Part shown: positions 1 through 64,000 of the stretch, in pieces | Numbering within the stretch: position 1 is the first letter of the stretch | Layout of the letters: every line of letters begins with the position of its first letter | From: an uncultured Alphaproteobacteria bacterium | Lineage (GTDB): Bacteria; Pseudomonadota; Alphaproteobacteria; CAAGCB01; CAG-977 | Length of the DNA stretch: 64,000 nucleotides | NCBI GenBank assembly: GCA_944390195.1 | Contig: CALXOZ010000001.1 | Span: 62,001-126,000 of the forward strand | Reading direction: 5' to 3' | Notes under the pieces: model-generated | Told to the model about the DNA's origin: nothing | Database searches by the model: none | Seen by the model: the letters and a program-made list of their open reading frames with translations, nothing else | Translations under genes and position numbers: made by a program

Positions 1-158
1 CGCCCCCCTTTTCCTCCGGTCGCGTTCGGTGCGGCGGACAAAGCCGTTTCCTCTTCGACAATCGCATTCCACTCCCCGCACGATTCACAGCGCCCCGCCC
101 AACGGGGAAAAACGGCACCACAACTCTGACAAACAAATCTGGTCGATTTTTTTCCCAT
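1..158 (-). CDS. radA: DNA repair protein RadA, N-terminal fragment (cut by window edge)
   Basis: Only the first 52 codons lie in the window. The reverse strand opens with MGKKSTRFVCQSCGA, followed by a second CxxC pair (CESCGEWN). This is the four-cysteine zinc finger at the N terminus of RadA/Sms, a DnaB-like helicase that extends recombination intermediates. The start is an ATG whose first base is shared with the mlaF stop (TGATG), so translation is probably coupled. The alr-mlaE-mlaF-radA order is usual in alphaproteobacteria. The RecA-like and Lon-like domains would lie beyond position 1 and are not visible. Confidence 0.88.
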   Translation of the reverse strand, partial: MGKKSTRFVCQSCGAVFPRWAGRCESCGEWNAIVEEETALSAAPNATGGKGG

Positions 159-931
159 CACCCGCGAATTTCCATCTGAATCGGTCCGTCCGCCCGACCG
201 TTGATAAATTGCTCTACATAAGGATTTCCCGATCGATCTATTTCATCAACACGTCCATGCCAAATGATTTTACCTTTGTACAACATAGCGACTTTATCGG
301 CTATTTTGCGCACAGAAGACATATCATGCGTAATGGTTATCCCTGTCGCTCCCAAATCTTTTACACACGAACGGATCAAATCATTGATAACGTCCGACAT
401 AATCGGATCCAACCCTGTCGTCGGTTCATCAAAAAAGATCAATTCCGGATCCGAAGCTATCGCACGAGCCAAGCCAACACGTTTTTTCATTCCTCCGGAC
501 AACTCGTCGGGATAAAGTGTCGCAACATCGGCGTTCAAACCGACTTGAGCCAGCTTTTTCACAGCAATTTCCTTTGCTTGGGCACGATTCATCTTTTTAC
601 CCTGAATCAAACCGAAAGCGACATTTTCCCAAATATTCAAACTGTCGAACAAAGCGGCCCCTTGAAACAACATTCCAGTCTGCGCATTAATCTTTTCCAT
701 TTCACGCGAAGGCAAACCGACAATCTCCCTGCCGTCAATCTGAATCGATCCACTATCCGGTGTTAACAATCCTTGAATACATTTAATAGTTACGGATTTT
801 CCCGTACCGGACCCGCCGATGATAACCAGAGATTCCCCTTTCTTAACATCAAGCGTAACACCGTCCAAAACAACTTTCTTACCGAAAGACTTATGGACAT
901 CTGTCATTCTCACTTTGATTTCATCAGCCAT
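158..931 (-). CDS. mlaF: Mla-type phospholipid ABC transporter, ATPase subunit
   Basis: This 257-residue ABC ATPase probably powers lipid trafficking between inner and outer membrane together with the MlaE permease encoded just upstream. It has a Walker A motif near residues 39-47 (GGSGTGKS), the signature LSGGMKKR near 144-151, and Walker B with catalytic Glu (LIFFDEPTTGLD) near 164-175. The LSGGM form is typical of the Mla/Ttg2A subfamily. The ATG is preceded by AGGAG. The gap to mlaE is 9 bp and the stop overlaps radA. No mlaD, mlaC or mlaB gene is present in this window, so the substrate-binding partner must lie elsewhere. Confidence 0.93.
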   Translation of the reverse strand: MADEIKVRMTDVHKSFGKKVVLDGVTLDVKKGESLVIIGGSGTGKSVTIKCIQGLLTPDSGSIQIDGREIVGLPSREMEKINAQTGMLFQGAALFDSLNIWENVAFGLIQGKKMNRAQAKEIAVKKLAQVGLNADVATLYPDELSGGMKKRVGLARAIASDPELIFFDEPTTGLDPIMSDVINDLIRSCVKDLGATGITITHDMSSVRKIADKVAMLYKGKIIWHGRVDEIDRSGNPYVEQFINGRADGPIQMEIRG

Positions 932-940
932 AAGCGACTC

Positions 941-1714
941 CTATCTGGAAAAGAACAATTCAGTCAGCAAATAATTGCTGATTAAAATCAAAATCGACGA
1001 AGCAACCACCGCATTCGTTGTCGCTTTACCGACACCTTCCGCCCCGCCTTTGGAATAAAAACCGTTATAACATCCCATTAACGTAACTATAAAGCCAAAC
1101 ACTGCCGCTTTTGTCATACCGGAAACAATATCGACCGCTTGCATAAAATTCCATGTATTGCGTAAAAAGTTTATCGCATTGAAATCCAACTTATATACGC
1201 AAATCAGATAACCGCCGTAAATACCGATCACATCACCGATTAAAACCAAAACAGGTAACATGATCACACCGGCGACAATACGCGGAACAACAAGGTATTT
1301 AAAAGGATTGGTCGATAATGTCGCCAAAGCGTCGATTTGTTCCGTTACCCGCATCGTCCCCAATTCCGCCGCCATGGCTGCTCCGACACGCCCCGCAACC
1401 ATCAAAGCGGCTAAAACCGGACCGAGCTCCCGCGTAACCGTCAATTCAACAACAGAGGCGACGACTCCTTCCGAGGACAAAGTCGACAACCCCGAATAAC
1501 TTTGCAAGGCGATAACCATGCCTGAAAACATCGTGGTTAAAGCCACGACAGGCAAAGAATAAAAACCGATCTCGACCATTTGAGAAAACAGCGTTCGGAA
1601 ATAAAACGGAGGACGGACGCAATATGACACCGATTTCATTGTAAATAATGTCAAACGTCCGACCGAACGCAAAAAATTCAAAAAAACCCGACCGACGGGA
1701 GCAAAAATATTCAT
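941..1714 (-). CDS. mlaE: MlaE-family ABC transporter permease
   Basis: This 257-residue integral membrane permease (MlaE/DUF140 family) is the partner of the MlaF ATPase. Hydrophobic stretches alternate along the protein, and the conserved cytoplasmic coupling segment (MRVTEQIDALA) sits near the middle, after GRVGAAMAAELG. I chose the ATG at 1714 because AAGGCGG lies directly upstream. A TTG five codons earlier (1729) would overlap the end of alr and leave no Shine-Dalgarno sequence. The gene follows the alr stop by 11 bp, so alr-mlaE-mlaF-radA probably form one transcript. The role in lipid transport follows from the family. Confidence 0.93.
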   Translation of the reverse strand: MNIFAPVGRVFLNFLRSVGRLTLFTMKSVSYCVRPPFYFRTLFSQMVEIGFYSLPVVALTTMFSGMVIALQSYSGLSTLSSEGVVASVVELTVTRELGPVLAALMVAGRVGAAMAAELGTMRVTEQIDALATLSTNPFKYLVVPRIVAGVIMLPVLVLIGDVIGIYGGYLICVYKLDFNAINFLRNTWNFMQAVDIVSGMTKAAVFGFIVTLMGCYNGFYSKGGAEGVGKATTNAVVASSILILISNYLLTELFFSR

Positions 1715-1725
1715 TTGACCGCCTT

Positions 1726-2802
1726 TCAATCCATATAAATCCGGTAAAACCGCTTACTTAAATTTGTTAACAATTCATAATCTATTGTTCCGGCAAGTTT
1801 TGCAATTTCCTTTATAGGGCAATGAGCCCCGATAATTTCCGCCATCGGAGTCCTTTGCAACTCTTGCAAACTGAAATCCGTTACGTCAACGGTTGTTAAA
1901 TCCATTGATATCCGACCGACAACCGGCGCTTTTCGACCGTTAAAACAAACGTATCCCTTGTTTGCCAAAGAACGGGGATATCCGTCTCCGTATCCTATGG
2001 CCAATGTCGCCACACGCGATGTTCTTGTAAATTCATATGTCGCTCCATAACCGACCGTACGACCGGCTTCGACCTCTTGAATCTGCAAAACTTTCGCTTC
2101 CAAGGAAATCGCGCCGTCATACAAAGCGATTCCGGGACGGACAAGATCTTTATAATAGCGGGGATCGTTTAAATGAACACCATCACTAGCGGACAAGCTT
2201 TCTTTAAAAGGACGGGGCAAAGCCTGACGCAATTTAGCACACAAACTGTCAAAACGGTTGAGTTGATTTTCGCTTTTTACATTTTCCGGATTGTCGGCGC
2301 ATGCCAAATGGCTGACAACCAGAGAAACATTCAAATATTCAGGAACCTTGGAACATAAGGCTTGCACGTCTTTTTCATTCAGTCCCAAACGTGTCATACC
2401 CGTATCGATGTGCAAAGCCGCCGGTAAAATCATATTTTCCTTATGTCCCAAATGATTCCAATCGAAAACCTGACGCGGCGTGCTGAGAACGGGGATCAAG
2501 TCGTATTTTAAAAAATCCGGTTCTGTTTGAGGCAAAACACCGTGCAGAACATAAATTTGAGTGCCAACAGGCAGATTTTGCCTTAATTCTACGGCTTCAA
2601 AAGAGTATGCCGTAAAAAAAGAACGACAGCCGGCTTGATACAAAGCCTTTGCGATTTCAACAGCTCCCAAGCCATACGCATCCGTTTTTAAAACGGCAGC
2701 CACTTGCGTTTTATCTCCGACTTGAAATTGCAGACTTTTCCAATTATCCGCAATTTTTTTCAAATCCACCGTCAAAAATGCCCCTGCCTGTTGCGGCGTC
2801 AT
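1726..2802 (-). CDS. alr: Alanine racemase
   Basis: This PLP enzyme interconverts L- and D-alanine and so supplies D-alanine for peptidoglycan. The PLP-lysine segment (AVLKTDAYGLGA) is near residues 37-48, and the C-terminal catalytic tyrosine lies in GYGDGYPR. The 358-residue length is normal for the family. The open frame extends 43 codons further upstream into alaS, but that stretch is arginine/cysteine-rich and unlike Alr, so the ATG at 2802 beginning MTPQQAGAF is taken as the start. It begins 3 bp after the alaS stop, which suggests cotranscription with alaS and mlaE. Confidence 0.96.
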   Translation of the reverse strand: MTPQQAGAFLTVDLKKIADNWKSLQFQVGDKTQVAAVLKTDAYGLGAVEIAKALYQAGCRSFFTAYSFEAVELRQNLPVGTQIYVLHGVLPQTEPDFLKYDLIPVLSTPRQVFDWNHLGHKENMILPAALHIDTGMTRLGLNEKDVQALCSKVPEYLNVSLVVSHLACADNPENVKSENQLNRFDSLCAKLRQALPRPFKESLSASDGVHLNDPRYYKDLVRPGIALYDGAISLEAKVLQIQEVEAGRTVGYGATYEFTRTSRVATLAIGYGDGYPRSLANKGYVCFNGRKAPVVGRISMDLTTVDVTDFSLQELQRTPMAEIIGAHCPIKEIAKLAGTIDYELLTNLSKRFYRIYMD

Positions 2803-2804
2803 GA

Positions 2805-5441
2805 TTAAGCCCCCAGCGTTTTTTCGATCACAGCTAAAACTTCCGCCGTCTTGGAAACATCGGAACCTCCGGCTTGAGCCATGTCGGGGCGTCCGCCGCC
2901 ACCTTTGCCGCCAGCGACAACACAACCGCAACGAACCAGATCTATGGCATTGATTTTATCCGTCAAATCATCGGTAACACCGACAACAATGGAAACTTTC
3001 CCCTTATCCGTACCGACCAAAGCGACAACACCGGATACAATCTGTTTTTTTATCTCGTCGACCATACCTTTCAATTCTTTTGCCGGAACATCGCTCAATT
3101 CACGACCGACAAAAGAAACACCTTTTATTTTTTTGACTGTCTCAAGGTTCGACACACCGCCCGCCGCCAATTTTTTACGCATATCCGACAATTCGCGTTC
3201 CAATTTCTTGCGTTCTTCAATCAAAGACCGGACACGAACGGGAATATCTGCAACCGCCGCCTTTAAACTTTCAGCCGTTACAGCCAATAAATCCTCCCGC
3301 TTTTGAGCATAATCCAAAGCGGCCATTCCCGTTACGGCTTCGATACGACGCACGCCCGCCGCCAAAGCGGTTTCAGAAACAATACGAAAAGACCCTATAT
3401 CCCCCGTACGTCCGACATGCGTCCCCCCGCATAATTCAAGAGAGACCTTATTTTCACCGGATCCCATTGAAACAACACGGACTTCTTCACCGTACTTTTC
3501 ACCGAACAAAGCCATCGCCCCGTCTTCCACCGCTGCTTGAGGCGACATCAATCGGGTTGTTACCTCCAAATTCCTTAAAATATTGCGATTGACTTCGTTT
3601 TCAACGGCTCGCAATTCTTCAAAAGTAATCTGGCGCGGCTGAGAAAAGTCAAAACGTAGACCGTCCGGATGAACCGAAGATCCTTTTTGGGTCACATGCT
3701 CGCCCAAAATTTTACGTAAAGCCGCTTGCAATAAATGAGTTGCCGAATGATGACGCGCCGTCGCTTGCCGACGTTGAACATCAACTGTCATCAAAACATT
3801 TTGTCCGACCTTTAAAGTTCCTTTTTTCAGTGTTCCAAAATGAACAAACAGATCTGAAAGCTTTTTCTGAGTGTCCTTAACATCAAACAAAACCGTATCA
3901 CCGACTGTTATCGTTCCCTTATCACCGACCTGTCCGCCGGATTCCCCGTAAAAAGGTGTCTGATTAACAATGATGGATGCGCTTTGACCTTCCGATATTT
4001 CATCGATCTCCTTACCGTCAACCAACAAAGCGACAACCTGAGCTTCGGCTTGTGTCATGTCATAACCTAAAAACTCCGTAGCGCCGATTTTTTCCTTCAT
4101 TTCGAACCAAACCGCATCCGTAACGGATTCTCCGGATCCCGCCCAAGCTTTGCGCGCTTCAGCCTTTTGACGGTCCATAGCCTCTTGGAATCCCCGTGTA
4201 TCAACTCCCATCCGTTTGAATCGCAACACGTCCTGAGTCAAGTCCAATGGAAAGCCATAGGTATCATACAGCTTAAAAGCGACTTCTCCGGATAAAATTC
4301 CGCCGTCAGCCAATTTTGCTGTTTCAACATCCAATAATTTCAAACCGCGCCCCAACGTTTCTTTAAAGCGAGTTTCCTCTAAACGCAACGTTTCCGTCAT
4401 CAAAGCTTGAGCCCGTATCAATTCAGGGAATGTATCCCCCATCAAACGCACCAAAGCCGGAACCAAACGCCACATCAAAGGTTCTTGGCACCCCATCATA
4501 TGAGCATGACGCATAGCCCGTCGCATAATGCGGCGCAAAACATAACCGCGCCCTTCATTGGAAGGCAGAACGCCGTCCGCAATCAAAAAACAGGATGAAC
4601 GCAAATGGTCCGCAACAACACGCAAAGAAGTTTTGAATTCCCCGTAAGGTTCCACACCCGCCGTTCCGGCAGCCGCATTGATTAGCCCCTTAAGGATATC
4701 TGTTTCATAGTTGTCATTTGTTCCCAACATAACGGCGCCCATACGTTCCAACCCCATTCCCGTATCAATGCACGGATGAGGCAAATCAATCAAGCGACCG
4801 TCCGCCAGCTGTTCGTTTTGCATAAAGACTAAATTCCAGATTTCAACGAAACGGTCTCCATCTTCATCGGGAGAACCCGGAGGACCGCCTTGAATATGTT
4901 CGCCATGGTCATAAAAAATTTCAGAACAAGGACCGCACGGACCTGTATCACCCATCGCCCAAAAGTTATCTTTTGTGGGGATTCTGATGATTCTTTCATC
5001 GGGAAGACCCGCTATTTTTTTCCACAAATCAAAAGCTTCATCGTCTGTATGGTACACTGTCGTCGTCAATTTTTCTTTGGGCAAGCCGAATTCCTTGGTA
5101 ACAAGATTCCAAGCGTAATAAATCGCTTTTTCTTTGAAATAATCACCAAAGCTCCAATTCCCCAGCATTTCAAAAAAAGTATGATGACGCACCGTATAAC
5201 CGACATTATCCAAATCGTTGTGCTTTCCTCCCGCTCGGACACACTTTTGATCCGATGCCGCACGAACATAGGAACGCTTTTCCACGCCCGTAAAAATATT
5301 TTTAAATTGCACCATACCCGAATTCGTGAACATCAATGTCGGGTCGTTGTGAGGAACTAAAGAACTGGACGGCACGATTTCATGATCGTTCTTGCGAAAA
5401 TAATCCAAAAAAATGCGCCGAATTTCACCGGTTGTCATCAT
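2805..5441 (-). CDS. alaS: Alanyl-tRNA synthetase
   Basis: This 878-residue enzyme charges tRNA-Ala and edits Ser/Gly mischarging. The aminoacylation domain begins with the class II motif 1 region ([18 protein letters not shown]). The editing domain carries the zinc ligands HHSATH and CGGTHV. The C-terminal DHHA1 segment is the glycine-rich [17 protein letters not shown]. The length matches the E. coli enzyme. Two tandem ATGs (5441 and 5438) follow an AGGA; either may be used. It is the first gene of the minus-strand run alaS-alr-mlaE-mlaF-radA and is divergent from def. Confidence 0.98.
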
Positions 5442-5604
5442 AAGCTTTTTTCCTGTTTTAATTTAAACTCTTGAGGTGTGTTATACTCTAAAATCCATTA
5501 AGAAGCATCTTTTTTTATACTTTTAAAGTAAAATATTCAACCTGAGTGTTGACCTTGTGTGCGGAAAAACGTATTTAAAAAGAAAATTAACAAAGGAAAC
5601 GACA

Positions 5605-6153
5605 ATGGCTTTATTGAAAATTTTGGAAGTTCCCCATCCGCTCTTAAAGAAAAAAAGCGAAAAAATCGAGGTCATCACCGATGAGTTGCGAAAAACTTTG
5701 AACGATATGCTGGAAACGATGTATGCGGCTCCCGGGGTAGGATTAGCCGCTCCGCAAATCGGTCTGTTGAAACGAATGGTCGTCATTGATGTCAGTCGCG
5801 AAAACGAACCGAAAAAGCCTTATAAAATGATCAATCCCGTCATCATAGATCATGGTGAAAATCTGGTCGTTCATGACGAAGGTTGCCTTTCCGTTCCGGA
5901 ACAATACGCCCCTGTCGAACGTTTCGAAACCGTTACAGTCGAATATCTGGATGAAAATTCGAAAAAACAGGTTTTGCATGCCGACGGATTGTTATCGATC
6001 TGTATTCAACACGAACTGGAACACCTCGAAGGAATACTGTTTATCGACCACCTGTCCAAAATAAAAAAAGACATGATCATTCGCCGCGTGGAAAAAGAAC
6101 GGCGTTGGAAGAACAGCCATCAAGACAAAAGCAATCATCAGGAAGAAGAATAA
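5605..6153 (+). CDS. def: Peptide deformylase
   Basis: This 182-residue metalloenzyme removes the N-formyl group from nascent proteins. All three active-site motifs are visible: GVGLAAPQIG near residues 46-55, EGCLS with the metal-binding Cys, and QHELEHL with the HExxH metal ligands near the C-terminal third. I took the ATG at 5605, preceded by AAAGGAAA, over an upstream in-frame start at 5557 that would add 16 unrelated residues. The C-terminal tail after the catalytic domain is rich in Lys, His and Glu. It abuts fmt (TAA immediately followed by ATG), the usual functional pairing. Confidence 0.97.
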   Translation: MALLKILEVPHPLLKKKSEKIEVITDELRKTLNDMLETMYAAPGVGLAAPQIGLLKRMVVIDVSRENEPKKPYKMINPVIIDHGENLVVHDEGCLSVPEQYAPVERFETVTVEYLDENSKKQVLHADGLLSICIQHELEHLEGILFIDHLSKIKKDMIIRRVEKERRWKNSHQDKSNHQEEE

Positions 6154-7077
6154 ATGAAAACCGTCTTTATGGGGACACCCGACTTTGCGTTAGCCGCACT
6201 GAAAGCATTACATTCAAAGCACGATGTCGTTTGCGTATACACACAACCGCCGCGCCCAAGCGGACGGGGACATAAATTGACACCGTCACCCGTTCATCAA
6301 TATGCCTTGGAAAACAATATCCCCGTGCGTTGTCCGGCAACATTCAAACCTCAGGAGGAAAAGGACGCTTTTCGCAATTTACAAGCTGACGTCGCCATTG
6401 TCGCGGCTTACGGGTTGTTGCTTCCGAAAGCCTGCTTGAACGCTTTTCGATACGGATGTATCAACATTCACGGCTCTTTATTACCCCGTTGGCGTGGTGC
6501 CGCACCGATACAACGCGCAATTATGGCAGGAGATCAAGAAACAGGTATAACATTAATGCAAATGGATGCCGGAATGGACACCGGTGATATGTTGATGAAA
6601 CAAAAATTCCCCATCGAAAAAAAAGACACCGCCGGATCCGTTTTTGAAAAAATGGCACGGTTAAGCGGAAATGTTTTATTGAGCGGTTTGGACTTGTTGG
6701 AAAAAGGGGAATTGCTTCCGGAAAAACAACCACAAGAAGGTATTACTTACGCCGCGAAAATCGCCAAAGAAGAAGGATTGATTTCTTTTGACATGCCAGC
6801 CGCAGAACTGGATTGTAAAATCAGGGCGTTATTGCCTTGGCCGGGAGCATGGTTCTACTACAAAGGGGAACGGATATCCGTTCTGGAAGCAGAACCCGTT
6901 GAAATTGAACATTCAAATCAGCCGGGAACTCTTTGTAAAGAAATGATTGTTTCTTGCAAGACAGGCGGTCTGAAATTAAAAATCCTGCGCAGAGACGGAA
7001 AAAAGGCTCTTCCGGTTGAAGAATTTCTGCGCGGATTCGATCTGCCTGAAGGAACCCTGCTCAATGCCGCGATTTAA
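6154..7077 (+). CDS. fmt: Methionyl-tRNA formyltransferase
   Basis: This 307-residue protein formylates Met-tRNAfMet using 10-formyl-tetrahydrofolate, complementing the deformylase encoded upstream. The catalytic segment NIHGSLLPRWRGAAPIQRAI contains the Asn and His of the formyltransferase fold. The downstream MDAGMDTGDML provides the catalytic Asp. The C-terminal OB-like domain begins after residue 200. The ATG directly follows the def stop, and the end overlaps truA by 14 bp, so def-fmt-truA is a tightly coupled translation-related operon. Confidence 0.97.
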   Translation: MKTVFMGTPDFALAALKALHSKHDVVCVYTQPPRPSGRGHKLTPSPVHQYALENNIPVRCPATFKPQEEKDAFRNLQADVAIVAAYGLLLPKACLNAFRYGCINIHGSLLPRWRGAAPIQRAIMAGDQETGITLMQMDAGMDTGDMLMKQKFPIEKKDTAGSVFEKMARLSGNVLLSGLDLLEKGELLPEKQPQEGITYAAKIAKEEGLISFDMPAAELDCKIRALLPWPGAWFYYKGERISVLEAEPVEIEHSNQPGTLCKEMIVSCKTGGLKLKILRRDGKKALPVEEFLRGFDLPEGTLLNAAI

Positions 7078-7801
7078 AATCACAATCGAATATGACGGCA
7101 CGAATTACGCCGGTTGGCAACAACAAAACAAAGCTCCGTCCATTCAAGAGGAATTACAAAAAGCAGCTTTCCGTTTTTTAAAGGAAGACGTTTTGATCAC
7201 CGGAGCCGGAAGAACAGACGCCGGAGTTCATGCTTTAGGGCAAGTTGCTCATTTCGACACGCAAAAAACCTTCGACCCGTTCCGCTTATGCCAAGCCTTC
7301 AACGCGCACCTAAGACCTCAGCCTATCTCGGTTCTGAGCGCGCAAATCGTTGATGACAATTTCCATGCACGATTCGATGCAAAAAAAAGATATTACATCT
7401 ATAAAATCCTTAATCGCCGGTCTCGTCCGGCTTTATTTGAAAACCGCGTCTGGTGGGTTCATCAACCTTTAGATGAAACTTTAATGGAACAAGCGGCACA
7501 AGTATTAATCGGAAAACATGATTTTACAACTTTTCGTGCAACAGCCTGCCAAGCGAAATCACCCGTTAAGACCTTGGACGAAATCTGCATCCGGCGCTAT
7601 GGAGATTTCATTTTCTTTTATTTTTGCGCCAGATCCTTCCTGCATCATCAAGTCCGCAATATCGTCGGCACATTAAAACAAGTCGGTGAAAATAAATGGA
7701 CAAAAAAAGACGTTCTCGACGCTTTGGAGGCAAAAGACCGCAAAGCTGGAGGTCCAACCGCTCCGGCAGCAGGGCTCTATTTTGAAAAAGTGGTTTATTA
7801 A
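7064..7801 (+). CDS. truA: tRNA pseudouridine(38-40) synthase
   Basis: This 245-residue enzyme isomerises uridines 38-40 in the tRNA anticodon arm. The catalytic Asp lies in GAGRTDAGVHALGQVAHF near residues 49-66. The N terminus (MPRFKITIEYDGTNYAGWQ) is typical of TruA. I chose the ATG at 7064, inside the end of fmt, because a start at 7016 would add 16 unrelated residues. GGA lies about 10 bp upstream. It is the last gene of def-fmt-truA. I see no terminator before the next gene, which starts 75 bp later. Confidence 0.96.
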   Translation: MPRFKITIEYDGTNYAGWQQQNKAPSIQEELQKAAFRFLKEDVLITGAGRTDAGVHALGQVAHFDTQKTFDPFRLCQAFNAHLRPQPISVLSAQIVDDNFHARFDAKKRYYIYKILNRRSRPALFENRVWWVHQPLDETLMEQAAQVLIGKHDFTTFRATACQAKSPVKTLDEICIRRYGDFIFFYFCARSFLHHQVRNIVGTLKQVGENKWTKKDVLDALEAKDRKAGGPTAPAAGLYFEKVVY

Positions 7802-7876
7802 CCGTATTTTTTAGTGATTTTCTTTTAAATTTTTTGTATATTGCCTATTATTTGTCTATCAACCCAATGAACGCCC

Positions 7877-8575
7877 ATGGATTTCATTTCTTTTTTAGAT
7901 CAAAGAAAAACTTTAACTGACACCGGTGATTTGAACGGATTGAACGCTTTGGAAGAAAAAGTGACAAAGATTGTTGCCGACTTTTTAAATGGAACCTTTG
8001 TCGCCGAAATGCAAACAGTACCTTTATTTTATTCCTTCTTTAAAACATTCGCCGAGACAAACAATCTTGAACTGAAAAATCTATGTGATCAGGCTTTAAT
8101 AAAAATTCAACCCTTACTCGACGAATTCGATCGCGAGCACAACCTGACACACCTTGATGAATTAAACACCGGCACCATTGAATACAACCTGAATCAGCTA
8201 AGCGCCTTCGATCGGCTGAATCCTTTTGAAAAAGAAAGCGCTAATCAATTGAAATTTCAGACTTTCAATGATTTATTACGCTTGACGGATCAAATCGAAA
8301 TAAAAGGTGCTGATGAAAACGCGCATGAAAATTTCATTGAAACTCTGGTAAAAGCGTCTAAATTACAGACCTTTATTTCCCTCAGTCTTTCCCCTGAAAA
8401 AATCACACAAGACCTTTATCTGACAACATTGCGTTCCAATATGGAAAACAATCTGGTCTTGATGTTGACAGCAGACCGTATTGATTCAGGCATGCCCATC
8501 AATGATAAAAAGGTGGCTCGATTACGCATAGAATATCAGAAACTATTGAACGCACTTAACAAAGGACAAAAATAA
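7877..8575 (+). CDS. Unrecognised 232-residue protein, first gene of a two-gene unit
   Basis: I do not recognise a family. The protein starts MDFISFLDQRKTL and is leucine- and asparagine-rich with a regular hydrophobic spacing that suggests an all-alpha soluble protein. There is no signal peptide and no obvious membrane segment. Aspartate, glutamate and lysine are frequent and no catalytic motif stands out. No convincing Shine-Dalgarno precedes the ATG. The stop is one base from the ATG of the next gene, and the pair is closed by a strong terminator, so both probably act together. It lies downstream of truA but looks functionally unrelated to it. Confidence 0.72.
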   Translation: MDFISFLDQRKTLTDTGDLNGLNALEEKVTKIVADFLNGTFVAEMQTVPLFYSFFKTFAETNNLELKNLCDQALIKIQPLLDEFDREHNLTHLDELNTGTIEYNLNQLSAFDRLNPFEKESANQLKFQTFNDLLRLTDQIEIKGADENAHENFIETLVKASKLQTFISLSLSPEKITQDLYLTTLRSNMENNLVLMLTADRIDSGMPINDKKVARLRIEYQKLLNALNKGQK

Positions 8576-8576
8576 T

Positions 8577-9533
8577 ATGGCTCTTTTTTCTTTAAAACAG
8601 GAAACCTTGGAAACTTTCGCAGCAAATGCGACACAACAAGCGATGATGATCCATGAAAGGGTCGAACAAAAGAAAAATAAAGCTATCGAATCCGTTCCTC
8701 TTCTGAAAAGAATAAAACAGGAAATAGCTTCCTTTGATCAGGCTATGACAAAAAAGCTTGGCAAAAACTATACAAAAGTCCGCAATATTGCCGTCGGCGT
8801 CGGAAAGTTTTATGTCGCCGGTCAATTCGGTGGTCCTGGAATTATCGCTTTAGGAACAATTAATGCCGCAAAAGCTATCAAGCCTCTTTTAAAAAACGCT
8901 GAAAAAGCCCGTGTCGAAGGAAAAGTCTCAGGTCTGTTCGACTATATGTCAAAAAATCGCAAAGAAGCTTTACATACCATGACAAACGCCTCTTTAGGCG
9001 CCGGCGCTATCGCTTTCGGGTTGGCTGGCATGCTGGACGCAAAATTCGTAACACGCGCCGCGGCAACGGCTTTGGTTGTCGTTCCGGAAATGAAAGCGTT
9101 AAAAGAAACTGTAAAAGATATTGCAAGCGGTAAAAAAACAACAAAACAGGCCTTTAAGGATTTAGGACGCGATATCGTAACCGTTGGTATCAGCGCTGCT
9201 TCTTTCATTGCCGGAAATTATGGATACCTTACTCAAGAAAACAACGGATCGGATACGACTCATTCGGCATCAGGATCGAATGCCCATTCACACGCAAGCG
9301 CTAACAATCAAACATCAGGGTTGTCAATCGGAGTAAAAGGAGCCGACAAAATCGAAGCAAAAAAACCGTCTAAAAACGCTTCGGATAAAAATGCCACAAC
9401 ACCGCAAAAGACTCCTTCTGATAAAAGAAACTTACAACAAACTTTAAACAAAATGAGTCAGGAAAACTCCCAGGAAACAGCCCCATCCGCCTTGCATAAA
9501 CTGATTTTGAAAAAAAATCAAAAAGGAATTTGA
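8577..9533 (+). CDS. Unrecognised 318-residue protein with glycine-rich hydrophobic core and Ser/His/Asn-rich tail
   Basis: No family is recognised. The first 80 residues are charged and probably helical, with a candidate coiled coil (ERVEQKKNKAIESV). Residues from about 70 to 220 contain several Gly/Ala-rich hydrophobic stretches (KFYVAGQFGGPGIIALG, LGAGAIAFGLAGML, IVTVGISAASFIAG) that could insert into or sit against a membrane. From about residue 220 the chain is low complexity, rich in Ser, His, Asn, Lys and Thr. There is no signal peptide. The ATG is one base after the stop of the upstream gene. The two-part build could fit a membrane-active or secreted protein, but that is speculation. 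Confidence 0.72.
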   Translation: MALFSLKQETLETFAANATQQAMMIHERVEQKKNKAIESVPLLKRIKQEIASFDQAMTKKLGKNYTKVRNIAVGVGKFYVAGQFGGPGIIALGTINAAKAIKPLLKNAEKARVEGKVSGLFDYMSKNRKEALHTMTNASLGAGAIAFGLAGMLDAKFVTRAAATALVVVPEMKALKETVKDIASGKKTTKQAFKDLGRDIVTVGISAASFIAGNYGYLTQENNGSDTTHSASGSNAHSHASANNQTSGLSIGVKGADKIEAKKPSKNASDKNATTPQKTPSDKRNLQQTLNKMSQENSQETAPSALHKLILKKNQKGI

Positions 9534-9575
9534 TCGAAGAAATTCCAAAATATAAAGCTCTTTTATGAAAAACCC

Positions 9576-9614
9576 CTCCGGCAGGTAAGTTCCTACAACT
9601 GCCGGAGTTTTTTT
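9576..9614 (+). terminator. Rho-independent terminator of the 7877-9533 gene pair
   Basis: A perfect 9-bp stem, CTCCGGCAG (9576-9584) paired with CTGCCGGAG (9599-9607), encloses a 14-nt loop and is followed by seven Ts. Confidence 0.9.
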
Positions 9615-9758
9615 ACACTTCTTAAACATCATGCCGTCAACCGGCAAGGCGCAATCATTTCTTTAAGTCATGAAATAAACGGCAGAGTCTTTAATAAAAA
9701 TTGAAAAACGACTATATTCATTGCCTTCCCCGTTATTTCAGCGCCACCCGTCTTTTTA

Positions 9759-11495
9759 TCATACATCAAACTGGCTGTTATACAATTGCGCATAAAAACC
9801 TTTTCGCAAAAGCAGTTCTTCATGTTTTCCCTGCTCTATGATACGACCGTTTTCCATAACCAGAATCAAATCCGCCTGTCTGATCGTTGACAAACGATGG
9901 GCGACAACAAAGCTTGTCCGCCCCCGCATCATTTCGTCAAAAGCCTTTTGTACATGAATTTCCGTTCTTGTATCAATAGAACTTGTCGCTTCGTCCAAGA
10001 TCAACATCGACGGTAAAGATAACATGGCACGAGCTATACATAACAATTGCTTTTGACCTTGGGACAAATTCGCACCGTCTTCCGTAAGATAAGTATCATA
10101 CCCTTCTGGCATACGCCTGATAAAACCATCCGCATGAGCAGATATCGCGGCACTGACAATTTCATATTCCGAAGCATCCGGTTTCCCGTAAGCAATATTA
10201 TCGCGGATCGTTCCGGCTTTCAACCATGTGTCTTGCAAGACCATGCCGAAAGAAGCCCGTAAGCTGTTCCGCGTCAAATTCCGGACATCATAACCGCTGA
10301 CAATGATTTTTCCTTTATCAATATCATAAAAACGCATCAAGAGGTTGATCAAAGTCGTTTTACCACATCCCGTTTTTCCGACAATCGCTATTTTCTGCCC
10401 GGCTTTGACAGACAGGTTTAAATCCTCAATCAGTTTAATTTCCGGCACATAGGAAAAAGAAACATGGGACAATTCGACAGAGCCGTCCGTCCGTGTCAAA
10501 ACGACAGAATCAGAAGGATCAGGCGTTTCCGGCTGAGCATCAATCACTTCAAACAAACGTTTCGCCGAAGCCAAAGCGCTTTGCAATTCTGCTATAACGC
10601 CTGAAATTTCATTAAAAGGTTTTGTATATTGGTTGGCATAACTTAAAAAACAAGACAATTGTCCCACTGTCAAAAAACCGTTGACAACACTAAACGCGCC
10701 AACAATACCGACCAAAGTATAGACAACACCGTTGACAAAACGTGTGCATGGATTCGTTATGGAAGAAAAAAACAAAGCTTTTATGCCGCATATTTCCAAT
10801 CGTTGGTTGATTTCTTCAAATTTTTCATATGATTCCCGCTCATAACCGAAGGCTTTCACCACTTTCATATGACCGACGGTTTCTTCAATCAAAGCCGTCA
10901 TCTCTCCGCGTGTTTCCGATTGGATTTTAAACAGATTAAACGTTCTTTTCGCAATAAAGTCGGCTACGAACAAAGATAACGGCGTAACAAAAACAACCAA
11001 CAACGTTATCTTCACATTAATGACCAACATAAACCCGATCGTACCCAAAATCGTTACAATCCCTGAAAACAGTTGCGTAAATCCCATCAACAAACCGTCA
11101 GCAACTTGTTCAGCATCGACTACTACCCGACTGAGAATATCTCCGCGGGCATTGGAATCAATAAAACGCAAAGGCACCCTTTGTAAACGTTCAAACGCTT
11201 TTGTCCGGATATCTCTTACACTGAAATATGTTACTTTGTTTGTAAACAGTCCCATCAGCCATTGACTGAACGATGTCGCCGCAACGATTAAAGCTAGCTG
11301 CAATAAAATGACTTTTAACGCATTAAAATCGACCTGTCCCTTTCCGACAACGTGATCGATCGCCCGCCCCGTCAATACAGGTGCATATAAAGTCAATGAC
11401 ACACTGATCGATGCAAAAAACAAAGACAAAAACAAATACCCCAAATACGGGCGGGTAAAAGAAAGCAAACGTTTCAACAAATTGTTTTTTTTCAT
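9759..11495 (-). CDS. Heterodimeric ABC exporter, subunit with the catalytically complete ATPase domain
   Basis: This 578-residue half-transporter has six predicted membrane helices, then an ATPase domain. Walker A is GKTGCGKTT, the signature is LSQGQKQLL, Walker B keeps the catalytic Glu (LILDEATSSID), and the switch His is present (VVAHRLST). The ATG at 11495 follows GGAGG and overlaps the stop of the upstream half-transporter (ATGA). An earlier in-frame start at 11552 would overlap that gene by 61 bp and is unlikely. The LSQGQ signature and the pairing with a degenerate partner match TM287/288- and LmrCD-type exporters. The substrate is unknown; drugs or lipids are typical of the family. 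Confidence 0.9.
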   Translation of the reverse strand: MKKNNLLKRLLSFTRPYLGYLFLSLFFASISVSLTLYAPVLTGRAIDHVVGKGQVDFNALKVILLQLALIVAATSFSQWLMGLFTNKVTYFSVRDIRTKAFERLQRVPLRFIDSNARGDILSRVVVDAEQVADGLLMGFTQLFSGIVTILGTIGFMLVINVKITLLVVFVTPLSLFVADFIAKRTFNLFKIQSETRGEMTALIEETVGHMKVVKAFGYERESYEKFEEINQRLEICGIKALFFSSITNPCTRFVNGVVYTLVGIVGAFSVVNGFLTVGQLSCFLSYANQYTKPFNEISGVIAELQSALASAKRLFEVIDAQPETPDPSDSVVLTRTDGSVELSHVSFSYVPEIKLIEDLNLSVKAGQKIAIVGKTGCGKTTLINLLMRFYDIDKGKIIVSGYDVRNLTRNSLRASFGMVLQDTWLKAGTIRDNIAYGKPDASEYEIVSAAISAHADGFIRRMPEGYDTYLTEDGANLSQGQKQLLCIARAMLSLPSMLILDEATSSIDTRTEIHVQKAFDEMMRGRTSFVVAHRLSTIRQADLILVMENGRIIEQGKHEELLLRKGFYAQLYNSQFDV

Positions 11496-13222
11496 TGTTT
11501 CGCCTCCTTTTCTTCCATCTGGGATAAACATATTTCCCGATACACCGGACAATTTTCAAACAAGTCTTCATGCCGTCCGATACCGACAACCTTACCGTCA
11601 TCCAAGACAACAATGAAATCCGTATTCCTAAGTGTTGAAACACGTTGCGAAATTAAAAAAACCGTCATACCCTGTGTTTCTTTTTCAAGCGCCCGTCGCA
11701 ATCTGGCATCTGTTGCAAAATCCAATGCCGAAGCGCTATCATCCAATATCAGAATTTCCGGACGCCCAACCAAAGCCCGAGCAATCGTCAAACGTTGTCT
11801 TTGCCCTCCGGATAAATTTTTCCCTCCCTGATCTACTTTCGCATCCAATCCTTCCGGTTTTGAAAAAACAAAATCCCAACATTGGGCTATTTTCAACGCT
11901 TGTTCGATTTCTTCATCCGAAGCCTCTTTTTTACCCCAACGCATATTATCGCGTATCGACCCTTTGAATAAAACGGCCTTTTGGGGCACAATGCCGATCT
12001 TTTTTCGCAAATACGCAAAAGAAAGGTTCTTTACATTAACTCCATCGATCAAAACTTCACCTTTGGTTGCATCGTAAAACCGCGCTAACAGATTCATCAA
12101 TGTTGTTTTTCCCGATCCGGTTCCCCCAATCACGCCAATAGTCGATCCGGCGGGAACACTAAAAGAAATGTTGCTTAAAACCTCTTCTTTCGCCCCCTTG
12201 TAAGCAAAACAAACATCGTTAAATGATACGCGCTCAGATCCGGATACCGCCGAACAAGGGGAATCCTTTTCTGAAACGCTCGGGAAAATTTCAAAGACCT
12301 CATTAATCCGGACGGCACAAGCAGAAGCTTTTGTAAAAACAACGATCAAATTCGCCAACGCGACCAAAGCCAATAAAATTTGAGACATATAATTAACCAA
12401 AGCGATCACTTCGCCTTGTTTTAAATCTCCGATATTCACTTGAAAGCCACCGCCCCAAATAATAGCGATAACCGCCGCGTTCACAACGACATAAGTCAAA
12501 GGATTCAGTAAAGTCGTTATCCTGCCGACAATGATTTGTTCGTTTTTCAAGTCATCGCAGGTATTTTGAAAACTTTCGATTTCTTTTTCCTGTTTTGAAA
12601 AGGCTCTGATAACACGTACACCCGCAAGATTTTCCCGCGTTAACAAAGATACTTTATCCAGAAAAGCTTGAATCCTTTTATAATAAGGGATCGATCCGGA
12701 CATCACAAAATAAATGACCGCTCCGATCGCCGGCGTGGCAAGTAAAAAAATCAAAGCCAATTTGACATCAACAAAAAAAGCCATGACAATCGCCCCCACC
12801 ACAATGAACGGAGAACGTAAAAACAAACGCAATATCAAATTTACTCCTGATTGCGCTTGATTAATATCTCCGGTCAAACGGGTGATCAAAGAAGGAGTGC
12901 CGATCTCATCAAGTTCACTGTATGACAAATTCGATACATGGCGGAACAAGGCGCGACGCAAAGCCGTTCCAAATCCCATGGAAGCTTTGGCGGCAAAATA
13001 CTGGGCTGTCAAAGAGCAAATCAAGCCCAACAATCCTAAAAAAACCATCAAAGCCCCCATCTTACAGATATATCCGGTATCTTTGTGCTTTATTCCGATA
13101 TCAATGATACCCGCCATTACCAATGGCACAACCAATTCAAAACAGGCTTCTAAAAATTTAAATAAAGGACCGATAATACATTCCTTCTTATAACCTTTTA
13201 AAAAACGGACAAGTTTAAACAT
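11492..13222 (-). CDS. Heterodimeric ABC exporter, subunit with degenerate ATPase domain
   Basis: This 576-residue half-transporter has an N-terminal six-helix membrane domain. Its ATPase domain has Walker A at about 366-373 (GGTGSGKTT) and signature LSGGQ at 470-474. The Walker B region reads LILDDSASALD, so Asp495 replaces the catalytic glutamate. The switch histidine is replaced by Gln526 (LISQRVST). These are hallmarks of the non-hydrolysing site in heterodimeric exporters, in which this subunit's Walker motifs pair with the partner's unusual LSQGQ signature. Its last codons overlap the start of the partner gene. The pairing is common in Firmicutes, so acquisition by transfer is possible but untested. 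Confidence 0.9.
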   Translation of the reverse strand: MFKLVRFLKGYKKECIIGPLFKFLEACFELVVPLVMAGIIDIGIKHKDTGYICKMGALMVFLGLLGLICSLTAQYFAAKASMGFGTALRRALFRHVSNLSYSELDEIGTPSLITRLTGDINQAQSGVNLILRLFLRSPFIVVGAIVMAFFVDVKLALIFLLATPAIGAVIYFVMSGSIPYYKRIQAFLDKVSLLTRENLAGVRVIRAFSKQEKEIESFQNTCDDLKNEQIIVGRITTLLNPLTYVVVNAAVIAIIWGGGFQVNIGDLKQGEVIALVNYMSQILLALVALANLIVVFTKASACAVRINEVFEIFPSVSEKDSPCSAVSGSERVSFNDVCFAYKGAKEEVLSNISFSVPAGSTIGVIGGTGSGKTTLMNLLARFYDATKGEVLIDGVNVKNLSFAYLRKKIGIVPQKAVLFKGSIRDNMRWGKKEASDEEIEQALKIAQCWDFVFSKPEGLDAKVDQGGKNLSGGQRQRLTIARALVGRPEILILDDSASALDFATDARLRRALEKETQGMTVFLISQRVSTLRNTDFIVVLDDGKVVGIGRHEDLFENCPVYREICLSQMEEKEAKQ

Positions 13223-13370
13223 CTTTTTTCATCTCACAAAAGGGGAAGTTTCTTTTTTTTCCTACACGGCAACAAACAGAAAAACAACAAAAAACAATCG
13301 AACCGCGCGTTCCTTCCTGTATTGTTTCAATTTTCTTTTCATATATAATTATTCAAAAAAGGAAAAAATC

Positions 13371-14564
13371 ATGAAATATTACGGTTTTTTTAGTGCTCGA
13401 CTGGGATCTGACAATCAAACTTGCGGCATTATTTCCCAAGCGCAAAATAATAAAAACACATTCATTCAAAATCCGCTTTTAAAATCACCAGACGGACATC
13501 CCTTAAACCGATCCCGTTACGATAACGGACAGATGTTTGAAAAAGATGTCTTTGATTGTTTGGAAAACTGTCTGAAAAACGGGATAAAGCCCGATATCTT
13601 CATATTACCTTTCAACCACGGAAACATTCCCGTCGCCATCAATGACGCCGAGGCTTTGGCTAAAACGGTAAAAAGATTTTATTTTCAAAATAATCTCGGA
13701 TTCGTTACAACCTTGCTTTTAACAGCCGCTTTTCACAATTACCAACACCTCGATCTGGTCAATATCCCTTATCATTTGATGAATGAAAGCCAAGCCCGAT
13801 ATCTGAAAATAAACACCAAATTGCAAAAAAAAATCATTTTTACTTTGGGGGTTGCTGGAAACTTGACAAAATGGAAACTCCAACAAGAAAGAAACTCTTT
13901 GAAATTTGCAAAAGAACTGGCTCGATATAAAAACGGAAAGCCACTCGCTTTGTTTTCTTTGGGCGGGCGCGTCGAAGGAGAGGAAATTCAATTCAGTGTA
14001 AACGATGCTGGAAATATTTTAAAAAAAGCTCTGGAATTCCAAAAAAAAGGATTTAATGTCGCCTTTACAAACAGTCCGCGAACACCAACCGACGTAACAG
14101 ACTTCTTATTTGAAAACGCACAAAAAAATGACATACCTTTCTATAACGTAAAAAAAATCGCCACAACGAAAACAGATGATTTCCGCCTGTATTCTGGTCG
14201 CTTTAAAAAGACGTTCAAAGAACAGTACGAAAAAACCGGTAACATCTACCCCGCCCTATTGGCACGCGCCCATATCGTTATCGGCACAAAAGACAGCTTT
14301 TCTTATACATCGGATAGCGCTGCTTTGGGCATAAAAACAGCCGTCTATGCCGATATGTTCATTGATGAAAAAAAACGCCCCGATTGCAATAAATTGTTTC
14401 ATTCACTTAAAAATAAGTATGTTTTCGATCTTAACGATCCGCGCATATTTGATGTAAAAACAACTTTACCCGTTTTACCTGATGCAAACAAAAAAATCAT
14501 TTCAGCTGTAGAACAATTTGTGAAGAACAAAACCGATCCCTGTCATCAAAAGCTTGGAATCTGA
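13371..14564 (+). CDS. ELM1-like (DUF1022) protein, probable
   Basis: This 397-residue protein resembles the mitochondrial-fission-ELM1-like family found in alphaproteobacteria, whose biochemical role is unsettled and whose fold resembles glycosyltransferases. Support comes from its layout: ALFSLGGRVEGEEIQFS (a GG-containing strand-turn near 185), TNSPRTPTDV near 240, and a C-terminal IYPALLARAHIVIGTKDSFS followed by SDSAALGIKTAVY, which matches the family's acceptor-side pattern. The C-terminal 50 residues are less conserved. The ATG follows AAAAGGAAAA. It is divergent from the ABC exporter genes and convergent with rodA, 12 bp away. The assignment rests on pattern memory, not on alignment. 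Confidence 0.6.
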   Translation: MKYYGFFSARLGSDNQTCGIISQAQNNKNTFIQNPLLKSPDGHPLNRSRYDNGQMFEKDVFDCLENCLKNGIKPDIFILPFNHGNIPVAINDAEALAKTVKRFYFQNNLGFVTTLLLTAAFHNYQHLDLVNIPYHLMNESQARYLKINTKLQKKIIFTLGVAGNLTKWKLQQERNSLKFAKELARYKNGKPLALFSLGGRVEGEEIQFSVNDAGNILKKALEFQKKGFNVAFTNSPRTPTDVTDFLFENAQKNDIPFYNVKKIATTKTDDFRLYSGRFKKTFKEQYEKTGNIYPALLARAHIVIGTKDSFSYTSDSAALGIKTAVYADMFIDEKKRPDCNKLFHSLKNKYVFDLNDPRIFDVKTTLPVLPDANKKIISAVEQFVKNKTDPCHQKLGI

Positions 14565-14576
14565 ATAATTCCTCCT

Positions 14577-15734
14577 TTAATTGTCGTAAACACTATCCCC
14601 GCCCATTTGAAGATTACGGTGCACATTGACACATTCAACCAACCCGAATGAAAACATCAACGTCAACATCACCGTTCCGCCGTAAGAAATCATCGGCAAC
14701 GGAACCCCGACAACAGGCAATAATCCCATAACCATGGCAATATTTATAAAAACATATAAAAACAAATTCGTCGTCAATCCCAACGCCAGCAATCTGCCAA
14801 AAAAGCTGGAGGATCTGAAAGCGATAACATACCCATAAAAAATTAAAACAAGATACAGCAATAATAAAGATACCGACCCGACCAAGCCAAATTCTTCGGC
14901 AAAAACCGTAAAAATAAAATCCGTATGTTTTTCCGGCAAAAAATTCAATCGGCTCTGTGTTCCTTGTAAAAACCCTTTACCAAAAACGCCTCCTGATCCC
15001 AAAGTGATTTTTGATTGTAGAATATGATATCCTTTTCCCAACGGATCCCGTTGCGGATCCAAAAAAGTAAAAACGCGTTCCTTTTGATAATCATGCAAAA
15101 AACGCCAGCCAATCGGTATCGAAAGCAATCCCGTCATTGCTAAAACAGCAAACTTCCATATTTGAACACCGGCAAGAAAAAACAGCGTCAAAGAACCCGC
15201 CCCGATTAAAACAGCCGTTCCTAAATCGGGTTGTTTCAATACCAAACCGACCGGAATCAAAACCATAAAAGAAGGAATGACAATTGAAGACATTGTTCTG
15301 ACTTCGGTCAAAGAAGTTGTGTGAAAATATCTTGCCAACGCCAAAATCAACGCTATTTTCATAACTTCCGAAGGCTGAATCCTAATAAACCCTAAATTCA
15401 ACCATCGTTGCGCCCCCATAGCGTCATGACCGAAAAATTCGACAATAAACAATAAAATGACTGCGCCTATGTAAAAAATATACGCATACTTAAGCCAAAA
15501 CCTTAAATCAATCATTGCCACAACGAACATCACGACAAACCCCAACCAAAAACGGCGGAATTGAAGCACCGCCCACGGATCCCAATGTCCGTCTGCGGCG
15601 GAATATAAAACAATGAAACCGCAGGAAGCCACCAAAAAAATTAAAAGAATATAACACCAGCTCAAATTACAAAAACGGTCTTTAAGCGTCATATTCGGGT
15701 TTCTCAAACTGAACGAAGAATAATTTCTCGACAT
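14577..15734 (-). CDS. rodA: Peptidoglycan glycosyltransferase RodA
   Basis: This 385-residue SEDS-family polymerase of lateral-wall peptidoglycan has about ten membrane helices. Family signatures include GHDAMGAQRWLNLGFIRIQPSE near 105-126, with the catalytic-region Trp/Arg, and YHILQSKITLGSGGVFGKG near 230, followed by LPEKHTDFIFTVFAEEFG. It lies 3 bp downstream of mrdA, its cognate transpeptidase partner in the elongasome, and ends the mreB-mreC-mreD-mrdA-rodA cluster. An internal ATG (MTLKDRF) could be an alternative start. Confidence 0.97.
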   Translation of the reverse strand: MSRNYSSFSLRNPNMTLKDRFCNLSWCYILLIFLVASCGFIVLYSAADGHWDPWAVLQFRRFWLGFVVMFVVAMIDLRFWLKYAYIFYIGAVILLFIVEFFGHDAMGAQRWLNLGFIRIQPSEVMKIALILALARYFHTTSLTEVRTMSSIVIPSFMVLIPVGLVLKQPDLGTAVLIGAGSLTLFFLAGVQIWKFAVLAMTGLLSIPIGWRFLHDYQKERVFTFLDPQRDPLGKGYHILQSKITLGSGGVFGKGFLQGTQSRLNFLPEKHTDFIFTVFAEEFGLVGSVSLLLLYLVLIFYGYVIAFRSSSFFGRLLALGLTTNLFLYVFINIAMVMGLLPVVGVPLPMISYGGTVMLTLMFSFGLVECVNVHRNLQMGGDSVYDN

Positions 15735-15737
15735 GAT

Positions 15738-17597
15738 TCATTGCCCTGTTGTCTTGATTTTCCGATTTTCAGTTCCCTGTGAAGAAGGATCCAATTGCAA
15801 CGCCGCCTCCATGATTGCTTTGGCAATCGGTGCCGCGGTTGTCGCTCCGCCCCCGCCATGTTCGATCACAACCGATAAAGCATATCTGGGCTTATCCGTC
15901 GGACCGTAAGCGACAAATAAAGCATGATTTCTCTTTTTCCAAGGCAATTCTTCCTGACTTCGCACACCTTTAGCCCGTTCTTGCATGGAAATGCGTCTGA
16001 CTTGTGTTGTTCCCGTCTTTCCGGCAATCAATTTCCCTTCAACATTGACATATGCCGTTTTAGCCGTTCCTTTCGCAGAATTGACAACATTGAACATTCC
16101 TTCTTGCATCAATTGTAAATGTGCCTTCGGTATGTTCAAATTTTCCCCACGATATGATGACTTCCGAGGCTGATGCAATATCGTCGGCTTGACTTTATAA
16201 CCGCCATTGGCTATTGCGGCAACCATGACAGCCAACTGTAAAGGAGTCGCCAATACATATCCTTGCCCTATCCCCGTATTATAGGTGTCTCCTTGCAACC
16301 ACTTTTCACCTAAAACGACTTCTTTCCAATGGCGCGTCGGCATCAGCCCAGACTTTTCACCCGGCAAATTAATACCGGTATCCAAACCGAAACCAAACCG
16401 TTTTGCCATTGATGAAATGTTATCAATCCCCGTACGGCGCGCTACTTCATAAAAATAAACGTCACACGAGTGCATTAAAGCCTGCTTTAAATCCATCTCA
16501 CCATGACCTCCGGCATTCCAGCAATGAAAACGATGCGTCCCCATCATAATGTGACCTCCGCAAAAAACCTTCGTATCCGGAGTAATCACACCTGCTTTCA
16601 AAGCCGCCAAAGCAACCACCATCTTAAATGTCGATCCAGGGGAATACAATCCGCCCAATACCTTATTAAGCAAAGGGTTTTTCTCATCTTTGGATATTTT
16701 TAACCATTCCTTGTTTGACAGCCCTCGATTGAATTTATTCGGGTCAAAACTCGGCATGGAAACCAAGACTAAAACTTCCCCTGTATATATGTCTAACAAA
16801 ACAGCTGAACCGCTTTCCCCTTTCATTTTGTCATAGGCTATTTTTTGTAAACGCTGATCTATCGTCAAATACAACGTCTCTCCCGGTGTACCTTCATCCC
16901 TTTCCATTTCGCGAATGATTCGTCCCACCGAATTGATTTCCACACGTTGTGCCCCTTCTTTACCGCACAGTTCCGTATTAAATTCAAGTTCAACACCAGA
17001 TTTCCCGACACGATACCCAGGCAACTTGAATAAGGGATTGCCTGAATCAATATCCTCTTGAGAAACAGAGCCAACATATCCGAGAATATGCGCCGCCGCT
17101 TCCTTCAAGGGATAAAAACGGCTCAACCCTTCGTCTATAATAATACCCGGCAAATCAGGCGCATTCAATTGAATCGCCGCCATCTGTTCCCATGTCAGAT
17201 TTTCGCGTATCGGTACGGGTGTAAAATCTCTGGAACGGCGAACTTCTTTCCTGACTCGCTGTATCTCTGAATCGGTCAATGCTAAAATCTTATTTAATGA
17301 CGACAGCGTCGCATTCAAATTGCCTTCCGTTTGCTCGGATATGATCAGAACGCGAAAATTCTGATTGTTTTCTGCCATCGGATGTCCGAAACGATCTAAA
17401 ATCAACCCTCTCGGGGGGGCTAACAATCGCGTACTGATCCGGTTTTCCTCTGCCAACGTCTTATAACGATCCGATTCTATAACCTGCAAATAATACAAAC
17501 GACCGATCAAAATTGAAGATAAAAACAGCTCCGAACCGGCTAACATCGCCGCCCGACGCGTCAACATTCTTCCCTTATCCCCGTCCCGTATTATCAT
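15738..17597 (-). CDS. mrdA: Penicillin-binding protein 2 (elongation transpeptidase)
   Basis: This 619-residue class B PBP crosslinks peptidoglycan during elongation. An N-terminal membrane anchor covers about residues 15-40. It is followed by the dimerisation domain, with APPRGLILDRFG, and by the transpeptidase domain. The three active-site motifs are present: SxxK in SPGSTFKM, SxD in HSCDVYFYE, and KTG in AGKTGTTQ. The ATG overlaps the mreD stop by 4 bp. It forms a complex with RodA, encoded immediately downstream. Confidence 0.97.
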   Translation of the reverse strand: MIIRDGDKGRMLTRRAAMLAGSELFLSSILIGRLYYLQVIESDRYKTLAEENRISTRLLAPPRGLILDRFGHPMAENNQNFRVLIISEQTEGNLNATLSSLNKILALTDSEIQRVRKEVRRSRDFTPVPIRENLTWEQMAAIQLNAPDLPGIIIDEGLSRFYPLKEAAAHILGYVGSVSQEDIDSGNPLFKLPGYRVGKSGVELEFNTELCGKEGAQRVEINSVGRIIREMERDEGTPGETLYLTIDQRLQKIAYDKMKGESGSAVLLDIYTGEVLVLVSMPSFDPNKFNRGLSNKEWLKISKDEKNPLLNKVLGGLYSPGSTFKMVVALAALKAGVITPDTKVFCGGHIMMGTHRFHCWNAGGHGEMDLKQALMHSCDVYFYEVARRTGIDNISSMAKRFGFGLDTGINLPGEKSGLMPTRHWKEVVLGEKWLQGDTYNTGIGQGYVLATPLQLAVMVAAIANGGYKVKPTILHQPRKSSYRGENLNIPKAHLQLMQEGMFNVVNSAKGTAKTAYVNVEGKLIAGKTGTTQVRRISMQERAKGVRSQEELPWKKRNHALFVAYGPTDKPRYALSVVIEHGGGGATTAAPIAKAIMEAALQLDPSSQGTENRKIKTTGQ

Positions 17598-18130
17598 TTT
17601 TCTTTGTCCATCAAATACAAATTCAATCTAATACACGGCCATGAAATAATCGGATAGCTGATAATTAACAAAATATAACTGACAAATGAAAGGGCTACAG
17701 GCATAAAAGTTGCATAATAAAGTGAAATAAGCAACCATTTCAAAACATATGCCCCAAAAGCCAACACCGCAAAATAAAGCCAGACAAAAGAAAACAAGCG
17801 ACCGATCAAATAACGGTATTGTCTTTGAGTTATAAAATAAAACAATGTAAAGACCACAGTATTAACCCCTAATGGCACGCCATCTAGTAAATCAAGAAAC
17901 AACCCTGTCATAAAGGCGTTGGAAACGGTAAAATCTTGCGGTCTGCAAACCGCCCAATAAAAAACTGGAATCAATGTAATGCAAGGACGGACACCGGAAT
18001 ATCCGGGAATGTAGGTGGGAGATATTGAAAACAGCAAAATAAGGACTGTCAGGATTTTGGGGGAATACAGCCTGAGCTTTCGGGCACACCAAACAAAAAA
18101 TTGATTATGTTTCAATGAGATATGTCGCAT
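17594..18130 (-). CDS. mreD: Rod shape-determining protein MreD
   Basis: This 178-residue polytopic protein has about five hydrophobic segments, including the MreD-like FMTGLFLDLLDGVPLGVNTVVF. It bridges MreC and the PBP2-RodA complex in the cytoplasmic membrane. It overlaps mreC by 19 bp and mrdA by 4 bp. Sequence conservation in this family is low, so the call relies mainly on membrane topology, size and position in the mre-mrd cluster. Confidence 0.93.
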   Translation of the reverse strand: MRHISLKHNQFFVWCARKLRLYSPKILTVLILLFSISPTYIPGYSGVRPCITLIPVFYWAVCRPQDFTVSNAFMTGLFLDLLDGVPLGVNTVVFTLFYFITQRQYRYLIGRLFSFVWLYFAVLAFGAYVLKWLLISLYYATFMPVALSFVSYILLIISYPIISWPCIRLNLYLMDKEK

Positions 18131-18984
18131 GTCTGATCCTCAAGCAAACCTGAAAGACCGTAATCAACAATATGCACGATTTCCAATCGGTTGCGATTAA
18201 AGAAAGGACGGACTTTTATGATCCCGTTTTGAACAGACACGATCACACCAACAGGCAAACCGGCGGGATAAACTCCCGCCATTCCGGAAGTAACAACTTT
18301 ATCGCCTACGGATATTTCCGTATTATTGGGAAAAGATATTAATTGCGGATATTCCGTATTGTCTCCCGCCAATATAGCCGGGACATCATAAGGTTCTATT
18401 TTAACGGGAACACGGGAATTTATATCCGTAATCAATAAAATACGGGCGGCATTAGTTCCTACGGACGCAATCCTGCCGACCAAGCCGTCACCTGTTAAAA
18501 CTACATTGCCCTTTTCTATTTCTTGTCTATGTCCAACAAAAGCTATTAACGATTGGGCAAAAGAATTTCCCGTATCGGCGATAACACGAGACGTAATTGA
18601 TATAGCCGTCGGAGGCGGCACATAATTTAACAAATCTCTTAAATACGCATTTTCTTTTCGTAATTGTTCCACATCCACTTTAATCAAGTTCAGTTCTTTA
18701 TTTTCTTGGTGCAATCGAGCGTTTTCTTGGCGGATTGATGCCAATTCATGAATATTTTGAACAAAGCGTGAAGCAAAAACCGCCGGTTTTGATAACATCT
18801 TTAAAACAGGGGCTGCCAGATCGTTAAAAAAAACCTGAGCTTTTTCGATTAAAAGCGTATCCGCTTTTCCCAGTAACATCAAACCGAAAGCTATAACAAC
18901 CAATATGAAAACACCGAAACGGCGCAATTTCACCTTTATTTGATGCAGTGAAGCCGTTATTTTCCCGCCATTTTGGTCTTCCAT
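18112..18984 (-). CDS. mreC: Rod shape-determining protein MreC
   Basis: This 290-residue bitopic protein links MreB to the periplasmic wall-synthesis enzymes. An N-terminal membrane helix lies near residues 23-42 (FGVFILVVIAFGLMLL). A coiled-coil segment follows near 85-115 (ASIRQENARLHQENKELN), and then the beta-rich MreC core with GLVGRIASVG and KVVTSGMAGVYPAGLPVG. The start ATG follows AAAGGGGA. It sits 27 bp downstream of mreB. Confidence 0.96.
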   Translation of the reverse strand: MEDQNGGKITASLHQIKVKLRRFGVFILVVIAFGLMLLGKADTLLIEKAQVFFNDLAAPVLKMLSKPAVFASRFVQNIHELASIRQENARLHQENKELNLIKVDVEQLRKENAYLRDLLNYVPPPTAISITSRVIADTGNSFAQSLIAFVGHRQEIEKGNVVLTGDGLVGRIASVGTNAARILLITDINSRVPVKIEPYDVPAILAGDNTEYPQLISFPNNTEISVGDKVVTSGMAGVYPAGLPVGVIVSVQNGIIKVRPFFNRNRLEIVHIVDYGLSGLLEDQTCDISH

Positions 18985-19011
18985 TCTTTTCCCCTTTATT
19001 CAAAGGGATTT

Positions 19012-20064
<1,053 letters not shown>

Positions 20065-20141
20065 TTATAATTTAAAGCTCATAAATGATATACTTTGCTT
20101 TGTTTGCTAGCAAGTAAAAATATACTGAATTTCTGTCTAAT

Positions 20142-21107
20142 TTATGATAAAAAATGTAAAACCTTCGTTAATATATCAACGCTTTGCAGATCCTGTACGA
20201 TAATATCCGGCGTATATTTGTGCCTGAACCATGTCAGTTGGCGTTTTGCATAATTTCTAGTCATCCGACTAGCTTGATCCATCACTTCTTCAAGCGTCAT
20301 TTCGGACAACAGATACTTTCTTATCTCTGCAACGCCGATCGCTTTTAAAATAAGGCTGTCTTCCGGAGGATCCTTCCTAAGCAATTCTCTTACTTCATCA
20401 ACGGCTCCTAAATCCATCATCCGGCGGAAACGTTCATTGCATCTCCGATATAATTCTTCCCGAGGCAAGTGTGTCAACAAGCATAAAAAATCAGCATCCA
20501 ACACTTTCCGGTACGGTTTCGACTGCCAATAACAAATCGAACGCCCCGTTTGTTCCAAAACTTCCGCCGCACGCAACAATCGTTGAGGATCCGTATAAGA
20601 AAACCGGTCGTCATTCCGGCGAATTTTTTCTAAAAAAGCCGAATGTCCCAAACGATCGTATTCTTCTTTCACCTTTTTTCGAACTTCCGTTTCCGCTTGA
20701 GGCACTGGCGATATCCCTTTTAACAAGGTTTGTATGTAAAAGCCGCTGCCGCCGACAATAATCGGAATTTTTTGCCTCTCCCATCCCCTTTTTATCTCTT
20801 CCGCCGCCAACTCCCCCCACTTATAGGCGTTGCAGCTTTCTTGAGGTTCCAAAAAACCGTACAAAAAATGTTCAACCTGCTTTTCCTCTTCCGGCGAAGG
20901 ACGCGCCGTCAAAGTGGCAACATCTCGATAGACTTGCATACTGTCCGCATTAATGATAATGCCATCTATCCGCTTCGCCAGATCAAAAGCTATCTTCGAT
21001 TTTCCCGACGCCGTTGATCCGGCAATAACGATTACTTTGCTTTTCGCCGTTTTTGATGTACAAATGTATTCTTCTTCGTTTTGATTGGAGTTTAACGTGA
21101 ATACCAT
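20142..21107 (-). CDS. miaA: tRNA dimethylallyltransferase
   Basis: This 321-residue enzyme adds an isopentenyl group to A37 of tRNAs reading UNN codons. The P-loop is AGSTASGKSK near 29-38. It is followed by DSMQVYRDVATLTARPSPEE, the conserved tRNA-binding segment, and by RNYAKRQLTWFRHK near the C terminus. The only in-frame ATG upstream of the P-loop is at 21107. It adds about 28 residues and overlaps the divergent neighbouring gene by 11 bp. No better start codon is visible, so the N-terminal extension is probably real. Confidence 0.95.
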   Translation of the reverse strand: MVFTLNSNQNEEEYICTSKTAKSKVIVIAGSTASGKSKIAFDLAKRIDGIIINADSMQVYRDVATLTARPSPEEEKQVEHFLYGFLEPQESCNAYKWGELAAEEIKRGWERQKIPIIVGGSGFYIQTLLKGISPVPQAETEVRKKVKEEYDRLGHSAFLEKIRRNDDRFSYTDPQRLLRAAEVLEQTGRSICYWQSKPYRKVLDADFLCLLTHLPREELYRRCNERFRRMMDLGAVDEVRELLRKDPPEDSLILKAIGVAEIRKYLLSEMTLEEVMDQASRMTRNYAKRQLTWFRHKYTPDIIVQDLQSVDILTKVLHFLS

Positions 21108-22341
21108 TCCTTTATTTCGTCCCTTTAAAGCTGTCCGTCCCTTACCGGAGTTCGCCGCGCAAGTCGCAGCATTGCCTTATGATGTGCTTGATGCTAAAGA
21201 AGCAAAATTAAAAGCAAAAAACAAACCCTTTTCTTTCCTGCACATTTCCAAAGCGGAAATCGACCTGCCTGAAAATATAGATCCTTACGATCCCGTTGTA
21301 TATGAAAAATCCGCTGAAAATTATAAATCATTATTGGAAAAAGGTGTCCTAAAGCAAGATCAAACACCTTGTTATTACGTCTATCGCGCGACCATGGGAA
21401 ACCATGTTCAAACGGGATTGGCCGTCGCCGCCAGTGTCGAACAATACGATCTTAACAGAATACGGAAACATGAATTTACGCGTATTGAAAAAGAAGACGA
21501 CCGTGTCCGCCAAATTGATGCCCTAAGCGCTCAAACGGGACCAGTCTTGCTTGCTTACAAGCAAATCCCCGTCGTCGACACTATCATAAAAAAAACCGTC
21601 CTAAATAAACCCGTCTATCAGGTCATGGCGGACAACGACATTTGCCATGCCCTTTGGGTGATTGACGATCCCAAAGACATTCAAATCATCACTGAAGCTT
21701 TCGACCAACAAAACGCCGTCTATATTGCTGACGGACATCATCGGTGCGCAGCAGCATCTCGTGTGGCAAAAATACGCGCCCAGCAAAATCCGGATCATAA
21801 CGGAACCGAAGCGTACAATTCTTTTCTGGCAATTGCTTTCCCCGTCGAAGAAATGAAAATCCTTGATTACAACCGGATCGTCAAAGACTTGAACGGATTG
21901 ACAAAAGAGGCTTTTCTTAACGCTTTGAAAAAAGATTTCTTCATTCAACCGGTTGAACATATCGCAAAACCTGAAAAGAAAAACACTTTCGGTCTTTATC
22001 TTGATCATCAATGGTATCTGATGACTTTAAAAAATCCGCCGGAAACGGAAGATCCTGTCAAATTGTTGGATGTCAGCATCTTGTCCGACCTTGTCCTTGA
22101 TTCCATATTGAATATCAAAGACCTGCGCAAAGACAAAAGAATTGATTTCGTCGGAGGCATGAGAGGATTGACGGAATTACAAAAACACGTTGATTCCGGT
22201 GACTTTTCAGCGGCTTTCGCTTTATACCCGACTCAAATGAACGAATTAATCGCCGTTGCCGACAGTGGTAAGGTCATGCCGCCAAAATCGACTTGGTTTG
22301 AACCCAAGTTGGCCGATGGACTGGTTTCCAATCCAATCTGA
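21097..22341 (+). CDS. DUF1015 family protein
   Basis: This 414-residue protein belongs to the DUF1015 family, which is widespread but without an assigned function. The family hallmarks are the opening IPLFRPFKAVRP, ALPYDVLDAKEAK near 28-40, and VYIADGHHRCAAASRVA near 210-226, whose DGHHR motif recalls the ParB/Srx nucleotide-binding fold. I chose GTG at 21097 because GGAG lies six bases upstream; the in-frame TTG at 21085 has no ribosome-binding site. The start overlaps miaA head-to-head, so the promoter must lie inside miaA. A strong terminator follows the stop. Confidence 0.9.
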   Translation: MNTIPLFRPFKAVRPLPEFAAQVAALPYDVLDAKEAKLKAKNKPFSFLHISKAEIDLPENIDPYDPVVYEKSAENYKSLLEKGVLKQDQTPCYYVYRATMGNHVQTGLAVAASVEQYDLNRIRKHEFTRIEKEDDRVRQIDALSAQTGPVLLAYKQIPVVDTIIKKTVLNKPVYQVMADNDICHALWVIDDPKDIQIITEAFDQQNAVYIADGHHRCAAASRVAKIRAQQNPDHNGTEAYNSFLAIAFPVEEMKILDYNRIVKDLNGLTKEAFLNALKKDFFIQPVEHIAKPEKKNTFGLYLDHQWYLMTLKNPPETEDPVKLLDVSILSDLVLDSILNIKDLRKDKRIDFVGGMRGLTELQKHVDSGDFSAAFALYPTQMNELIAVADSGKVMPPKSTWFEPKLADGLVSNPI

Positions 22342-22354
22342 TCATATTTCACTT

Positions 22355-22382
22355 AAAAGCGGGGAAAGAAACCCCGCTTTTC
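22355..22382 (+). terminator. Terminator of the DUF1015 gene
   Basis: AAAAGCGGGG (22355-22364) pairs with CCCCGCTTTT (22372-22381) around a 7-nt loop. The stem's own terminal Ts serve as the tract. Confidence 0.85.
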
Positions 22383-22873
22383 TATAAAATACATGATTAA
22401 GCTCAACGGTTCGCAAAAAGACAAACACAAAAATCTTTCCGATAAAGCCAATACGATTATTACTGTCAAAAAAACAGAACACTTACAAAAACCGTCCAGA
22501 CTATAAGACGAACAAAAAAATATTTTCCGTTGTGTGGAAATAAAAAATCCTGTTACCACTTTGTATTGAAAAATTTTATAAGTAAAAAAATCATGAAACC
22601 GGTAAAAATTCACTTATGAGAAAATAACAGTTACTTATCAAACCGGTCTGCTATTATAGACATTAAAAACAGAAAGCTCCTTTATATCAAAGAGAGCGGA
22701 TTGAGCAAAAAATGAATATCAATCAATATGAGTATGAAAAAGCATCCTCTTCGTAAAAAAACTTGACCTGATTAAAAAAAACAAGCCAATTCCCTTTTAT
22801 AAGAAGACCAAAAAAACAACCGCTTCAGATGAAAGACTTTTTTATAAAATACACTTTCCATATAAACGCTTTT
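22383..22873. other. AT-rich gap, no gene seen
   Basis: About 490 bp of AT-rich sequence between two convergent units. No open frame has codon use or composition like the neighbours. I see no tRNA-like fold and no long inverted repeat. It may hold the terminator of the minus-strand lipoprotein gene, but no clear stem was found. Confidence 0.5.
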
Positions 22874-23788
22874 TCATCGAACGGGAATTTTCACCGTTAA
22901 CGGTTGAGTGGTATCAATATCATGAGGAGGTTCCAACAACGGTTCAAAATACTTCGCTATACATGAACGGACTTTTTCTTCAACAGGCGTCCCCGTTATA
23001 TTGAACGTTTCTTTAAAATCAAAAGCCGGCAACGTTCCAAACGGAGAAACCATAAAAGAAACCTCTCTCATTTCCGTCAAACCGCATTTTTTGAAATCTT
23101 CGGCATGCGCATTAATACGCATCTGCAATTCTCTGATATATTGACGGCGAATTTCCGGTTGCGTAACAAAATAGGCTGAAGCTTCTGCAGGAGAATACTT
23201 CAACACATAACGCTGATAAAATTCCGTATCCGTCAAATCCGCCGAAATCATACGCCCTGAATCTCTTTCAATAAAATGAGATAAAAGATACAACAACTTA
23301 TCACGGGACGATCTGAAATCCGGCGCATGATCCTTTTGCGATACAGTGATTTTCCAATATTGGTTTTCCTCTTTTCCAGCCTGAACCGCCGTCAAAGAAA
23401 TATATTTTTCATAAAGGGGTTCGCGATCATACATTGTTGTCGGTAAAATGGAAGGTTCATCAACGGGATGGATGTATTCCGCAGTATCTATAGTACTTCT
23501 GATACTAACCGACCCTTCTTTTTTGGATCCGAATTTCAACCGCAATATAACCGCTGACGGTGCACGGAAACGATATCCCTTCGATTCCAAAACCGGTTTC
23601 AGTTCCCTATAAAACTGACGATACTCGATATCTTCTTTCGACATGTCTTCATTCATCAAATGAATGACAGCCGTTTTGACCGGAGGAACTTTTCCTAAAT
23701 AAGAATCAACAGATACCGGTATCTTTTCCTCTATCGGGAGCTGACAGCCGATCAAAAACAACATACTCGAAAGCAAGAATCTTTTCAT
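22874..23788 (-). CDS. Unrecognised lipoprotein, 304 residues
   Basis: A short signal peptide ends in a lipobox (FLIGC, Cys15), so the mature protein should be lipid-anchored. The body is soluble and mixed alpha/beta, with frequent Tyr, Pro and charged residues (FYRELKPVLESKGYRF, SSRDKLLYLLSHFIERDSG). No catalytic motif or known domain is recognised. The ATG directly follows the stop of the 106-residue gene upstream, so the two are translated together. The product is likely periplasmic, on the inner or outer membrane; function unknown. Confidence 0.78.
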   Translation of the reverse strand: MKRFLLSSMLFLIGCQLPIEEKIPVSVDSYLGKVPPVKTAVIHLMNEDMSKEDIEYRQFYRELKPVLESKGYRFRAPSAVILRLKFGSKKEGSVSIRSTIDTAEYIHPVDEPSILPTTMYDREPLYEKYISLTAVQAGKEENQYWKITVSQKDHAPDFRSSRDKLLYLLSHFIERDSGRMISADLTDTEFYQRYVLKYSPAEASAYFVTQPEIRRQYIRELQMRINAHAEDFKKCGLTEMREVSFMVSPFGTLPAFDFKETFNITGTPVEEKVRSCIAKYFEPLLEPPHDIDTTQPLTVKIPVR

Positions 23789-24109
23789 TCATTGCGCCAA
23801 TGAAACAATACCGGCATCTATGGCTTTCAACATTACGGCTATATCCCGCCATCCGGATACGGCACAACCGTCATCACCGATTACGTCTATTCCTTTGTCC
23901 AAGCAATATCTTATCATTTCCTGTTCGTCCGAGTTGAATACGGACTGCCACAATTCTTCAAACTCTTTTTTGGAATAATCCGGAGCAGATCCAAATAAAC
24001 GAATGACCAAACCATCCGTTTCCGATACAAGTTCATCAGTTGTTCCTTCAACCAATTCCGGTTTCTCGGGCAAATAATCTTTTGCTTTGATAATGGTTTG
24101 TGTTTGCAT
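23789..24109 (-). CDS. Unrecognised small acidic protein, 106 residues
   Basis: This is a cytoplasmic-looking protein with no signal peptide or membrane segment. It is acidic in its first half (PEKPELVEGTTDELVSETDG) and ends with a hydrophobic helix-like stretch (IAVMLKAIDAGIVSLAQ). The ATG has a good AAGGAG upstream, which supports it as a real gene. It is translationally linked to the lipoprotein gene downstream and divergent from purB. No family is recognised. Confidence 0.7.
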   Translation of the reverse strand: MQTQTIIKAKDYLPEKPELVEGTTDELVSETDGLVIRLFGSAPDYSKKEFEELWQSVFNSDEQEMIRYCLDKGIDVIGDDGCAVSGWRDIAVMLKAIDAGIVSLAQ

Positions 24110-24177
24110 TTTTTTCTCCTTTGTTCATATTACTATTATGTAAACATATTTATTATTTTTCTGCAATAAAGGAAAAA

Positions 24178-25476
24178 ATGATGATTCCCCGTTATTCCCG
24201 CCCTGAAATGAGCACAATATGGTCTGATGAAAATAAATTCAAAACTTGGCTTGAAATTGAAATACTCGCTTGTGAAGCTTTGGCAAAATCGGGAAAAATT
24301 CCCCAATCCGCCGTTGATGACATTAAAGCTAAAGCTAAATTCGATCAAAAACGCATTGATACGATCGAAGCTGAAGTTAAACATGATGTCATTGCTTTTT
24401 TAACAAACGTCGGTGAATATGTCGGCGAAAACGCCAGATTTTTGCATCAAGGCATGACTTCTTCCGATGTTTTGGATACCTCTTTTAACATCAGATTGGC
24501 TCAATCAATCGACATTTTATTAAAAGACATGGATCGTTTGCTGGCTGCTTTGAAAAAGAAAGCCGTGGATCATAAATACACTTTATGTATCGGCAGAAGT
24601 CATGGCATCCACGCAGAACCGACAACTTTCGGATTAAAAATGCTCGGTTTTTACGCCGAATTCTCACGCAACAAAGAACGATTAATAACAGCGCGCAAAG
24701 AAATTGCCACTTGCGCCATCTCGGGCGCCGTTGGCACTTTCGCAACAATCGATCCGTATGTGGAACAATATGTCGCCGATAAACTGGGTTTCATACCGGA
24801 ACCCGTTTCAACTCAAGTCATTCCCAGAGACCGTTATGCCGCCGTATTGACTTGTGTCGGCATTATCGCTTCTTCGATCGAACGGCTGGCAGTCGAAATC
24901 AGACATTTGCAACGCACGGAAGTTCGTGAAGTTGAAGAATTCTTTTCCAAAGGACAAAAAGGATCTTCCGCCATGCCGCATAAAAGAAATCCCGTCCTTT
25001 CTGAAAATTTAACCGGCTTGGCGCGTTTATTACGTTCCTACGCTCTGCCTGCCATGGAAAATATAGCCTTGTGGCATGAACGGGACATCTCTCATTCTTC
25101 AAATGAAAGAATCATTGTTCCCGATGCTATGATCGGATTGGATTTCTGTTTAAACAGATTGGCGGGAATTGTCGAAAAACTGTTGGTTTATCCGGATAAT
25201 ATGATTAAAAACCTGAACAGGTTGAACGGATTGATCTTTTCCCAACGTGTCATGCTTGCTTTGGTGGATACCGGCATGAAAAGGGAAAAAGCTTACCTCT
25301 TGACACAAAGAAACGCTATGAAAGTCTGGAATAACGAAGGAAATTTTAAAGATCTGTTGGAAGCCGACCAAGACGTCATGACCGCTTTGACAAAAGAAGA
25401 ATTAGAAGCTCTATTTGACACAAACTTCTACACGGCTCAAATCGACTTCATCTTTAATAAAGTTTTCCACTCCTAA
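24178..25476 (+). CDS. purB: Adenylosuccinate lyase
   Basis: This 432-residue enzyme acts twice in purine synthesis, cleaving SAICAR and adenylosuccinate. The superfamily signature GSSAMPHKRNP is present near residues 262-272, along with the N-terminal MIPRYSRPEM and the TSSDVLDTSFNIRLAQ segment near 88-103. Two adjacent ATGs (24178, 24181) follow AAAGGA and either could be used. The upstream start at 24100 would add a hydrophobic stretch that does not belong to PurB. It is divergent from the small acidic-protein gene and ends at a bidirectional terminator. Confidence 0.97.
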   Translation: MMIPRYSRPEMSTIWSDENKFKTWLEIEILACEALAKSGKIPQSAVDDIKAKAKFDQKRIDTIEAEVKHDVIAFLTNVGEYVGENARFLHQGMTSSDVLDTSFNIRLAQSIDILLKDMDRLLAALKKKAVDHKYTLCIGRSHGIHAEPTTFGLKMLGFYAEFSRNKERLITARKEIATCAISGAVGTFATIDPYVEQYVADKLGFIPEPVSTQVIPRDRYAAVLTCVGIIASSIERLAVEIRHLQRTEVREVEEFFSKGQKGSSAMPHKRNPVLSENLTGLARLLRSYALPAMENIALWHERDISHSSNERIIVPDAMIGLDFCLNRLAGIVEKLLVYPDNMIKNLNRLNGLIFSQRVMLALVDTGMKREKAYLLTQRNAMKVWNNEGNFKDLLEADQDVMTALTKEELEALFDTNFYTAQIDFIFNKVFHS

Positions 25477-25490
25477 CCTTGAAATTCTAA

Positions 25491-25520
25491 AAAAGGCGAT
25501 AAAAACTTTATCGCCTTTTT
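25491..25520. terminator. Bidirectional terminator between purB and holA
   Basis: AAAAGGCGATAAA (25491-25503) and TTTATCGCCTTTT (25507-25519) form a 13-bp perfect stem with a 3-nt loop. The A tract on one side and T tract on the other allow termination in both directions between convergent genes. The holA stop codon touches its end. Confidence 0.88.
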
Positions 25521-26536
25521 CAACGTTTTTGCGCTTGAGCCGCAATTTGTAGAAAAACACGCGCACAAACCAGTTTTTGAGGATAAGACCCGATCTTGCA
25601 ATCTTGTTCGGCTTGAACCAACAAATCCAATGCACGGGCTGTCTTTTTAACATCCCACAAACGAAGTTGTTCCTTAAACTCTTCCGCTTTGTTATAAAAC
25701 AACCGTAGTGAAATCAAAATCTGTTCTAAATTTCCACCCTCTTGCCTTTTTGCCAAAACCTGATGGAGCTTTTTAAAATGCCCCGAAGCGGAACGCAACA
25801 AAACAATGGGCAATTGTCCTTCGGAAAATAAACGATCCAATGTTTGGTGCAATTCTTTCTGATTGCCCGTTGCCAAAGCGTACAACATCTGATTAATCGA
25901 CAATGCCGAAGCGTCTCCGATACACGCTGAAGCATCTTGCATTGTTATATTCGTCTTTTTCCCCATATACGCAAATAATTTTTGCAGTTCCGAACGTGAT
26001 TGCAACCGATCCGCCCCCAAGTTCTCCGCTATAAAACAAACAACTTCGGAAGAAGCTTGAAAACCATTATTTCCGATTTCCTGCGCCACCCAACGAACCA
26101 AAGCTTGCCCTTCATCGCCATAACAGCCGAAAACAGCCAAATCCGACGAATTGGTAAACAATGACAACAAAGAATCTTTCTTTGTCAAACCGCCGGCAGT
26201 AACAACAAGCAGCGTATCCCCTTTATAAAGAGAAAAAAATTCTTTTAAAACAACTGTAAAATTATTATCCGCTCCGGATATGACAACAACCCTTCTTCCG
26301 CCCATCAAAGAAAAAGAGTTGGCTTCCGTTAAAAGCAAAGAAGGATCTTCCTTTATACGGGACGGAGTCAATTCAACAATCCGGAACGGATCCTTGTCTT
26401 GAACGACAGCTTGTACGATTCTGGATCGACATTCTTCTATCAATCCGGCATCTTGTCCGTAAAACAAGACAGCCTTCACCCCCGGCACTCCCGTCTTAAC
26501 TAATTTATCCAACGCCTGTCCGGTTATTTTTGTCAT
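25520..26536 (-). CDS. holA: DNA polymerase III subunit delta
   Basis: This 338-residue clamp-loader subunit opens the sliding clamp. The opening region contains KAVLFYGQDAGLIEECRSRI, typical of HolA, and later segments include NLGADRLQSRSELQKLFAY and the C-terminal domain with LRSASGHFKKLHQVLAKR. The ATG overlaps the lptE stop by 4 bp. In alphaproteobacteria leuS-lptE-holA is commonly followed by parB. Here holA is last and parB lies 27 kb away. Confidence 0.93.
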   Translation of the reverse strand: MTKITGQALDKLVKTGVPGVKAVLFYGQDAGLIEECRSRIVQAVVQDKDPFRIVELTPSRIKEDPSLLLTEANSFSLMGGRRVVVISGADNNFTVVLKEFFSLYKGDTLLVVTAGGLTKKDSLLSLFTNSSDLAVFGCYGDEGQALVRWVAQEIGNNGFQASSEVVCFIAENLGADRLQSRSELQKLFAYMGKKTNITMQDASACIGDASALSINQMLYALATGNQKELHQTLDRLFSEGQLPIVLLRSASGHFKKLHQVLAKRQEGGNLEQILISLRLFYNKAEEFKEQLRLWDVKKTARALDLLVQAEQDCKIGSYPQKLVCARVFLQIAAQAQKR

Positions 26537-27087
26537 TGAGCGGCTTTGTCATCAACAGGTTCGGTAACACTATAACTTTTAAAAAACGCGGCCAAACGCA
26601 AAGCTATATCATCACCTAAAATTTTCATGATCCGTTCTTTTGCAAAACGTTCCGCAACATCGGTCGCATAAGGAGATAATTGAACGTCATAACTGCTTTG
26701 AGCTATCGTTCGATCACTTAACAGCTTTTTATTATCCGGATAAGAATAAAGCGTATAATATGCGGTAAAACCCATGACATAACGTGTCGCCAAATTATCC
26801 TTTTGAACGCCTTGTTGGGCAATCGAAGCCGCAGACAAACGTACGGACAAACGGTAACGCGGGTTATCCGGTTCTCCGTACGGTGTCAAATTATTTGCCA
26901 AAGACTGCCTTAAAATCTGACCTTCCCTGTTTGCTATTTCATCAATGAATATTGAACGCAAATGTTGTGTCAATTGTTTTCCGGACATAACATCCGCCGA
27001 TCCTCGACCGGAATACAGCGGCTGAAAGCCACAGGCTGTTAAAAACAAAAAGCACAATAAAAATATGTTCTTATGCGGCAACAACAT
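26533..27087 (-). CDS. lptE: LPS-assembly lipoprotein LptE
   Basis: This 184-residue outer-membrane lipoprotein plugs the LptD barrel and helps insert lipopolysaccharide. A signal peptide ends in the lipobox LTAC, and the mature start CGFQPLYS is the conserved LptE/RlpB beginning. It lies between leuS (17-bp overlap) and holA (4-bp overlap), the standard arrangement. Its presence implies that the cell makes an LPS-type outer leaflet. Confidence 0.93.
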
Positions 27088-29656
27088 TGATGATCTTATT
27101 CTTTACGACAATAATTTTACGAATCGTTTTTCCTTCCAATTGAGCCTTCACCGTCGGCAAAGCCAATGCCGCTTGTTTTACGGTTTCTTCATCGCTGTCT
27201 TTGTTCACCTCTATTGTCCCGCGCATTTTTCCCATCACCTGAACAGCCATGGTTACTTTATCATCCGCGATCAAATCAGCATTTGCAACAGGCCAGCTTT
27301 GTCCCGCCAACAAGGTTTCATTTCCTAAATAATGCCATATTTCTTCGGCAATATGCGGTGCTATAGGCGCCATCAAACGAACCAGCGTTTCAAAAGCGAA
27401 ACGACACGCATAACGATCGCCATCATCCGATATTTTCAATTCACCGATTGCGTTCGTCAATTCGCGCAAACGGGCGACGGCAACGTTAAAGCGCAACTTT
27501 TCAAGATCTTCCGTAACAAAGGCTATCGTTTTATGCGTCATACGAACCAATTTATCCGCTTGAGCGTTCAATTTTTCGGGTTCATCAACCTGATCGGGGC
27601 AAGCCATTGCCATACGCCACAAACGGTTGATATAACGCCATGCCCCGTCTATTCCGGCTTCCGTCCACTCCAAATCGCGTTCTGGCGGCGTATCCGATAA
27701 CATAAACAATCGGGCGGCATCCGCACCATACGTTTGCAGTATCGTTTCAGGATCAACCAAGTTATATTTCGATTTACTCATTTTTTCAGAACGACCGATT
27801 TCAACAGGTGTCCCGTCACTTATCTTTACAGCCGTTCCGTCCGATTTTTTTTCAACCTGTGTCGGGAATAGCCAATTTCCATCTATGTCTTTATAGGTTT
27901 CATGACAAACCATTCCTTGGGTGAACAACCCCTTAAACGGTTCATCTATGTCCAAATACCCGCAATCACGCAAAGCTTTTGTAAAAAAGCGGGCATACAG
28001 CAAATGTAAAACGGCATGTTCAATTCCACCGATATACTGATCGACCGGCAACCAATAATTGGCAGCGTCTTTTTTAAAACCGCACGTCGTTTCATGAGGA
28101 CAAGCATAACGGGCGAAATACCATGATGATTCAAAGAAAGTGTCAAACGTATCCGTTTCCCTTAATGCCGGTTTGCCGCAAACTGGACAGGTAACATGTT
28201 TCCATGTCGGATGACGTTCCAAAGGATTGCCTCCACCGGATTCAAACGTAACGTCCGAAGGCAGGGTAACAGGCAAATCCTCTTGAGGAACCGGAACTAT
28301 CCCGCAATGTTCACAATGAATGACCGGAATTGGACACCCCCAATAACGTTGACGGGAAATCCCCCAATCACGCAAACGGTATTGAACAGTTGCTTTTCCT
28401 TTGCCAATGGCTTCCAGACGCTTTATCATTTCAGGTATGGCGTCTTTTGTCGCCATGCCGTCCAGAAAAGACGAATTGACAGCCACACCGTCGGCTATAT
28501 CGTCAAAAGCCTTGTCTTGGACAACCGGTATCCCTTCGTCTTTATGTGCGACAACAACACGAACCGGCAAGCCGTATTTTCGCGCAAAATCCAAATCCCG
28601 TTGATCATGAGCGGGACAAGCAAAAATTGCTCCGGTCCCGTACTCCATTAAAACAAAGTTTGCCACATACAACGGCAATTCCGGATTACCACCCAACTTT
28701 TTAAACTCTTCGGCAAATGGATGCATAACCTTCAAACCGGTGTCAAAGCCTTTCTTTTCAGCGGCTTCTATTGTTGCGACAGATGTTCCCAACGCTTCGC
28801 ATTCCTTAATGAACTTCGCCAATTCCGGATTTGTTTTAGCCAGCTCCAACGCTATCGGGTGTCCCGCTGAAATTGCGCAAAAAGAGGCTCCGAACAATGT
28901 GTCCGCACGAGTCGTAAACACTTCCAACGTTTTATCCGTCCCGATCACTGGGAAATACATATAAGCCCCGTAAGACTTGCCGATCCAGTTTTCCTGCATG
29001 ATACGCACTTTTTCGGGCCACCCGTCCATCGTCTTCAGGTTTTCCAACAGTTCATCCGCATAATCCGTAATTTTCAAAAACCACTGAGACAATTTGCGCC
29101 GTTCAACGGGGGCTCCTGTCCGCCACCCCTTACCGTCAACGACCTGTTCGTTCGCTAAAACCGTTTGATCGACAGGATCCCAGTTCACCCATGAATCTTT
29201 ACGATAAGCCAATCCTTTCTTTAAAAAGTCCAAAAACATTTTTTGTTCATGTTTATAATAATCGACTTCACACGTTGAAACTTCACGGCTCCAATCAATG
29301 GAAAGCCCCATCTTTTTCATTTCTTCGCGCATATTCGCTATATTTTCACGCGTCCATTTCGACGGATGAACACCGTGTTTTATAGCTGCGTTTTCCGCAG
29401 GCAGACCAAAGGAATCCCATCCCATCGGATGCAATACATTATAACCTTGCGCCAACTTGAAACGGGCAATAACATCACCTTGCGCATAATTGCGTACATG
29501 CCCCATATGAATCTTTCCCGAAGGATACGGAAACATTTCCAATGCGTAATATTTCGGCTTTTCCGAGTGTTCCTGCGCTTTAAAAACGTTCGCCTTTTCC
29601 CAAGCTTTCTGCCATTTCTCTTCAGTCGTACGGAAATTATATCTTTCTTCGCTCAT
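27071..29656 (-). CDS. leuS: Leucyl-tRNA synthetase
   Basis: This 861-residue class I synthetase charges tRNA-Leu. The HIGH motif is [15 protein letters not shown] near 42-56. The editing domain contains the threonine-rich [10 protein letters not shown] near 245. The KMSKS loop is [13 protein letters not shown] near 620. The length matches the bacterial enzyme. A DUF3576 lipoprotein gene ends 24 bp upstream and lptE overlaps its 3' end, as in many alphaproteobacteria. Confidence 0.98.
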
Positions 29657-29680
29657 TATCGGACTTTCTTAAAAAAAAGG

Positions 29681-30226
29681 TTATTCATTCATTGATAGTT
29701 TCACAATATCATTTTTTATTTTATCTGCAAGTGTTGCATCATTTTTTTGATTAATCCATTCTCCGGTTTGGTCTTTTGTCCGGCTGAATACCGTAATGGT
29801 CAAATCCGTTGCCGTCTTAAGCGCATTTATTTTTATTTGACGTTGATTTTTCCCAGCTTCGTTAAACCATTCTGTTACAATCAGCTTGTCTTCTTGAATG
29901 ATCGATACCGGATATCGGGATAACACCGTTAACATTGCCGTCCAGATCTTGTTACAATCCGGCAAAGATTCTTTTTTGACAATTTCTTCATTTTTTATTC
30001 CTTTGTCAAAAACGTTATCTTCAGATGGTGTTCTTTGTGTTTCTGTATTTCGATAACGAAATGTCAAATGCTCTTTATTAAATACCGTATCATTTTTCTG
30101 CTCTTCCGTTTTTTTCGACGGCATTTCATATCTTCCCTTTACTTTTTCGGGATACTTATATTCTATTTTTGCATTTTGACATGCCAACAAAACACAGCAA
30201 AGAAAAAGCATAAAAAACAGCTTCAT
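29681..30226 (-). CDS. DUF3576 family lipoprotein
   Basis: This 181-residue protein has a signal peptide ending in the lipobox LLAC (Cys16). The C-terminal half, with KIWTAMLTVLSRYPVSIIQ, KLIVTEWFNE and RQIKINALKTATDLTITVF, fits DUF3576, an alphaproteobacterial family usually encoded just before leuS, as here. The central region (about residues 35-90) is low-complexity and rich in Lys, Glu and Thr. The function is unknown; position suggests an envelope role alongside lptE. Confidence 0.82.
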   Translation of the reverse strand: MKLFFMLFLCCVLLACQNAKIEYKYPEKVKGRYEMPSKKTEEQKNDTVFNKEHLTFRYRNTETQRTPSEDNVFDKGIKNEEIVKKESLPDCNKIWTAMLTVLSRYPVSIIQEDKLIVTEWFNEAGKNQRQIKINALKTATDLTITVFSRTKDQTGEWINQKNDATLADKIKNDIVKLSMNE

Positions 30227-30380
30227 AACAGTATTTTCCTTCTTCAGTTAAAAAGATTGAATCCTTATAAAACAAACGGTTAAGCAATAACTATTATATT
30301 TAATTTTTTTTTATTTACAATTTTATCAGAGTATATTTTACTAATAGTTTTACTGAAGACAACTTATTTTGGAGTTTCTA

Positions 30381-31646
30381 ATGAAAAAATTCTTATTTCT
30401 TTCATCAGTTCTATCTTCTTTTGTTTTAATTCAGCCGGCTGTTGCTCAGCAAACTTCTACAGAGACTTCTCAGGCAACAACGCAACAAAAAACGTCTCAA
30501 AAAACGGAAATCGAACTCTTTGATCAGCCGATCGAATTGCAAATCGGTGGTTACATGAGCTGGTACGCCGCCTATGCCAATCAAAAGAAAAATTCTTTGA
30601 TCATGGAATCTTTTGATGCCGATACTTTCACCCCGTTTTACAACAATATAGGAAAATATAACAACTTTGACATCATGGGGGATGCGGAAATTTATTTTTC
30701 CGGATCGACCACTTTGGAAAACGGTGTTAAAATCGGCGCCATGGTTCAATTGGAAGCCGGTACAGACAGCGATACATCAAACCATACCATTGATGAAACC
30801 TATATGACCATCGATTCTGGAATCGGCAGAATTATTCTTGGAAATGTTAAAAATGTCTCTTACCAAATGGCTGTTACTTCTCCAACCATAAGCACTCTCG
30901 GTCTTCAGGAAACGGATTTCAGACGTTTGGTTATGGTTCCCGCCGATTTTGCTTATAATAAAGCAACCTATTCCTTGTTAGACGACATTTCAACCAAGTT
31001 ATCTTACATTACACCGACTGTTTCCGGATTTACGTTCGGTGTCAGTTTAATGCCCGGAAACAAGAAAAAAGGAAAAGATGCCAACGACTTGTTAACCCCT
31101 TACCGCGGCGACATCAAATTGTTTAAATACGGCGTTGATGCCACAGCTTTATATCAACATGATTTCGGCAAATTCGATATCGAAACAAGCGCTTCGTATA
31201 CAATGTACAAACCTAATTTACGGGCAAACGGATTCATGGACGAAGAAAAGGAAATCAGATCTTACGGAGCGGGGATCAATATCGGTTTCGGAAACTGGAC
31301 TGTCGGCGGATCTTTCCTGTATACGAACATGTCTCATGAAACCAACGTCTTCTTATTACCTTTTGCCGATGTCGCAAAAGGAGCCAGCTGGGACGTCGGG
31401 GTCGAATACAGTGCCGGACCGTTCGCTGCCAGTGCAAACATCTTCCAATCCCGTGCTGACAATATAAATATCGACGGTAAAAAAGACATCTTTACAATGT
31501 ACTTGTTATCCGGAAAATATAAAATCCTCGCCGGCATCGATACGTTTATCGACATTGCTTATGTAAACTATAAATCGGGAACAAACAACCCGCAGTTAGA
31601 CAACAAAGGACCGGCTGTCGCAATCGGGATGAACTTGAATTTCTAA
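30381..31646 (+). CDS. Outer-membrane porin-like beta barrel
   Basis: This 421-residue protein has a clear Sec signal peptide with a likely cut after PAVA near residue 22. A short Thr/Gln/Ser-rich spacer follows, then amphipathic strands typical of general-diffusion porins (VKIGAMVQLEAGTDSD, GRIILGNVKNVSYQM, TFGVSLMPGN). The protein ends in Phe (MNLNF), the usual signal for barrel assembly. The ATG at 30381 has GGAG six bases upstream; the earlier in-frame start at 30369 lacks one. It is divergent from the DUF3576 gene and 6 bp upstream of the yggS-family gene. Confidence 0.9.
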   Translation: MKKFLFLSSVLSSFVLIQPAVAQQTSTETSQATTQQKTSQKTEIELFDQPIELQIGGYMSWYAAYANQKKNSLIMESFDADTFTPFYNNIGKYNNFDIMGDAEIYFSGSTTLENGVKIGAMVQLEAGTDSDTSNHTIDETYMTIDSGIGRIILGNVKNVSYQMAVTSPTISTLGLQETDFRRLVMVPADFAYNKATYSLLDDISTKLSYITPTVSGFTFGVSLMPGNKKKGKDANDLLTPYRGDIKLFKYGVDATALYQHDFGKFDIETSASYTMYKPNLRANGFMDEEKEIRSYGAGINIGFGNWTVGGSFLYTNMSHETNVFLLPFADVAKGASWDVGVEYSAGPFAASANIFQSRADNINIDGKKDIFTMYLLSGKYKILAGIDTFIDIAYVNYKSGTNNPQLDNKGPAVAIGMNLNF

Positions 31647-31652
31647 ATCGAC

Positions 31653-32321
31653 ATGACCATTTTAAATAATTTCAACGATATTCAATCTGAAATTGAAAAA
31701 ACGGCAATCCATTGTGGACGCTCAATCAACGACGTTACCTTGGTTGCCGTTTCAAAAATGCACAAAACCGAAGAAATTTTAACTTTGATTTCCGCCGGAC
31801 AGCGTGTATTCGCCGAAAATCGGGTTCAAGAGGCTTTACAAAAATATCCGCCGCTAAAAGAACGGTTCCCAGATGTAAAACTTCATCTGATCGGATCTTT
31901 GCAAACAAATAAAGTCAAAGATGCCGTCCGTTTGTTCGATGTCATTGAAACTGTGGATCGTTTTGAATTGGCACAAAAGCTGGCAGAGGAAATGAAAAAA
32001 CAAAATAAAAACATTCCTTGCTTTATTCAGGTCAATACCGGAGAAGAACCTCAAAAAGGCGGTTGTGCCCCACATGAAACATCACTTCTGATAAACCGGT
32101 GCAGACATCTTGGATTAAATATTATCGGTTTGATGTGTATTCCTCCTGTTGATGACGAACCATCCGCTCATTTCGCTTTTTTAAAAAAACTCGCAATCCA
32201 AAACGGATTGAAAGAGTTGTCAATGGGAATGAGTGACGACTTTACACTTGCCATTCAACAAGGAGCCACTTTCGTCAGAATAGGAACCGCTTTGTTCGGA
32301 CAACGCTCTTATTCCAACTGA
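31653..32321 (+). CDS. YggS/PLPBP family pyridoxal-phosphate homeostasis protein
   Basis: This 222-residue single-domain, PLP-binding TIM-barrel protein controls vitamin B6 pools; it is not known to be an enzyme. The PLP lysine lies in VTLVAVSKMHKTEE near residues 27-40. Further markers are VFAENRVQEAL, HLIGSLQTNK and the C-terminal LSMGMSDDFTLAIQQGATFVRIGTALFG. It starts 6 bp after the porin stop, an unusual neighbour, and probably uses the same transcript. A strong terminator follows. Confidence 0.95.
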   Translation: MTILNNFNDIQSEIEKTAIHCGRSINDVTLVAVSKMHKTEEILTLISAGQRVFAENRVQEALQKYPPLKERFPDVKLHLIGSLQTNKVKDAVRLFDVIETVDRFELAQKLAEEMKKQNKNIPCFIQVNTGEEPQKGGCAPHETSLLINRCRHLGLNIIGLMCIPPVDDEPSAHFAFLKKLAIQNGLKELSMGMSDDFTLAIQQGATFVRIGTALFGQRSYSN

Positions 32322-32325
32322 TTGG

Positions 32326-32353
32326 AAACCCCCGCTCTTACACGGGGGTTTTC
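32326..32353 (+). terminator. Terminator after the yggS-family gene
   Basis: AAACCCCCG (32326-32334) pairs with CGGGGGTTT (32343-32351), with an 8-nt loop and a short T run. Confidence 0.87.
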
Positions 32354-33212
32354 TATGTAGGAGATTTGTCTCGATACGTATTGAAGAGCTTAATAAAAGC
32401 TTTGGGAAATACTTCAAATGAAAAATATAACGTAATAAAAAATATGTCCCCTTCTCTTTACTTCAAAAGCGTAATTAAATTAAAAAAAACTTATAATTTA
32501 TTGAAAACATTTCAATTAATTAAAAACTGAAAAAAAATAGAAAACATCCTTTCCCTTTATAATACCGTAACGGTATAAAACTAAACCGACGGAAGATAGA
32601 ACTCTTTTTCCTTATCAGTAATTTATTCAGCCCCATTTTTCTAATGAAAGAATTACCATCATCAAACTCATTGATTATCCATGCCCCTTCTCTTTCTTTC
32701 GAAAGCATAATTCCTCAAATTCATATTTTTTCAGTCTCTCAAATTCTATCCGAAGACAAACAGGCTTCAATCCCTGATTTCAAAAGCCTTCTTCTTAACA
32801 TTCGGCTCAGTTTTATATCAAGCAATAACCGGTTAGCGAATTTCTTCATAAAAAAAAAGGGGGGGATTTTTAATAATAATATTTGTATACTTATCATAAA
32901 CAGATGGATAAATGTTTTTCAAACATCCCTATCGGGCAAAAACGCTCTTTTACACAAAAACAACCTTATACAAAAACCCTTTTAATCGTGTCATAAACAT
33001 TGATAGTTATTATATGCATACAGTTTAAAAAGATTAAAATTATCTCATTTATAAAAAACATATTATATTCAAATGAGTGACAATGAAATAATCCATTCTT
33101 TCTTCCAGCTTAATCCATTGCGTTCCTTTTGCCGCTTTTTTTTATCAAAATATCCTGAGGTAAAATAAAACCCATCAAAAAAATCTATTTCTTTTCAGAA
33201 AATATTTTTTTC
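32354..33212. other. AT-rich gap, no convincing gene
   Basis: About 860 bp of very AT-rich sequence between converging transcription units. One plus-strand frame (32644-32985, 113 codons) is open, but it has no ribosome-binding site and no domain-like pattern, so I do not call it. A run of seven Gs (after an A tract) lies near 32866. Nothing else is supported. It may be a decayed gene region. Confidence 0.5.
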
Positions 33213-33243
33213 AAAAAAAATTTCCCGTGAAATCACGGGAAAT
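33213..33243 (-). terminator. Terminator of the outer-membrane barrel gene
   Basis: TTTCCCGTGA (33221-33230) pairs with TCACGGGAAA (33233-33242) across a 2-nt loop. The eight As at 33213-33220 are the U tract on the minus strand. Confidence 0.9.
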
Positions 33244-33258
33244 TCTCTTTTTTACGAT

Positions 33259-33882
33259 TTAAAATTCATAACGAATACCCAACGAAACTTCATTTGCCTT
33301 GGATTTAACATCCTGCGGCAACCCGAAATCTATTTTATAGTCTTTAATCTGTAAATAACGGTATCCGATATCTATGGCGATGTCTTTGGAAACTTTTATC
33401 CCTATACCCGCATTCAAATTCCAAGCAAATTCGGTATTCGACGTCGAGAAAATATCCTCATCATCTTGATATTTTATTTTAGTATCTGCCAGTCCCAAGC
33501 CAACACCGACATAAGGCGTAACAATTGTTCCTGTCGATATATCATAATAGCCATTAACCATATATGTCTGTAAACCGACTTTATCCTTGCCCATAATCCC
33601 GCCACTGGGATCAAGTTTAGATTTTAAATCGCGATAACCGTACTCTATTTCCACACGAACGGTATCCTGATCTCTGAATCCTTGAAACCCTGTACCAAAT
33701 GCCAAATTGAAACCGGGCGTTTTGAATGTTTCCGATGCTGACCCGAAAATATCATCAACAAGCTTTGCTTCTTCCCATGAATACACAGCTTTCAATGATG
33801 CATACGGTTTCATTTCAGCGGCTTTTACAGAAAATGAACATAATGTAAATATCGCTGTTAATAACAATGCCTTTTTCATCAT
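33259..33882 (-). CDS. Small outer-membrane beta-barrel protein
   Basis: This 207-residue protein has a signal peptide with probable cleavage after VKA near residue 21. It then has about eight amphipathic strands (PYASLKAVYSW, DTVRVEIEYGYRDL, YVGVGLGLADTKI, IAIDIGYRYLQI) and a final YEF. The pattern fits the eight-stranded OmpA/Opa-like barrel family, often found as surface antigens in host-associated alphaproteobacteria. Two tandem ATGs occur at the start. It is monocistronic, with its own terminator, and lies downstream of trmL on the same strand. The role is unknown. Confidence 0.85.
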   Translation of the reverse strand: MMKKALLLTAIFTLCSFSVKAAEMKPYASLKAVYSWEEAKLVDDIFGSASETFKTPGFNLAFGTGFQGFRDQDTVRVEIEYGYRDLKSKLDPSGGIMGKDKVGLQTYMVNGYYDISTGTIVTPYVGVGLGLADTKIKYQDDEDIFSTSNTEFAWNLNAGIGIKVSKDIAIDIGYRYLQIKDYKIDFGLPQDVKSKANEVSLGIRYEF

Positions 33883-33973
33883 ATTTACACCTTTCTTTGT
33901 TATCTCCTTTTCTAAGGAATATCATATCTTCTCTTCAACGTCCACTACATATGAAACAATCGTACATATACTT

Positions 33974-34429
33974 TTAAGTTAAACGTTCAAAACTTCCCGT
34001 TTGCCTTAAAGCCTCCCCTAAAACAATTGCCCCCGATATAGCAACATTCAATGAACGCGTATTTGAACGCATCGGAATACGCAAACGGGCATCCGCCTGA
34101 TTATGTACAAAGTCCGGAACTCCCGCGCTTTCCCGTCCTAATAATAAAATATCATCTGATCGAAAAGAAAACGATATATGGGATTGAGCTCCTTTCGTCG
34201 TCAACAAAACAATACGCCCCGTATGCTGCGAATAAAAAGCATCCCAAGAAACATGACGCGTATAGTCGACCAAATCCAAGTAATCCATACCTGCTCTACG
34301 CATTTTTTGATCGTTAAAGATAAAACCGCACGGTTCTATTATATCCACGGGTAAATTAAAACACGCCGCCAAACGCATGAGAGTCCCCGTATTCTGGGGG
34401 ATATCCGGTTCGTATAAAGCCAAACGCAT
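33974..34429 (-). CDS. trmL: tRNA (cytidine/uridine-34 2'-O)-methyltransferase
   Basis: This 151-residue SPOUT-class methyltransferase modifies the wobble base of tRNA-Leu isoacceptors. The N terminus MRLALYEPDIPQNTGTLMRL and the knotted SAM site LLGRESAGVPDFV and IPMRSNTRSLNVAISGAIVL are typical. The length matches TrmL. It is the fourth gene of a minus-strand run rplY-pth-ychF-trmL, 11 bp after ychF. Confidence 0.95.
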   Translation of the reverse strand: MRLALYEPDIPQNTGTLMRLAACFNLPVDIIEPCGFIFNDQKMRRAGMDYLDLVDYTRHVSWDAFYSQHTGRIVLLTTKGAQSHISFSFRSDDILLLGRESAGVPDFVHNQADARLRIPMRSNTRSLNVAISGAIVLGEALRQTGSFERLT

Positions 34430-34440
34430 ATTTAAACACC

Positions 34441-35544
34441 CTAAACATTAAACAAAAAGTGGCAAATGTCCCCGTCTTCGATAATATATGTTTTACCTTC
34501 CGAACGAAGCTTTCCCATTTCTCGCGCTTTTGCCTCACTCTTACAGGCTATAAAGTCATCATATGATATGACTTCCGCCCGTATGAAACCTTTTTCAAAA
34601 TCGGAATGGATCACTCCCGCCGCCTGAGGGGCTGTCATTCCTTTCTTTATCGTCCATGCCTTTGATTCCTTCGGTCCGACAGTAAAGAACGTCCTTAAAT
34701 TCAAAAGCTTGTATCCGGCGGATATGACACGGTTCAATCCTGTTTCGGATAACCCCAAGGTTTCTAAAAACTCTTTTTGTTCTTCCATATCTTCTAACAA
34801 AGCGACTTCGGATTCTATCGCCGCCGAAATGACAACCGCTTGATTGCCTTGCTTTTCCGCCATGTCAAATACGCGTTGTGAAAATTCATTCCCTGTCGCC
34901 GCAGAAGCTTCATCAACATTACAAACATATAAAACCGGTTTCGAAGTCAGCAAATACAATTGATTATATAATTTTTTCTGTTCGTCCTCTTCAAACTTCA
35001 CAGTGCGTGCAGGTTCCCCCGCTCTTAACGCATCCAAAACGGGTTGCATGACAGAAAGCATCTCTTTTGCTTCCTTTTCGCCCGCCCGCGCTTTCTTTTC
35101 AAAGGGAACGATACGGCGTTCCAAGCTCTCCAGATCCGACAACATCAACTCCGTTTCAATCGTCTGGGCATCACGAACAGGATCAATAGATCCTTCCACA
35201 TGCGTAATATCACTGTTTTCAAAACAACGAAGCACATGCACAATGGCATCAACTTCACGGATTGACGCCAAAAACTGATTCCCCAATCCTTCCCCTTTTG
35301 ACGCTCCCTTAACCAATCCGGCTATGTCAACAAATTCCAACTGGGTATATATCGTTTGCTTTGATGCCGCCATTTGCGATAAAATCGCCAAACGCGGATC
35401 GGGAACGGCTACACGCCCGACATTCGGTTCAATCGTGCAAAATGGATAATTCGCCGCTTGCGCCGCCATCGTCGACGTTAACGCATTAAACAAAGTCGAT
35501 TTACCTACATTAGGTAAACCTACAATCCCGCAATTAAATCCCAT
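34441..35544 (-). CDS. ychF: Redox-regulated ATPase YchF (Obg family)
   Basis: This 367-residue P-loop protein hydrolyses ATP in preference to GTP and associates with ribosomes. G1 is GLPNVGKSTLFNALT near 8-22, G3 is DIAGLVKGASKGEGLGNQFL, and the specificity region is VCNVDEAS. The C-terminal TGS domain ends RSEGKTYIIEDGDICHFLFNV. It starts 3 bp after pth, its usual neighbour. Confidence 0.97.
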   Translation of the reverse strand: MGFNCGIVGLPNVGKSTLFNALTSTMAAQAANYPFCTIEPNVGRVAVPDPRLAILSQMAASKQTIYTQLEFVDIAGLVKGASKGEGLGNQFLASIREVDAIVHVLRCFENSDITHVEGSIDPVRDAQTIETELMLSDLESLERRIVPFEKKARAGEKEAKEMLSVMQPVLDALRAGEPARTVKFEEDEQKKLYNQLYLLTSKPVLYVCNVDEASAATGNEFSQRVFDMAEKQGNQAVVISAAIESEVALLEDMEEQKEFLETLGLSETGLNRVISAGYKLLNLRTFFTVGPKESKAWTIKKGMTAPQAAGVIHSDFEKGFIRAEVISYDDFIACKSEAKAREMGKLRSEGKTYIIEDGDICHFLFNV

Positions 35545-35547
35545 CTT

Positions 35548-36132
35548 TTATCCCTTTTTCGACTTTTTTTGTTGATATACCGCCAATCTGGACGTAAATT
35601 CCGCAACTCCGCCGGACAACACGAAAGGAAATGTTTCACCTATGTCGGATAATAAAACTTTTATCTTTTCCAAATCTTCTTTCGGAAATCTGGATATTAT
35701 CCAATCAACGACCGGTTCACCGTGCAACGGGTGCCCTACCCCTATTCTGAGGCGTGTATAATTTGACGAACAACAAGCGTCTATACTTCTTAAACCATTA
35801 TGACCACCTGCTCCGCCACCGACTTTGCCTTTGAGCTTTCCAAGCGGACAATCCATATCATCATGTAATACGATCAATTGTTGTACAGGTATCTTATAAA
35901 AGGACATCACTGAAAAAACAGCCCGCCCCGAATTATTCATATATGTCTGCGGCTTGAGCAATAAAACCTTTTGCCCGTCAATCACACCTTCGGCCGTTTC
36001 ACTTTCAAAACGAACGCGCCAAGATGAAAAATCATAGCGGCGAAATATTTCATCCGCCGCCATAAATCCCACATTATGCCGACTGTTTTTATATTCGGAT
36101 CCCGGATTTCCAAGACCAACAACCAAAAACAC
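35548..36132 (-). CDS. pth: Peptidyl-tRNA hydrolase
   Basis: This 194-residue enzyme recycles peptidyl-tRNA released from stalled ribosomes. Family motifs are VVGLGNPGSEYKNSRHNVGF near residues 4-23, containing the catalytic His, then LLKPQTYMNNSGRAV and LIVLHDDMDCPLGKLKGK. The C terminus has a short basic tail. It follows rplY by 12 bp, the classic rplY-pth-ychF arrangement. Confidence 0.97.
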   Translation of the reverse strand: MFLVVGLGNPGSEYKNSRHNVGFMAADEIFRRYDFSSWRVRFESETAEGVIDGQKVLLLKPQTYMNNSGRAVFSVMSFYKIPVQQLIVLHDDMDCPLGKLKGKVGGGAGGHNGLRSIDACCSSNYTRLRIGVGHPLHGEPVVDWIISRFPKEDLEKIKVLLSDIGETFPFVLSGGVAEFTSRLAVYQQKKSKKG

Positions 36133-36144
36133 CGGCTAATCCTC

Positions 36145-36783
36145 TTAAGCTTTTGTTGCCGCATCCGTCGTTGATGCAGCCGCGGCATCACCGGATGCTT
36201 CCGTAACGCTTTCTTCCATAGAAGACGGTGCAGCAATTGCCGCAATTGTTGTATCCATATCTTCCACAGGTTTGACACCGGTCGGGAATTTGACATCGGA
36301 CATCTTGACAACATCGCCGATTTCCAAACCTGTCAAATCGACAAATAACGTTTCCGGAATGTCTTTCGGTTTACAAGAAACTTCGATCACACGATAAATG
36401 GCGTTAAGCGTACCACCCAATTTCAAACCGGGGCATGCCAATTCATTTTCATACATGACCGGAACTTCGATTTCCAGTTCGGCGTTTTCAGAAACACGCA
36501 GAAAATCTATATGAATCGGACGATCTGTCAATGGATGCGTTTGAATATCCTGACAAATGGCATGGTACTTGTTTTTTCCGACTTCGATTTCAAATTGGCG
36601 TGTCCAGAAACCTTTCTGGCGCATCTGGGCGTCCAAGTCCAAAGCGGATATCGAAAACATCACGGGTTCTTTTTTTTCACCGTAAATAACACCGGGAATT
36701 AAACCTGCGCGACGTTCTGCGCGAGCCGCCCCCTTACCTGCTGTCTTGCGTTCATTAACGCGAATTGAAGTTGTTTTTGCCAT
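36145..36783 (-). CDS. rplY: 50S ribosomal protein L25 (CTC form)
   Basis: This 212-residue long form of L25 binds 5S rRNA. The N-terminal 5S-binding domain contains RKTAGKGAARAERRAGLIPGV near 12-32 and HIDFLRVS near residue 94. The C-terminal CTC domain follows, and the protein ends in an Ala/Thr/Ser-rich tail. The ATG is preceded by GAGGAAG. A structured leader with two hairpins lies 22-75 bp upstream. It heads the rplY-pth-ychF-trmL run. Confidence 0.95.
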   Translation of the reverse strand: MAKTTSIRVNERKTAGKGAARAERRAGLIPGVIYGEKKEPVMFSISALDLDAQMRQKGFWTRQFEIEVGKNKYHAICQDIQTHPLTDRPIHIDFLRVSENAELEIEVPVMYENELACPGLKLGGTLNAIYRVIEVSCKPKDIPETLFVDLTGLEIGDVVKMSDVKFPTGVKPVEDMDTTIAAIAAPSSMEESVTEASGDAAAASTTDAATKA

Positions 36784-36858
36784 AATTTCTTCCTCTTAAA
36801 ATGAAAACGGTTCTGCCTCCAGGGGTGCCTGAACCGTTATTTCCGCCCTATGCGGAAA
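36784..36858 (-). promoter_or_regulatory. Double-hairpin 5' leader of rplY, candidate autoregulatory element
   Basis: Read on the minus strand, two consecutive hairpins precede the rplY ribosome-binding site. The distal one pairs TTTCCGC with GCGGAAA around five bases (36840-36858). The proximal one pairs AACGGTTC with GAACCGTT (36806-36838) around a 17-base loop that contains a GGAGG-like sequence. Neither has a U tract long enough for a terminator. Ribosomal-protein leaders often have this form, so feedback binding of L25 is possible. That role is inference. Confidence 0.5.
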
Positions 36859-37153
36859 GATTATGTTTGTTTACACCCTTTTTTATTGAAAAGCAATCTT
36901 TTTAACCTTTCATTTCTGTTATGTTTTTCTTTTTCCCTTTATGTAAAAAAGTCCTAATTTAAAATTTCATCTGTTTTTTTCCTGAATAAAATTCAATATC
37001 CGTCTTCTTGCGGTATCTGAATGAAAAAATTTACTTTTCCTATTCCGTTTTTTTGATTTCCCCTTTCAAAAAAAGAGATATGATGTGTTAAAATTAATAC
37101 TGATTTTATCCACCATAAAATAGAAATTTTTCCAATCCGGAAAAAAGAGAAAT
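36859..37153. other. AT-rich divergent promoter region between rplY and the aadA-like gene
   Basis: About 295 bp without a gene. It must hold the promoters for both divergent units. No confident -35/-10 pair could be singled out because the whole stretch is T-rich, and no RNA gene was recognised. Confidence 0.45.
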
Positions 37154-37936
37154 ATGATGAAATCCGAAATAAATTCTCACAATCAAATAACCCAGCTTAT
37201 TTCGTTGGTAGATAGTTTGTTTCACGACGGTTATTCGGGAATGTATCTTTATGGATCGGCCACTTTTGGCGGGTTGCGTCCAAACAGCGATATAGATATA
37301 TTAATCATTATCAAAGAAAAAATATCAAATTATATACGGAAAAAACTAACTGAACATTTGTTAATCATTTCCGGTACGGTTGGATGTATCAAAAAACGCC
37401 CTTTAGAAGTTACTTTTATCTGTCAAAGCGACATTATACCTTGGCGTTTTCCCCCAAAGTGTGAATATGTCTTCGGTGAATGGCTTCGATCTGAAATTGA
37501 AGCCGGTCACGAACCGTTACCGCATAACAACCCAGACTTGACCATCTTGTTATGGCAGGCAAAGCGCTACGGATTGCTTTTAAAAGGAAAAAAAATTGAT
37601 GATCTCGTCCCTTCCATCCCTTTTTCTGAAATCCAAAAAGCCATTAAATATTCCTTACCGCAATTGATGAACAACCTGAACGGAGATGAAAGAAACGTCT
37701 TGTTAACCCTTGCACGAATGTGGTTCACTTTGGAAACGGGGGAAATCAGCACAAAAGATATCGCGGCTCAATGGGTTTTAGAAAAAATCCCCAATCAATC
37801 TTCTTCAATTCTTAACATGGCAAAAGAAGCTTATCTGGGAAATGTTCAAGATCAATGGGAATGCGTAAAAAAAGAAACACTCATACTTGCCAAATTCATG
37901 CAATATCACATTGAAACATTGTCAAGTTCGGTTTAA
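37154..37936 (+). CDS. aadA: AadA-family aminoglycoside nucleotidyltransferase
   Basis: This 260-residue protein closely follows the ANT(3'')-Ia layout, whose members adenylylate streptomycin and spectinomycin. The nucleotidyltransferase motif is YGSATFGGLRPNSDIDIL near 33-50, with Asp46 and Asp48 as metal ligands. Glu85 in LEVTFI sits at the catalytic-base position of AadA. Further matches are DIIPWRFPPKCEY, FGEWLRSEI, DERNVLLTLARMW and STKDIAAQWVLEK. Two ATGs occur at the start. It stands alone with its own terminator and no integron or transposon signs, so it looks like a resident chromosomal allele. Resistance activity is untested. Confidence 0.88.
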   Translation: MMKSEINSHNQITQLISLVDSLFHDGYSGMYLYGSATFGGLRPNSDIDILIIIKEKISNYIRKKLTEHLLIISGTVGCIKKRPLEVTFICQSDIIPWRFPPKCEYVFGEWLRSEIEAGHEPLPHNNPDLTILLWQAKRYGLLLKGKKIDDLVPSIPFSEIQKAIKYSLPQLMNNLNGDERNVLLTLARMWFTLETGEISTKDIAAQWVLEKIPNQSSSILNMAKEAYLGNVQDQWECVKKETLILAKFMQYHIETLSSSV

Positions 37937-37978
37937 AAATCAATTACAAACGAATTTTACGATTAAATATTAAAATAA

Positions 37979-38012
37979 AAAAAGCTGTTAATTTGAAATC
38001 AACAGCTTTTTT
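37979..38012. terminator. Bidirectional terminator between the aadA-like gene and prs
   Basis: AAAAAGCTGTT (37979-37989) pairs with AACAGCTTTTT (38001-38011), flanked by A and T runs on opposite sides, between convergent genes. Confidence 0.87.
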
Positions 38013-38043
38013 CTTCCTTTTTTATTTAATCTTTCTTTTTTAT

Positions 38044-38976
38044 TTAATAAAACAAACTAGTGACAGAGCGTTCCTCACTGATACGCAAAATGGATTCTCC
38101 GACCAATTCCGCAACAGAGACAACACGAATATTTCTTGCTTCTTTAACGGCTTGGGTCGGTTCTATCGTATCCGTGATAACCAAAGATTCCAACGGAGAA
38201 TCCGTTACACGTTTCACGGCATCGCCAGATAAAACACCATGCGTTACATAAGCATATACGGATTTGGCGCCAGCGTTTTTCAAAGCTACAGCAGCGTTGC
38301 ATAATGTACCGGCTGAATCAACAATATCATCAACCAAAATACAATCCTGCCCTTCAACTTCTCCGATAATATTCATAACTTCGGATACACCGGCCTTTTC
38401 ACGCCGCTTATCAATGATAGCCAAATCCGCATGCAACCGTTTGGCTATCCCTCTCGCACGAACGACTCCGCCGACATCCGGAGACACAATCATAGGAGTT
38501 TTATCTCTGAAATGATACATGATATCTTTTACCATTACCGGCGCCGCCATTAAATTATCAACGGGAATATCAAAAAAACCTTGTATCTGACCAGCATGAA
38601 GATCCATCGTTACCACACGGCTTGCTCCTGCCGAAGTAATTAAATTCGCCACTAATTTAGCAGAAATCGGTGTACGCGGCGCTGAACGGCGATCTTGACG
38701 CGCATAACCGAAATAAGGGATAACTGCTGTTATACGACGCGCTGACGAACGTTTGAACGTATCCAACATGATCAACAGTTCCATTAAATGGTCGTTCACC
38801 GGAGAACTGGTCGGTTGGATAATAAAAACATCTTGTCCACGAACAGTTTCCTGAACTTCAACAAAAATTTCATTATCGGCAAAACGACGTACCGAACATT
38901 TTGATAAAGATGTATCCATATAACTTGCAACCGCTTGGGCAAATGCAAAATTACTGTTACCTGAAAAAACTTTCAT
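38044..38976 (-). CDS. prs: Ribose-phosphate pyrophosphokinase
   Basis: This 310-residue enzyme makes PRPP from ribose 5-phosphate and ATP for nucleotide, histidine and NAD synthesis. The signature [20 protein letters not shown] lies near 125-144, and the PRPP-binding loop [10 protein letters not shown] near 216-225. The flexible ATP loop begins [10 protein letters not shown]. It is the last gene of the minus-strand run hldD-lgt-DUF2062-pgeF-prs. Confidence 0.97.
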
Positions 38977-38995
38977 ATCTCATCCCTTATTATTA

Positions 38996-39766
38996 TTAAA
39001 ATAAAGACGAATCAAGCAGACCTATAACCGATATCTGACGTCCGCATTTTTCGCCTTTCCGAGTTGAACGGCGATTGGAAAAATATTCCTTTTCCAACGT
39101 ATAAGTGTCTTCTCCGACCCATTCCGCCGCTCCAATCCCTTGGCGTTCCAATCTCGATAAAACATATCCGGGCAAATCAAACCTGTATTTTCCAGCCCCT
39201 GACGGATCGAAAAACAATGATGCCTTTACATCCGCTTGCAAAAAGGACTCTTTCATATCCTCCCCGACTTCATAAGATTGCGGCGCTATACACGGTCCGA
39301 TTAACGCTGATATGTTTTCTTTTTTCGCCCCCATTTTTAACATCATATCAATTGTGTTTTCCAATACACCGCTCACCGCTCCACGCCATCCCGCATGGAC
39401 TGCCGCAACAACACAATGATCTGAATCAGCCAATAATACAGGCGCACAATCGGCTGTCTTTATCCCTAAAAAAATATTCGATTGATCCGTTACCAAAGCG
39501 TCTCCGTAAGGGGTCTTGTCAAAAGGTTCTCGTGTCGTAACGGGTATCACAATCGATGAATGAGTTTGATGTAAAACAAACAACTTTTCCACCGTACACC
39601 CCAAATAACCGGAAACTCTGCGCATATTCTCGCGTACCTTTGCAGGATCATCTCCCACTTTCACGGAACAATTCAATGAATCAAATTCACCGGTTGAAAC
39701 ACCGTTCTTGCGTGTAAAAAAACGGTAACGGATATTTTCTGAAAAACAAAGTGTCGTCTTACCCAT
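38996..39766 (-). CDS. pgeF: PgeF/YfiH family purine nucleoside phosphorylase, multicopper-oxidase-like fold
   Basis: This 256-residue protein belongs to the DUF152/laccase-domain family. Members act as purine nucleoside phosphorylases, and the E. coli member edits peptidoglycan precursors. The metal-site residues are visible in VLHQTHSS, IKTADCAPVLL and AVHAGWRGAVSGVL, followed by IGPCIAPQSYEVG. It starts directly after the DUF2062 stop. Which of the described activities applies here cannot be told from sequence. Confidence 0.92.
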   Translation of the reverse strand: MGKTTLCFSENIRYRFFTRKNGVSTGEFDSLNCSVKVGDDPAKVRENMRRVSGYLGCTVEKLFVLHQTHSSIVIPVTTREPFDKTPYGDALVTDQSNIFLGIKTADCAPVLLADSDHCVVAAVHAGWRGAVSGVLENTIDMMLKMGAKKENISALIGPCIAPQSYEVGEDMKESFLQADVKASLFFDPSGAGKYRFDLPGYVLSRLERQGIGAAEWVGEDTYTLEKEYFSNRRSTRKGEKCGRQISVIGLLDSSLF

Positions 39767-40540
39767 TTAATCTTGTCCTGTTTTGTTTAAAACAGCCTCT
39801 TGTTTTGCTGCTATTGTCTTTTCCAGTTTTTCTTCCAGCCTTTTTTGTTTATTTTCAAACTTTTGTTGTTTGATTTCTATTTTATGCTCCGCCTTTTCCT
39901 TTTTGCGTTCAAACTTTTTCTGCGTTTTTTCTATCTTCTTTTCAAGACGCTTTTGACGGTTGGCCAAACGCCGTGTCAATGTCTGCCGCCGCCGATTAAT
40001 ATACCATAGCGTCCATTTATAAGCCCCCCAGCCGCCTATGATAATCCAAGGAACGGAACCGATCATCATGGACACGCCCCAATCCTTGATTAATATCGTC
40101 CCCATTGCTTTTAAGGCTTCAATCAAGCCGTCTTCATCCAACACCGTTTTTATCAGACCGTAAAATTTGGCATATGTCGTTCGTTCCTCGAACTCTGCGG
40201 TCATCAATTTTCCTGTAACATAAAACATATAATAAAAAGGGGGAATTGTAAAAACGTTCGTTATCCACGTCCAAGCCAAACCGACGGGAAGATTAAAATC
40301 CCATTTAAAAAATTTCCGACTAAACAGCCATGTTAAAAAAACAAGATACATTTGAATCCCGACAAGAGGGGTCATAGCCCATCCCATGCCGATTAACGCC
40401 CCTCTTGCGGTTATTTCAGGAGGATGCTTTGACCGAATCATTGGAATGATCAACTTCATGCGAACAACTGAAGCGATCGTTTTGAAAAAACCTCTTTTCT
40501 TTAAATTAAGCGGCATATCTTCCTTAATCCGACGTTTCAT
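39767..40540 (-). CDS. DUF2062 membrane protein with long charged C-terminal coiled coil
   Basis: This 257-residue protein has a DUF2062 domain over about residues 35-170, with two or three hydrophobic segments (GALIGMGWAMTPLVGIQMYL, WTWITNVFTIPPFYYMFYV, GSVPWIIIGGWGAYKWTLW). After residue 185 the chain is almost purely Lys/Glu/Gln/Arg with heptad-like spacing (KRLEKKIEKTQKKFERKK), a predicted cytoplasmic coiled coil. The function is unknown. It abuts pgeF and follows lgt by 38 bp, so it is probably cotranscribed with these envelope and nucleotide genes. Confidence 0.88.
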   Translation of the reverse strand: MKRRIKEDMPLNLKKRGFFKTIASVVRMKLIIPMIRSKHPPEITARGALIGMGWAMTPLVGIQMYLVFLTWLFSRKFFKWDFNLPVGLAWTWITNVFTIPPFYYMFYVTGKLMTAEFEERTTYAKFYGLIKTVLDEDGLIEALKAMGTILIKDWGVSMMIGSVPWIIIGGWGAYKWTLWYINRRRQTLTRRLANRQKRLEKKIEKTQKKFERKKEKAEHKIEIKQQKFENKQKRLEEKLEKTIAAKQEAVLNKTGQD

Positions 40541-40578
40541 ACTTATCTTTATGGAATAACAGAGAAATTACTTCCTGT

Positions 40579-41382
40579 CTAAGCTTTTTTTATTGACCAT
40601 ACGATTATGGAGACACCGACAATCAACATCGGAATCGTCAATATTTGTCCCATTGTTATTCGGGCAAATAAAAATCCCAGTTGCGGATCCGGTTCCCTGA
40701 AGTTTTCCAAAACGGCGCGAATTATCCCGTAACTGCATAGAAACAATCCCGATGTAAATCCGGGACGGATCCTGACCCACACACTGTGCGTCCACAAAGA
40801 ATACAACAAAACAAATAACAAGACCCCTTCAAAGCCGGCTTCATATAACTGACTGGGGTGACGGGGCAAAGGACCTCCGTTCGGAAAAATCATAGCCCAC
40901 GGCACAGATGTCGTTACGCGACCGTAAAGTTCTGAATTCGCAAAATTTGCCAATCTGCCCAAAAACAAACCGATCGGCGTGATACAAGCTAATATGTCTG
41001 TAAATAAAAAAAACTTCACTTTCACATAACGGGAATATAAATACACAGCAATGATCACACCGATCAAACCGCCGTGAAAAGACATTCCTCCTTGCCATAA
41101 GGCCATAATTTGTAACGGATTTTCCATGTAATACGAAAAATTATAAAATAAAACGTATCCTATTCTGCCTCCGATGATAACCCCTAATGTCCCCCAAAAA
41201 ATCACATCGTCAATCATCACTGGCGTAATCTGATTGGGATAACGCTTTACCATCTTGCGAGCCAAAAACCAAGCAGCGAGTATACCTAACAAATAAGCCA
41301 GAGAATACCATCGCAAACCGAAACTGCCTATATGAATGGCAACAGGATCTATGTCAGGAAAAGATATGCCTTTGTATGTCAT
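40579..41382 (-). CDS. lgt: Prolipoprotein diacylglyceryl transferase
   Basis: This 267-residue polytopic enzyme adds diacylglycerol to the lipobox cysteine of prolipoproteins. The Lgt signature GRLANFANSELYGRVT is near residues 142-157. The catalytic-region His is in GGMSFHGGLIGVI near 99-111. It begins 8 bp after hldD. Several lipoproteins in this window (LptE, DUF3576, LppC, the 304-residue protein) would be its substrates. Confidence 0.96.
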   Translation of the reverse strand: MTYKGISFPDIDPVAIHIGSFGLRWYSLAYLLGILAAWFLARKMVKRYPNQITPVMIDDVIFWGTLGVIIGGRIGYVLFYNFSYYMENPLQIMALWQGGMSFHGGLIGVIIAVYLYSRYVKVKFFLFTDILACITPIGLFLGRLANFANSELYGRVTTSVPWAMIFPNGGPLPRHPSQLYEAGFEGVLLFVLLYSLWTHSVWVRIRPGFTSGLFLCSYGIIRAVLENFREPDPQLGFLFARITMGQILTIPMLIVGVSIIVWSIKKA

Positions 41383-41390
41383 AAAAACCT

Positions 41391-42377
41391 CTATTTATAC
41401 GGATCAGGTGTTTCCAAGTAATTTTTCACATACTTTGAAACCCCCTCCTCTAAAGTTGTAAACGGCTTCGTATATCCGACCGCCCGTAATTTCTGAATAT
41501 CCGCTTGTGTAAAATATTGGTATTTCCCTTTTATTTCCAAAGGCAGATCCATAAAATCCATTTCCGGCTTTTCGTCTAACGCAGCATAAACAGAACGCAA
41601 AACATCCGCATACGTCCGCGCACAACCTGTTCCGATATTGAACAATCCGCTGATTTCCGGATGACTGACCAGCCATAAAATAACATCAACAGTGTCTTCA
41701 ATCCACATGAAATCCCGCATCTGCTCCCCGTCCTTATAAGACGGATTGTCGGATTTAAACAAAGGAAAAAGTTTCCCGTTCTTCGCGGCATGATATATTC
41801 TTGGAATTACACTTTGATGACGTGTGTTATGGTATTCGTTCGGACCGTATAAATTAAAACAACGCAGACCGATCCATTGAGGAGGAACCGTCTCTCCGCG
41901 ATTAATCGTATCAATGATCTTGCGATCTAAAAACAGCTTTGTCCATGCCAAAGCAGACATCGGTCTGAGTTTTGCCAATTCCTGCGCTGAATCACTATCC
42001 TTAAACCCCAATGATCCGTCACCGTATACTCCAGCCGTTGAATCATATATAAAAGGAACTTGATGACGGGAACACCACGACCATAATTGCCATGTCAAAT
42101 GAATTCGTTCGTCTATCAACTCGTCAACATTTTCTTCCTTGAAAAAGCCTGTATAGTTAATATGAAAAACCGCTTCTATCCTGCTAGCATGGTTATCCAA
42201 GTATTCAAAAATTTTTTCCGGAAAAATAATATCACGCAAAGAACGTTTCGCTATATTACGCCAACGATCATCCGTTTGAAAACGATCGACAATCGTTATT
42301 TCACCCAATCCCCGTTCTTCTATGCCGGCGGCTATGTTCGACCCCAAAAAACCGGCACCACCCGTAATTACATACAT
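41391..42377 (-). CDS. hldD: HldD-like ADP-heptose epimerase homologue with substituted catalytic residues
   Basis: This 328-residue extended short-chain dehydrogenase follows the ADP-L-glycero-D-manno-heptose 6-epimerase layout: NADP site ITGGAGFLGSNI near 4-15, FHINYTGFFKEENVDE near 71-86, YDSTAGVYGDG near 111-121, and FNLYGPNEYH near 174-183. The YxxxK motif reads LAWTK, so Leu143 stands where the catalytic Tyr140 of E. coli HldD should be. The residue at the position of catalytic Lys178 is Asn184. Lys147 is kept. It may have a changed substrate or be inactive. The neighbours lgt and the envelope genes suggest a surface-sugar role. Confidence 0.8.
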   Translation of the reverse strand: MYVITGGAGFLGSNIAAGIEERGLGEITIVDRFQTDDRWRNIAKRSLRDIIFPEKIFEYLDNHASRIEAVFHINYTGFFKEENVDELIDERIHLTWQLWSWCSRHQVPFIYDSTAGVYGDGSLGFKDSDSAQELAKLRPMSALAWTKLFLDRKIIDTINRGETVPPQWIGLRCFNLYGPNEYHNTRHQSVIPRIYHAAKNGKLFPLFKSDNPSYKDGEQMRDFMWIEDTVDVILWLVSHPEISGLFNIGTGCARTYADVLRSVYAALDEKPEMDFMDLPLEIKGKYQYFTQADIQKLRAVGYTKPFTTLEEGVSKYVKNYLETPDPYK

Positions 42378-42514
42378 GACATCCCCTTTTTCTTTGTTTT
42401 TCTTTGTTTTTCTTTCTTATTTATAAGCCTAAACATAACTTTTGCTCAAATGTTTTTCTTTAAAAAAAAAAGCAACCGACTTATTTTAACAACTTAATTA
42501 AAAGGAGATCTTTA

Positions 42515-43336
42515 ATGAATCAGTCTGTTTCTATTTTACTCGTCGGTTGCGGAAAAATGGGAGGCGCCGTTTTAAACGGGGCGTTACAAAACGGATTCAG
42601 TCCGGAACATATTTTCGTTGTTGAACCGAACAATGATATCCGTAAGGTGTTAAAAGATAAAAAAATCGTTTCCGCGCCGTCTCTAAAAGAGATGAATTAT
42701 TTTAAACCGGACATCGTTTTCTTGGCTGTCAAACCTTTTCTGATCGAACAGATTATCTCTGATATCAAGCCATTTACTGATAATGGAGCTGCCCTTTTAT
42801 CCATTATTGCCGGAAGGAAAATTGCATGGTTTAAAGAAAAATTAGGGATGAATACCGTCGTTTTCCGTGCCATGCCCAATACTCCGGCGGCTATCGGAGC
42901 GGGAATTACGGGAATTATCGCCTCTCCGGAAGCTTCTGACAAACAATATCAAATTGTTGAAACGCTTTTGACTTCCTGCGGACAAACCGTCTGGTTGAAA
43001 TCAGAAGAACATATCGATGCCGTAACAGCAGTTTCCGGAAGCGGTCCCGCCTATGTTTTTTATTTGACAGAAGCATTAACTCAAGCCGCCGTGTCTTTGG
43101 GGTTAGATCAACAAACCGCTCAAAAACTCGCAAAAAACACGATTATCGGAGCGGCTGCATTAATGGCTGAAAGTGATGAAAATCCTGATGTCTTGAGAAA
43201 AAATGTTACAACACCCAATGGAACAACCGCCGCAGCTCTTGACATCTTGATGAATCCGGATTCAGGTTTGACTCCGCTTTTGGAAAAAGCGGTCTCAGCT
43301 GCTAAAAAACGTTCCGAAGAACTCGCCTTGGTATGA
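42515..43336 (+). CDS. proC: Pyrroline-5-carboxylate reductase
   Basis: This 273-residue enzyme makes the final reduction in proline synthesis. The dinucleotide-binding site is LLVGCGKMGGAVLNGAL near 8-24. Further motifs are VFRAMPNTPAAIGAGITG near 118-135 and the C-terminal signature VSGSGPAYVFYLTEAL with TPNGTTAAALDIL. The ATG is preceded by a perfect AAGGAG. It is divergent from hldD and overlaps the MATE gene by 4 bp. Confidence 0.97.
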   Translation: MNQSVSILLVGCGKMGGAVLNGALQNGFSPEHIFVVEPNNDIRKVLKDKKIVSAPSLKEMNYFKPDIVFLAVKPFLIEQIISDIKPFTDNGAALLSIIAGRKIAWFKEKLGMNTVVFRAMPNTPAAIGAGITGIIASPEASDKQYQIVETLLTSCGQTVWLKSEEHIDAVTAVSGSGPAYVFYLTEALTQAAVSLGLDQQTAQKLAKNTIIGAAALMAESDENPDVLRKNVTTPNGTTAAALDILMNPDSGLTPLLEKAVSAAKKRSEELALV

Positions 43337-44709
43337 TCATGTCTTTCAATCAACAACAAAATCTGACAAGAGGAAACGCTCTGCATAATTTGTGGAGCTT
43401 TTCCATCCCTTTCCTGTTGGCTTACTTATTACAGGCACTTTATAACACTGTCGACATGTTCGTTGTCGGAAGATTCGGTAACGGAAGCATTTCCGTCGCT
43501 GCCGTCGCCAATGGCAGTTGTATCATGATGTTCATTTTGAACTTGATTTCCGGTCTGACAACAGGATCCACCGTCTTGATCGGGCAATATGTCGGAGCAA
43601 ACGACCAAGAAAAAATGAAACGCTGCATCGGCACAGGATTATGCTTATTCCTTGTATGCGCATCAGTATTGACGCTTTTAATGCTTGTTCTGATGCCTGT
43701 TATTTTAAACCTAATGCAAGTCCCCTCCGACGCTTTCCAAGAAACTTACGATTACGCGCAAATCTGCGTCTTGGGAATCATATTCATTACAGGTTATAAT
43801 GCTTTCTCAGCAATCTTTCGCGGGTTGGGCAACTCTATAGCTCCTTTGATTTTCGTTGCCATCGCCTGCGTTTTCAACATCATCGGTGATTTCGTTTTAG
43901 TCGCTGTCTTTAATATGGGGGCTGCCGGTGCGGCTGTTGCAACAGTCGTCGGACAAGCTATCAGTATGCTCTTCGCTTTTTTCTTTATGAAAAAAAATAT
44001 CCGCTTCGATTTTAAATTATCGGATTTCGTTCCCGACCGATCCATCGTGCGCGAATTATTCAAAATCGGCATTCCTATTTCCGTTACAGGCGGCTTAATT
44101 GACTTATCGTTCATGTTCATTACCTCCATTGTCAATTCAATGGGAATGCATGCCGCAGCCGGTGTCGGAATCGTCGGCAGAATCAACGCCTTCGCCATGT
44201 TGCCAGCTTTATCGGTCATGGGAGCCATCTCGGCAATAACGGCTCAAAACATCGGAGCACACAAACCGCTTCGAGCTTTATATACTTTAAAACTCGGCAT
44301 TGCCGGAACTATGATCTTTGGAATAATGGCCATTATCCTGTTCTTGAGCGTCCCAGAACAAATCATAGGCTTCTTCATTGACACAAATTCCATTGGTGCC
44401 GATGAAACCATAAAAGCCGGAGCTTTATATGCAAAAAGCTTCTGTTTTGAATATATCCTTGTTCCTGTCGTTTTTTGCACCAACGGATTTTTCAACGGAT
44501 GCGGCAGATCTTTCTTCTCTATGATTAACAATGTCTTATGCACTTTCGTATTCAGGATTCCCATCGCCTATTATTTCAGCGCCATACTGGGAGCTTCCAT
44601 TTATGCCGTCGGCTTTGCCTCCCCTTTGGCTTCGTTCGCTTCAAACATATTGGCTTTAGCTTATTTAAAATCAGGGAGATGGAAAAAAAGAGGTGTTAAG
44701 TGGTTATAA
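43333..44709 (+). CDS. MATE family efflux transporter
   Basis: This 458-residue protein has about twelve hydrophobic helices in two homologous halves. It belongs to the DinF/NorM-like MATE family, which exports drugs or metabolites using Na+ or H+. The N-half contains PFLLAYLLQALYNTVDMFVVG near 28-48 and the C-half SVMGAISAITAQNIGAHKP. The ATG overlaps the proC stop (ATGA), with a second ATG two codons on. The coupling to proC is unusual and suggests cotranscription rather than shared function. The substrate cannot be told. Confidence 0.94.
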   Translation: MIMSFNQQQNLTRGNALHNLWSFSIPFLLAYLLQALYNTVDMFVVGRFGNGSISVAAVANGSCIMMFILNLISGLTTGSTVLIGQYVGANDQEKMKRCIGTGLCLFLVCASVLTLLMLVLMPVILNLMQVPSDAFQETYDYAQICVLGIIFITGYNAFSAIFRGLGNSIAPLIFVAIACVFNIIGDFVLVAVFNMGAAGAAVATVVGQAISMLFAFFFMKKNIRFDFKLSDFVPDRSIVRELFKIGIPISVTGGLIDLSFMFITSIVNSMGMHAAAGVGIVGRINAFAMLPALSVMGAISAITAQNIGAHKPLRALYTLKLGIAGTMIFGIMAIILFLSVPEQIIGFFIDTNSIGADETIKAGALYAKSFCFEYILVPVVFCTNGFFNGCGRSFFSMINNVLCTFVFRIPIAYYFSAILGASIYAVGFASPLASFASNILALAYLKSGRWKKRGVKWL

Positions 44710-44711
44710 TG

Positions 44712-44742
44712 AACGCCCCGTTTTAAAACGGGGCGTTTTTTT
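44712..44742 (+). terminator. Terminator of proC-MATE
   Basis: A perfect inverted repeat, AACGCCCCGTTTT followed by AAAACGGGGCGTT (44712-44737), continues into a run of seven Ts. Confidence 0.92.
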
Positions 44743-45141
44743 ACATATTACGACTTTATTTAAACAAATCATCTGACAATACAAAAATATGATCCTGTTT
44801 CACATGATCTTTCAATGTCATATAAAAAATAATTCACATACTCACAATTCACAAAAACATAACATCAAAAAATTCCATATAAAATCTTTTCATTGCATAT
44901 CCGATACGAAAACATTCCCTATTTCAACAAGCTTATTTCATTGTTCTCAGACGCCAATAAAATACAAGCGGATTGAGTACTATCTTAAAAAACTTTCGTT
45001 ACACAAGCGTAATCCTTTATTGCCAGAAAATAAACATCTTCACAGTCGTCTTTATTAATCCCTAATAAAAGGGGGTTTGCCGTTGTTTTTGACAATGTCA
45101 CAATCCGGATTTCCGGCTAAAGATAACAAACTTTTATCACT
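44743..45141. other. AT-rich gap with one weak hairpin, no gene called
   Basis: About 400 bp between convergent units. An 89-codon plus-strand frame (44789-45058) has no ribosome-binding site and a His/Lys/Ile-rich composition expected of noncoding AT-rich DNA. A small CCCC/GGGG hairpin with three Ts occurs at 45060-45079. No RNA gene recognised. Confidence 0.45.
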
Positions 45142-45174
45142 AAAAAAACAGCCCGTTTTATTTACGGGCTGTTT
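45142..45174 (-). terminator. Terminator of hrcA-grpE
   Basis: AAACAGCCCGT (45146-45156) pairs with ACGGGCTGTTT (45164-45174) around 7 nt. The seven As at 45142-45148 give the U tract on the minus strand, 4 bp after the grpE stop. Confidence 0.9.
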
Positions 45175-45177
45175 CGT

Positions 45178-45882
45178 CTAAGCAGTCGTATCAATATGTT
45201 CAACAGGATCTTGAACCGTCGGAGCCACCGCCCGTGTAACAACAACAACAGCTTCCCTTAATACACGATCGCCACCGATCATATACCCTTTTTGCCATTC
45301 TTGCACGATTGTTCCCGACGGCTTGCTTGGATCGTCCACTTCTTGGACAACTTTATGCAAATTCGGATCAAAAACATGCCCCAGACTTTCAATGGCTGTT
45401 ACTTTATTTTTTTCCAAAGCCGTATTCAGTTCTTTTTGAGTTAATTCTAACCCTATCAATAAGTTTTTTATAAAGTCGCTTTGATTTTCCTTTTCTTTTT
45501 CCGGAATGCTCGCCATAGCTCTAGATAGGTTGTCATTAACCGTTAAAATGTCGTGGGCAAAAGAAGATATCGCAAATTTTGTCCGTTTTTCCAACTCTTG
45601 TTGAGTTCTTCGACGCAGATTTTCCATTTCGGCTTGGGAACGTAAATACAGATCTTTGAATTTTTCCACTTCGGATTTTAAACGTTCCATTTCTTCCTGA
45701 CAGGAAGTCTCTTTTATTGGCGTTGTTTGTTCCGGTTGGCAAACAGTCTCTGTTTTCGTTTGATTGTCAACGGGTTCTGTTCCTTTTCCCGACTTTCCTT
45801 GCGCCATATGCTTTTCCTGGTTTTCCGGAACTTCTTGCATTATGTTCTGTTCTTCTTCATTATGTTTATGATGCTTTGTCAT
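45178..45882 (-). CDS. grpE: Nucleotide exchange factor GrpE
   Basis: This 234-residue co-chaperone releases ADP from DnaK. A charged, disordered N terminus of about 65 residues precedes the long coiled coil (ERLKSEVEKFKDLYLRSQAE). The family segment FAHDILTVNDNLSRAM follows, then the beta domain with VFDPNLHKVVQEV and KGYMIGGDRVLREAVVVV. It starts 5 bp after hrcA, the usual pairing. No dnaK or dnaJ is present in this window. Confidence 0.96.
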   Translation of the reverse strand: MTKHHKHNEEEQNIMQEVPENQEKHMAQGKSGKGTEPVDNQTKTETVCQPEQTTPIKETSCQEEMERLKSEVEKFKDLYLRSQAEMENLRRRTQQELEKRTKFAISSFAHDILTVNDNLSRAMASIPEKEKENQSDFIKNLLIGLELTQKELNTALEKNKVTAIESLGHVFDPNLHKVVQEVDDPSKPSGTIVQEWQKGYMIGGDRVLREAVVVVTRAVAPTVQDPVEHIDTTA

Positions 45883-45887
45883 CTTTT

Positions 45888-46937
45888 TTACCCTATCAAT
45901 TTACTGATCACTTGTGACGTATAATCCACCAATGGAATAATCCGAGCGTAATTCATCCTTGTCGGACCAATAATCCCTATTGCGCCAATGATTTTTTCCT
46001 TACTGTTCCGGTACGGAGCCGTTATCATAGAGCACCCCGATACATTGAACAGCTTATTTTCCGAACCAATATATATTTGTATACCATCCGCATTTTCAGT
46101 TAAATCCAACAGTTTTGTCATACTTTCCTGAGCCTCCAGTATACTCAACAAATTACGGATTTTTTCCAAATCCTCAATTGCCTGAATATTTTCTAATAAA
46201 TTCGCTTGGCCTTTGATGATTAAAACGCCTTTTTTTCCTCCCGCCCATGCCGCCAAACCAGCTGTAACCAAACGGGTCGATATTTCATCAAGCTGTGCTT
46301 GATGCGATTCCATTTCTGCTAAAATTTCTTCGCGAGCCTCTTCCAACGTCCGTCCTTGTAAACGGGCGTTTAAATAATTTGTCGCCTCAGTCAAAGCTGC
46401 CGGCAAAGTTCCCGGCGGAATATTTATAATCCTGTTTTCAACGACACCATCAGCCGTTACCATCACCACCAAAGCACGACCTGATCCCAAATGGACAAAT
46501 TCGATATGCTTTAACGGTTCTTCTGTTTTAGGGGCGATAACAACACCGGCGCACTTTGACAAGCCCGATAATAATGACGAAGCTTGTGTCAACATCGTTT
46601 CCAGATTAACTCCGGATACTCGACAATGCGCTTCAATGGCGTGCCGTTCCTCTTGTTCCAAAGAGCCGATTTCCAATAAACCGTCCACAAATAATTTCAA
46701 TCCCCGTTCTGTCGGTATCCTTCCAGACGATGTATGTAACGATGACAGCAATCCCGAAGATTCCAAATCAGACATCACGTTGCGAATTGTCGCCGAAGAA
46801 AGAGAAAAATCCAACAATCGGGATAACGTTTTCGACCCGACAGGCTCTCCCGTTTCTAAATAAGCGTCAACCAGCGATTTGAAAATATCGCGGGATCTGT
46901 TATTTAATGCCGATAATATTAAATTTTGTTTATTCAT
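45888..46937 (-). CDS. hrcA: Heat-inducible transcription repressor HrcA
   Basis: This 349-residue repressor normally binds CIRCE operators of chaperone genes. The N-terminal winged helix contains YLETGEPVGSKTLSRLLDF near 25-43 and SSATIRNVMSDLESSGLL near 47-64, then HTSSGRIPTERGLKLFVDGLL. I looked for a CIRCE inverted repeat in the 76-bp gap upstream and did not see one, so control by HrcA of its own operon is not supported here. It is divergent from rph. Confidence 0.96.
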   Translation of the reverse strand: MNKQNLILSALNNRSRDIFKSLVDAYLETGEPVGSKTLSRLLDFSLSSATIRNVMSDLESSGLLSSLHTSSGRIPTERGLKLFVDGLLEIGSLEQEERHAIEAHCRVSGVNLETMLTQASSLLSGLSKCAGVVIAPKTEEPLKHIEFVHLGSGRALVVMVTADGVVENRIINIPPGTLPAALTEATNYLNARLQGRTLEEAREEILAEMESHQAQLDEISTRLVTAGLAAWAGGKKGVLIIKGQANLLENIQAIEDLEKIRNLLSILEAQESMTKLLDLTENADGIQIYIGSENKLFNVSGCSMITAPYRNSKEKIIGAIGIIGPTRMNYARIIPLVDYTSQVISKLIG

Positions 46938-47013
46938 AGTTCATAAATGTAGTAATCGTAATATCAAACGTCAACAGGACAAATTATGTATTTAACAAAT
47001 TTCGAGGATAAAA

Positions 47014-47730
47014 ATGCAAAGACCTTCTAAAAGACAACCAGATGAAATGCGCAAAGTTACAATTGAACCGAATATCAACAAACACGCTGAAGGATCGTGT
47101 TTAGTCAAGTTCGGAGACACTCACGTCATTTGTACGGCGAGTGTTGAAGACAAGGTTCCTTCATGGATGCGTAATTCGGGAAAAGGATGGATCACTGCGG
47201 AATACGGCATGCTTCCCAGAGCGACGGGAGTAAGAACGGAACGGGAAGCTAAAAAAGGACAAAGCGGAAGAACGCAAGAAATCCAACGTTTAATCGCAAG
47301 AGCTTTACGTTCTGTTGTCGATTTAAAAGCTTTGGGTGAAATTTGTATAAAAATCGATTGCGATGTCATTCAGGCGGACGGCGGGACACGGACGGCATCA
47401 ATTACAGGAGGATTCGTCGCTTTACATCTGGCTTTACAAAAGTTGCGCGAATATCGGCGTTTCCACACTCTTCCGGTTCTCGACACCGTTTCCGCCGTAT
47501 CATGCGGCATTTATGAAGGGACGCCGGTATTAGACCTTGATTACATTGAAGATTCCAACGCGCAAACCGATTCCAACTTTGTTATTACGGGAAAAGGAGG
47601 AATCGTTGAAATTCAAGGAACGGCAGAACGGACTCCTTTTTCAAGCGAAGAATTCAAAAAACTTTATGAATTGGCTTGCAAGGGAACTCAAGAATTGTCT
47701 CTCATTCAAAAAAGTGTGCTCGGAGAATGA
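47014..47730 (+). CDS. rph: Ribonuclease PH
   Basis: This 238-residue phosphorolytic 3' exoribonuclease trims tRNA 3' ends. The N terminus [19 protein letters not shown] is typical. Conserved blocks follow: [18 protein letters not shown] with phosphate-binding residues, [19 protein letters not shown] near 89-107 and [19 protein letters not shown] near 116-134. The length is standard. GAGG lies 7 bp before the ATG. It leads rph-rdgB-hemW. Confidence 0.97.
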
Positions 47731-47732
47731 CC

Positions 47733-48326
47733 ATGAGAAAATTAATCGAAAAAAAAATCGTCCTTGCCACCCATAACAGAGGCAAAGTCAAAGAAATGCA
47801 GTCAATCTTAACCCCTTTCGGAATCACTGTAATTTCCGCTGACGAATTATCATTGTCCGAACCCGAAGAAAAAGGGAAAACATTTATTGAAAACGCAAAA
47901 ATCAAAGCCCTAAGCGCTGCAAAAGAATCAGGACTGCCAGCTTTGGGCGATGATTCCGGATTGTGTGTCCACGCTTTAAATAACAAGCCTGGAATCTTTT
48001 CCGCACGTTATAACGATCCTAAAAAAAACGGGTTCATGTATGCTATGACAAAAATCAATGAAGAACTGGGAAACAACAAAGACCGTTCCGCTCATTTTTC
48101 ATGTGCACTTGTCATTGCATGGCCTGACGGGGAAACGGAAGAATTTGAAGGCATTATCAATGGAACGTTATGCTGGCCAGTCAAAGGGGATAACGGTTTC
48201 GGTTACGATCCCATGTTCGTTCCGGACGGATATAATATTTCTTTTGCCCAATTGACCGAAAATGAAAAAAATAAAATAAGTCACAGGGCTAGAGCTTTGA
48301 AACTGTTTACGGACAACTGTCTGTGA
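47733..48326 (+). CDS. rdgB: dITP/XTP pyrophosphatase
   Basis: This 197-residue house-cleaning enzyme removes non-canonical purine nucleotides. The substrate-binding SHR-equivalent begins VLATHNRGKVKEM near 11-23. LGDDSGLCVHALNNKPGIFSA near 70-90 and GFGYDPMFVPDG near 155-166 are conserved. I chose the ATG at 47733 because GGAG ends seven bases upstream; the ATG at 47727, which overlaps the rph stop, is too close to it but remains possible. The end overlaps hemW by 4 bp. Confidence 0.96.
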   Translation: MRKLIEKKIVLATHNRGKVKEMQSILTPFGITVISADELSLSEPEEKGKTFIENAKIKALSAAKESGLPALGDDSGLCVHALNNKPGIFSARYNDPKKNGFMYAMTKINEELGNNKDRSAHFSCALVIAWPDGETEEFEGIINGTLCWPVKGDNGFGYDPMFVPDGYNISFAQLTENEKNKISHRARALKLFTDNCL

Positions 48327-49441
48327 ATAAGTTCGGTATTTATGTTCATTGGCCATTTTGTAAATCAAAATGCCCTTACTGTGATTTTTTCAGCATCCCT
48401 TGCAAAAATATTGATTACAATGCCGTAATGAACGCTTATGTAAGGGATTTGAATTATTACGCTGCCGATACCGCCGAAAAAAAAGTGTCCAGTATTTTTT
48501 TCGGCGGAGGAACCCCTTCTTTAATGACGGAAGAAATGATTTCTTTCATTATCGAAACAATTCATTCCCTTTGGACTGTTAATGAAGATGTTGAAATTTC
48601 ATTGGAAGCCAATCCGTCATCCGTCAACCGGCAAAAAATGAATGCCCTCAGAAAGACCGGTGTAAACCGTTTGTCTGTCGGTGTTCAAGCGTTGCGAAAC
48701 AAAGACCTTGAACTTTTAGGACGGTTGCATACCGTTGAACAAGCTTTAGATGTTTTAAATACGGCAAAAGAAATCTTCCCCTTTCTTTCAGCAGATTTCA
48801 TTTATGCCCGTCCTTGTCAAACCGCAGATGAATGGAAAGCCGAATTAAATCAAATTTTAGAACTGGATTTAAAACATTTATCTTTGTATCAATTAACGGT
48901 CGAAAAAGGAACGCTCTTTTATAAAAAAGGCATTTTTCCGGTACAAGAAGAACTTGGCGCGGATCTGTTTGAATTAACATATGATATGACCCGTCAAGCA
49001 GGCCTGAAACGTTATGAAGTTTCAAACCATGCCGTTGAGGGATATCAATGCCGTCATAATATGCTTTATTGGCAATCGGGGGAATGGATCGGAATTGGTC
49101 CCGCCGCTCACGGAAGATTTATAAAAGACGGTACTTTTTATGCGACCTCCCACGAATCTTCCGTTTACCATTGGCTGAAATCGTTAAACAACAACAAGCT
49201 TGTCCTGACTCAAAAAGAAAAAGCCGAAGAAATGATCATTATGGCATTAAGGACTGATGAAGGAATTGATAGAAACGCATTCTTTCAAATAACAGGTAAA
49301 GCCCCCGAAGATTTCATGAATATGAATACCTTACAAGAATATCAAAGTGAAAATTATTTAATCTGCGATGGTTACGGTATCAGGGCTTCGTCAAAAGGAA
49401 TTATGATTTTAGATGCTTTATGCAGCACCCTTCTTTATTAA
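48323..49441 (+). CDS. hemW: HemW, radical-SAM heme chaperone
   Basis: This 372-residue protein is related to oxygen-independent coproporphyrinogen oxidase (HemN) but acts as a heme chaperone. The radical-SAM cluster motif CKSKCPYCDF lies near residues 12-21; the HemN-type extra cysteine is absent. FFGGGTPSLM near 59-68 is the SAM-binding GGTP motif. The GTG start overlaps the rdgB stop (GTGA). It closes the operon. HemW proteins are often misnamed as HemN. Confidence 0.95.
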   Translation: MNKFGIYVHWPFCKSKCPYCDFFSIPCKNIDYNAVMNAYVRDLNYYAADTAEKKVSSIFFGGGTPSLMTEEMISFIIETIHSLWTVNEDVEISLEANPSSVNRQKMNALRKTGVNRLSVGVQALRNKDLELLGRLHTVEQALDVLNTAKEIFPFLSADFIYARPCQTADEWKAELNQILELDLKHLSLYQLTVEKGTLFYKKGIFPVQEELGADLFELTYDMTRQAGLKRYEVSNHAVEGYQCRHNMLYWQSGEWIGIGPAAHGRFIKDGTFYATSHESSVYHWLKSLNNNKLVLTQKEKAEEMIIMALRTDEGIDRNAFFQITGKAPEDFMNMNTLQEYQSENYLICDGYGIRASSKGIMILDALCSTLLY

Positions 49442-49455
49442 AATTTTCTGTTTTA

Positions 49456-49527
49456 AAAATCTTCCCTTCCTGATATTAAAAAAAATTTAACAAACATTCT
49501 TAAAAAACATCAAGTCGGGAAGATTTT
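49456..49527. repeat. 11-bp inverted repeat with long loop between hemW and the LppC gene
   Basis: AAAATCTTCCC (49456-49466) and GGGAAGATTTT (49517-49527) are perfectly complementary across 50 nt. They lie between converging genes and could be a loose bidirectional terminator, but the loop is long for one. Confidence 0.4.
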
Positions 49528-49553
49528 ATCTTTTATCGCGATGAAATCGGAAT

Positions 49554-51125
49554 TTAAAACGGACTTGGCTTCCGGACACTATGAGTGGAGCTTTTTTTTC
49601 TTAAAGGTTGTTCCCCCATTTTATAAATGTTCTCTTCTTGAGTACTTACCCCCTCTTGACTGTTCAAAGCTTCATTTTCCGAAGGTGTTGTTAATAACTC
49701 CGGAGAATTGCGAAAATTCTTAATATAAACATCAGGAGCGAAAGTCGGCACTGTTTCAAAAATTTCCAAAGCCGGAGAAAGAGTTACAAACCTTTTCTTT
49801 TCAACGCCAAGAATTTGCAAGCCGCGTTCCGACAAACCATTCGGCAACAAACGGAACAATCCGTCAACTCCTTTAAAACCGGATACTGTTGTTAAATTTT
49901 CATAAGAAAAGCTGCCTGTTTCAGCCAAGACTGCGGCTAAAGCTACAGCATCATAAGCCTGAGATGCTATACGCGGAGGAATTTCTTCATAAATCTCCTG
50001 ATACCTTTCTGAAAACACTTCAAAACCTTCTGAAGGAAGATAAGAAAACCACCCTCCAATTAAAGACGACTCCCGTGCCGGAGAAGAGGACGCCCATTGC
50101 GATGTTCCCAAAACGCGAATTTCCGAAGGCAAATCATAATACGAAAATAAAGCCCCGAAAGAACGCAGACGACTTCCCTCTTCCGGTAACAGAATTGCAT
50201 CAAATTCAAATGGATCCCGAACAATTTCCTTTGCTTTCAGTTCATCAATTTTAGTTTGCAATTGTTTTTCGGACAATTTGATATTTTCCATTTCTCCTGT
50301 TTCCTCATTCTTTATAGAAACAGGCTTACCTTGACGGACATCTTCTTTCGCCTTTTCCAGGCGTTTTATTTCATCTTCACGTTCTTTTTCCAAATCTTCA
50401 ATCATTCTAGGCATGACAGCTTGAACAGCCGATTGTAAATCCTGTGTCCTCGGATTGTAAAATCCCGCTTTTGTAATCGTCCCGCCACAAGAATCGACCG
50501 CCGATTTTGCTGCCATCGAAACAATATCTCCGGTCGCATTGTCTTGAGATAAAATTGCAAATCTTTTATAACCCCTATCACAAGCGTAACGAACAATATG
50601 CTCAACTTGTTGCGAAGTCAGTGTACTGATCGTATATATACCGTCTCCTAAGTTTACAGGATCCGATGAAAAAGTAATCACTCCGATATTCGCTGAATGC
50701 GTAACCGGACGTATTGCCCGAACAGACTTTGAAAAAACAGGCCCGATAATCAACTCGACCCCCTGACTGATTGCCAGTTCCGCCGCTTCACGAGCTCCTT
50801 CTGCTGTTCCACGCGTATCATAAAATTGTAAAATCAAACGCTGACTGGATATATCAAACAATGACATCATAGCCGCATTTTTCAACGCCCTGCCCAATTT
50901 GGCAGAACTGCCTGTCAATGGTAACAAAACACCTATTCGCACCATTTCCACCGCTTCAACGGCTTGACCTGTTTCCTTTTTGCCATTTTCCACAATGTTC
51001 GCCTCTTCAATATGAAAAGCGCTTTCATCCACCTGTTTCGGAAAAAAACGAAGCCTTCCCTGACAAGACGAAATTAAAATAACACCCATAATACAAATGA
51101 ACGATTGACGAATAATTTTACGCAA
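49554..51125 (-). CDS. LppC/LpoA-type penicillin-binding protein activator lipoprotein
   Basis: This 523-residue lipoprotein has signal and lipobox ISSC near residue 20. It is followed by a type I periplasmic-binding-protein fold (VRIGVLLPLTGSSAKLGRALKNA near 67-89, GVELIIGPVFSKSVRAI, YAILSQ-like segments, SQAYDAVALAA). The family tethers to the outer membrane and, in E. coli (LpoA), activates PBP1A. A Lys/Glu-rich stretch near 235-290 interrupts the fold, as seen in alphaproteobacterial members. It is divergent from rsmI, a conserved arrangement. Alphaproteobacterial function is less certain than in E. coli. Confidence 0.88.
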   Translation of the reverse strand: MRKIIRQSFICIMGVILISSCQGRLRFFPKQVDESAFHIEEANIVENGKKETGQAVEAVEMVRIGVLLPLTGSSAKLGRALKNAAMMSLFDISSQRLILQFYDTRGTAEGAREAAELAISQGVELIIGPVFSKSVRAIRPVTHSANIGVITFSSDPVNLGDGIYTISTLTSQQVEHIVRYACDRGYKRFAILSQDNATGDIVSMAAKSAVDSCGGTITKAGFYNPRTQDLQSAVQAVMPRMIEDLEKEREDEIKRLEKAKEDVRQGKPVSIKNEETGEMENIKLSEKQLQTKIDELKAKEIVRDPFEFDAILLPEEGSRLRSFGALFSYYDLPSEIRVLGTSQWASSSPARESSLIGGWFSYLPSEGFEVFSERYQEIYEEIPPRIASQAYDAVALAAVLAETGSFSYENLTTVSGFKGVDGLFRLLPNGLSERGLQILGVEKKRFVTLSPALEIFETVPTFAPDVYIKNFRNSPELLTTPSENEALNSQEGVSTQEENIYKMGEQPLRKKSSTHSVRKPSPF

Positions 51126-51189
51126 AGAATTGCTCCTCTCTTTAAAACGTGCTTAGATACATTTTAACTGTTTTTGCAAAGGAGTGCAA

Positions 51190-52041
51190 ATGTCTGAAAT
51201 TTCTTTTACCAAAGGATTGTACCTTGTTTCAACCCCTATCGGCAATTTAGGTGATATTTCCGCCAGAGCCATCAACGTTTTAAAAAATTGTGACGTTATC
51301 GCTTGTGAAGATACTAGAAACACAAAAAAACTTTTAACCCTGATTAACATTAAAGAAAAACAATTACTCTCTTATCATGAACACAATGCCGATAAAATGC
51401 GCCCGAATATTTTAAAACGATTACAAAACGGGGAAATGATCGCTCTTGTCAGCGATGCTGGTACGCCTTTGATCAGCGATCCGGGATATCGTCTTGTTCA
51501 AGATTGTATTGATTACGACATCTATGTTACCGCCATTCCCGGAGCATCAGCCGTCCTTACAGCTTTACAATTATCCGGTTTACCGTGTCACCGGTTCCTG
51601 TTCGAAGGTTTTTTACCAACGAAAAGCAATGCCAGAAAAAATGAACTGATGTTATTACGCGATATTCCTGCAACACTGATTTTTTATGAATCCCCTCAAA
51701 GGCTGGAAGAAACTTTAAATGACATGATTGACATATTTGATCAACGCCAAGCCGCTGTTTTAAGGGAATTGACAAAAAAATTCGAACAAGCTGTTCGGGG
51801 ATCATTACATGAAATCCGCTCTTATTATAAAGAAAACGGTTATCCCAAAGGAGAAATTGTTATTGTTGTTTCTCCTTCAAAACAAAAAATCTTCAATGAC
51901 AACGAATTATTCATAGAATTAAAAAATGCATTGGCAACAATGAGCTTAAAAGATGCCTCTCATTTTGTTGCCACCCGCACAGGCGAATCTAAAAAAAAGC
52001 TTTACCAAATGGCTCTTAAAATAAAAGATGAAATCAGATAA
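51190..52041 (+). CDS. rsmI: 16S rRNA (cytidine-1402 2'-O)-methyltransferase
   Basis: This 283-residue tetrapyrrole-methylase-fold enzyme modifies the decoding centre of 16S rRNA. The motif GLYLVSTPIGNLGDISARA is near residues 8-26, CEDTRNTKKLL near 37-47 and LVSDAGTPLISDPGYRLV near 79-96. I took ATG 51190, with AAAGGAG upstream; the GTG at 51184 lies inside that ribosome-binding site. It overlaps yraN by 14 bp. Confidence 0.97.
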   Translation: MSEISFTKGLYLVSTPIGNLGDISARAINVLKNCDVIACEDTRNTKKLLTLINIKEKQLLSYHEHNADKMRPNILKRLQNGEMIALVSDAGTPLISDPGYRLVQDCIDYDIYVTAIPGASAVLTALQLSGLPCHRFLFEGFLPTKSNARKNELMLLRDIPATLIFYESPQRLEETLNDMIDIFDQRQAAVLRELTKKFEQAVRGSLHEIRSYYKENGYPKGEIVIVVSPSKQKIFNDNELFIELKNALATMSLKDASHFVATRTGESKKKLYQMALKIKDEIR

Positions 52042-52414
52042 ACAAATATGCGGAAGAACCGCCCGTTTGAATGGTTACAAAGCTGAAGACAAGGCTGTGC
52101 TTTTTCTGGAAAAAAACGGATATAAAATTTTAGAACGTAATTTCAGACCACCCAAAAAAAACGGCGCAGGCGAAATAGATATCATTGCTTTAAAAAATAA
52201 TATTCTTGCTTTTATCGAAGTAAAATATCGTATAACTCTTGAATATGCGGCGGAATCTGTTACTAAAAAAATACAGACAAGACAAATAAAAGCCGCTGAA
52301 TATTTTTTAAGCCTTTATCCGGAATTACTTGAAAATGAAATCCATATGGATGTTATTTTAATTTCGCATAAAAATGATATACAACATCTTGAAAATGCTT
52401 TTTTCTGTTTTTAA
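52028..52414 (+). CDS. yraN: YraN family (UPF0102) endonuclease-like protein
   Basis: This 128-residue protein has a restriction-endonuclease-like fold: NGYKAEDKAVLFLEKNGYKI near 14-33, then GAGEIDIIALKNNILAFIEVKYR near 45-67, with the D/ExK core in GEIDII and FIEVK. The family function is not settled. It overlaps rsmI, its usual neighbour. I see no terminator after it before the AT-rich gap. Confidence 0.93.
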   Translation: MKSDKQICGRTARLNGYKAEDKAVLFLEKNGYKILERNFRPPKKNGAGEIDIIALKNNILAFIEVKYRITLEYAAESVTKKIQTRQIKAAEYFLSLYPELLENEIHMDVILISHKNDIQHLENAFFCF

Positions 52415-53111
52415 GCTCTATTAAATTGTTATTTTTTTAACAATAAAGTAATCAATCCGTTACTTTTTTGAAACAATAAAAATGCCTAGTCTAAAGACAA
52501 GCTTCTTTACAACACCCCATCATATCACAGGACACAATAGAACATCATTACAACGCTTTGTAGATAGCTGCCGTTTTTTTTCGACTTGCGACAATAAAAA
52601 TTTAATTAATTGATCAGACCTGTCCTTTTCTGGTTGAAATCGGATTATCCGATTATTTTCTTTGTATTTTATTTTTCTGATTAGAATACGATGTTTATAT
52701 TTGGCTATTGTTTCATTATCCATAGATTAAAAAAGCAAATTGCTATTTGTTAGAAATCCCGATCACACAATCATATTCACAAGCATCTTGATAATCTATA
52801 CATGTGATCCGAACACATATCAAATTCAGTAACTTTTATTATTTTCTATTTACATAATTTACTTGAGGTGTTATCGGCCTCATGCTTTCATTCACAATAA
52901 AACACTTTATAACAGCGCTTTGGTGCAAAACAATCTGACATTAAGCATTTAATATATGAAATGAATAACATTTCATTCAATAAATACTCTATTAACTTCA
53001 ACTCCCGTCATTTTCACCGGATATCTTTGTATTAAAGCAAAAGAAACTTTTTTTACACGATAGTTACAAGCTTTCCCATAAACATATACAGGAACAAAAG
53101 CATTCTATAAA
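52415..53111. other. AT-rich gap downstream of yraN, no gene called
   Basis: About 700 bp between converging units. A 67-codon minus-strand frame (52520-52723) lacks a ribosome-binding site and is not called. There are several short direct repeats and T runs, and no tRNA-like fold was recognised. The sequence may contain eroded genes, since a parB relic occurs in the comparable gap at 57 kb. Confidence 0.45.
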
Positions 53112-53151
53112 AAAAACGGTTTGCTCTTTCTTACGAATACAAACCGTTTTT
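53112..53151 (-). terminator. Terminator of rsmG-parA-parB
   Basis: AAAAACGGTTTG (53112-53123) pairs with CAAACCGTTTTT (53140-53151). Preceding As give the U tract on the minus strand, 29 bp after the parB stop. Confidence 0.87.
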
Positions 53152-53179
53152 ATAAAACAATAATTTTAAGACCGAAACA

Positions 53180-54196
53180 TTATTCGTCTTCAGGAAGGTT
53201 ATCCAAACTCAAGACATCTTCATTTAAAGCTTGAGAAAATGAATCATCGAAAACGACATCTTCTTCTTCATTATTTTCCATTTGAAGAACATCTGCATTT
53301 TCCGGTTCGGAGGTATCAGAAAATTGATTATCCGCCCCATTTTTTGAAACGGACAAACAACGTATCAATTTATCCAATTGTTCCAAAGTTTCATAACAAA
53401 TTGTCAACTCCCCACCATTGGATTTCGATTTAATGGAAACATTCATTCCCAATATCTTTGATAAATCAGCCGCCAAAGAATCACTTTCTTCCTGTTTCTC
53501 CGACTTTTTCGTTACGGTATGACGTTTTTTCTTTTCAATACCTTCTTGAGCCAACTTTTCTGTTTGGCGAACATTCAACCCTTTTGCAATCACAGCATCA
53601 GCAAGTACTTCAGGTTCCTTAGCCGTTAACAATGCTCTGGCATGACCGGAAGTCAATTTTCCTGTTTCCAAATATTTTTTCACCTTTTCCGGTAAAGCTA
53701 ACAAACGCATTGTATTAGCAACATGGCTACGGCTCTTTCCGACAGCTTTAGCTAATTCTTCTTGAGTATTGGAAAATTCTTCCATTAATCTTTGATAACC
53801 TTCCGCTTCTTCTAAGGCGTTCAAATCTTGACGTTGAAGGTTTTCTATCAAAGCGACTTCCAAAGCCTCTTTATCTGTAAACTGTTTAATCAAGACGGGA
53901 ACTTGCATCAGCCCTGCCAACTGAGAGGCACGCCAACGACGCTCTCCGCCGACGATTTCATACTTGCTTCCATCTCCGTTTTTAACACGAACAATTAATG
54001 GCTGTAGCACCCCCTTTGTACGAATAGATTCGACCAGATCATTAATAGCTTCTTCATCAAAAACACGACGCGGTTGAAAAGGACTTGGTTCAAGATCTGA
54101 CAGCATAACCATCTTGACATTTTGAGGTTGCTCTTCGTATTCATCCTGTTGCCCTAAAAGGGCACTCAACCCACGTCCTAAATTTCTTGATGTCAT
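53180..54196 (-). CDS. parB: Chromosome-partitioning protein ParB with acidic C-terminal tail
   Basis: This 338-residue CTP-dependent clamp loads at parS and spreads along DNA. The ParA-stimulating N terminus is RGLSALLG near 8-15. The CTP-binding motif is GGERRWRA near 83-90. The parS-binding helix-turn-helix is in QEELAKAVGKSRSHVANTMRLL. The dimerisation domain ends near residue 284. About 54 further residues are Asp/Glu/Ser/Asn-rich (ENNEEEDVVFDDSF); this tail is not part of the standard ParB core. It overlaps parA by 4 bp and shares the operon with rsmG. Confidence 0.96.
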   Translation of the reverse strand: MTSRNLGRGLSALLGQQDEYEEQPQNVKMVMLSDLEPSPFQPRRVFDEEAINDLVESIRTKGVLQPLIVRVKNGDGSKYEIVGGERRWRASQLAGLMQVPVLIKQFTDKEALEVALIENLQRQDLNALEEAEGYQRLMEEFSNTQEELAKAVGKSRSHVANTMRLLALPEKVKKYLETGKLTSGHARALLTAKEPEVLADAVIAKGLNVRQTEKLAQEGIEKKKRHTVTKKSEKQEESDSLAADLSKILGMNVSIKSKSNGGELTICYETLEQLDKLIRCLSVSKNGADNQFSDTSEPENADVLQMENNEEEDVVFDDSFSQALNEDVLSLDNLPEDE

Positions 54197-54981
54197 TTAC
54201 TTGCCTCCTGTTTTAAAACCTCTCCTGCCAAACTGATATAAGCTTGAGCACCTTTACTTCTGAAATCGTATAATAAAATAGGTTTGCCATGAGATGGAGC
54301 TTCAGACACTCGAACATTACGAGGGATAATTGAATTATACACTTTGTTGCCAAAGTAACTTCGAACATCTTGCGCAACAACTTCAGATAACGCTGTACGG
54401 CTATCAAACATTGTTAAAACAATACCTTGTATTTCAAGACCGTGATTAAAATTACGTTTGACACGATCTATTGTTTTCATCAAGTCGGCAACCCCTTCCA
54501 ACGCCAAATATTCGCATTGAACAGGAACAATAACTGAATTTGCCGCTACCAAAGCATTGACTGTTAATAAACCGACGGCAGGTGGACAATCAATAAAAAT
54601 ATAATCATAATTCAATTTTTCAAAAGAAATTGCTTTTTTTAAAAAGAATTGAGGAGACTGTTGATGCGATAATTCAAAATCGGCTCCGGCAAGATCTTTA
54701 GAAGAAACCACAACAGATAAATTTGGTATTTTAGTCTGTATTATGGTTGAAGATATTTTTGTTTCCCCCATGAGAACCTGATATATATTTTTAGGTGTAC
54801 TATTTCTGTCTATTCCGAAACTCACCGTCGCATTCCCTTGGGGGTCAAGATCTAAAATCAAAACTTTTTTATCTACAGCAGCCAAAGCTGTTGCTAAATT
54901 AACAGCTGTTGTTGTCTTTCCGACACCGCCTTTTTGATTTGATACTGCAATAATATGGGGTTTACTTTCTAAAACATTCAT
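54193..54981 (-). CDS. parA: Chromosome-partitioning ATPase ParA (Soj)
   Basis: This 262-residue deviant-Walker ATPase drives segregation of ParB-parS complexes. The signature-lysine P-loop is QKGGVGKTTTAVNLA near 16-30, Walker A' is LILDLDPQGNAT near 41-52, and Walker B is IFIDCPPAVGLL near 118-129. The start overlaps the end of rsmG by 4 bp, as in Caulobacter and many other genomes. Confidence 0.97.
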   Translation of the reverse strand: MNVLESKPHIIAVSNQKGGVGKTTTAVNLATALAAVDKKVLILDLDPQGNATVSFGIDRNSTPKNIYQVLMGETKISSTIIQTKIPNLSVVVSSKDLAGADFELSHQQSPQFFLKKAISFEKLNYDYIFIDCPPAVGLLTVNALVAANSVIVPVQCEYLALEGVADLMKTIDRVKRNFNHGLEIQGIVLTMFDSRTALSEVVAQDVRSYFGNKVYNSIIPRNVRVSEAPSHGKPILLYDFRSKGAQAYISLAGEVLKQEASK

Positions 54982-55595
54982 TTCTTTTTTACCTCTGACA
55001 GCAAAATAACAGTTCCTTCATGACTGGTAATACTAGGTATCCTTTCAGCATGAAAACGATATTTTTTTGATGCTTGATTTATTTCTTCGTCCGCCTTTGC
55101 CCCCTTCATAAACAAGCATCGCGTTTTCGATGAAATAAACGGATACGCATATTTTATCAACTTATCAAGCGGCGCTAAAGCTCTTGCCGTAATAAGATCA
55201 ACATCAAACTTTTCCATCTTTTCAATTCGCTCATAATGAACAAAAGCCCGCAAATCACATTCCTTTATAACTTTATTTAAAAAAGAACATTTCTTTCCAT
55301 CACTTTCAATCAAATGAATCTCATATTTTTTTTCAATATCCATCACCGCCAGAACCAATGCCGGAAAACCAGCCCCACTCCCTAAATCTAAAATAACTTT
55401 GTCTGACGGAGCAATAAATTGAAACAATTGTGCGGAATCCAAAATATGTCTGATCCACAAAACAGGAAGCGTGGACGAACCTACCAAATTCATCTTCAAC
55501 TGCTCTTCCCGTAATATTTCTACATATTTATCCATTTTTTGAATAGAAACGGAAGATAAATTCAACCGTTTCAAAACAATATCCCGATCCTCCAC
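54978..55595 (-). CDS. rsmG: 16S rRNA (guanine-527 N7)-methyltransferase
   Basis: This 205-residue SAM enzyme has motif VILDLGSGAGFPALVLAV near 61-78. The start is ambiguous. A strong ribosome-binding site (GGGAGGTG) lies inside the longest frame, so GTG 55595 (MEDRDIVLKRL) is preferred over ATG 55619; a GTG at 55601 is also possible. mnmG, usually upstream of rsmG, is absent and the parS pair with the chrA genes stands there instead. It is translationally linked to parA. Confidence 0.94.
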   Translation of the reverse strand: MEDRDIVLKRLNLSSVSIQKMDKYVEILREEQLKMNLVGSSTLPVLWIRHILDSAQLFQFIAPSDKVILDLGSGAGFPALVLAVMDIEKKYEIHLIESDGKKCSFLNKVIKECDLRAFVHYERIEKMEKFDVDLITARALAPLDKLIKYAYPFISSKTRCLFMKGAKADEEINQASKKYRFHAERIPSITSHEGTVILLSEVKKK

Positions 55596-55713
55596 AACCA
55601 CACACCTCCCTGTATCCATGTTTTCAGCAAAAACATCAAAGCGTTTTTTTCATAAAATAACTTTTGTCACACAAAAAACTCAAGAGAAAAAACACTCATA
55701 ACAAAAAAATATA

Positions 55714-55729
55714 TGTTTCACGTGAAACA
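55714..55729. other. parS site 1
   Basis: TGTTTCACGTGAAACA is a perfect match to the universal 16-bp parS palindrome bound by ParB, upstream of rsmG-parA-parB. It is extended by one A/T pair on each side. Confidence 0.96.
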
Positions 55730-55751
55730 TTACACAGCCGATATAAAAAAA

Positions 55752-55767
55752 TGTTTCACGTGAAACA
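55752..55767. other. parS site 2
   Basis: A second perfect TGTTTCACGTGAAACA starts 38 bp after the start of the first. The pair lies between rsmG and the chrA genes and is expected to be a ParB loading zone close to the replication origin. Confidence 0.96.
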
Positions 55768-55769
55768 TT

Positions 55770-56294
55770 TTAATACAAAATTATTCCGACTCCCCCTGCG
55801 ATAAAAATCAACGTGATGGGAGAAAGATTAAACCAGTAAGAGGTTATAAAAGAAAGAATACATAAAATCCAACTTTTATAATCAATGAAATTTTCCGGTG
55901 TCATTAGCATTAATGCAGCTCCTAAAATCAGACCAACAACACCTGTTTTTAACCCCTTGAAAGCGTTTTTTACATAAACGGATTCTTTGAACTTACTTAA
56001 GAAAACGTAAAGTAAAACCACAACAATAATAGATGGTAGGCATACCCCTGATGTCGCACAAAAAGCGCCTAATATGTTACCTGTGGACGTATATCCTATA
56101 TATGTTGCGGAATTTACGGCAATCGGTCCAGGGGTTACTTGGGATACGGCAACAATATCTGCAAATTTTGAATTTGTAACCCATTGATAACGGGTAACCA
56201 CTTCATTTTGAATTAATGGTAACATTGCATACCCGCCACCAAAACTGAATAGTCCTATTTTAAAAAAAGTGCTGAATAATTGTAAGTAAATCAT
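55770..56294 (-). CDS. Chromate transporter-family protein, half unit (second of pair)
   Basis: This 174-residue membrane protein is one half of a short-chain CHR transporter pair. It starts FSTFFKIGLFSFGGGYAMLPL near 7-27 and contains SQVTPGPIAVNSATYIGY near 51-68, the conserved proline-glycine segment. About five hydrophobic helices are evident. It overlaps the other half by 4 bp, and its stop is 2 bp from parS site 2. CHR proteins export chromate in some bacteria; many have other anion roles, so the substrate is uncertain. Confidence 0.9.
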   Translation of the reverse strand: MIYLQLFSTFFKIGLFSFGGGYAMLPLIQNEVVTRYQWVTNSKFADIVAVSQVTPGPIAVNSATYIGYTSTGNILGAFCATSGVCLPSIIVVVLLYVFLSKFKESVYVKNAFKGLKTGVVGLILGAALMLMTPENFIDYKSWILCILSFITSYWFNLSPITLIFIAGGVGIILY

Positions 56295-56827
56295 CTGTTT
56301 TTTTGTCCGTAATAGAGAATCCCAATAACAATCGAAGTCAAAACAATGTAAATGGGGGATAATGGTGTAAAAGTGATCAATAAAGCAATTATAACCGGAA
56401 TAATAAATTTAACTCCTAAGACACCGGTCCGTTTCGCGATCGTAAAAACTGGAACCAGTATCAATGCTACCGAAGCCGGTTTAATCGCTTTAAATGCCGC
56501 AACAAATAAAGGATCATTTTGTATCCCTTGAAACAACATGGCAATCAATAAAATAATAATAAATGACGGTGAAATAGATCCCAATGCTGTCGCAATCAAT
56601 CCCTTCACTCCAGCTATCCGCAAACCTAAAAATACAGCTAAATTTACAGCTATCGGTCCCGGAGCGGATTGTGTCACAGCAACAATATCTATAAACTCAT
56701 CCTCATCCAACCAATGACGGCGGGTAACTAATTCCTTTTTAATCTGAGGCATCATAGCTAATCCACTACCTAATGTAAAAGTGCCTATCTTAAAAAAAAC
56801 AAAAAAAAGTTCTAACGCTTGATACAT
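56291..56827 (-). CDS. Chromate transporter-family protein, half unit (first of pair)
   Basis: This 178-residue protein is homologous to its neighbour: LFFVFFKIGTFTLGSGLAMMPQ near 7-28 and TQSAPGPIAVNLAVFLGL near 52-69. CHR family members function as such pairs or as fused two-domain proteins. I chose ATG 56827 with GGTG upstream instead of a TTG at 56842. It is the first gene after the 1.3-kb gap that contains the parB relic. Confidence 0.9.
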   Translation of the reverse strand: MYQALELFFVFFKIGTFTLGSGLAMMPQIKKELVTRRHWLDEDEFIDIVAVTQSAPGPIAVNLAVFLGLRIAGVKGLIATALGSISPSFIIILLIAMLFQGIQNDPLFVAAFKAIKPASVALILVPVFTIAKRTGVLGVKFIIPVIIALLITFTPLSPIYIVLTSIVIGILYYGQKNR

Positions 56828-56968
56828 AACTACACCTGACAAAATTAAATTTTATAATTATACTTTCACAACTTGTTTTCGCAAGGGAGGAAAGATTGTT
56901 TTCGATCAATCGATAAAACAAATCCACTCAATACACTATTCTTTTTCATTCAATCTGTCTTGGTATGT

Positions 56969-57110
56969 TTTTTACAACAGATAAATAACGTATCAACTTA
57001 TCTAATTATTCTAAAGTTTCATAACAAAACGCCAGTTTCTTTCTGAGAACAGCAGATTATTAATTTCATTACAAATTCATTCTGATGAACTAAAATAAAT
57101 AAAGCTTCAT
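56969..57110 (-). pseudogene. Decayed C-terminal parB fragment
   Basis: The 60 bases at 56969-57028 match 53341-53400 inside parB at 51 of 60 positions by direct comparison. Translated on the minus strand, the relic reads CYETLE, a stop, then LDKLIRYLSVVKN. ParB residues 267-286 read CYETLEQLDKLIRCLSVSKN. Weaker similarity (around the ParB ILGMN region) extends to about 57110, with several stop codons. No N-terminal part was recognised. This is a relic of a duplicated or second parB. The outer boundary is approximate. Confidence 0.8.
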
Positions 57111-58177
57111 CGGTTTGATATCCTTTTATAGTGAAAAATAAATTTCGATTAATTTGAAAAACTCCCCTCTTAATCTGGAAACATACCCTTTATATTTCTT
57201 CTCTCCGTTCATTGAAATTTTTTCCAATTAAAAGATTTAATTCAAAAAAAACAACTAAAGTTAAAAATAAAATGCCGCCAATGAAATCGTTTCGAAAAGG
57301 AATCGCGCAATAATTAAGATTGCTAAAGCAAATTTTTATATTTTACGTTTTTTTATGATAATTTTTCTTTGTTACGATATTGAACTGTTTTTTAGATATA
57401 AAATATTTTTTTATTTTATCAATGACAAAATGCCTTATCCATATACGTTATTCCTTTGCGCTGGTTATCCTGTCAAAGCGAATAGAACTTATTTTATTTA
57501 ATAACGCTATAAAAACGAAATATAAAAAGTGAGTCATCTTTTATTCAAAAACATTTTTCTCTCACTTTCCTGTTTAAAACAGACTTATATCCTTACTCCT
57601 ATAAAAACAGAAGAAAAACTTTCATAACCAGTTCTTAGATAAAAATTATTTTAAGTTCATAAAAAATATGCTTCCTTTACCTCAATTTTTTTATTTGTCA
57701 TAAACACTTTCTTGTCTTCTTACTCTTTCTTTTTAGTTAAACATTTCTTTATTAAAAAGAATTTATCCGCTCGATATAAGTCCGGAGATAAAAAACTTAA
57801 AAAAAGTATTTAATAAGATCTTTTTATTATCGAAACAATTTTATTTATAAACTCAAATAAGTTCTTTTCATCTGTAAATAAATACTAAAAAAGGCTTCAT
57901 ATGATCTTGGGAACCGTGTTTCCCCTTTCCTTAAGATAAAAAGCAATTTTACAGAAAAAATATTTTTTCATATTTCAAAAAATCAAGATGCCTTCGTTAT
58001 TCCAATATTTATTTTTCATTTCAAAAGCCATAAAAAAAGTGTCTTTTGCAACAAAATTCCTGTAATAAATTTCATGAATTAATAACAAATTTTTCAGCAA
58101 TATTCTAAGATCAGACTTAAAATCCATTCATTGGATACACATTTATCAATACCGTCTTAATCTAAAAATCCTCCAAA
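57111..58177. other. AT-rich gap upstream of the parB relic, no gene called
   Basis: About 1.1 kb with no open frame of interest and very high AT content. Since the relic lies on the minus strand, the vanished N-terminal part of that parB copy would be in this stretch, but I could not recognise it by eye. No RNA gene or long repeat was seen. Confidence 0.5.
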
Positions 58178-58205
58178 AAAAGGGGGAAATATAAATCCCC
58201 CTTTT
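58178..58205 (-). terminator. Terminator of hslV-hslU
   Basis: AAAAGGGGGA (58178-58187) pairs with TCCCCCTTTT (58196-58205), with further As on the left as the minus-strand U tract, 15 bp after the hslU stop. Confidence 0.9.
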
Positions 58206-58219
58206 GAATAAAGCTTTTT

Positions 58220-59530
58220 TCATAAAATAAACTTTGACAGATCAGATGATTTCGTTAGCGTTCCTACTTTTTCCAAAACTTTTTCTTTCGTGATTATTTC
58301 GGTTTCGCCAGCTCTTTCCGCTGCCGTAAATGAAATATCTTCCAAAAGTTTTTCAAGAATCGTATGTAAACGGCGCGCCCCGATGTTTTCAACACTCTCA
58401 TTGACTTCAGCAGCTAATGCGGCAATTTCCTTAATCGCCTCATCATCAAAATCCAATGTAAAATTCTCTGTCTTTAACAATTCCTTATATTGCAAAATCA
58501 AATTCGCTTCCGGCTCACACAATATTCTATAAAAATCTTCTTTCGTTAAAGCTTTCAATTCAACACGAATAGGCAAACGTCCCTGAAGTTCGGGTAATAA
58601 ATCCGACGGCTTTGAAACATGAAAAGCCCCAGATGCTATAAATAAAATATGATCTGTCTTGACCATACCGTGCTTTGTCGTTACCGTCGTCCCTTCGATC
58701 AAAGGTAATAAATCACGTTGCACCCCTTCTCTGGACACATCAGGGTTCTTCCCCTCACTTCTTCCGCAAATCTTATCAAATTCGTCAATAAAAACTATGC
58801 CGTTGTTTTCAACATTTGCAATAGCCTCTTTTATGACTTTTTCTTGTTCGATCAGATTGTCACTTTCTTCTGTTACCAAAACATCATAAGAATCTTTAAC
58901 TGTCATTTTTTTCTTACGATAAGAAGGACCTCTGCCCCCGATCAGATCCCCCAAACTGATCATTCCCATCTGAGCTCCTGGCATTCCCGGAATATCAAAA
59001 GTCGGCATAGAATTATTCGGTGTTTCCTGTACGTCAATTTCTATTTCTTTATCATCCAAAGAACCTTCCCGTAAAAGCTTACGAAATTTTTGACGCGTTT
59101 CTTCTGTCGCATTCGTTCCAACCAACGCGTTTATAACACGTTTTTCAGCCGCATCCTCAGCCTTGACATGAACTTCCTTACGCATTTTTTTTCGGGTCAT
59201 GGTAATGGATATTTCCAATAAATCGCGTACGATGCTTTCAACATCCCTGCCGACATAACCGATCTCTGTAAACTTTGTAGCCTCCACTTTTAAAAAGGGA
59301 GCTTGAGCCAGCTTTGCCAAACGACGGGCGATCTCGGTCTTTCCGACACCTGTCGGACCGATCATTAATATATTTTTGGGAACAACCTCCTCCCGCAAAG
59401 AAGGGGAAAGCTGTTGTCTGCGCCAACGGTTTCTCAACGCTATCGCCACAGCCCTCTTAGCCTCGTTCTGACCAATAATGTGTCTATCTAATTCTGAAAC
59501 AATCTCACGCGGAGAAAAAAACATACTCAT
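58220..59530 (-). CDS. hslU: ATP-dependent protease ATPase subunit HslU
   Basis: This 436-residue AAA+ unfoldase feeds substrates to HslV. Walker A is [17 protein letters not shown] near 56-72 and Walker B is [11 protein letters not shown] near 245-255. The I-domain lies between them. The C-terminal SDLSKFIL fits the tail that docks into HslV. I chose ATG 59530, which overlaps the hslV stop by 4 bp, over an upstream in-frame codon at 59569 that would sit inside hslV. Confidence 0.97.
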
Positions 59531-60057
59531 AACTTTTCCGTAATAATGTTGTGGTTGGTATAAATGCATATATCAGCAGCTATATTCATAGATTTTTTAA
59601 CAATCTCTTCTGCTGACATTTCCGTATCAATCAAAGCCAAAGCGGCTGCTTGCGCATATGATCCGCCAGACCCTATCCCGATCAAACCGTGCTGGGGTTC
59701 CAAGACGTCACCGTTGCCTGTCAATACAAGAGTAACATCTTTATCAGCGACAATCATCATTGCTTCCAACTTTCTTAAATAACGATCCGTACGCCAATCC
59801 TTAGCCAGTTCGACGCACGCACGCGTCAACTGAGAGGAATATTTTTCTATTTTTTCTTCCAATCTTTCAAACAATGTAAACGCGTCCGCCGTTGCACCTG
59901 CAAATCCTGCAATAATAGAACCGTTTCCTAAACGACGAACTTTGCGAGCATTACTTTTTAATACCGTATTACCAAAAGTAACCTGTCCGTCTCCGGCTAT
60001 GACAACAGAACCGTTCTTTCGAACACATAAAATTGTTGTCCCCCTTAAATCATCCAT
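59527..60057 (-). CDS. hslV: ATP-dependent protease peptidase subunit HslV
   Basis: This 176-residue proteasome-like peptidase forms a dodecamer with HslU. A short propeptide (MDDLRG) precedes the N-terminal catalytic threonine, in the order GTTILCVRK. Lys33-equivalent and GDGQVTFGN are conserved, and [14 protein letters not shown] is near 129-142. GAGGAGG lies just upstream of the ATG. It is divergent from hisB, as in many alphaproteobacteria. Confidence 0.97.
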
Positions 60058-60145
60058 AAAACCTCCTCTGCTTTTGCTTGAACTGATATAATTCTGCGTT
60101 AAAGTGGTTTAATTCAGATTATTATCAAAAAAAAGGAAAAAAACA

Positions 60146-60739
60146 ATGCGCATTGCTGAAATAGAACGAAATACTGCAGAAACGCAAATTAAAATCAATA
60201 TCAATCTTGATGGATCCGGAAAATATGACATTCAAACCGGTTGCGGATTTTTCGATCATATGCTGATGCAGTTGTCACGCCACAGTTTGATTGATTTGAC
60301 TATTAAAGCCAAAGGTGATCTTCATGTCGATGCGCATCATTTGGTTGAAGATACGGGGATCGTTTTGGGAAAAGCTTTTTCTAAAGCTTTAAAGGATAAA
60401 ACGGGTATCAACCGTTACGGACACGCTTTCATCCCGATGGATGAAGCTTTAACCAGATGCGTTGTCGATCTGAGTGGAAGATCCTCTGCCGTCTGGCATG
60501 TAAAATTTCCAACACAAAAAATTGCTGAACTGGATACGGAAGTCTTTAAAGAATTTTTTACAGCTCTCGCAGACAATTTAAAAGCGGCTGTTCATATTGA
60601 AAACTTATATGGGGATAATTCCCATCATATTGCAGAATCTTGTTTTAAAGCATTTGCTAAAGCGTTTCGATACGCTATTGAAACAGATATGCGCGCTTGT
60701 CAGATTTTACCCAGCACAAAAGGAACTCTATCATGTTAA
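60146..60739 (+). CDS. hisB: Imidazoleglycerol-phosphate dehydratase
   Basis: This 197-residue enzyme catalyses the sixth step of histidine synthesis. Metal-binding histidines are in DAHHLVEDTGIVLGKAF near 66-82 and GDNSHHIAESCFKAFAKAF near 155-173. FDHMLMQLSRHSLIDL near 35-50 is also conserved. In most alphaproteobacteria hisH, hisA and hisF follow. Here the next gene is a flavodoxin overlapping by 7 bp, so the operon is broken; the other his genes must lie elsewhere or be lost. Confidence 0.97.
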   Translation: MRIAEIERNTAETQIKININLDGSGKYDIQTGCGFFDHMLMQLSRHSLIDLTIKAKGDLHVDAHHLVEDTGIVLGKAFSKALKDKTGINRYGHAFIPMDEALTRCVVDLSGRSSAVWHVKFPTQKIAELDTEVFKEFFTALADNLKAAVHIENLYGDNSHHIAESCFKAFAKAFRYAIETDMRACQILPSTKGTLSC

Positions 60740-61347
60740 GATATTTTTTCTATCTTTTGGTTACAACAGGTATTATTGGCGGAACATACAGCATATATCA
60801 TCTTTATCGCGTTTCCTCCGATAATAAAAAAGAAATGGCTCAATACGAAGGTTTACCCGATACCGTTAATAACAATTTGGGAAAAACTCTGGTCATCTTT
60901 TATTCCTTAACAGGACATACAAAAAATATCGCTCAAAAAATCAAAGATAAAACAAATGCCGATATTTTTGAAATCCAAACAGCTCAAGAACTTCCAAAAG
61001 GTCCCATGCTTCATTTAAGTGTAAGAAAACAAATCAAAAACAAAGAATATCCCGAACTCAAAGATATCCCCGATATTTCTTCTTACGACCTTATTTTCAT
61101 CGGATCCCCAGTCTGGTGGTATACTGCGGCAACTCCTGTTCTTTCTTTATTGAACAAAGTCGATTTCAAAGGTAAAAAAGTTGTTCCCTTCTCTACTCAA
61201 GGCAGTAATGCTGGCACTTTTTTTAAAGATTTTCAAAATCATGCCCAAAACGCCACCATTTTAACATATGCTTCTTTTAACAATATGGGAAAAGAATACG
61301 ATCAAGCCATTGATGCAAAAATTGCCGCTTGGATAAACAGCTTGTAA
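60733..61347 (+). CDS. Membrane-anchored flavodoxin-like protein
   Basis: This 204-residue protein has an N-terminal hydrophobic segment (residues 2-22, FFYLLVTTGIIGGTYSIY) that could anchor it or act as a signal. A flavodoxin domain follows: FMN phosphate loop IFYSLTGHTKNIAQKI near 56-71, IGSPVWWYTAATPVLSLLN near 120-138, and PFSTQGSNAGTFFKDF. I chose ATG 60733, with AGGA upstream, inside the hisB end; the longer frame from 60697 lies wholly in hisB. The redox partner is unknown. The anchor is unusual for cytosolic flavodoxins. Confidence 0.88.
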   Translation: MLRYFFYLLVTTGIIGGTYSIYHLYRVSSDNKKEMAQYEGLPDTVNNNLGKTLVIFYSLTGHTKNIAQKIKDKTNADIFEIQTAQELPKGPMLHLSVRKQIKNKEYPELKDIPDISSYDLIFIGSPVWWYTAATPVLSLLNKVDFKGKKVVPFSTQGSNAGTFFKDFQNHAQNATILTYASFNNMGKEYDQAIDAKIAAWINSL

Positions 61348-61700
61348 AACAACACTCCTTCATAATGTATCATGAAGCTTTATAACGGACGTAACCTTCA
61401 CCGGCGGCGTCCGTTTCTAATATCACCATCTTTTCAAAGAAAAGAAATCTGTTTATTCAAAAAGAATTTAACCTTTTCTTTTCTATTTTTAAACGGTATC
61501 AATATAAAATTCTTTGCTTGATTTCTTTACTTATACGTTTGAAATTTAACATCTGTAACTTTAATAATAACCAAACTTTTTTCTTAAAAAATAAAGCGGC
61601 GTAGTAATTGCAAAATTTTCTTCATGTTTTTTAATACATCAAATTTTAAAACCCTTATTATTTTATTGCGATAATCCCTCTTCCATTTCTTTTCCATAAT
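61348..61700. other. AT-rich gap after the flavodoxin gene
   Basis: About 350 bp. It holds a hairpin at 61384-61415 (AACGGACG with CGTCCGTT) followed by only three Ts, which may weakly terminate hisB-flavodoxin transcription. No gene or RNA was recognised. Confidence 0.5.
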
Positions 61701-61729
61701 AAAAAAGCCGGTTTAATACCGGTTTTTTT
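61701..61729 (-). terminator. Terminator of the iron-type dehydrogenase gene
   Basis: CCGGT (61708-61712) pairs with ACCGG (61718-61722), extended by A/T pairs between the A run at 61701 and the T run at 61723. It lies 3 bp from the stop codon and could act both ways. Confidence 0.8.
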
Positions 61730-61731
61730 CT

Positions 61732-62823
61732 TTAAGCTTTTTCAATTTTTCCTAATTTATCCACATTTAAAATCGATTGATAGAAACGTTCCGCACTTAA
61801 ATCGTAATGATCAACATGCCACCCCGGAACATTAACCGCTTTATTAATCAAAGCCGGCAAATCATTATAAGTCAATCCGATATCACTTAATGTCGTCGGC
61901 AAACCTGTTTTATGATAAAAATTTATCACTCTGTCGCGTAAAGCCGTCTGTCCGTCATAATCCAGTAAAACCAAAACACCGAAAGCGACTAAAAATCCAT
62001 GTAAATATTGATGTGATACGGGAAAAACCGTTGCTCCGTAATAAAAACAATGTGCCAAGTTCGTATTATAGTAAAATTCCGGACATACTGTCATATTACT
62101 GACCAATCCTGTTGAAATGATAATATCTAAAATCACTTCTTGCAAAGATTGAGATGTTTCTTTCCGTTTACAGGAATTCAAAGCCTCTTCTCCGAATTTT
62201 AGCAACGGTTCGCTACAAGCCGCACATAAGCTTCGACCGACCAACAAGTTTTGATCTAATTCCACATGACGTAAAGCCAATTCAACTTCCGCTTCCTTAC
62301 TCAAAGCGTCCCCGATACCGGCTTGTAAATACTCTATAGGTGCTTCGGCAATAATTTTATCATTAATAAAAACACACAATGGCGGACGAGCCGAATAATA
62401 ATTATCTTTAAAACTGCCATCAGCATTGTACATAATTGCCAAAGCCGTACATGGAGCACAGTTTGATGAAATCGTCGGAAAAGTGAATAACGGCTTGTTT
62501 AATCTTTCAGCGACAACCTTGCAGGTATCGCAACACTTCCCTCCACCGACAGCCAAGATGACATCCGCCTGCTTTACTGTACTATTTTCAGTCAATATAG
62601 CAACATTTTCATAAGTGGAATCCCCTCCAAACCAAACTTGATCTAAAACAGAAATATCATCTTGTTTCAAAGCGTTTATCAGTTCCATAGAAGCAACGGA
62701 CATTGCTGTCTTACCGCCAATAATGACAGCTGTTTTTCCATACCGTTTAATAAAAATTCCGGCTTTTTGATACACATCCTGACCTATGGCGTAATTTGGC
62801 AATGTAACTATACTGCGTTTCAT
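61732..62823 (-). CDS. Iron-type alcohol/glycerol dehydrogenase family protein
   Basis: This 363-residue protein has the layout of glycerol dehydrogenase (GldA-like): NAD-binding GGGKCCDTCK near 93-102, TISSNCAPCTALAIMY near 117-132, and metal-binding Asp in AGIGDALSKEAEV near 168-180. Metal-binding histidines are probably in LAHCFYYGATVFPVSHQYLHGFLVAFG near 255-281 (His257 and the HGFLVAFG His). The protein is unusually rich in cysteine (GGGKCC, SSNCAPC, LCAACS). The substrate is uncertain: glycerol, a short polyol or an aldehyde. It is monocistronic. Confidence 0.87.
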   Translation of the reverse strand: MKRSIVTLPNYAIGQDVYQKAGIFIKRYGKTAVIIGGKTAMSVASMELINALKQDDISVLDQVWFGGDSTYENVAILTENSTVKQADVILAVGGGKCCDTCKVVAERLNKPLFTFPTISSNCAPCTALAIMYNADGSFKDNYYSARPPLCVFINDKIIAEAPIEYLQAGIGDALSKEAEVELALRHVELDQNLLVGRSLCAACSEPLLKFGEEALNSCKRKETSQSLQEVILDIIISTGLVSNMTVCPEFYYNTNLAHCFYYGATVFPVSHQYLHGFLVAFGVLVLLDYDGQTALRDRVINFYHKTGLPTTLSDIGLTYNDLPALINKAVNVPGWHVDHYDLSAERFYQSILNVDKLGKIEKA

Positions 62824-63154
62824 TTTTTCCTCTTTGCTTATTCATATTAAACTTTTATAAGTCGTTTATTAAATCAAGTCAAATTCAAGATATTTTATTT
62901 TTTATACCGATTATAGGAGTATAGAGGGTATATTTTAAATAAAATATTTTATATAAAATAATTCAATAATAAAATTGAAAAAAATATGCTTAAAAAAATA
63001 TTTCTTTCAACAAGGATATCAACCATCTATTTCATAAAATCAAAAACACATTATTCTATCACAAGAAAAAATATATATCTTATTTTTCGCACACATATTT
63101 TTGATAATTTTTATTTATTAAAAGGAAAATTTTTCTTATTTAAAATTATAAAAT
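62824..63154. other. AT-rich gap upstream of the dehydrogenase gene
   Basis: About 330 bp, extremely AT-rich, serving as the dehydrogenase promoter region. No stable hairpin, ORF or RNA gene was seen other than the terminator at its right end. Confidence 0.5.
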
Positions 63155-63180
63155 AAAAAGGACGCTATTTTTAGCGTCCC
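63155..63180 (-). terminator. Terminator of the acidic repeat-protein gene
   Basis: GGACGCTA (63160-63167) pairs with TAGCGTCC (63172-63179), loop 4 nt. The As to the left provide the minus-strand U tract, 9 bp after the stop codon. Confidence 0.88.
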
Positions 63181-63188
63181 TTTATTAT

Positions 63189-64000
63189 TCATTTTTTTTC
63201 AGAATCAGGATCTACATTTTCTTGAGGCAATACTTTAGGTACTTTTACTTGAACAAATCCAGATGCTTTTGATATTTTAATCATTGGTGGAATTTTAGGC
63301 ATCCCTCTCATCAAAGGTATTTTGATTTTATGAGAAGAATTTTCTTTTTTTAGCAAAGAATTATTTTCTTCAATTTCGTTTTCCTTTTCAGAAGATTTTT
63401 CTTCCTCATTCAAAGGCAAAACTTCACTGTCTTCAACACGGACATCTTCCTCTTGAACGATTACGGTTTCCCCTTCTTCGTTCTCCCCGTCAAAAGGTTT
63501 TTCTTCCTCTTCCAAAGGTAAAACTTCATTGTCCTCAACACGGACATCTTCCTCTTGAACGACTACGGTTTCCCCTTCTTCGTTCTCCCCGTCAGAAGGT
63601 TTTTCTTCCTCTTCCAAAGGTAAAACTTCATTGTCCTCAACACGGACATCTTCCTCTTGAACGATTACAGTTTCATCTTCTCCGTTTTCCTTTTCAGAAG
63701 ATTTTTCTTCCTCATTCAAAGGCAAAACTTCACTGTCCTCAACACGGACATCTTCCTCTTGAACAATTACAGTTTCATCTTCTCCGTTTTCCTTTTCAGA
63801 AGATTTTTCTTCCTCATTCAAAGGCAAAACTTCACTGTCTTCAACACGGACATCTTCCTCTTGAACGATTAAGGTTTCATCTTCTCCGTTTTCCTTTTCA
63901 GAAGATTTTTCTTCCTCATTCAAAGGCAAAACTTCACTGTCCTCAACATGGACATCTTCCTCTTGAACGATTAAGGTTTCATCTTTTTCCTTTTCCGCTG
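63189..64000 (-). CDS. Acidic repeat protein, C-terminal part (cut by window edge)
   Basis: The frame stays open from its stop at 63189 to the right edge, so the start lies beyond the window; 270 codons are visible. It consists of at least six near-identical 34-residue units of the form EVLPLNEEEKSSEKENGEDE, followed by TVIVQEEDVRVEDS. Two variants occur: SSEKENGEDE and PSDGENEEGE (PFDGENEEGE in one unit). After the last unit the chain ends with a different, Lys/Pro-rich tail (IKIPLMRGMPKIPPMIKI). The protein is highly acidic, probably extended or helical and exported or cytoplasmic; no family was recognised. Function unknown. Confidence 0.8.
   Translation of the reverse strand, partial: AEKEKDETLIVQEEDVHVEDSEVLPLNEEEKSSEKENGEDETLIVQEEDVRVEDSEVLPLNEEEKSSEKENGEDETVIVQEEDVRVEDSEVLPLNEEEKSSEKENGEDETVIVQEEDVRVEDNEVLPLEEEEKPSDGENEEGETVVVQEEDVRVEDNEVLPLEEEEKPFDGENEEGETVIVQEEDVRVEDSEVLPLNEEEKSSEKENEIEENNSLLKKENSSHKIKIPLMRGMPKIPPMIKISKASGFVQVKVPKVLPQENVDPDSEKK
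63378..64000 (-). repeat. Exact 102-bp tandem repeat array, coding
   Basis: The string TCAACACGGACATCTTCCTC, or a one-base variant, recurs at intervals of exactly 102 bp, starting at 63433, 63535, 63637, 63739, 63841 and 63943. Six copies lie in the window and the array runs past the edge. Differences are mostly grouped in one half-unit, so copies are shuffled by recombination while the reading frame (34 codons) is kept. Confidence 0.9.

Follow-up and report, generated by a model that had tools for sequence, protein, structure and literature searches.

We propose, at a probability that we put at roughly 55%, that the HldD-like protein encoded in the 64,000-nucleotide stretch of DNA analysed here (the window) outlived a lost ADP-heptose pathway, is no longer an epimerase, and persists as a nucleotide-binding, non-catalytic protein. 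This proposal is based on the loss of catalytic residues, the absence of the pathway from the genome, common descent with canonical HldDs, constraint on the gene, and an intact predicted fold, all of which were observed. HldD is a sugar-modifying enzyme that normally performs the final step in making one component of the outer membrane in bacteria; the window protein would not carry out C6 epimerisation of ADP-heptose, but it is kept under strong selection and has therefore probably taken on another role.

The open reading frame, coordinates and strand of the gene were given correctly in the first-pass annotation (Table 1), and the match to HldD that it had claimed from fold markers was borne out by profile score, predicted fold and gene order. 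The window protein scored 302.1 bits against the NCBIfam equivalog model TIGR02197 (heptose_epim; cut-off 274.6), and 170, against a cut-off of 452, with NF008360, a stricter model for the same enzyme. Structure prediction gave a pLDDT of 92.1 and a pTM of 0.91, and in a Foldseek search with the predicted model ranks 1-11 were all HldD chains (TM 0.73-0.91), the nearest solved folds being 4ej0, 2x6t and 1eq2. An HldD-like gene was present in 11 of 12 genomes examined of the window's family (the named members are uncultured Alphaproteobacteria and include several of rumen origin and one found in horse faeces); all 11 proteins matched TIGR02197 at 1e-10 or better. In a quick tree they formed one clade (SH-aLRT 100), which lay within the canonical alphaproteobacterial HldDs; its sister sequence, L073, carries the canonical residues and comes from a genome that contains hldE. 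Tree position and gene order both indicate common descent with canonical HldDs, and the window gene appears from them to have been inherited vertically as the only HldD copy of this alphaproteobacterial lineage.

Table 1. Features of the HldD-like gene and its surroundings, in window coordinates.
Feature	Position	Strand	Basis or remark
HldD-like protein, 328 aa, extended SDR, orthologue of lgt-linked alphaproteobacterial HldD	41391..42377	(-)	TIGR02197, nearest folds, synteny, tree
Gly-rich dinucleotide-binding motif GGAGFLGSN, residues 6-14	42336..42362	(-)	kept except Ile11 -> Leu
Tyr75, replaces near-invariant Ala77, loop after beta 4	42153..42155	(-)	fixed in 8 species
Arg91, replaces invariant Asn93	42105..42107	(-)	fixed in 8 species
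Asp112, replaces invariant Ala114 beside active-site Ser/Thr pair	42042..42044	(-)	fixed in 8 species
Leu143, codon TTG, at catalytic Tyr140 position	41951-41949	(-)	phmmer, MAFFT
Lys147, kept YxxxK lysine (E. coli Lys144)	41937..41939	(-)	alignment
Cys173, replaces Phe (E. coli Tyr167)	41859..41861	(-)	fixed in 8 species
Asn184, codon AAC, at catalytic Lys178 position	41828-41826	(-)	phmmer, MAFFT
lgt, next gene of block, 8 nt downstream of HldD-like gene	40579..41382	(-)	TIGR00544
DUF2062 protein, next in block	39767..40540	(-)	PF09835
pgeF / Cu-oxidase_4 family gene, ancestral neighbour	38996..39766	(-)	PF02578, synteny
prs, ancestral neighbour	38044..38976	(-)	synteny; name from reading translation
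proC, divergent ancestral neighbour	42515..43336	(+)	synteny; name from reading translation

The first-pass annotation had reported Leu143 in place of E. coli Tyr140 and Asn184 in place of Lys178, and had named alignment with a characterised HldD as the check. A phmmer alignment with E. coli HldD (PDB 1eq2) gave the same two residues with no gaps near either catalytic site, MAFFT alignments concurred, and no proper alignment by either program restored a Tyr and a Lys at these positions. Neither residue that defines catalysis by ADP-heptose 6-epimerase is therefore found in the window protein. Ser113 is kept, and Ser116 is replaced by Thr114. No compensating Tyr or Lys was found near the lost positions; Tyr118 and Tyr182, considered as stand-ins for the tyrosine, were rejected, as both occur in canonical HldDs too.

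Among 89 other alphaproteobacterial HldDs, Tyr140 and Lys178 were both invariant (89/89). In the window's family, Tyr140 was lost in all 11 proteins (Ala in five, Leu in two, Glu in two, Phe and Met in one each), and Lys178 in eight (Asn in six, Ser and Thr in one each), the lysine being kept in the other three. Since the tyrosine is gone from every family species and both residues are invariant elsewhere, the loss is more than chance and is no single-genome error; since three of the 11 species keep Lys178, the double loss belongs to one sub-clade of the family. The first split in the family tree leads to G008 (Phe, Lys kept), followed by G011 with G007 (Leu or Met, Lys kept), and then by G009 with the window's genus, where Tyr and Lys are both lost.

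The window's genome is a 2.12 Mb assembly, 98.55% complete, and was covered by six-frame family searches. Second copies of hldD, and hldE and gmhA, which the first-pass annotation had suggested looking for, were all absent, the gene in the window being the only HldD-like one. The best kinases were generic PfkB proteins with no more than about 60 bits against an HldE cut-off of 345, and the best of them (L031), considered as a hidden HldE, scored higher as an iolC/ribokinase-type kinase. No GT9 heptosyltransferase was found in this genome either, so that both the supply of ADP-heptose (hldE, gmhA) and its transfer are missing. On these negative searches, the window's genome has no ADP-heptose to epimerise. 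One option left by the first-pass annotation, that heptose is not epimerised, is thereby supported and extended, while another, that other residues take over for the same reaction, becomes unlikely because the pathway is absent.

The same pattern was seen across the family. No hldE, no GT9 and no convincing ADP-heptose pathway were found in 10 of the 11 family genomes with an HldD, among them the window's. HldE accompanied HldD in 1/11 family genomes versus 22/24 genomes of other families (Fisher p 4e-6, a guide only, as the test ignores kinship and the genomes are related). Of 20 genomes with canonical, mostly lgt-linked HldDs, 17 carried hldE, including that of L073. Genomes without HldD outside the family had hldE in only 2 of 25 cases, and lacking both genes is thus the other usual outcome there. 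The window's genome has both lpxC and a Kdo transferase, which were present in 11/12 and 12/12 family genomes, respectively. Lipid A-Kdo synthesis thus seems, from gene content, to be present in the family, and a lipopolysaccharide without heptose is plausible.

Three relatives depart from this pattern or add to it. In G009, locus L143:7128-13901 (contig C25) holds in a row hldE, gmhA, a gmhB-GT9 fusion, a GT2 gene and an EptA-like gene, beside kdsA and tpiA (both named from reading translations). The only HldD of this genome is an Ala/Thr version, without both catalytic residues. Its HldE shows about 40% identity to every relative compared, and the GC content of its hldE matches the contig. 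G009 might make D,D-heptose, or might have regained the pathway, and offers a natural experiment on the use of D,D-heptose. In G005, locus L145:3487-9184 (contig C14; genes named from translations) contains a cluster resembling GDP-heptose synthesis, with a nucleotidyltransferase fused to a GmhB-like phosphatase, a GmhA-like isomerase, a GHMP-type kinase, and its own SDR, which is GDP-mannose-dehydratase-like. G010, listed as 97% complete, has a Kdo transferase and lacks the HldD-like gene, lgt and lpxC; this may reflect an odd or gapped assembly, or a genuine change in the envelope.

The HldD-like reading frames were intact in all 11 family genomes bearing the gene. In the comparison with the nearest relative, dN was 0.076 for the HldD-like gene, 0.137 for lgt, 0.159 for the DUF2062 gene, 0.28 for proC and 0.026 for prs; dS was saturated, which makes dN/dS a rough guide. 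With its intact frames and slower change than lgt, the HldD-like gene is not decaying and is under strong constraint. The hldD/lgt rate ratio within the genus was 0.80, versus 0.80 for canonical pairs, and between genera 1.21 versus 0.94, which suggests a past burst of change in the HldD-like gene.

Changes beyond the catalytic pair were examined at 77 alignment columns with conservation of 95% or more among canonical HldDs, in the eight species that have lost both residues. Fifty-six columns were intact in all eight, and 15 were altered in all eight. Unchanged residues include the Gly-rich motif (bar I11L), Asp31, Ser113, Lys147, Asn175, Glu181, His183, Arg221 and Tyr286. Alterations shared by all 11 family species are T119V, G141A, V170L and that of the catalytic tyrosine; those confined to the eight affect G76, A77Y (Ser at this position in one basal species), N93R, A114D, Y/F167C, K38R, I11L and the catalytic lysine. 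Positions 143, 184 and 74 vary among the eight, while Tyr75, Arg91, Asp112 and Cys173 are fixed. From the alignment and the contacts of HldD and related SDRs, we take the changed residues to lie around the nicotinamide/cofactor and catalytic site, and the retained Arg and Tyr are presumably contacts of the substrate nucleotide in HldD. Set against canonical alphaproteobacterial HldDs, the window protein is homologous over its whole length and shares the fold, the dinucleotide motif, the lysine of YxxxK and the gene order, and differs in lacking Tyr140 and Lys178, in its replaced pocket residues, and in a genome without the ADP-heptose pathway. Judged by its sequence, it is an HldD orthologue in which the defining residues of ADP-heptose 6-epimerase are missing.

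A course of events consistent with these data can be proposed, in which the lineage would have lost the ADP-heptose pathway and the HldD protein stayed on. In a first step, common to all 11 species, Tyr140 would have been lost and its position left to drift freely (F, L, M, A, E), with T119V, G141A and V170L becoming fixed around it. In a second step, in the eight species that include the window's, Lys178 would have been lost, and around the cofactor and catalytic site A77Y, N93R, A114D and Y/F167C would have become fixed. Through both steps the protein has kept its dinucleotide motif, Asp31, the lysine of YxxxK and the presumed contacts of the substrate nucleotide. Such a protein may still bind NAD(P) and/or an NDP-sugar, and may have a binding or regulatory role without catalysis; like HldD, it is probably an oligomer. 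Two points speak against lost epimerase activity, namely the retention of Lys178 in three basal species, and G009, with its hldE-gmhA-gmhB/GT9 genes and an HldD that is Tyr-less and Lys-less. A one-base mechanism, reportedly proposed for HldD by Kowatz et al. 2010, weighs on the same side.

The gene order around the window gene, proC (divergent), hldD-lgt-(another gene)-pgeF-prs, is common to the canonical HldDs of Magnetospirillum, Acetobacteraceae, SAR116 and others. The first-pass annotation had read an envelope-related context from lgt. The linkage is real; it says less about function than it seems to, and was rejected as a clue, since an hldD-lgt pair is ancestral across Alphaproteobacteria and an inherited linkage tells nothing of a new role. 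In 11/11 family genomes lgt starts 8-34 nt downstream of the HldD-like stop. At window positions 41380-41395 (-) (TAGAGGTTTTTATG), the stop touches the likely lgt ribosome-binding site, in the run TAGAGG, and this arrangement suggests translational coupling of the HldD-like gene to lgt.

It is improbable that the gene is a leftover kept mainly for such coupling, its protein doing nothing important. The spacing, short in all 11 genomes, and the contact of stop and likely ribosome-binding site fit this reading, but it leaves unexplained the amino-acid conservation, with dN within the genus lower than for lgt and 56 of 77 canonical columns untouched in eight species. That the protein is still an ADP-heptose 6-epimerase, with acid/base roles moved to other residues, is very improbable: the score above the HldD equivalog cut-off and the hldE and GT9 of G009 would agree with it, but both acid/base residues are missing, as is a convincing pathway from 10 of the 11 HldD-bearing genomes. 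An artefact of assembly, binning or alignment has a negligible chance of accounting for the data; the named family relatives are all metagenome-assembled genomes, but eleven independent species concur, with intact frames, conserved neighbours and gapless alignment at both catalytic sites, and the family-wide pattern already refutes it.

A different substrate, the remaining option of the first-pass annotation, may still apply, because the pocket keeps its nucleotide end while the remainder is rebuilt with fixed residues. It is possible, and we put it forward tentatively, that HldD has become a new protein family in these gut and rumen Alphaproteobacteria, its ligand or active site being new and conserved (Tyr75, Arg91, Asp112, Thr114, Cys173) and its selected function lying in the envelope or in nucleotide-sugar metabolism, unrelated to heptose. 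It is rather unlikely that the scaffold has become a new enzyme whose substrate is another nucleotide sugar and whose chemistry is done by new residues (e.g. Tyr75, Asp112, Thr114, Lys147). The fixed pocket residues, the strong constraint and the kept nucleotide-end residues Arg221, Tyr286 and Asn175 argue for such an enzyme, as does the existence of active SDRs without the tyrosine (PMC3699295, PMC8987622). Against it, the catalytic position itself varies freely (L/A/E), the new residues are missing from three basal species, and the neighbours are ancestral housekeeping genes that point to no new sugar pathway. The charged and aromatic residues that have newly become fixed in this pocket in eight species might just as well form a new catalytic site. 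Position 143 varies freely in fixed surroundings, which would be expected of a site with no part in the chemistry, and this tips the balance, though not strongly, towards a non-catalytic protein as the likelier reading.

Known SDRs offer partial parallels to the preferred reading, that of a non-catalytic binding protein. HSCARG and NmrA, from a different SDR branch, are SDR-type NADPH sensors, and provide a proposed analogy for the use of the scaffold as a nucleotide sensor. The window protein keeps the Gly-rich motif, Asp31 and Lys147, and might, like a sensor or an SDR pseudoenzyme, bind a cofactor or ligand without turnover. In MAT2B, an NDP-sugar-type SDR acts as a regulatory subunit, with the YxxxK triad kept and NADP bound (PMC3793261); the proposed analogy lies in the use of an NDP-sugar SDR scaffold for binding or regulation, but the window protein, unlike MAT2B, does not keep the triad. 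Among extended SDR dehydratases, CapE is active with MxxxK (PMC3699295), and WbpM and PglF with Met replacing Tyr (PMC8987622). These enzymes, like the window protein, have lost the tyrosine and kept the YxxxK lysine. In them, however, the residue is Met and activity was demonstrated, whereas in the window's family, known from sequence, a conserved Met was not found, the position being L, A, E, F or M.

Annotation pipelines name the window protein ADP-heptose epimerase on its equivalog score, with which residues and pathway disagree, and metabolic models of these genomes would wrongly include L,D-heptose. The family offers a graded set of natural variants, in which Tyr has become Phe with Lys retained, or Leu or Met with Lys retained, or both residues are gone, and a pathway enzyme surviving its pathway is a testable case of enzyme repurposing. 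The host senses ADP-heptose as a signal (PMC10948575), and that these gut bacteria probably lack it may therefore matter too.

A separate observation concerns a gene that lies between prs and the gene for ribosomal L25 (37154-37936, (+)) and encodes a 260-aa aminoglycoside nucleotidyltransferase-like protein. No counterpart matched at the same place in the relatives' loci L050-L058. The protein scored 316.9 bits with the ANT(9) subfamily model, under the cut-off of 340, and 227 bits with the aadA-family model PRK13746, over the cut-off of 193.
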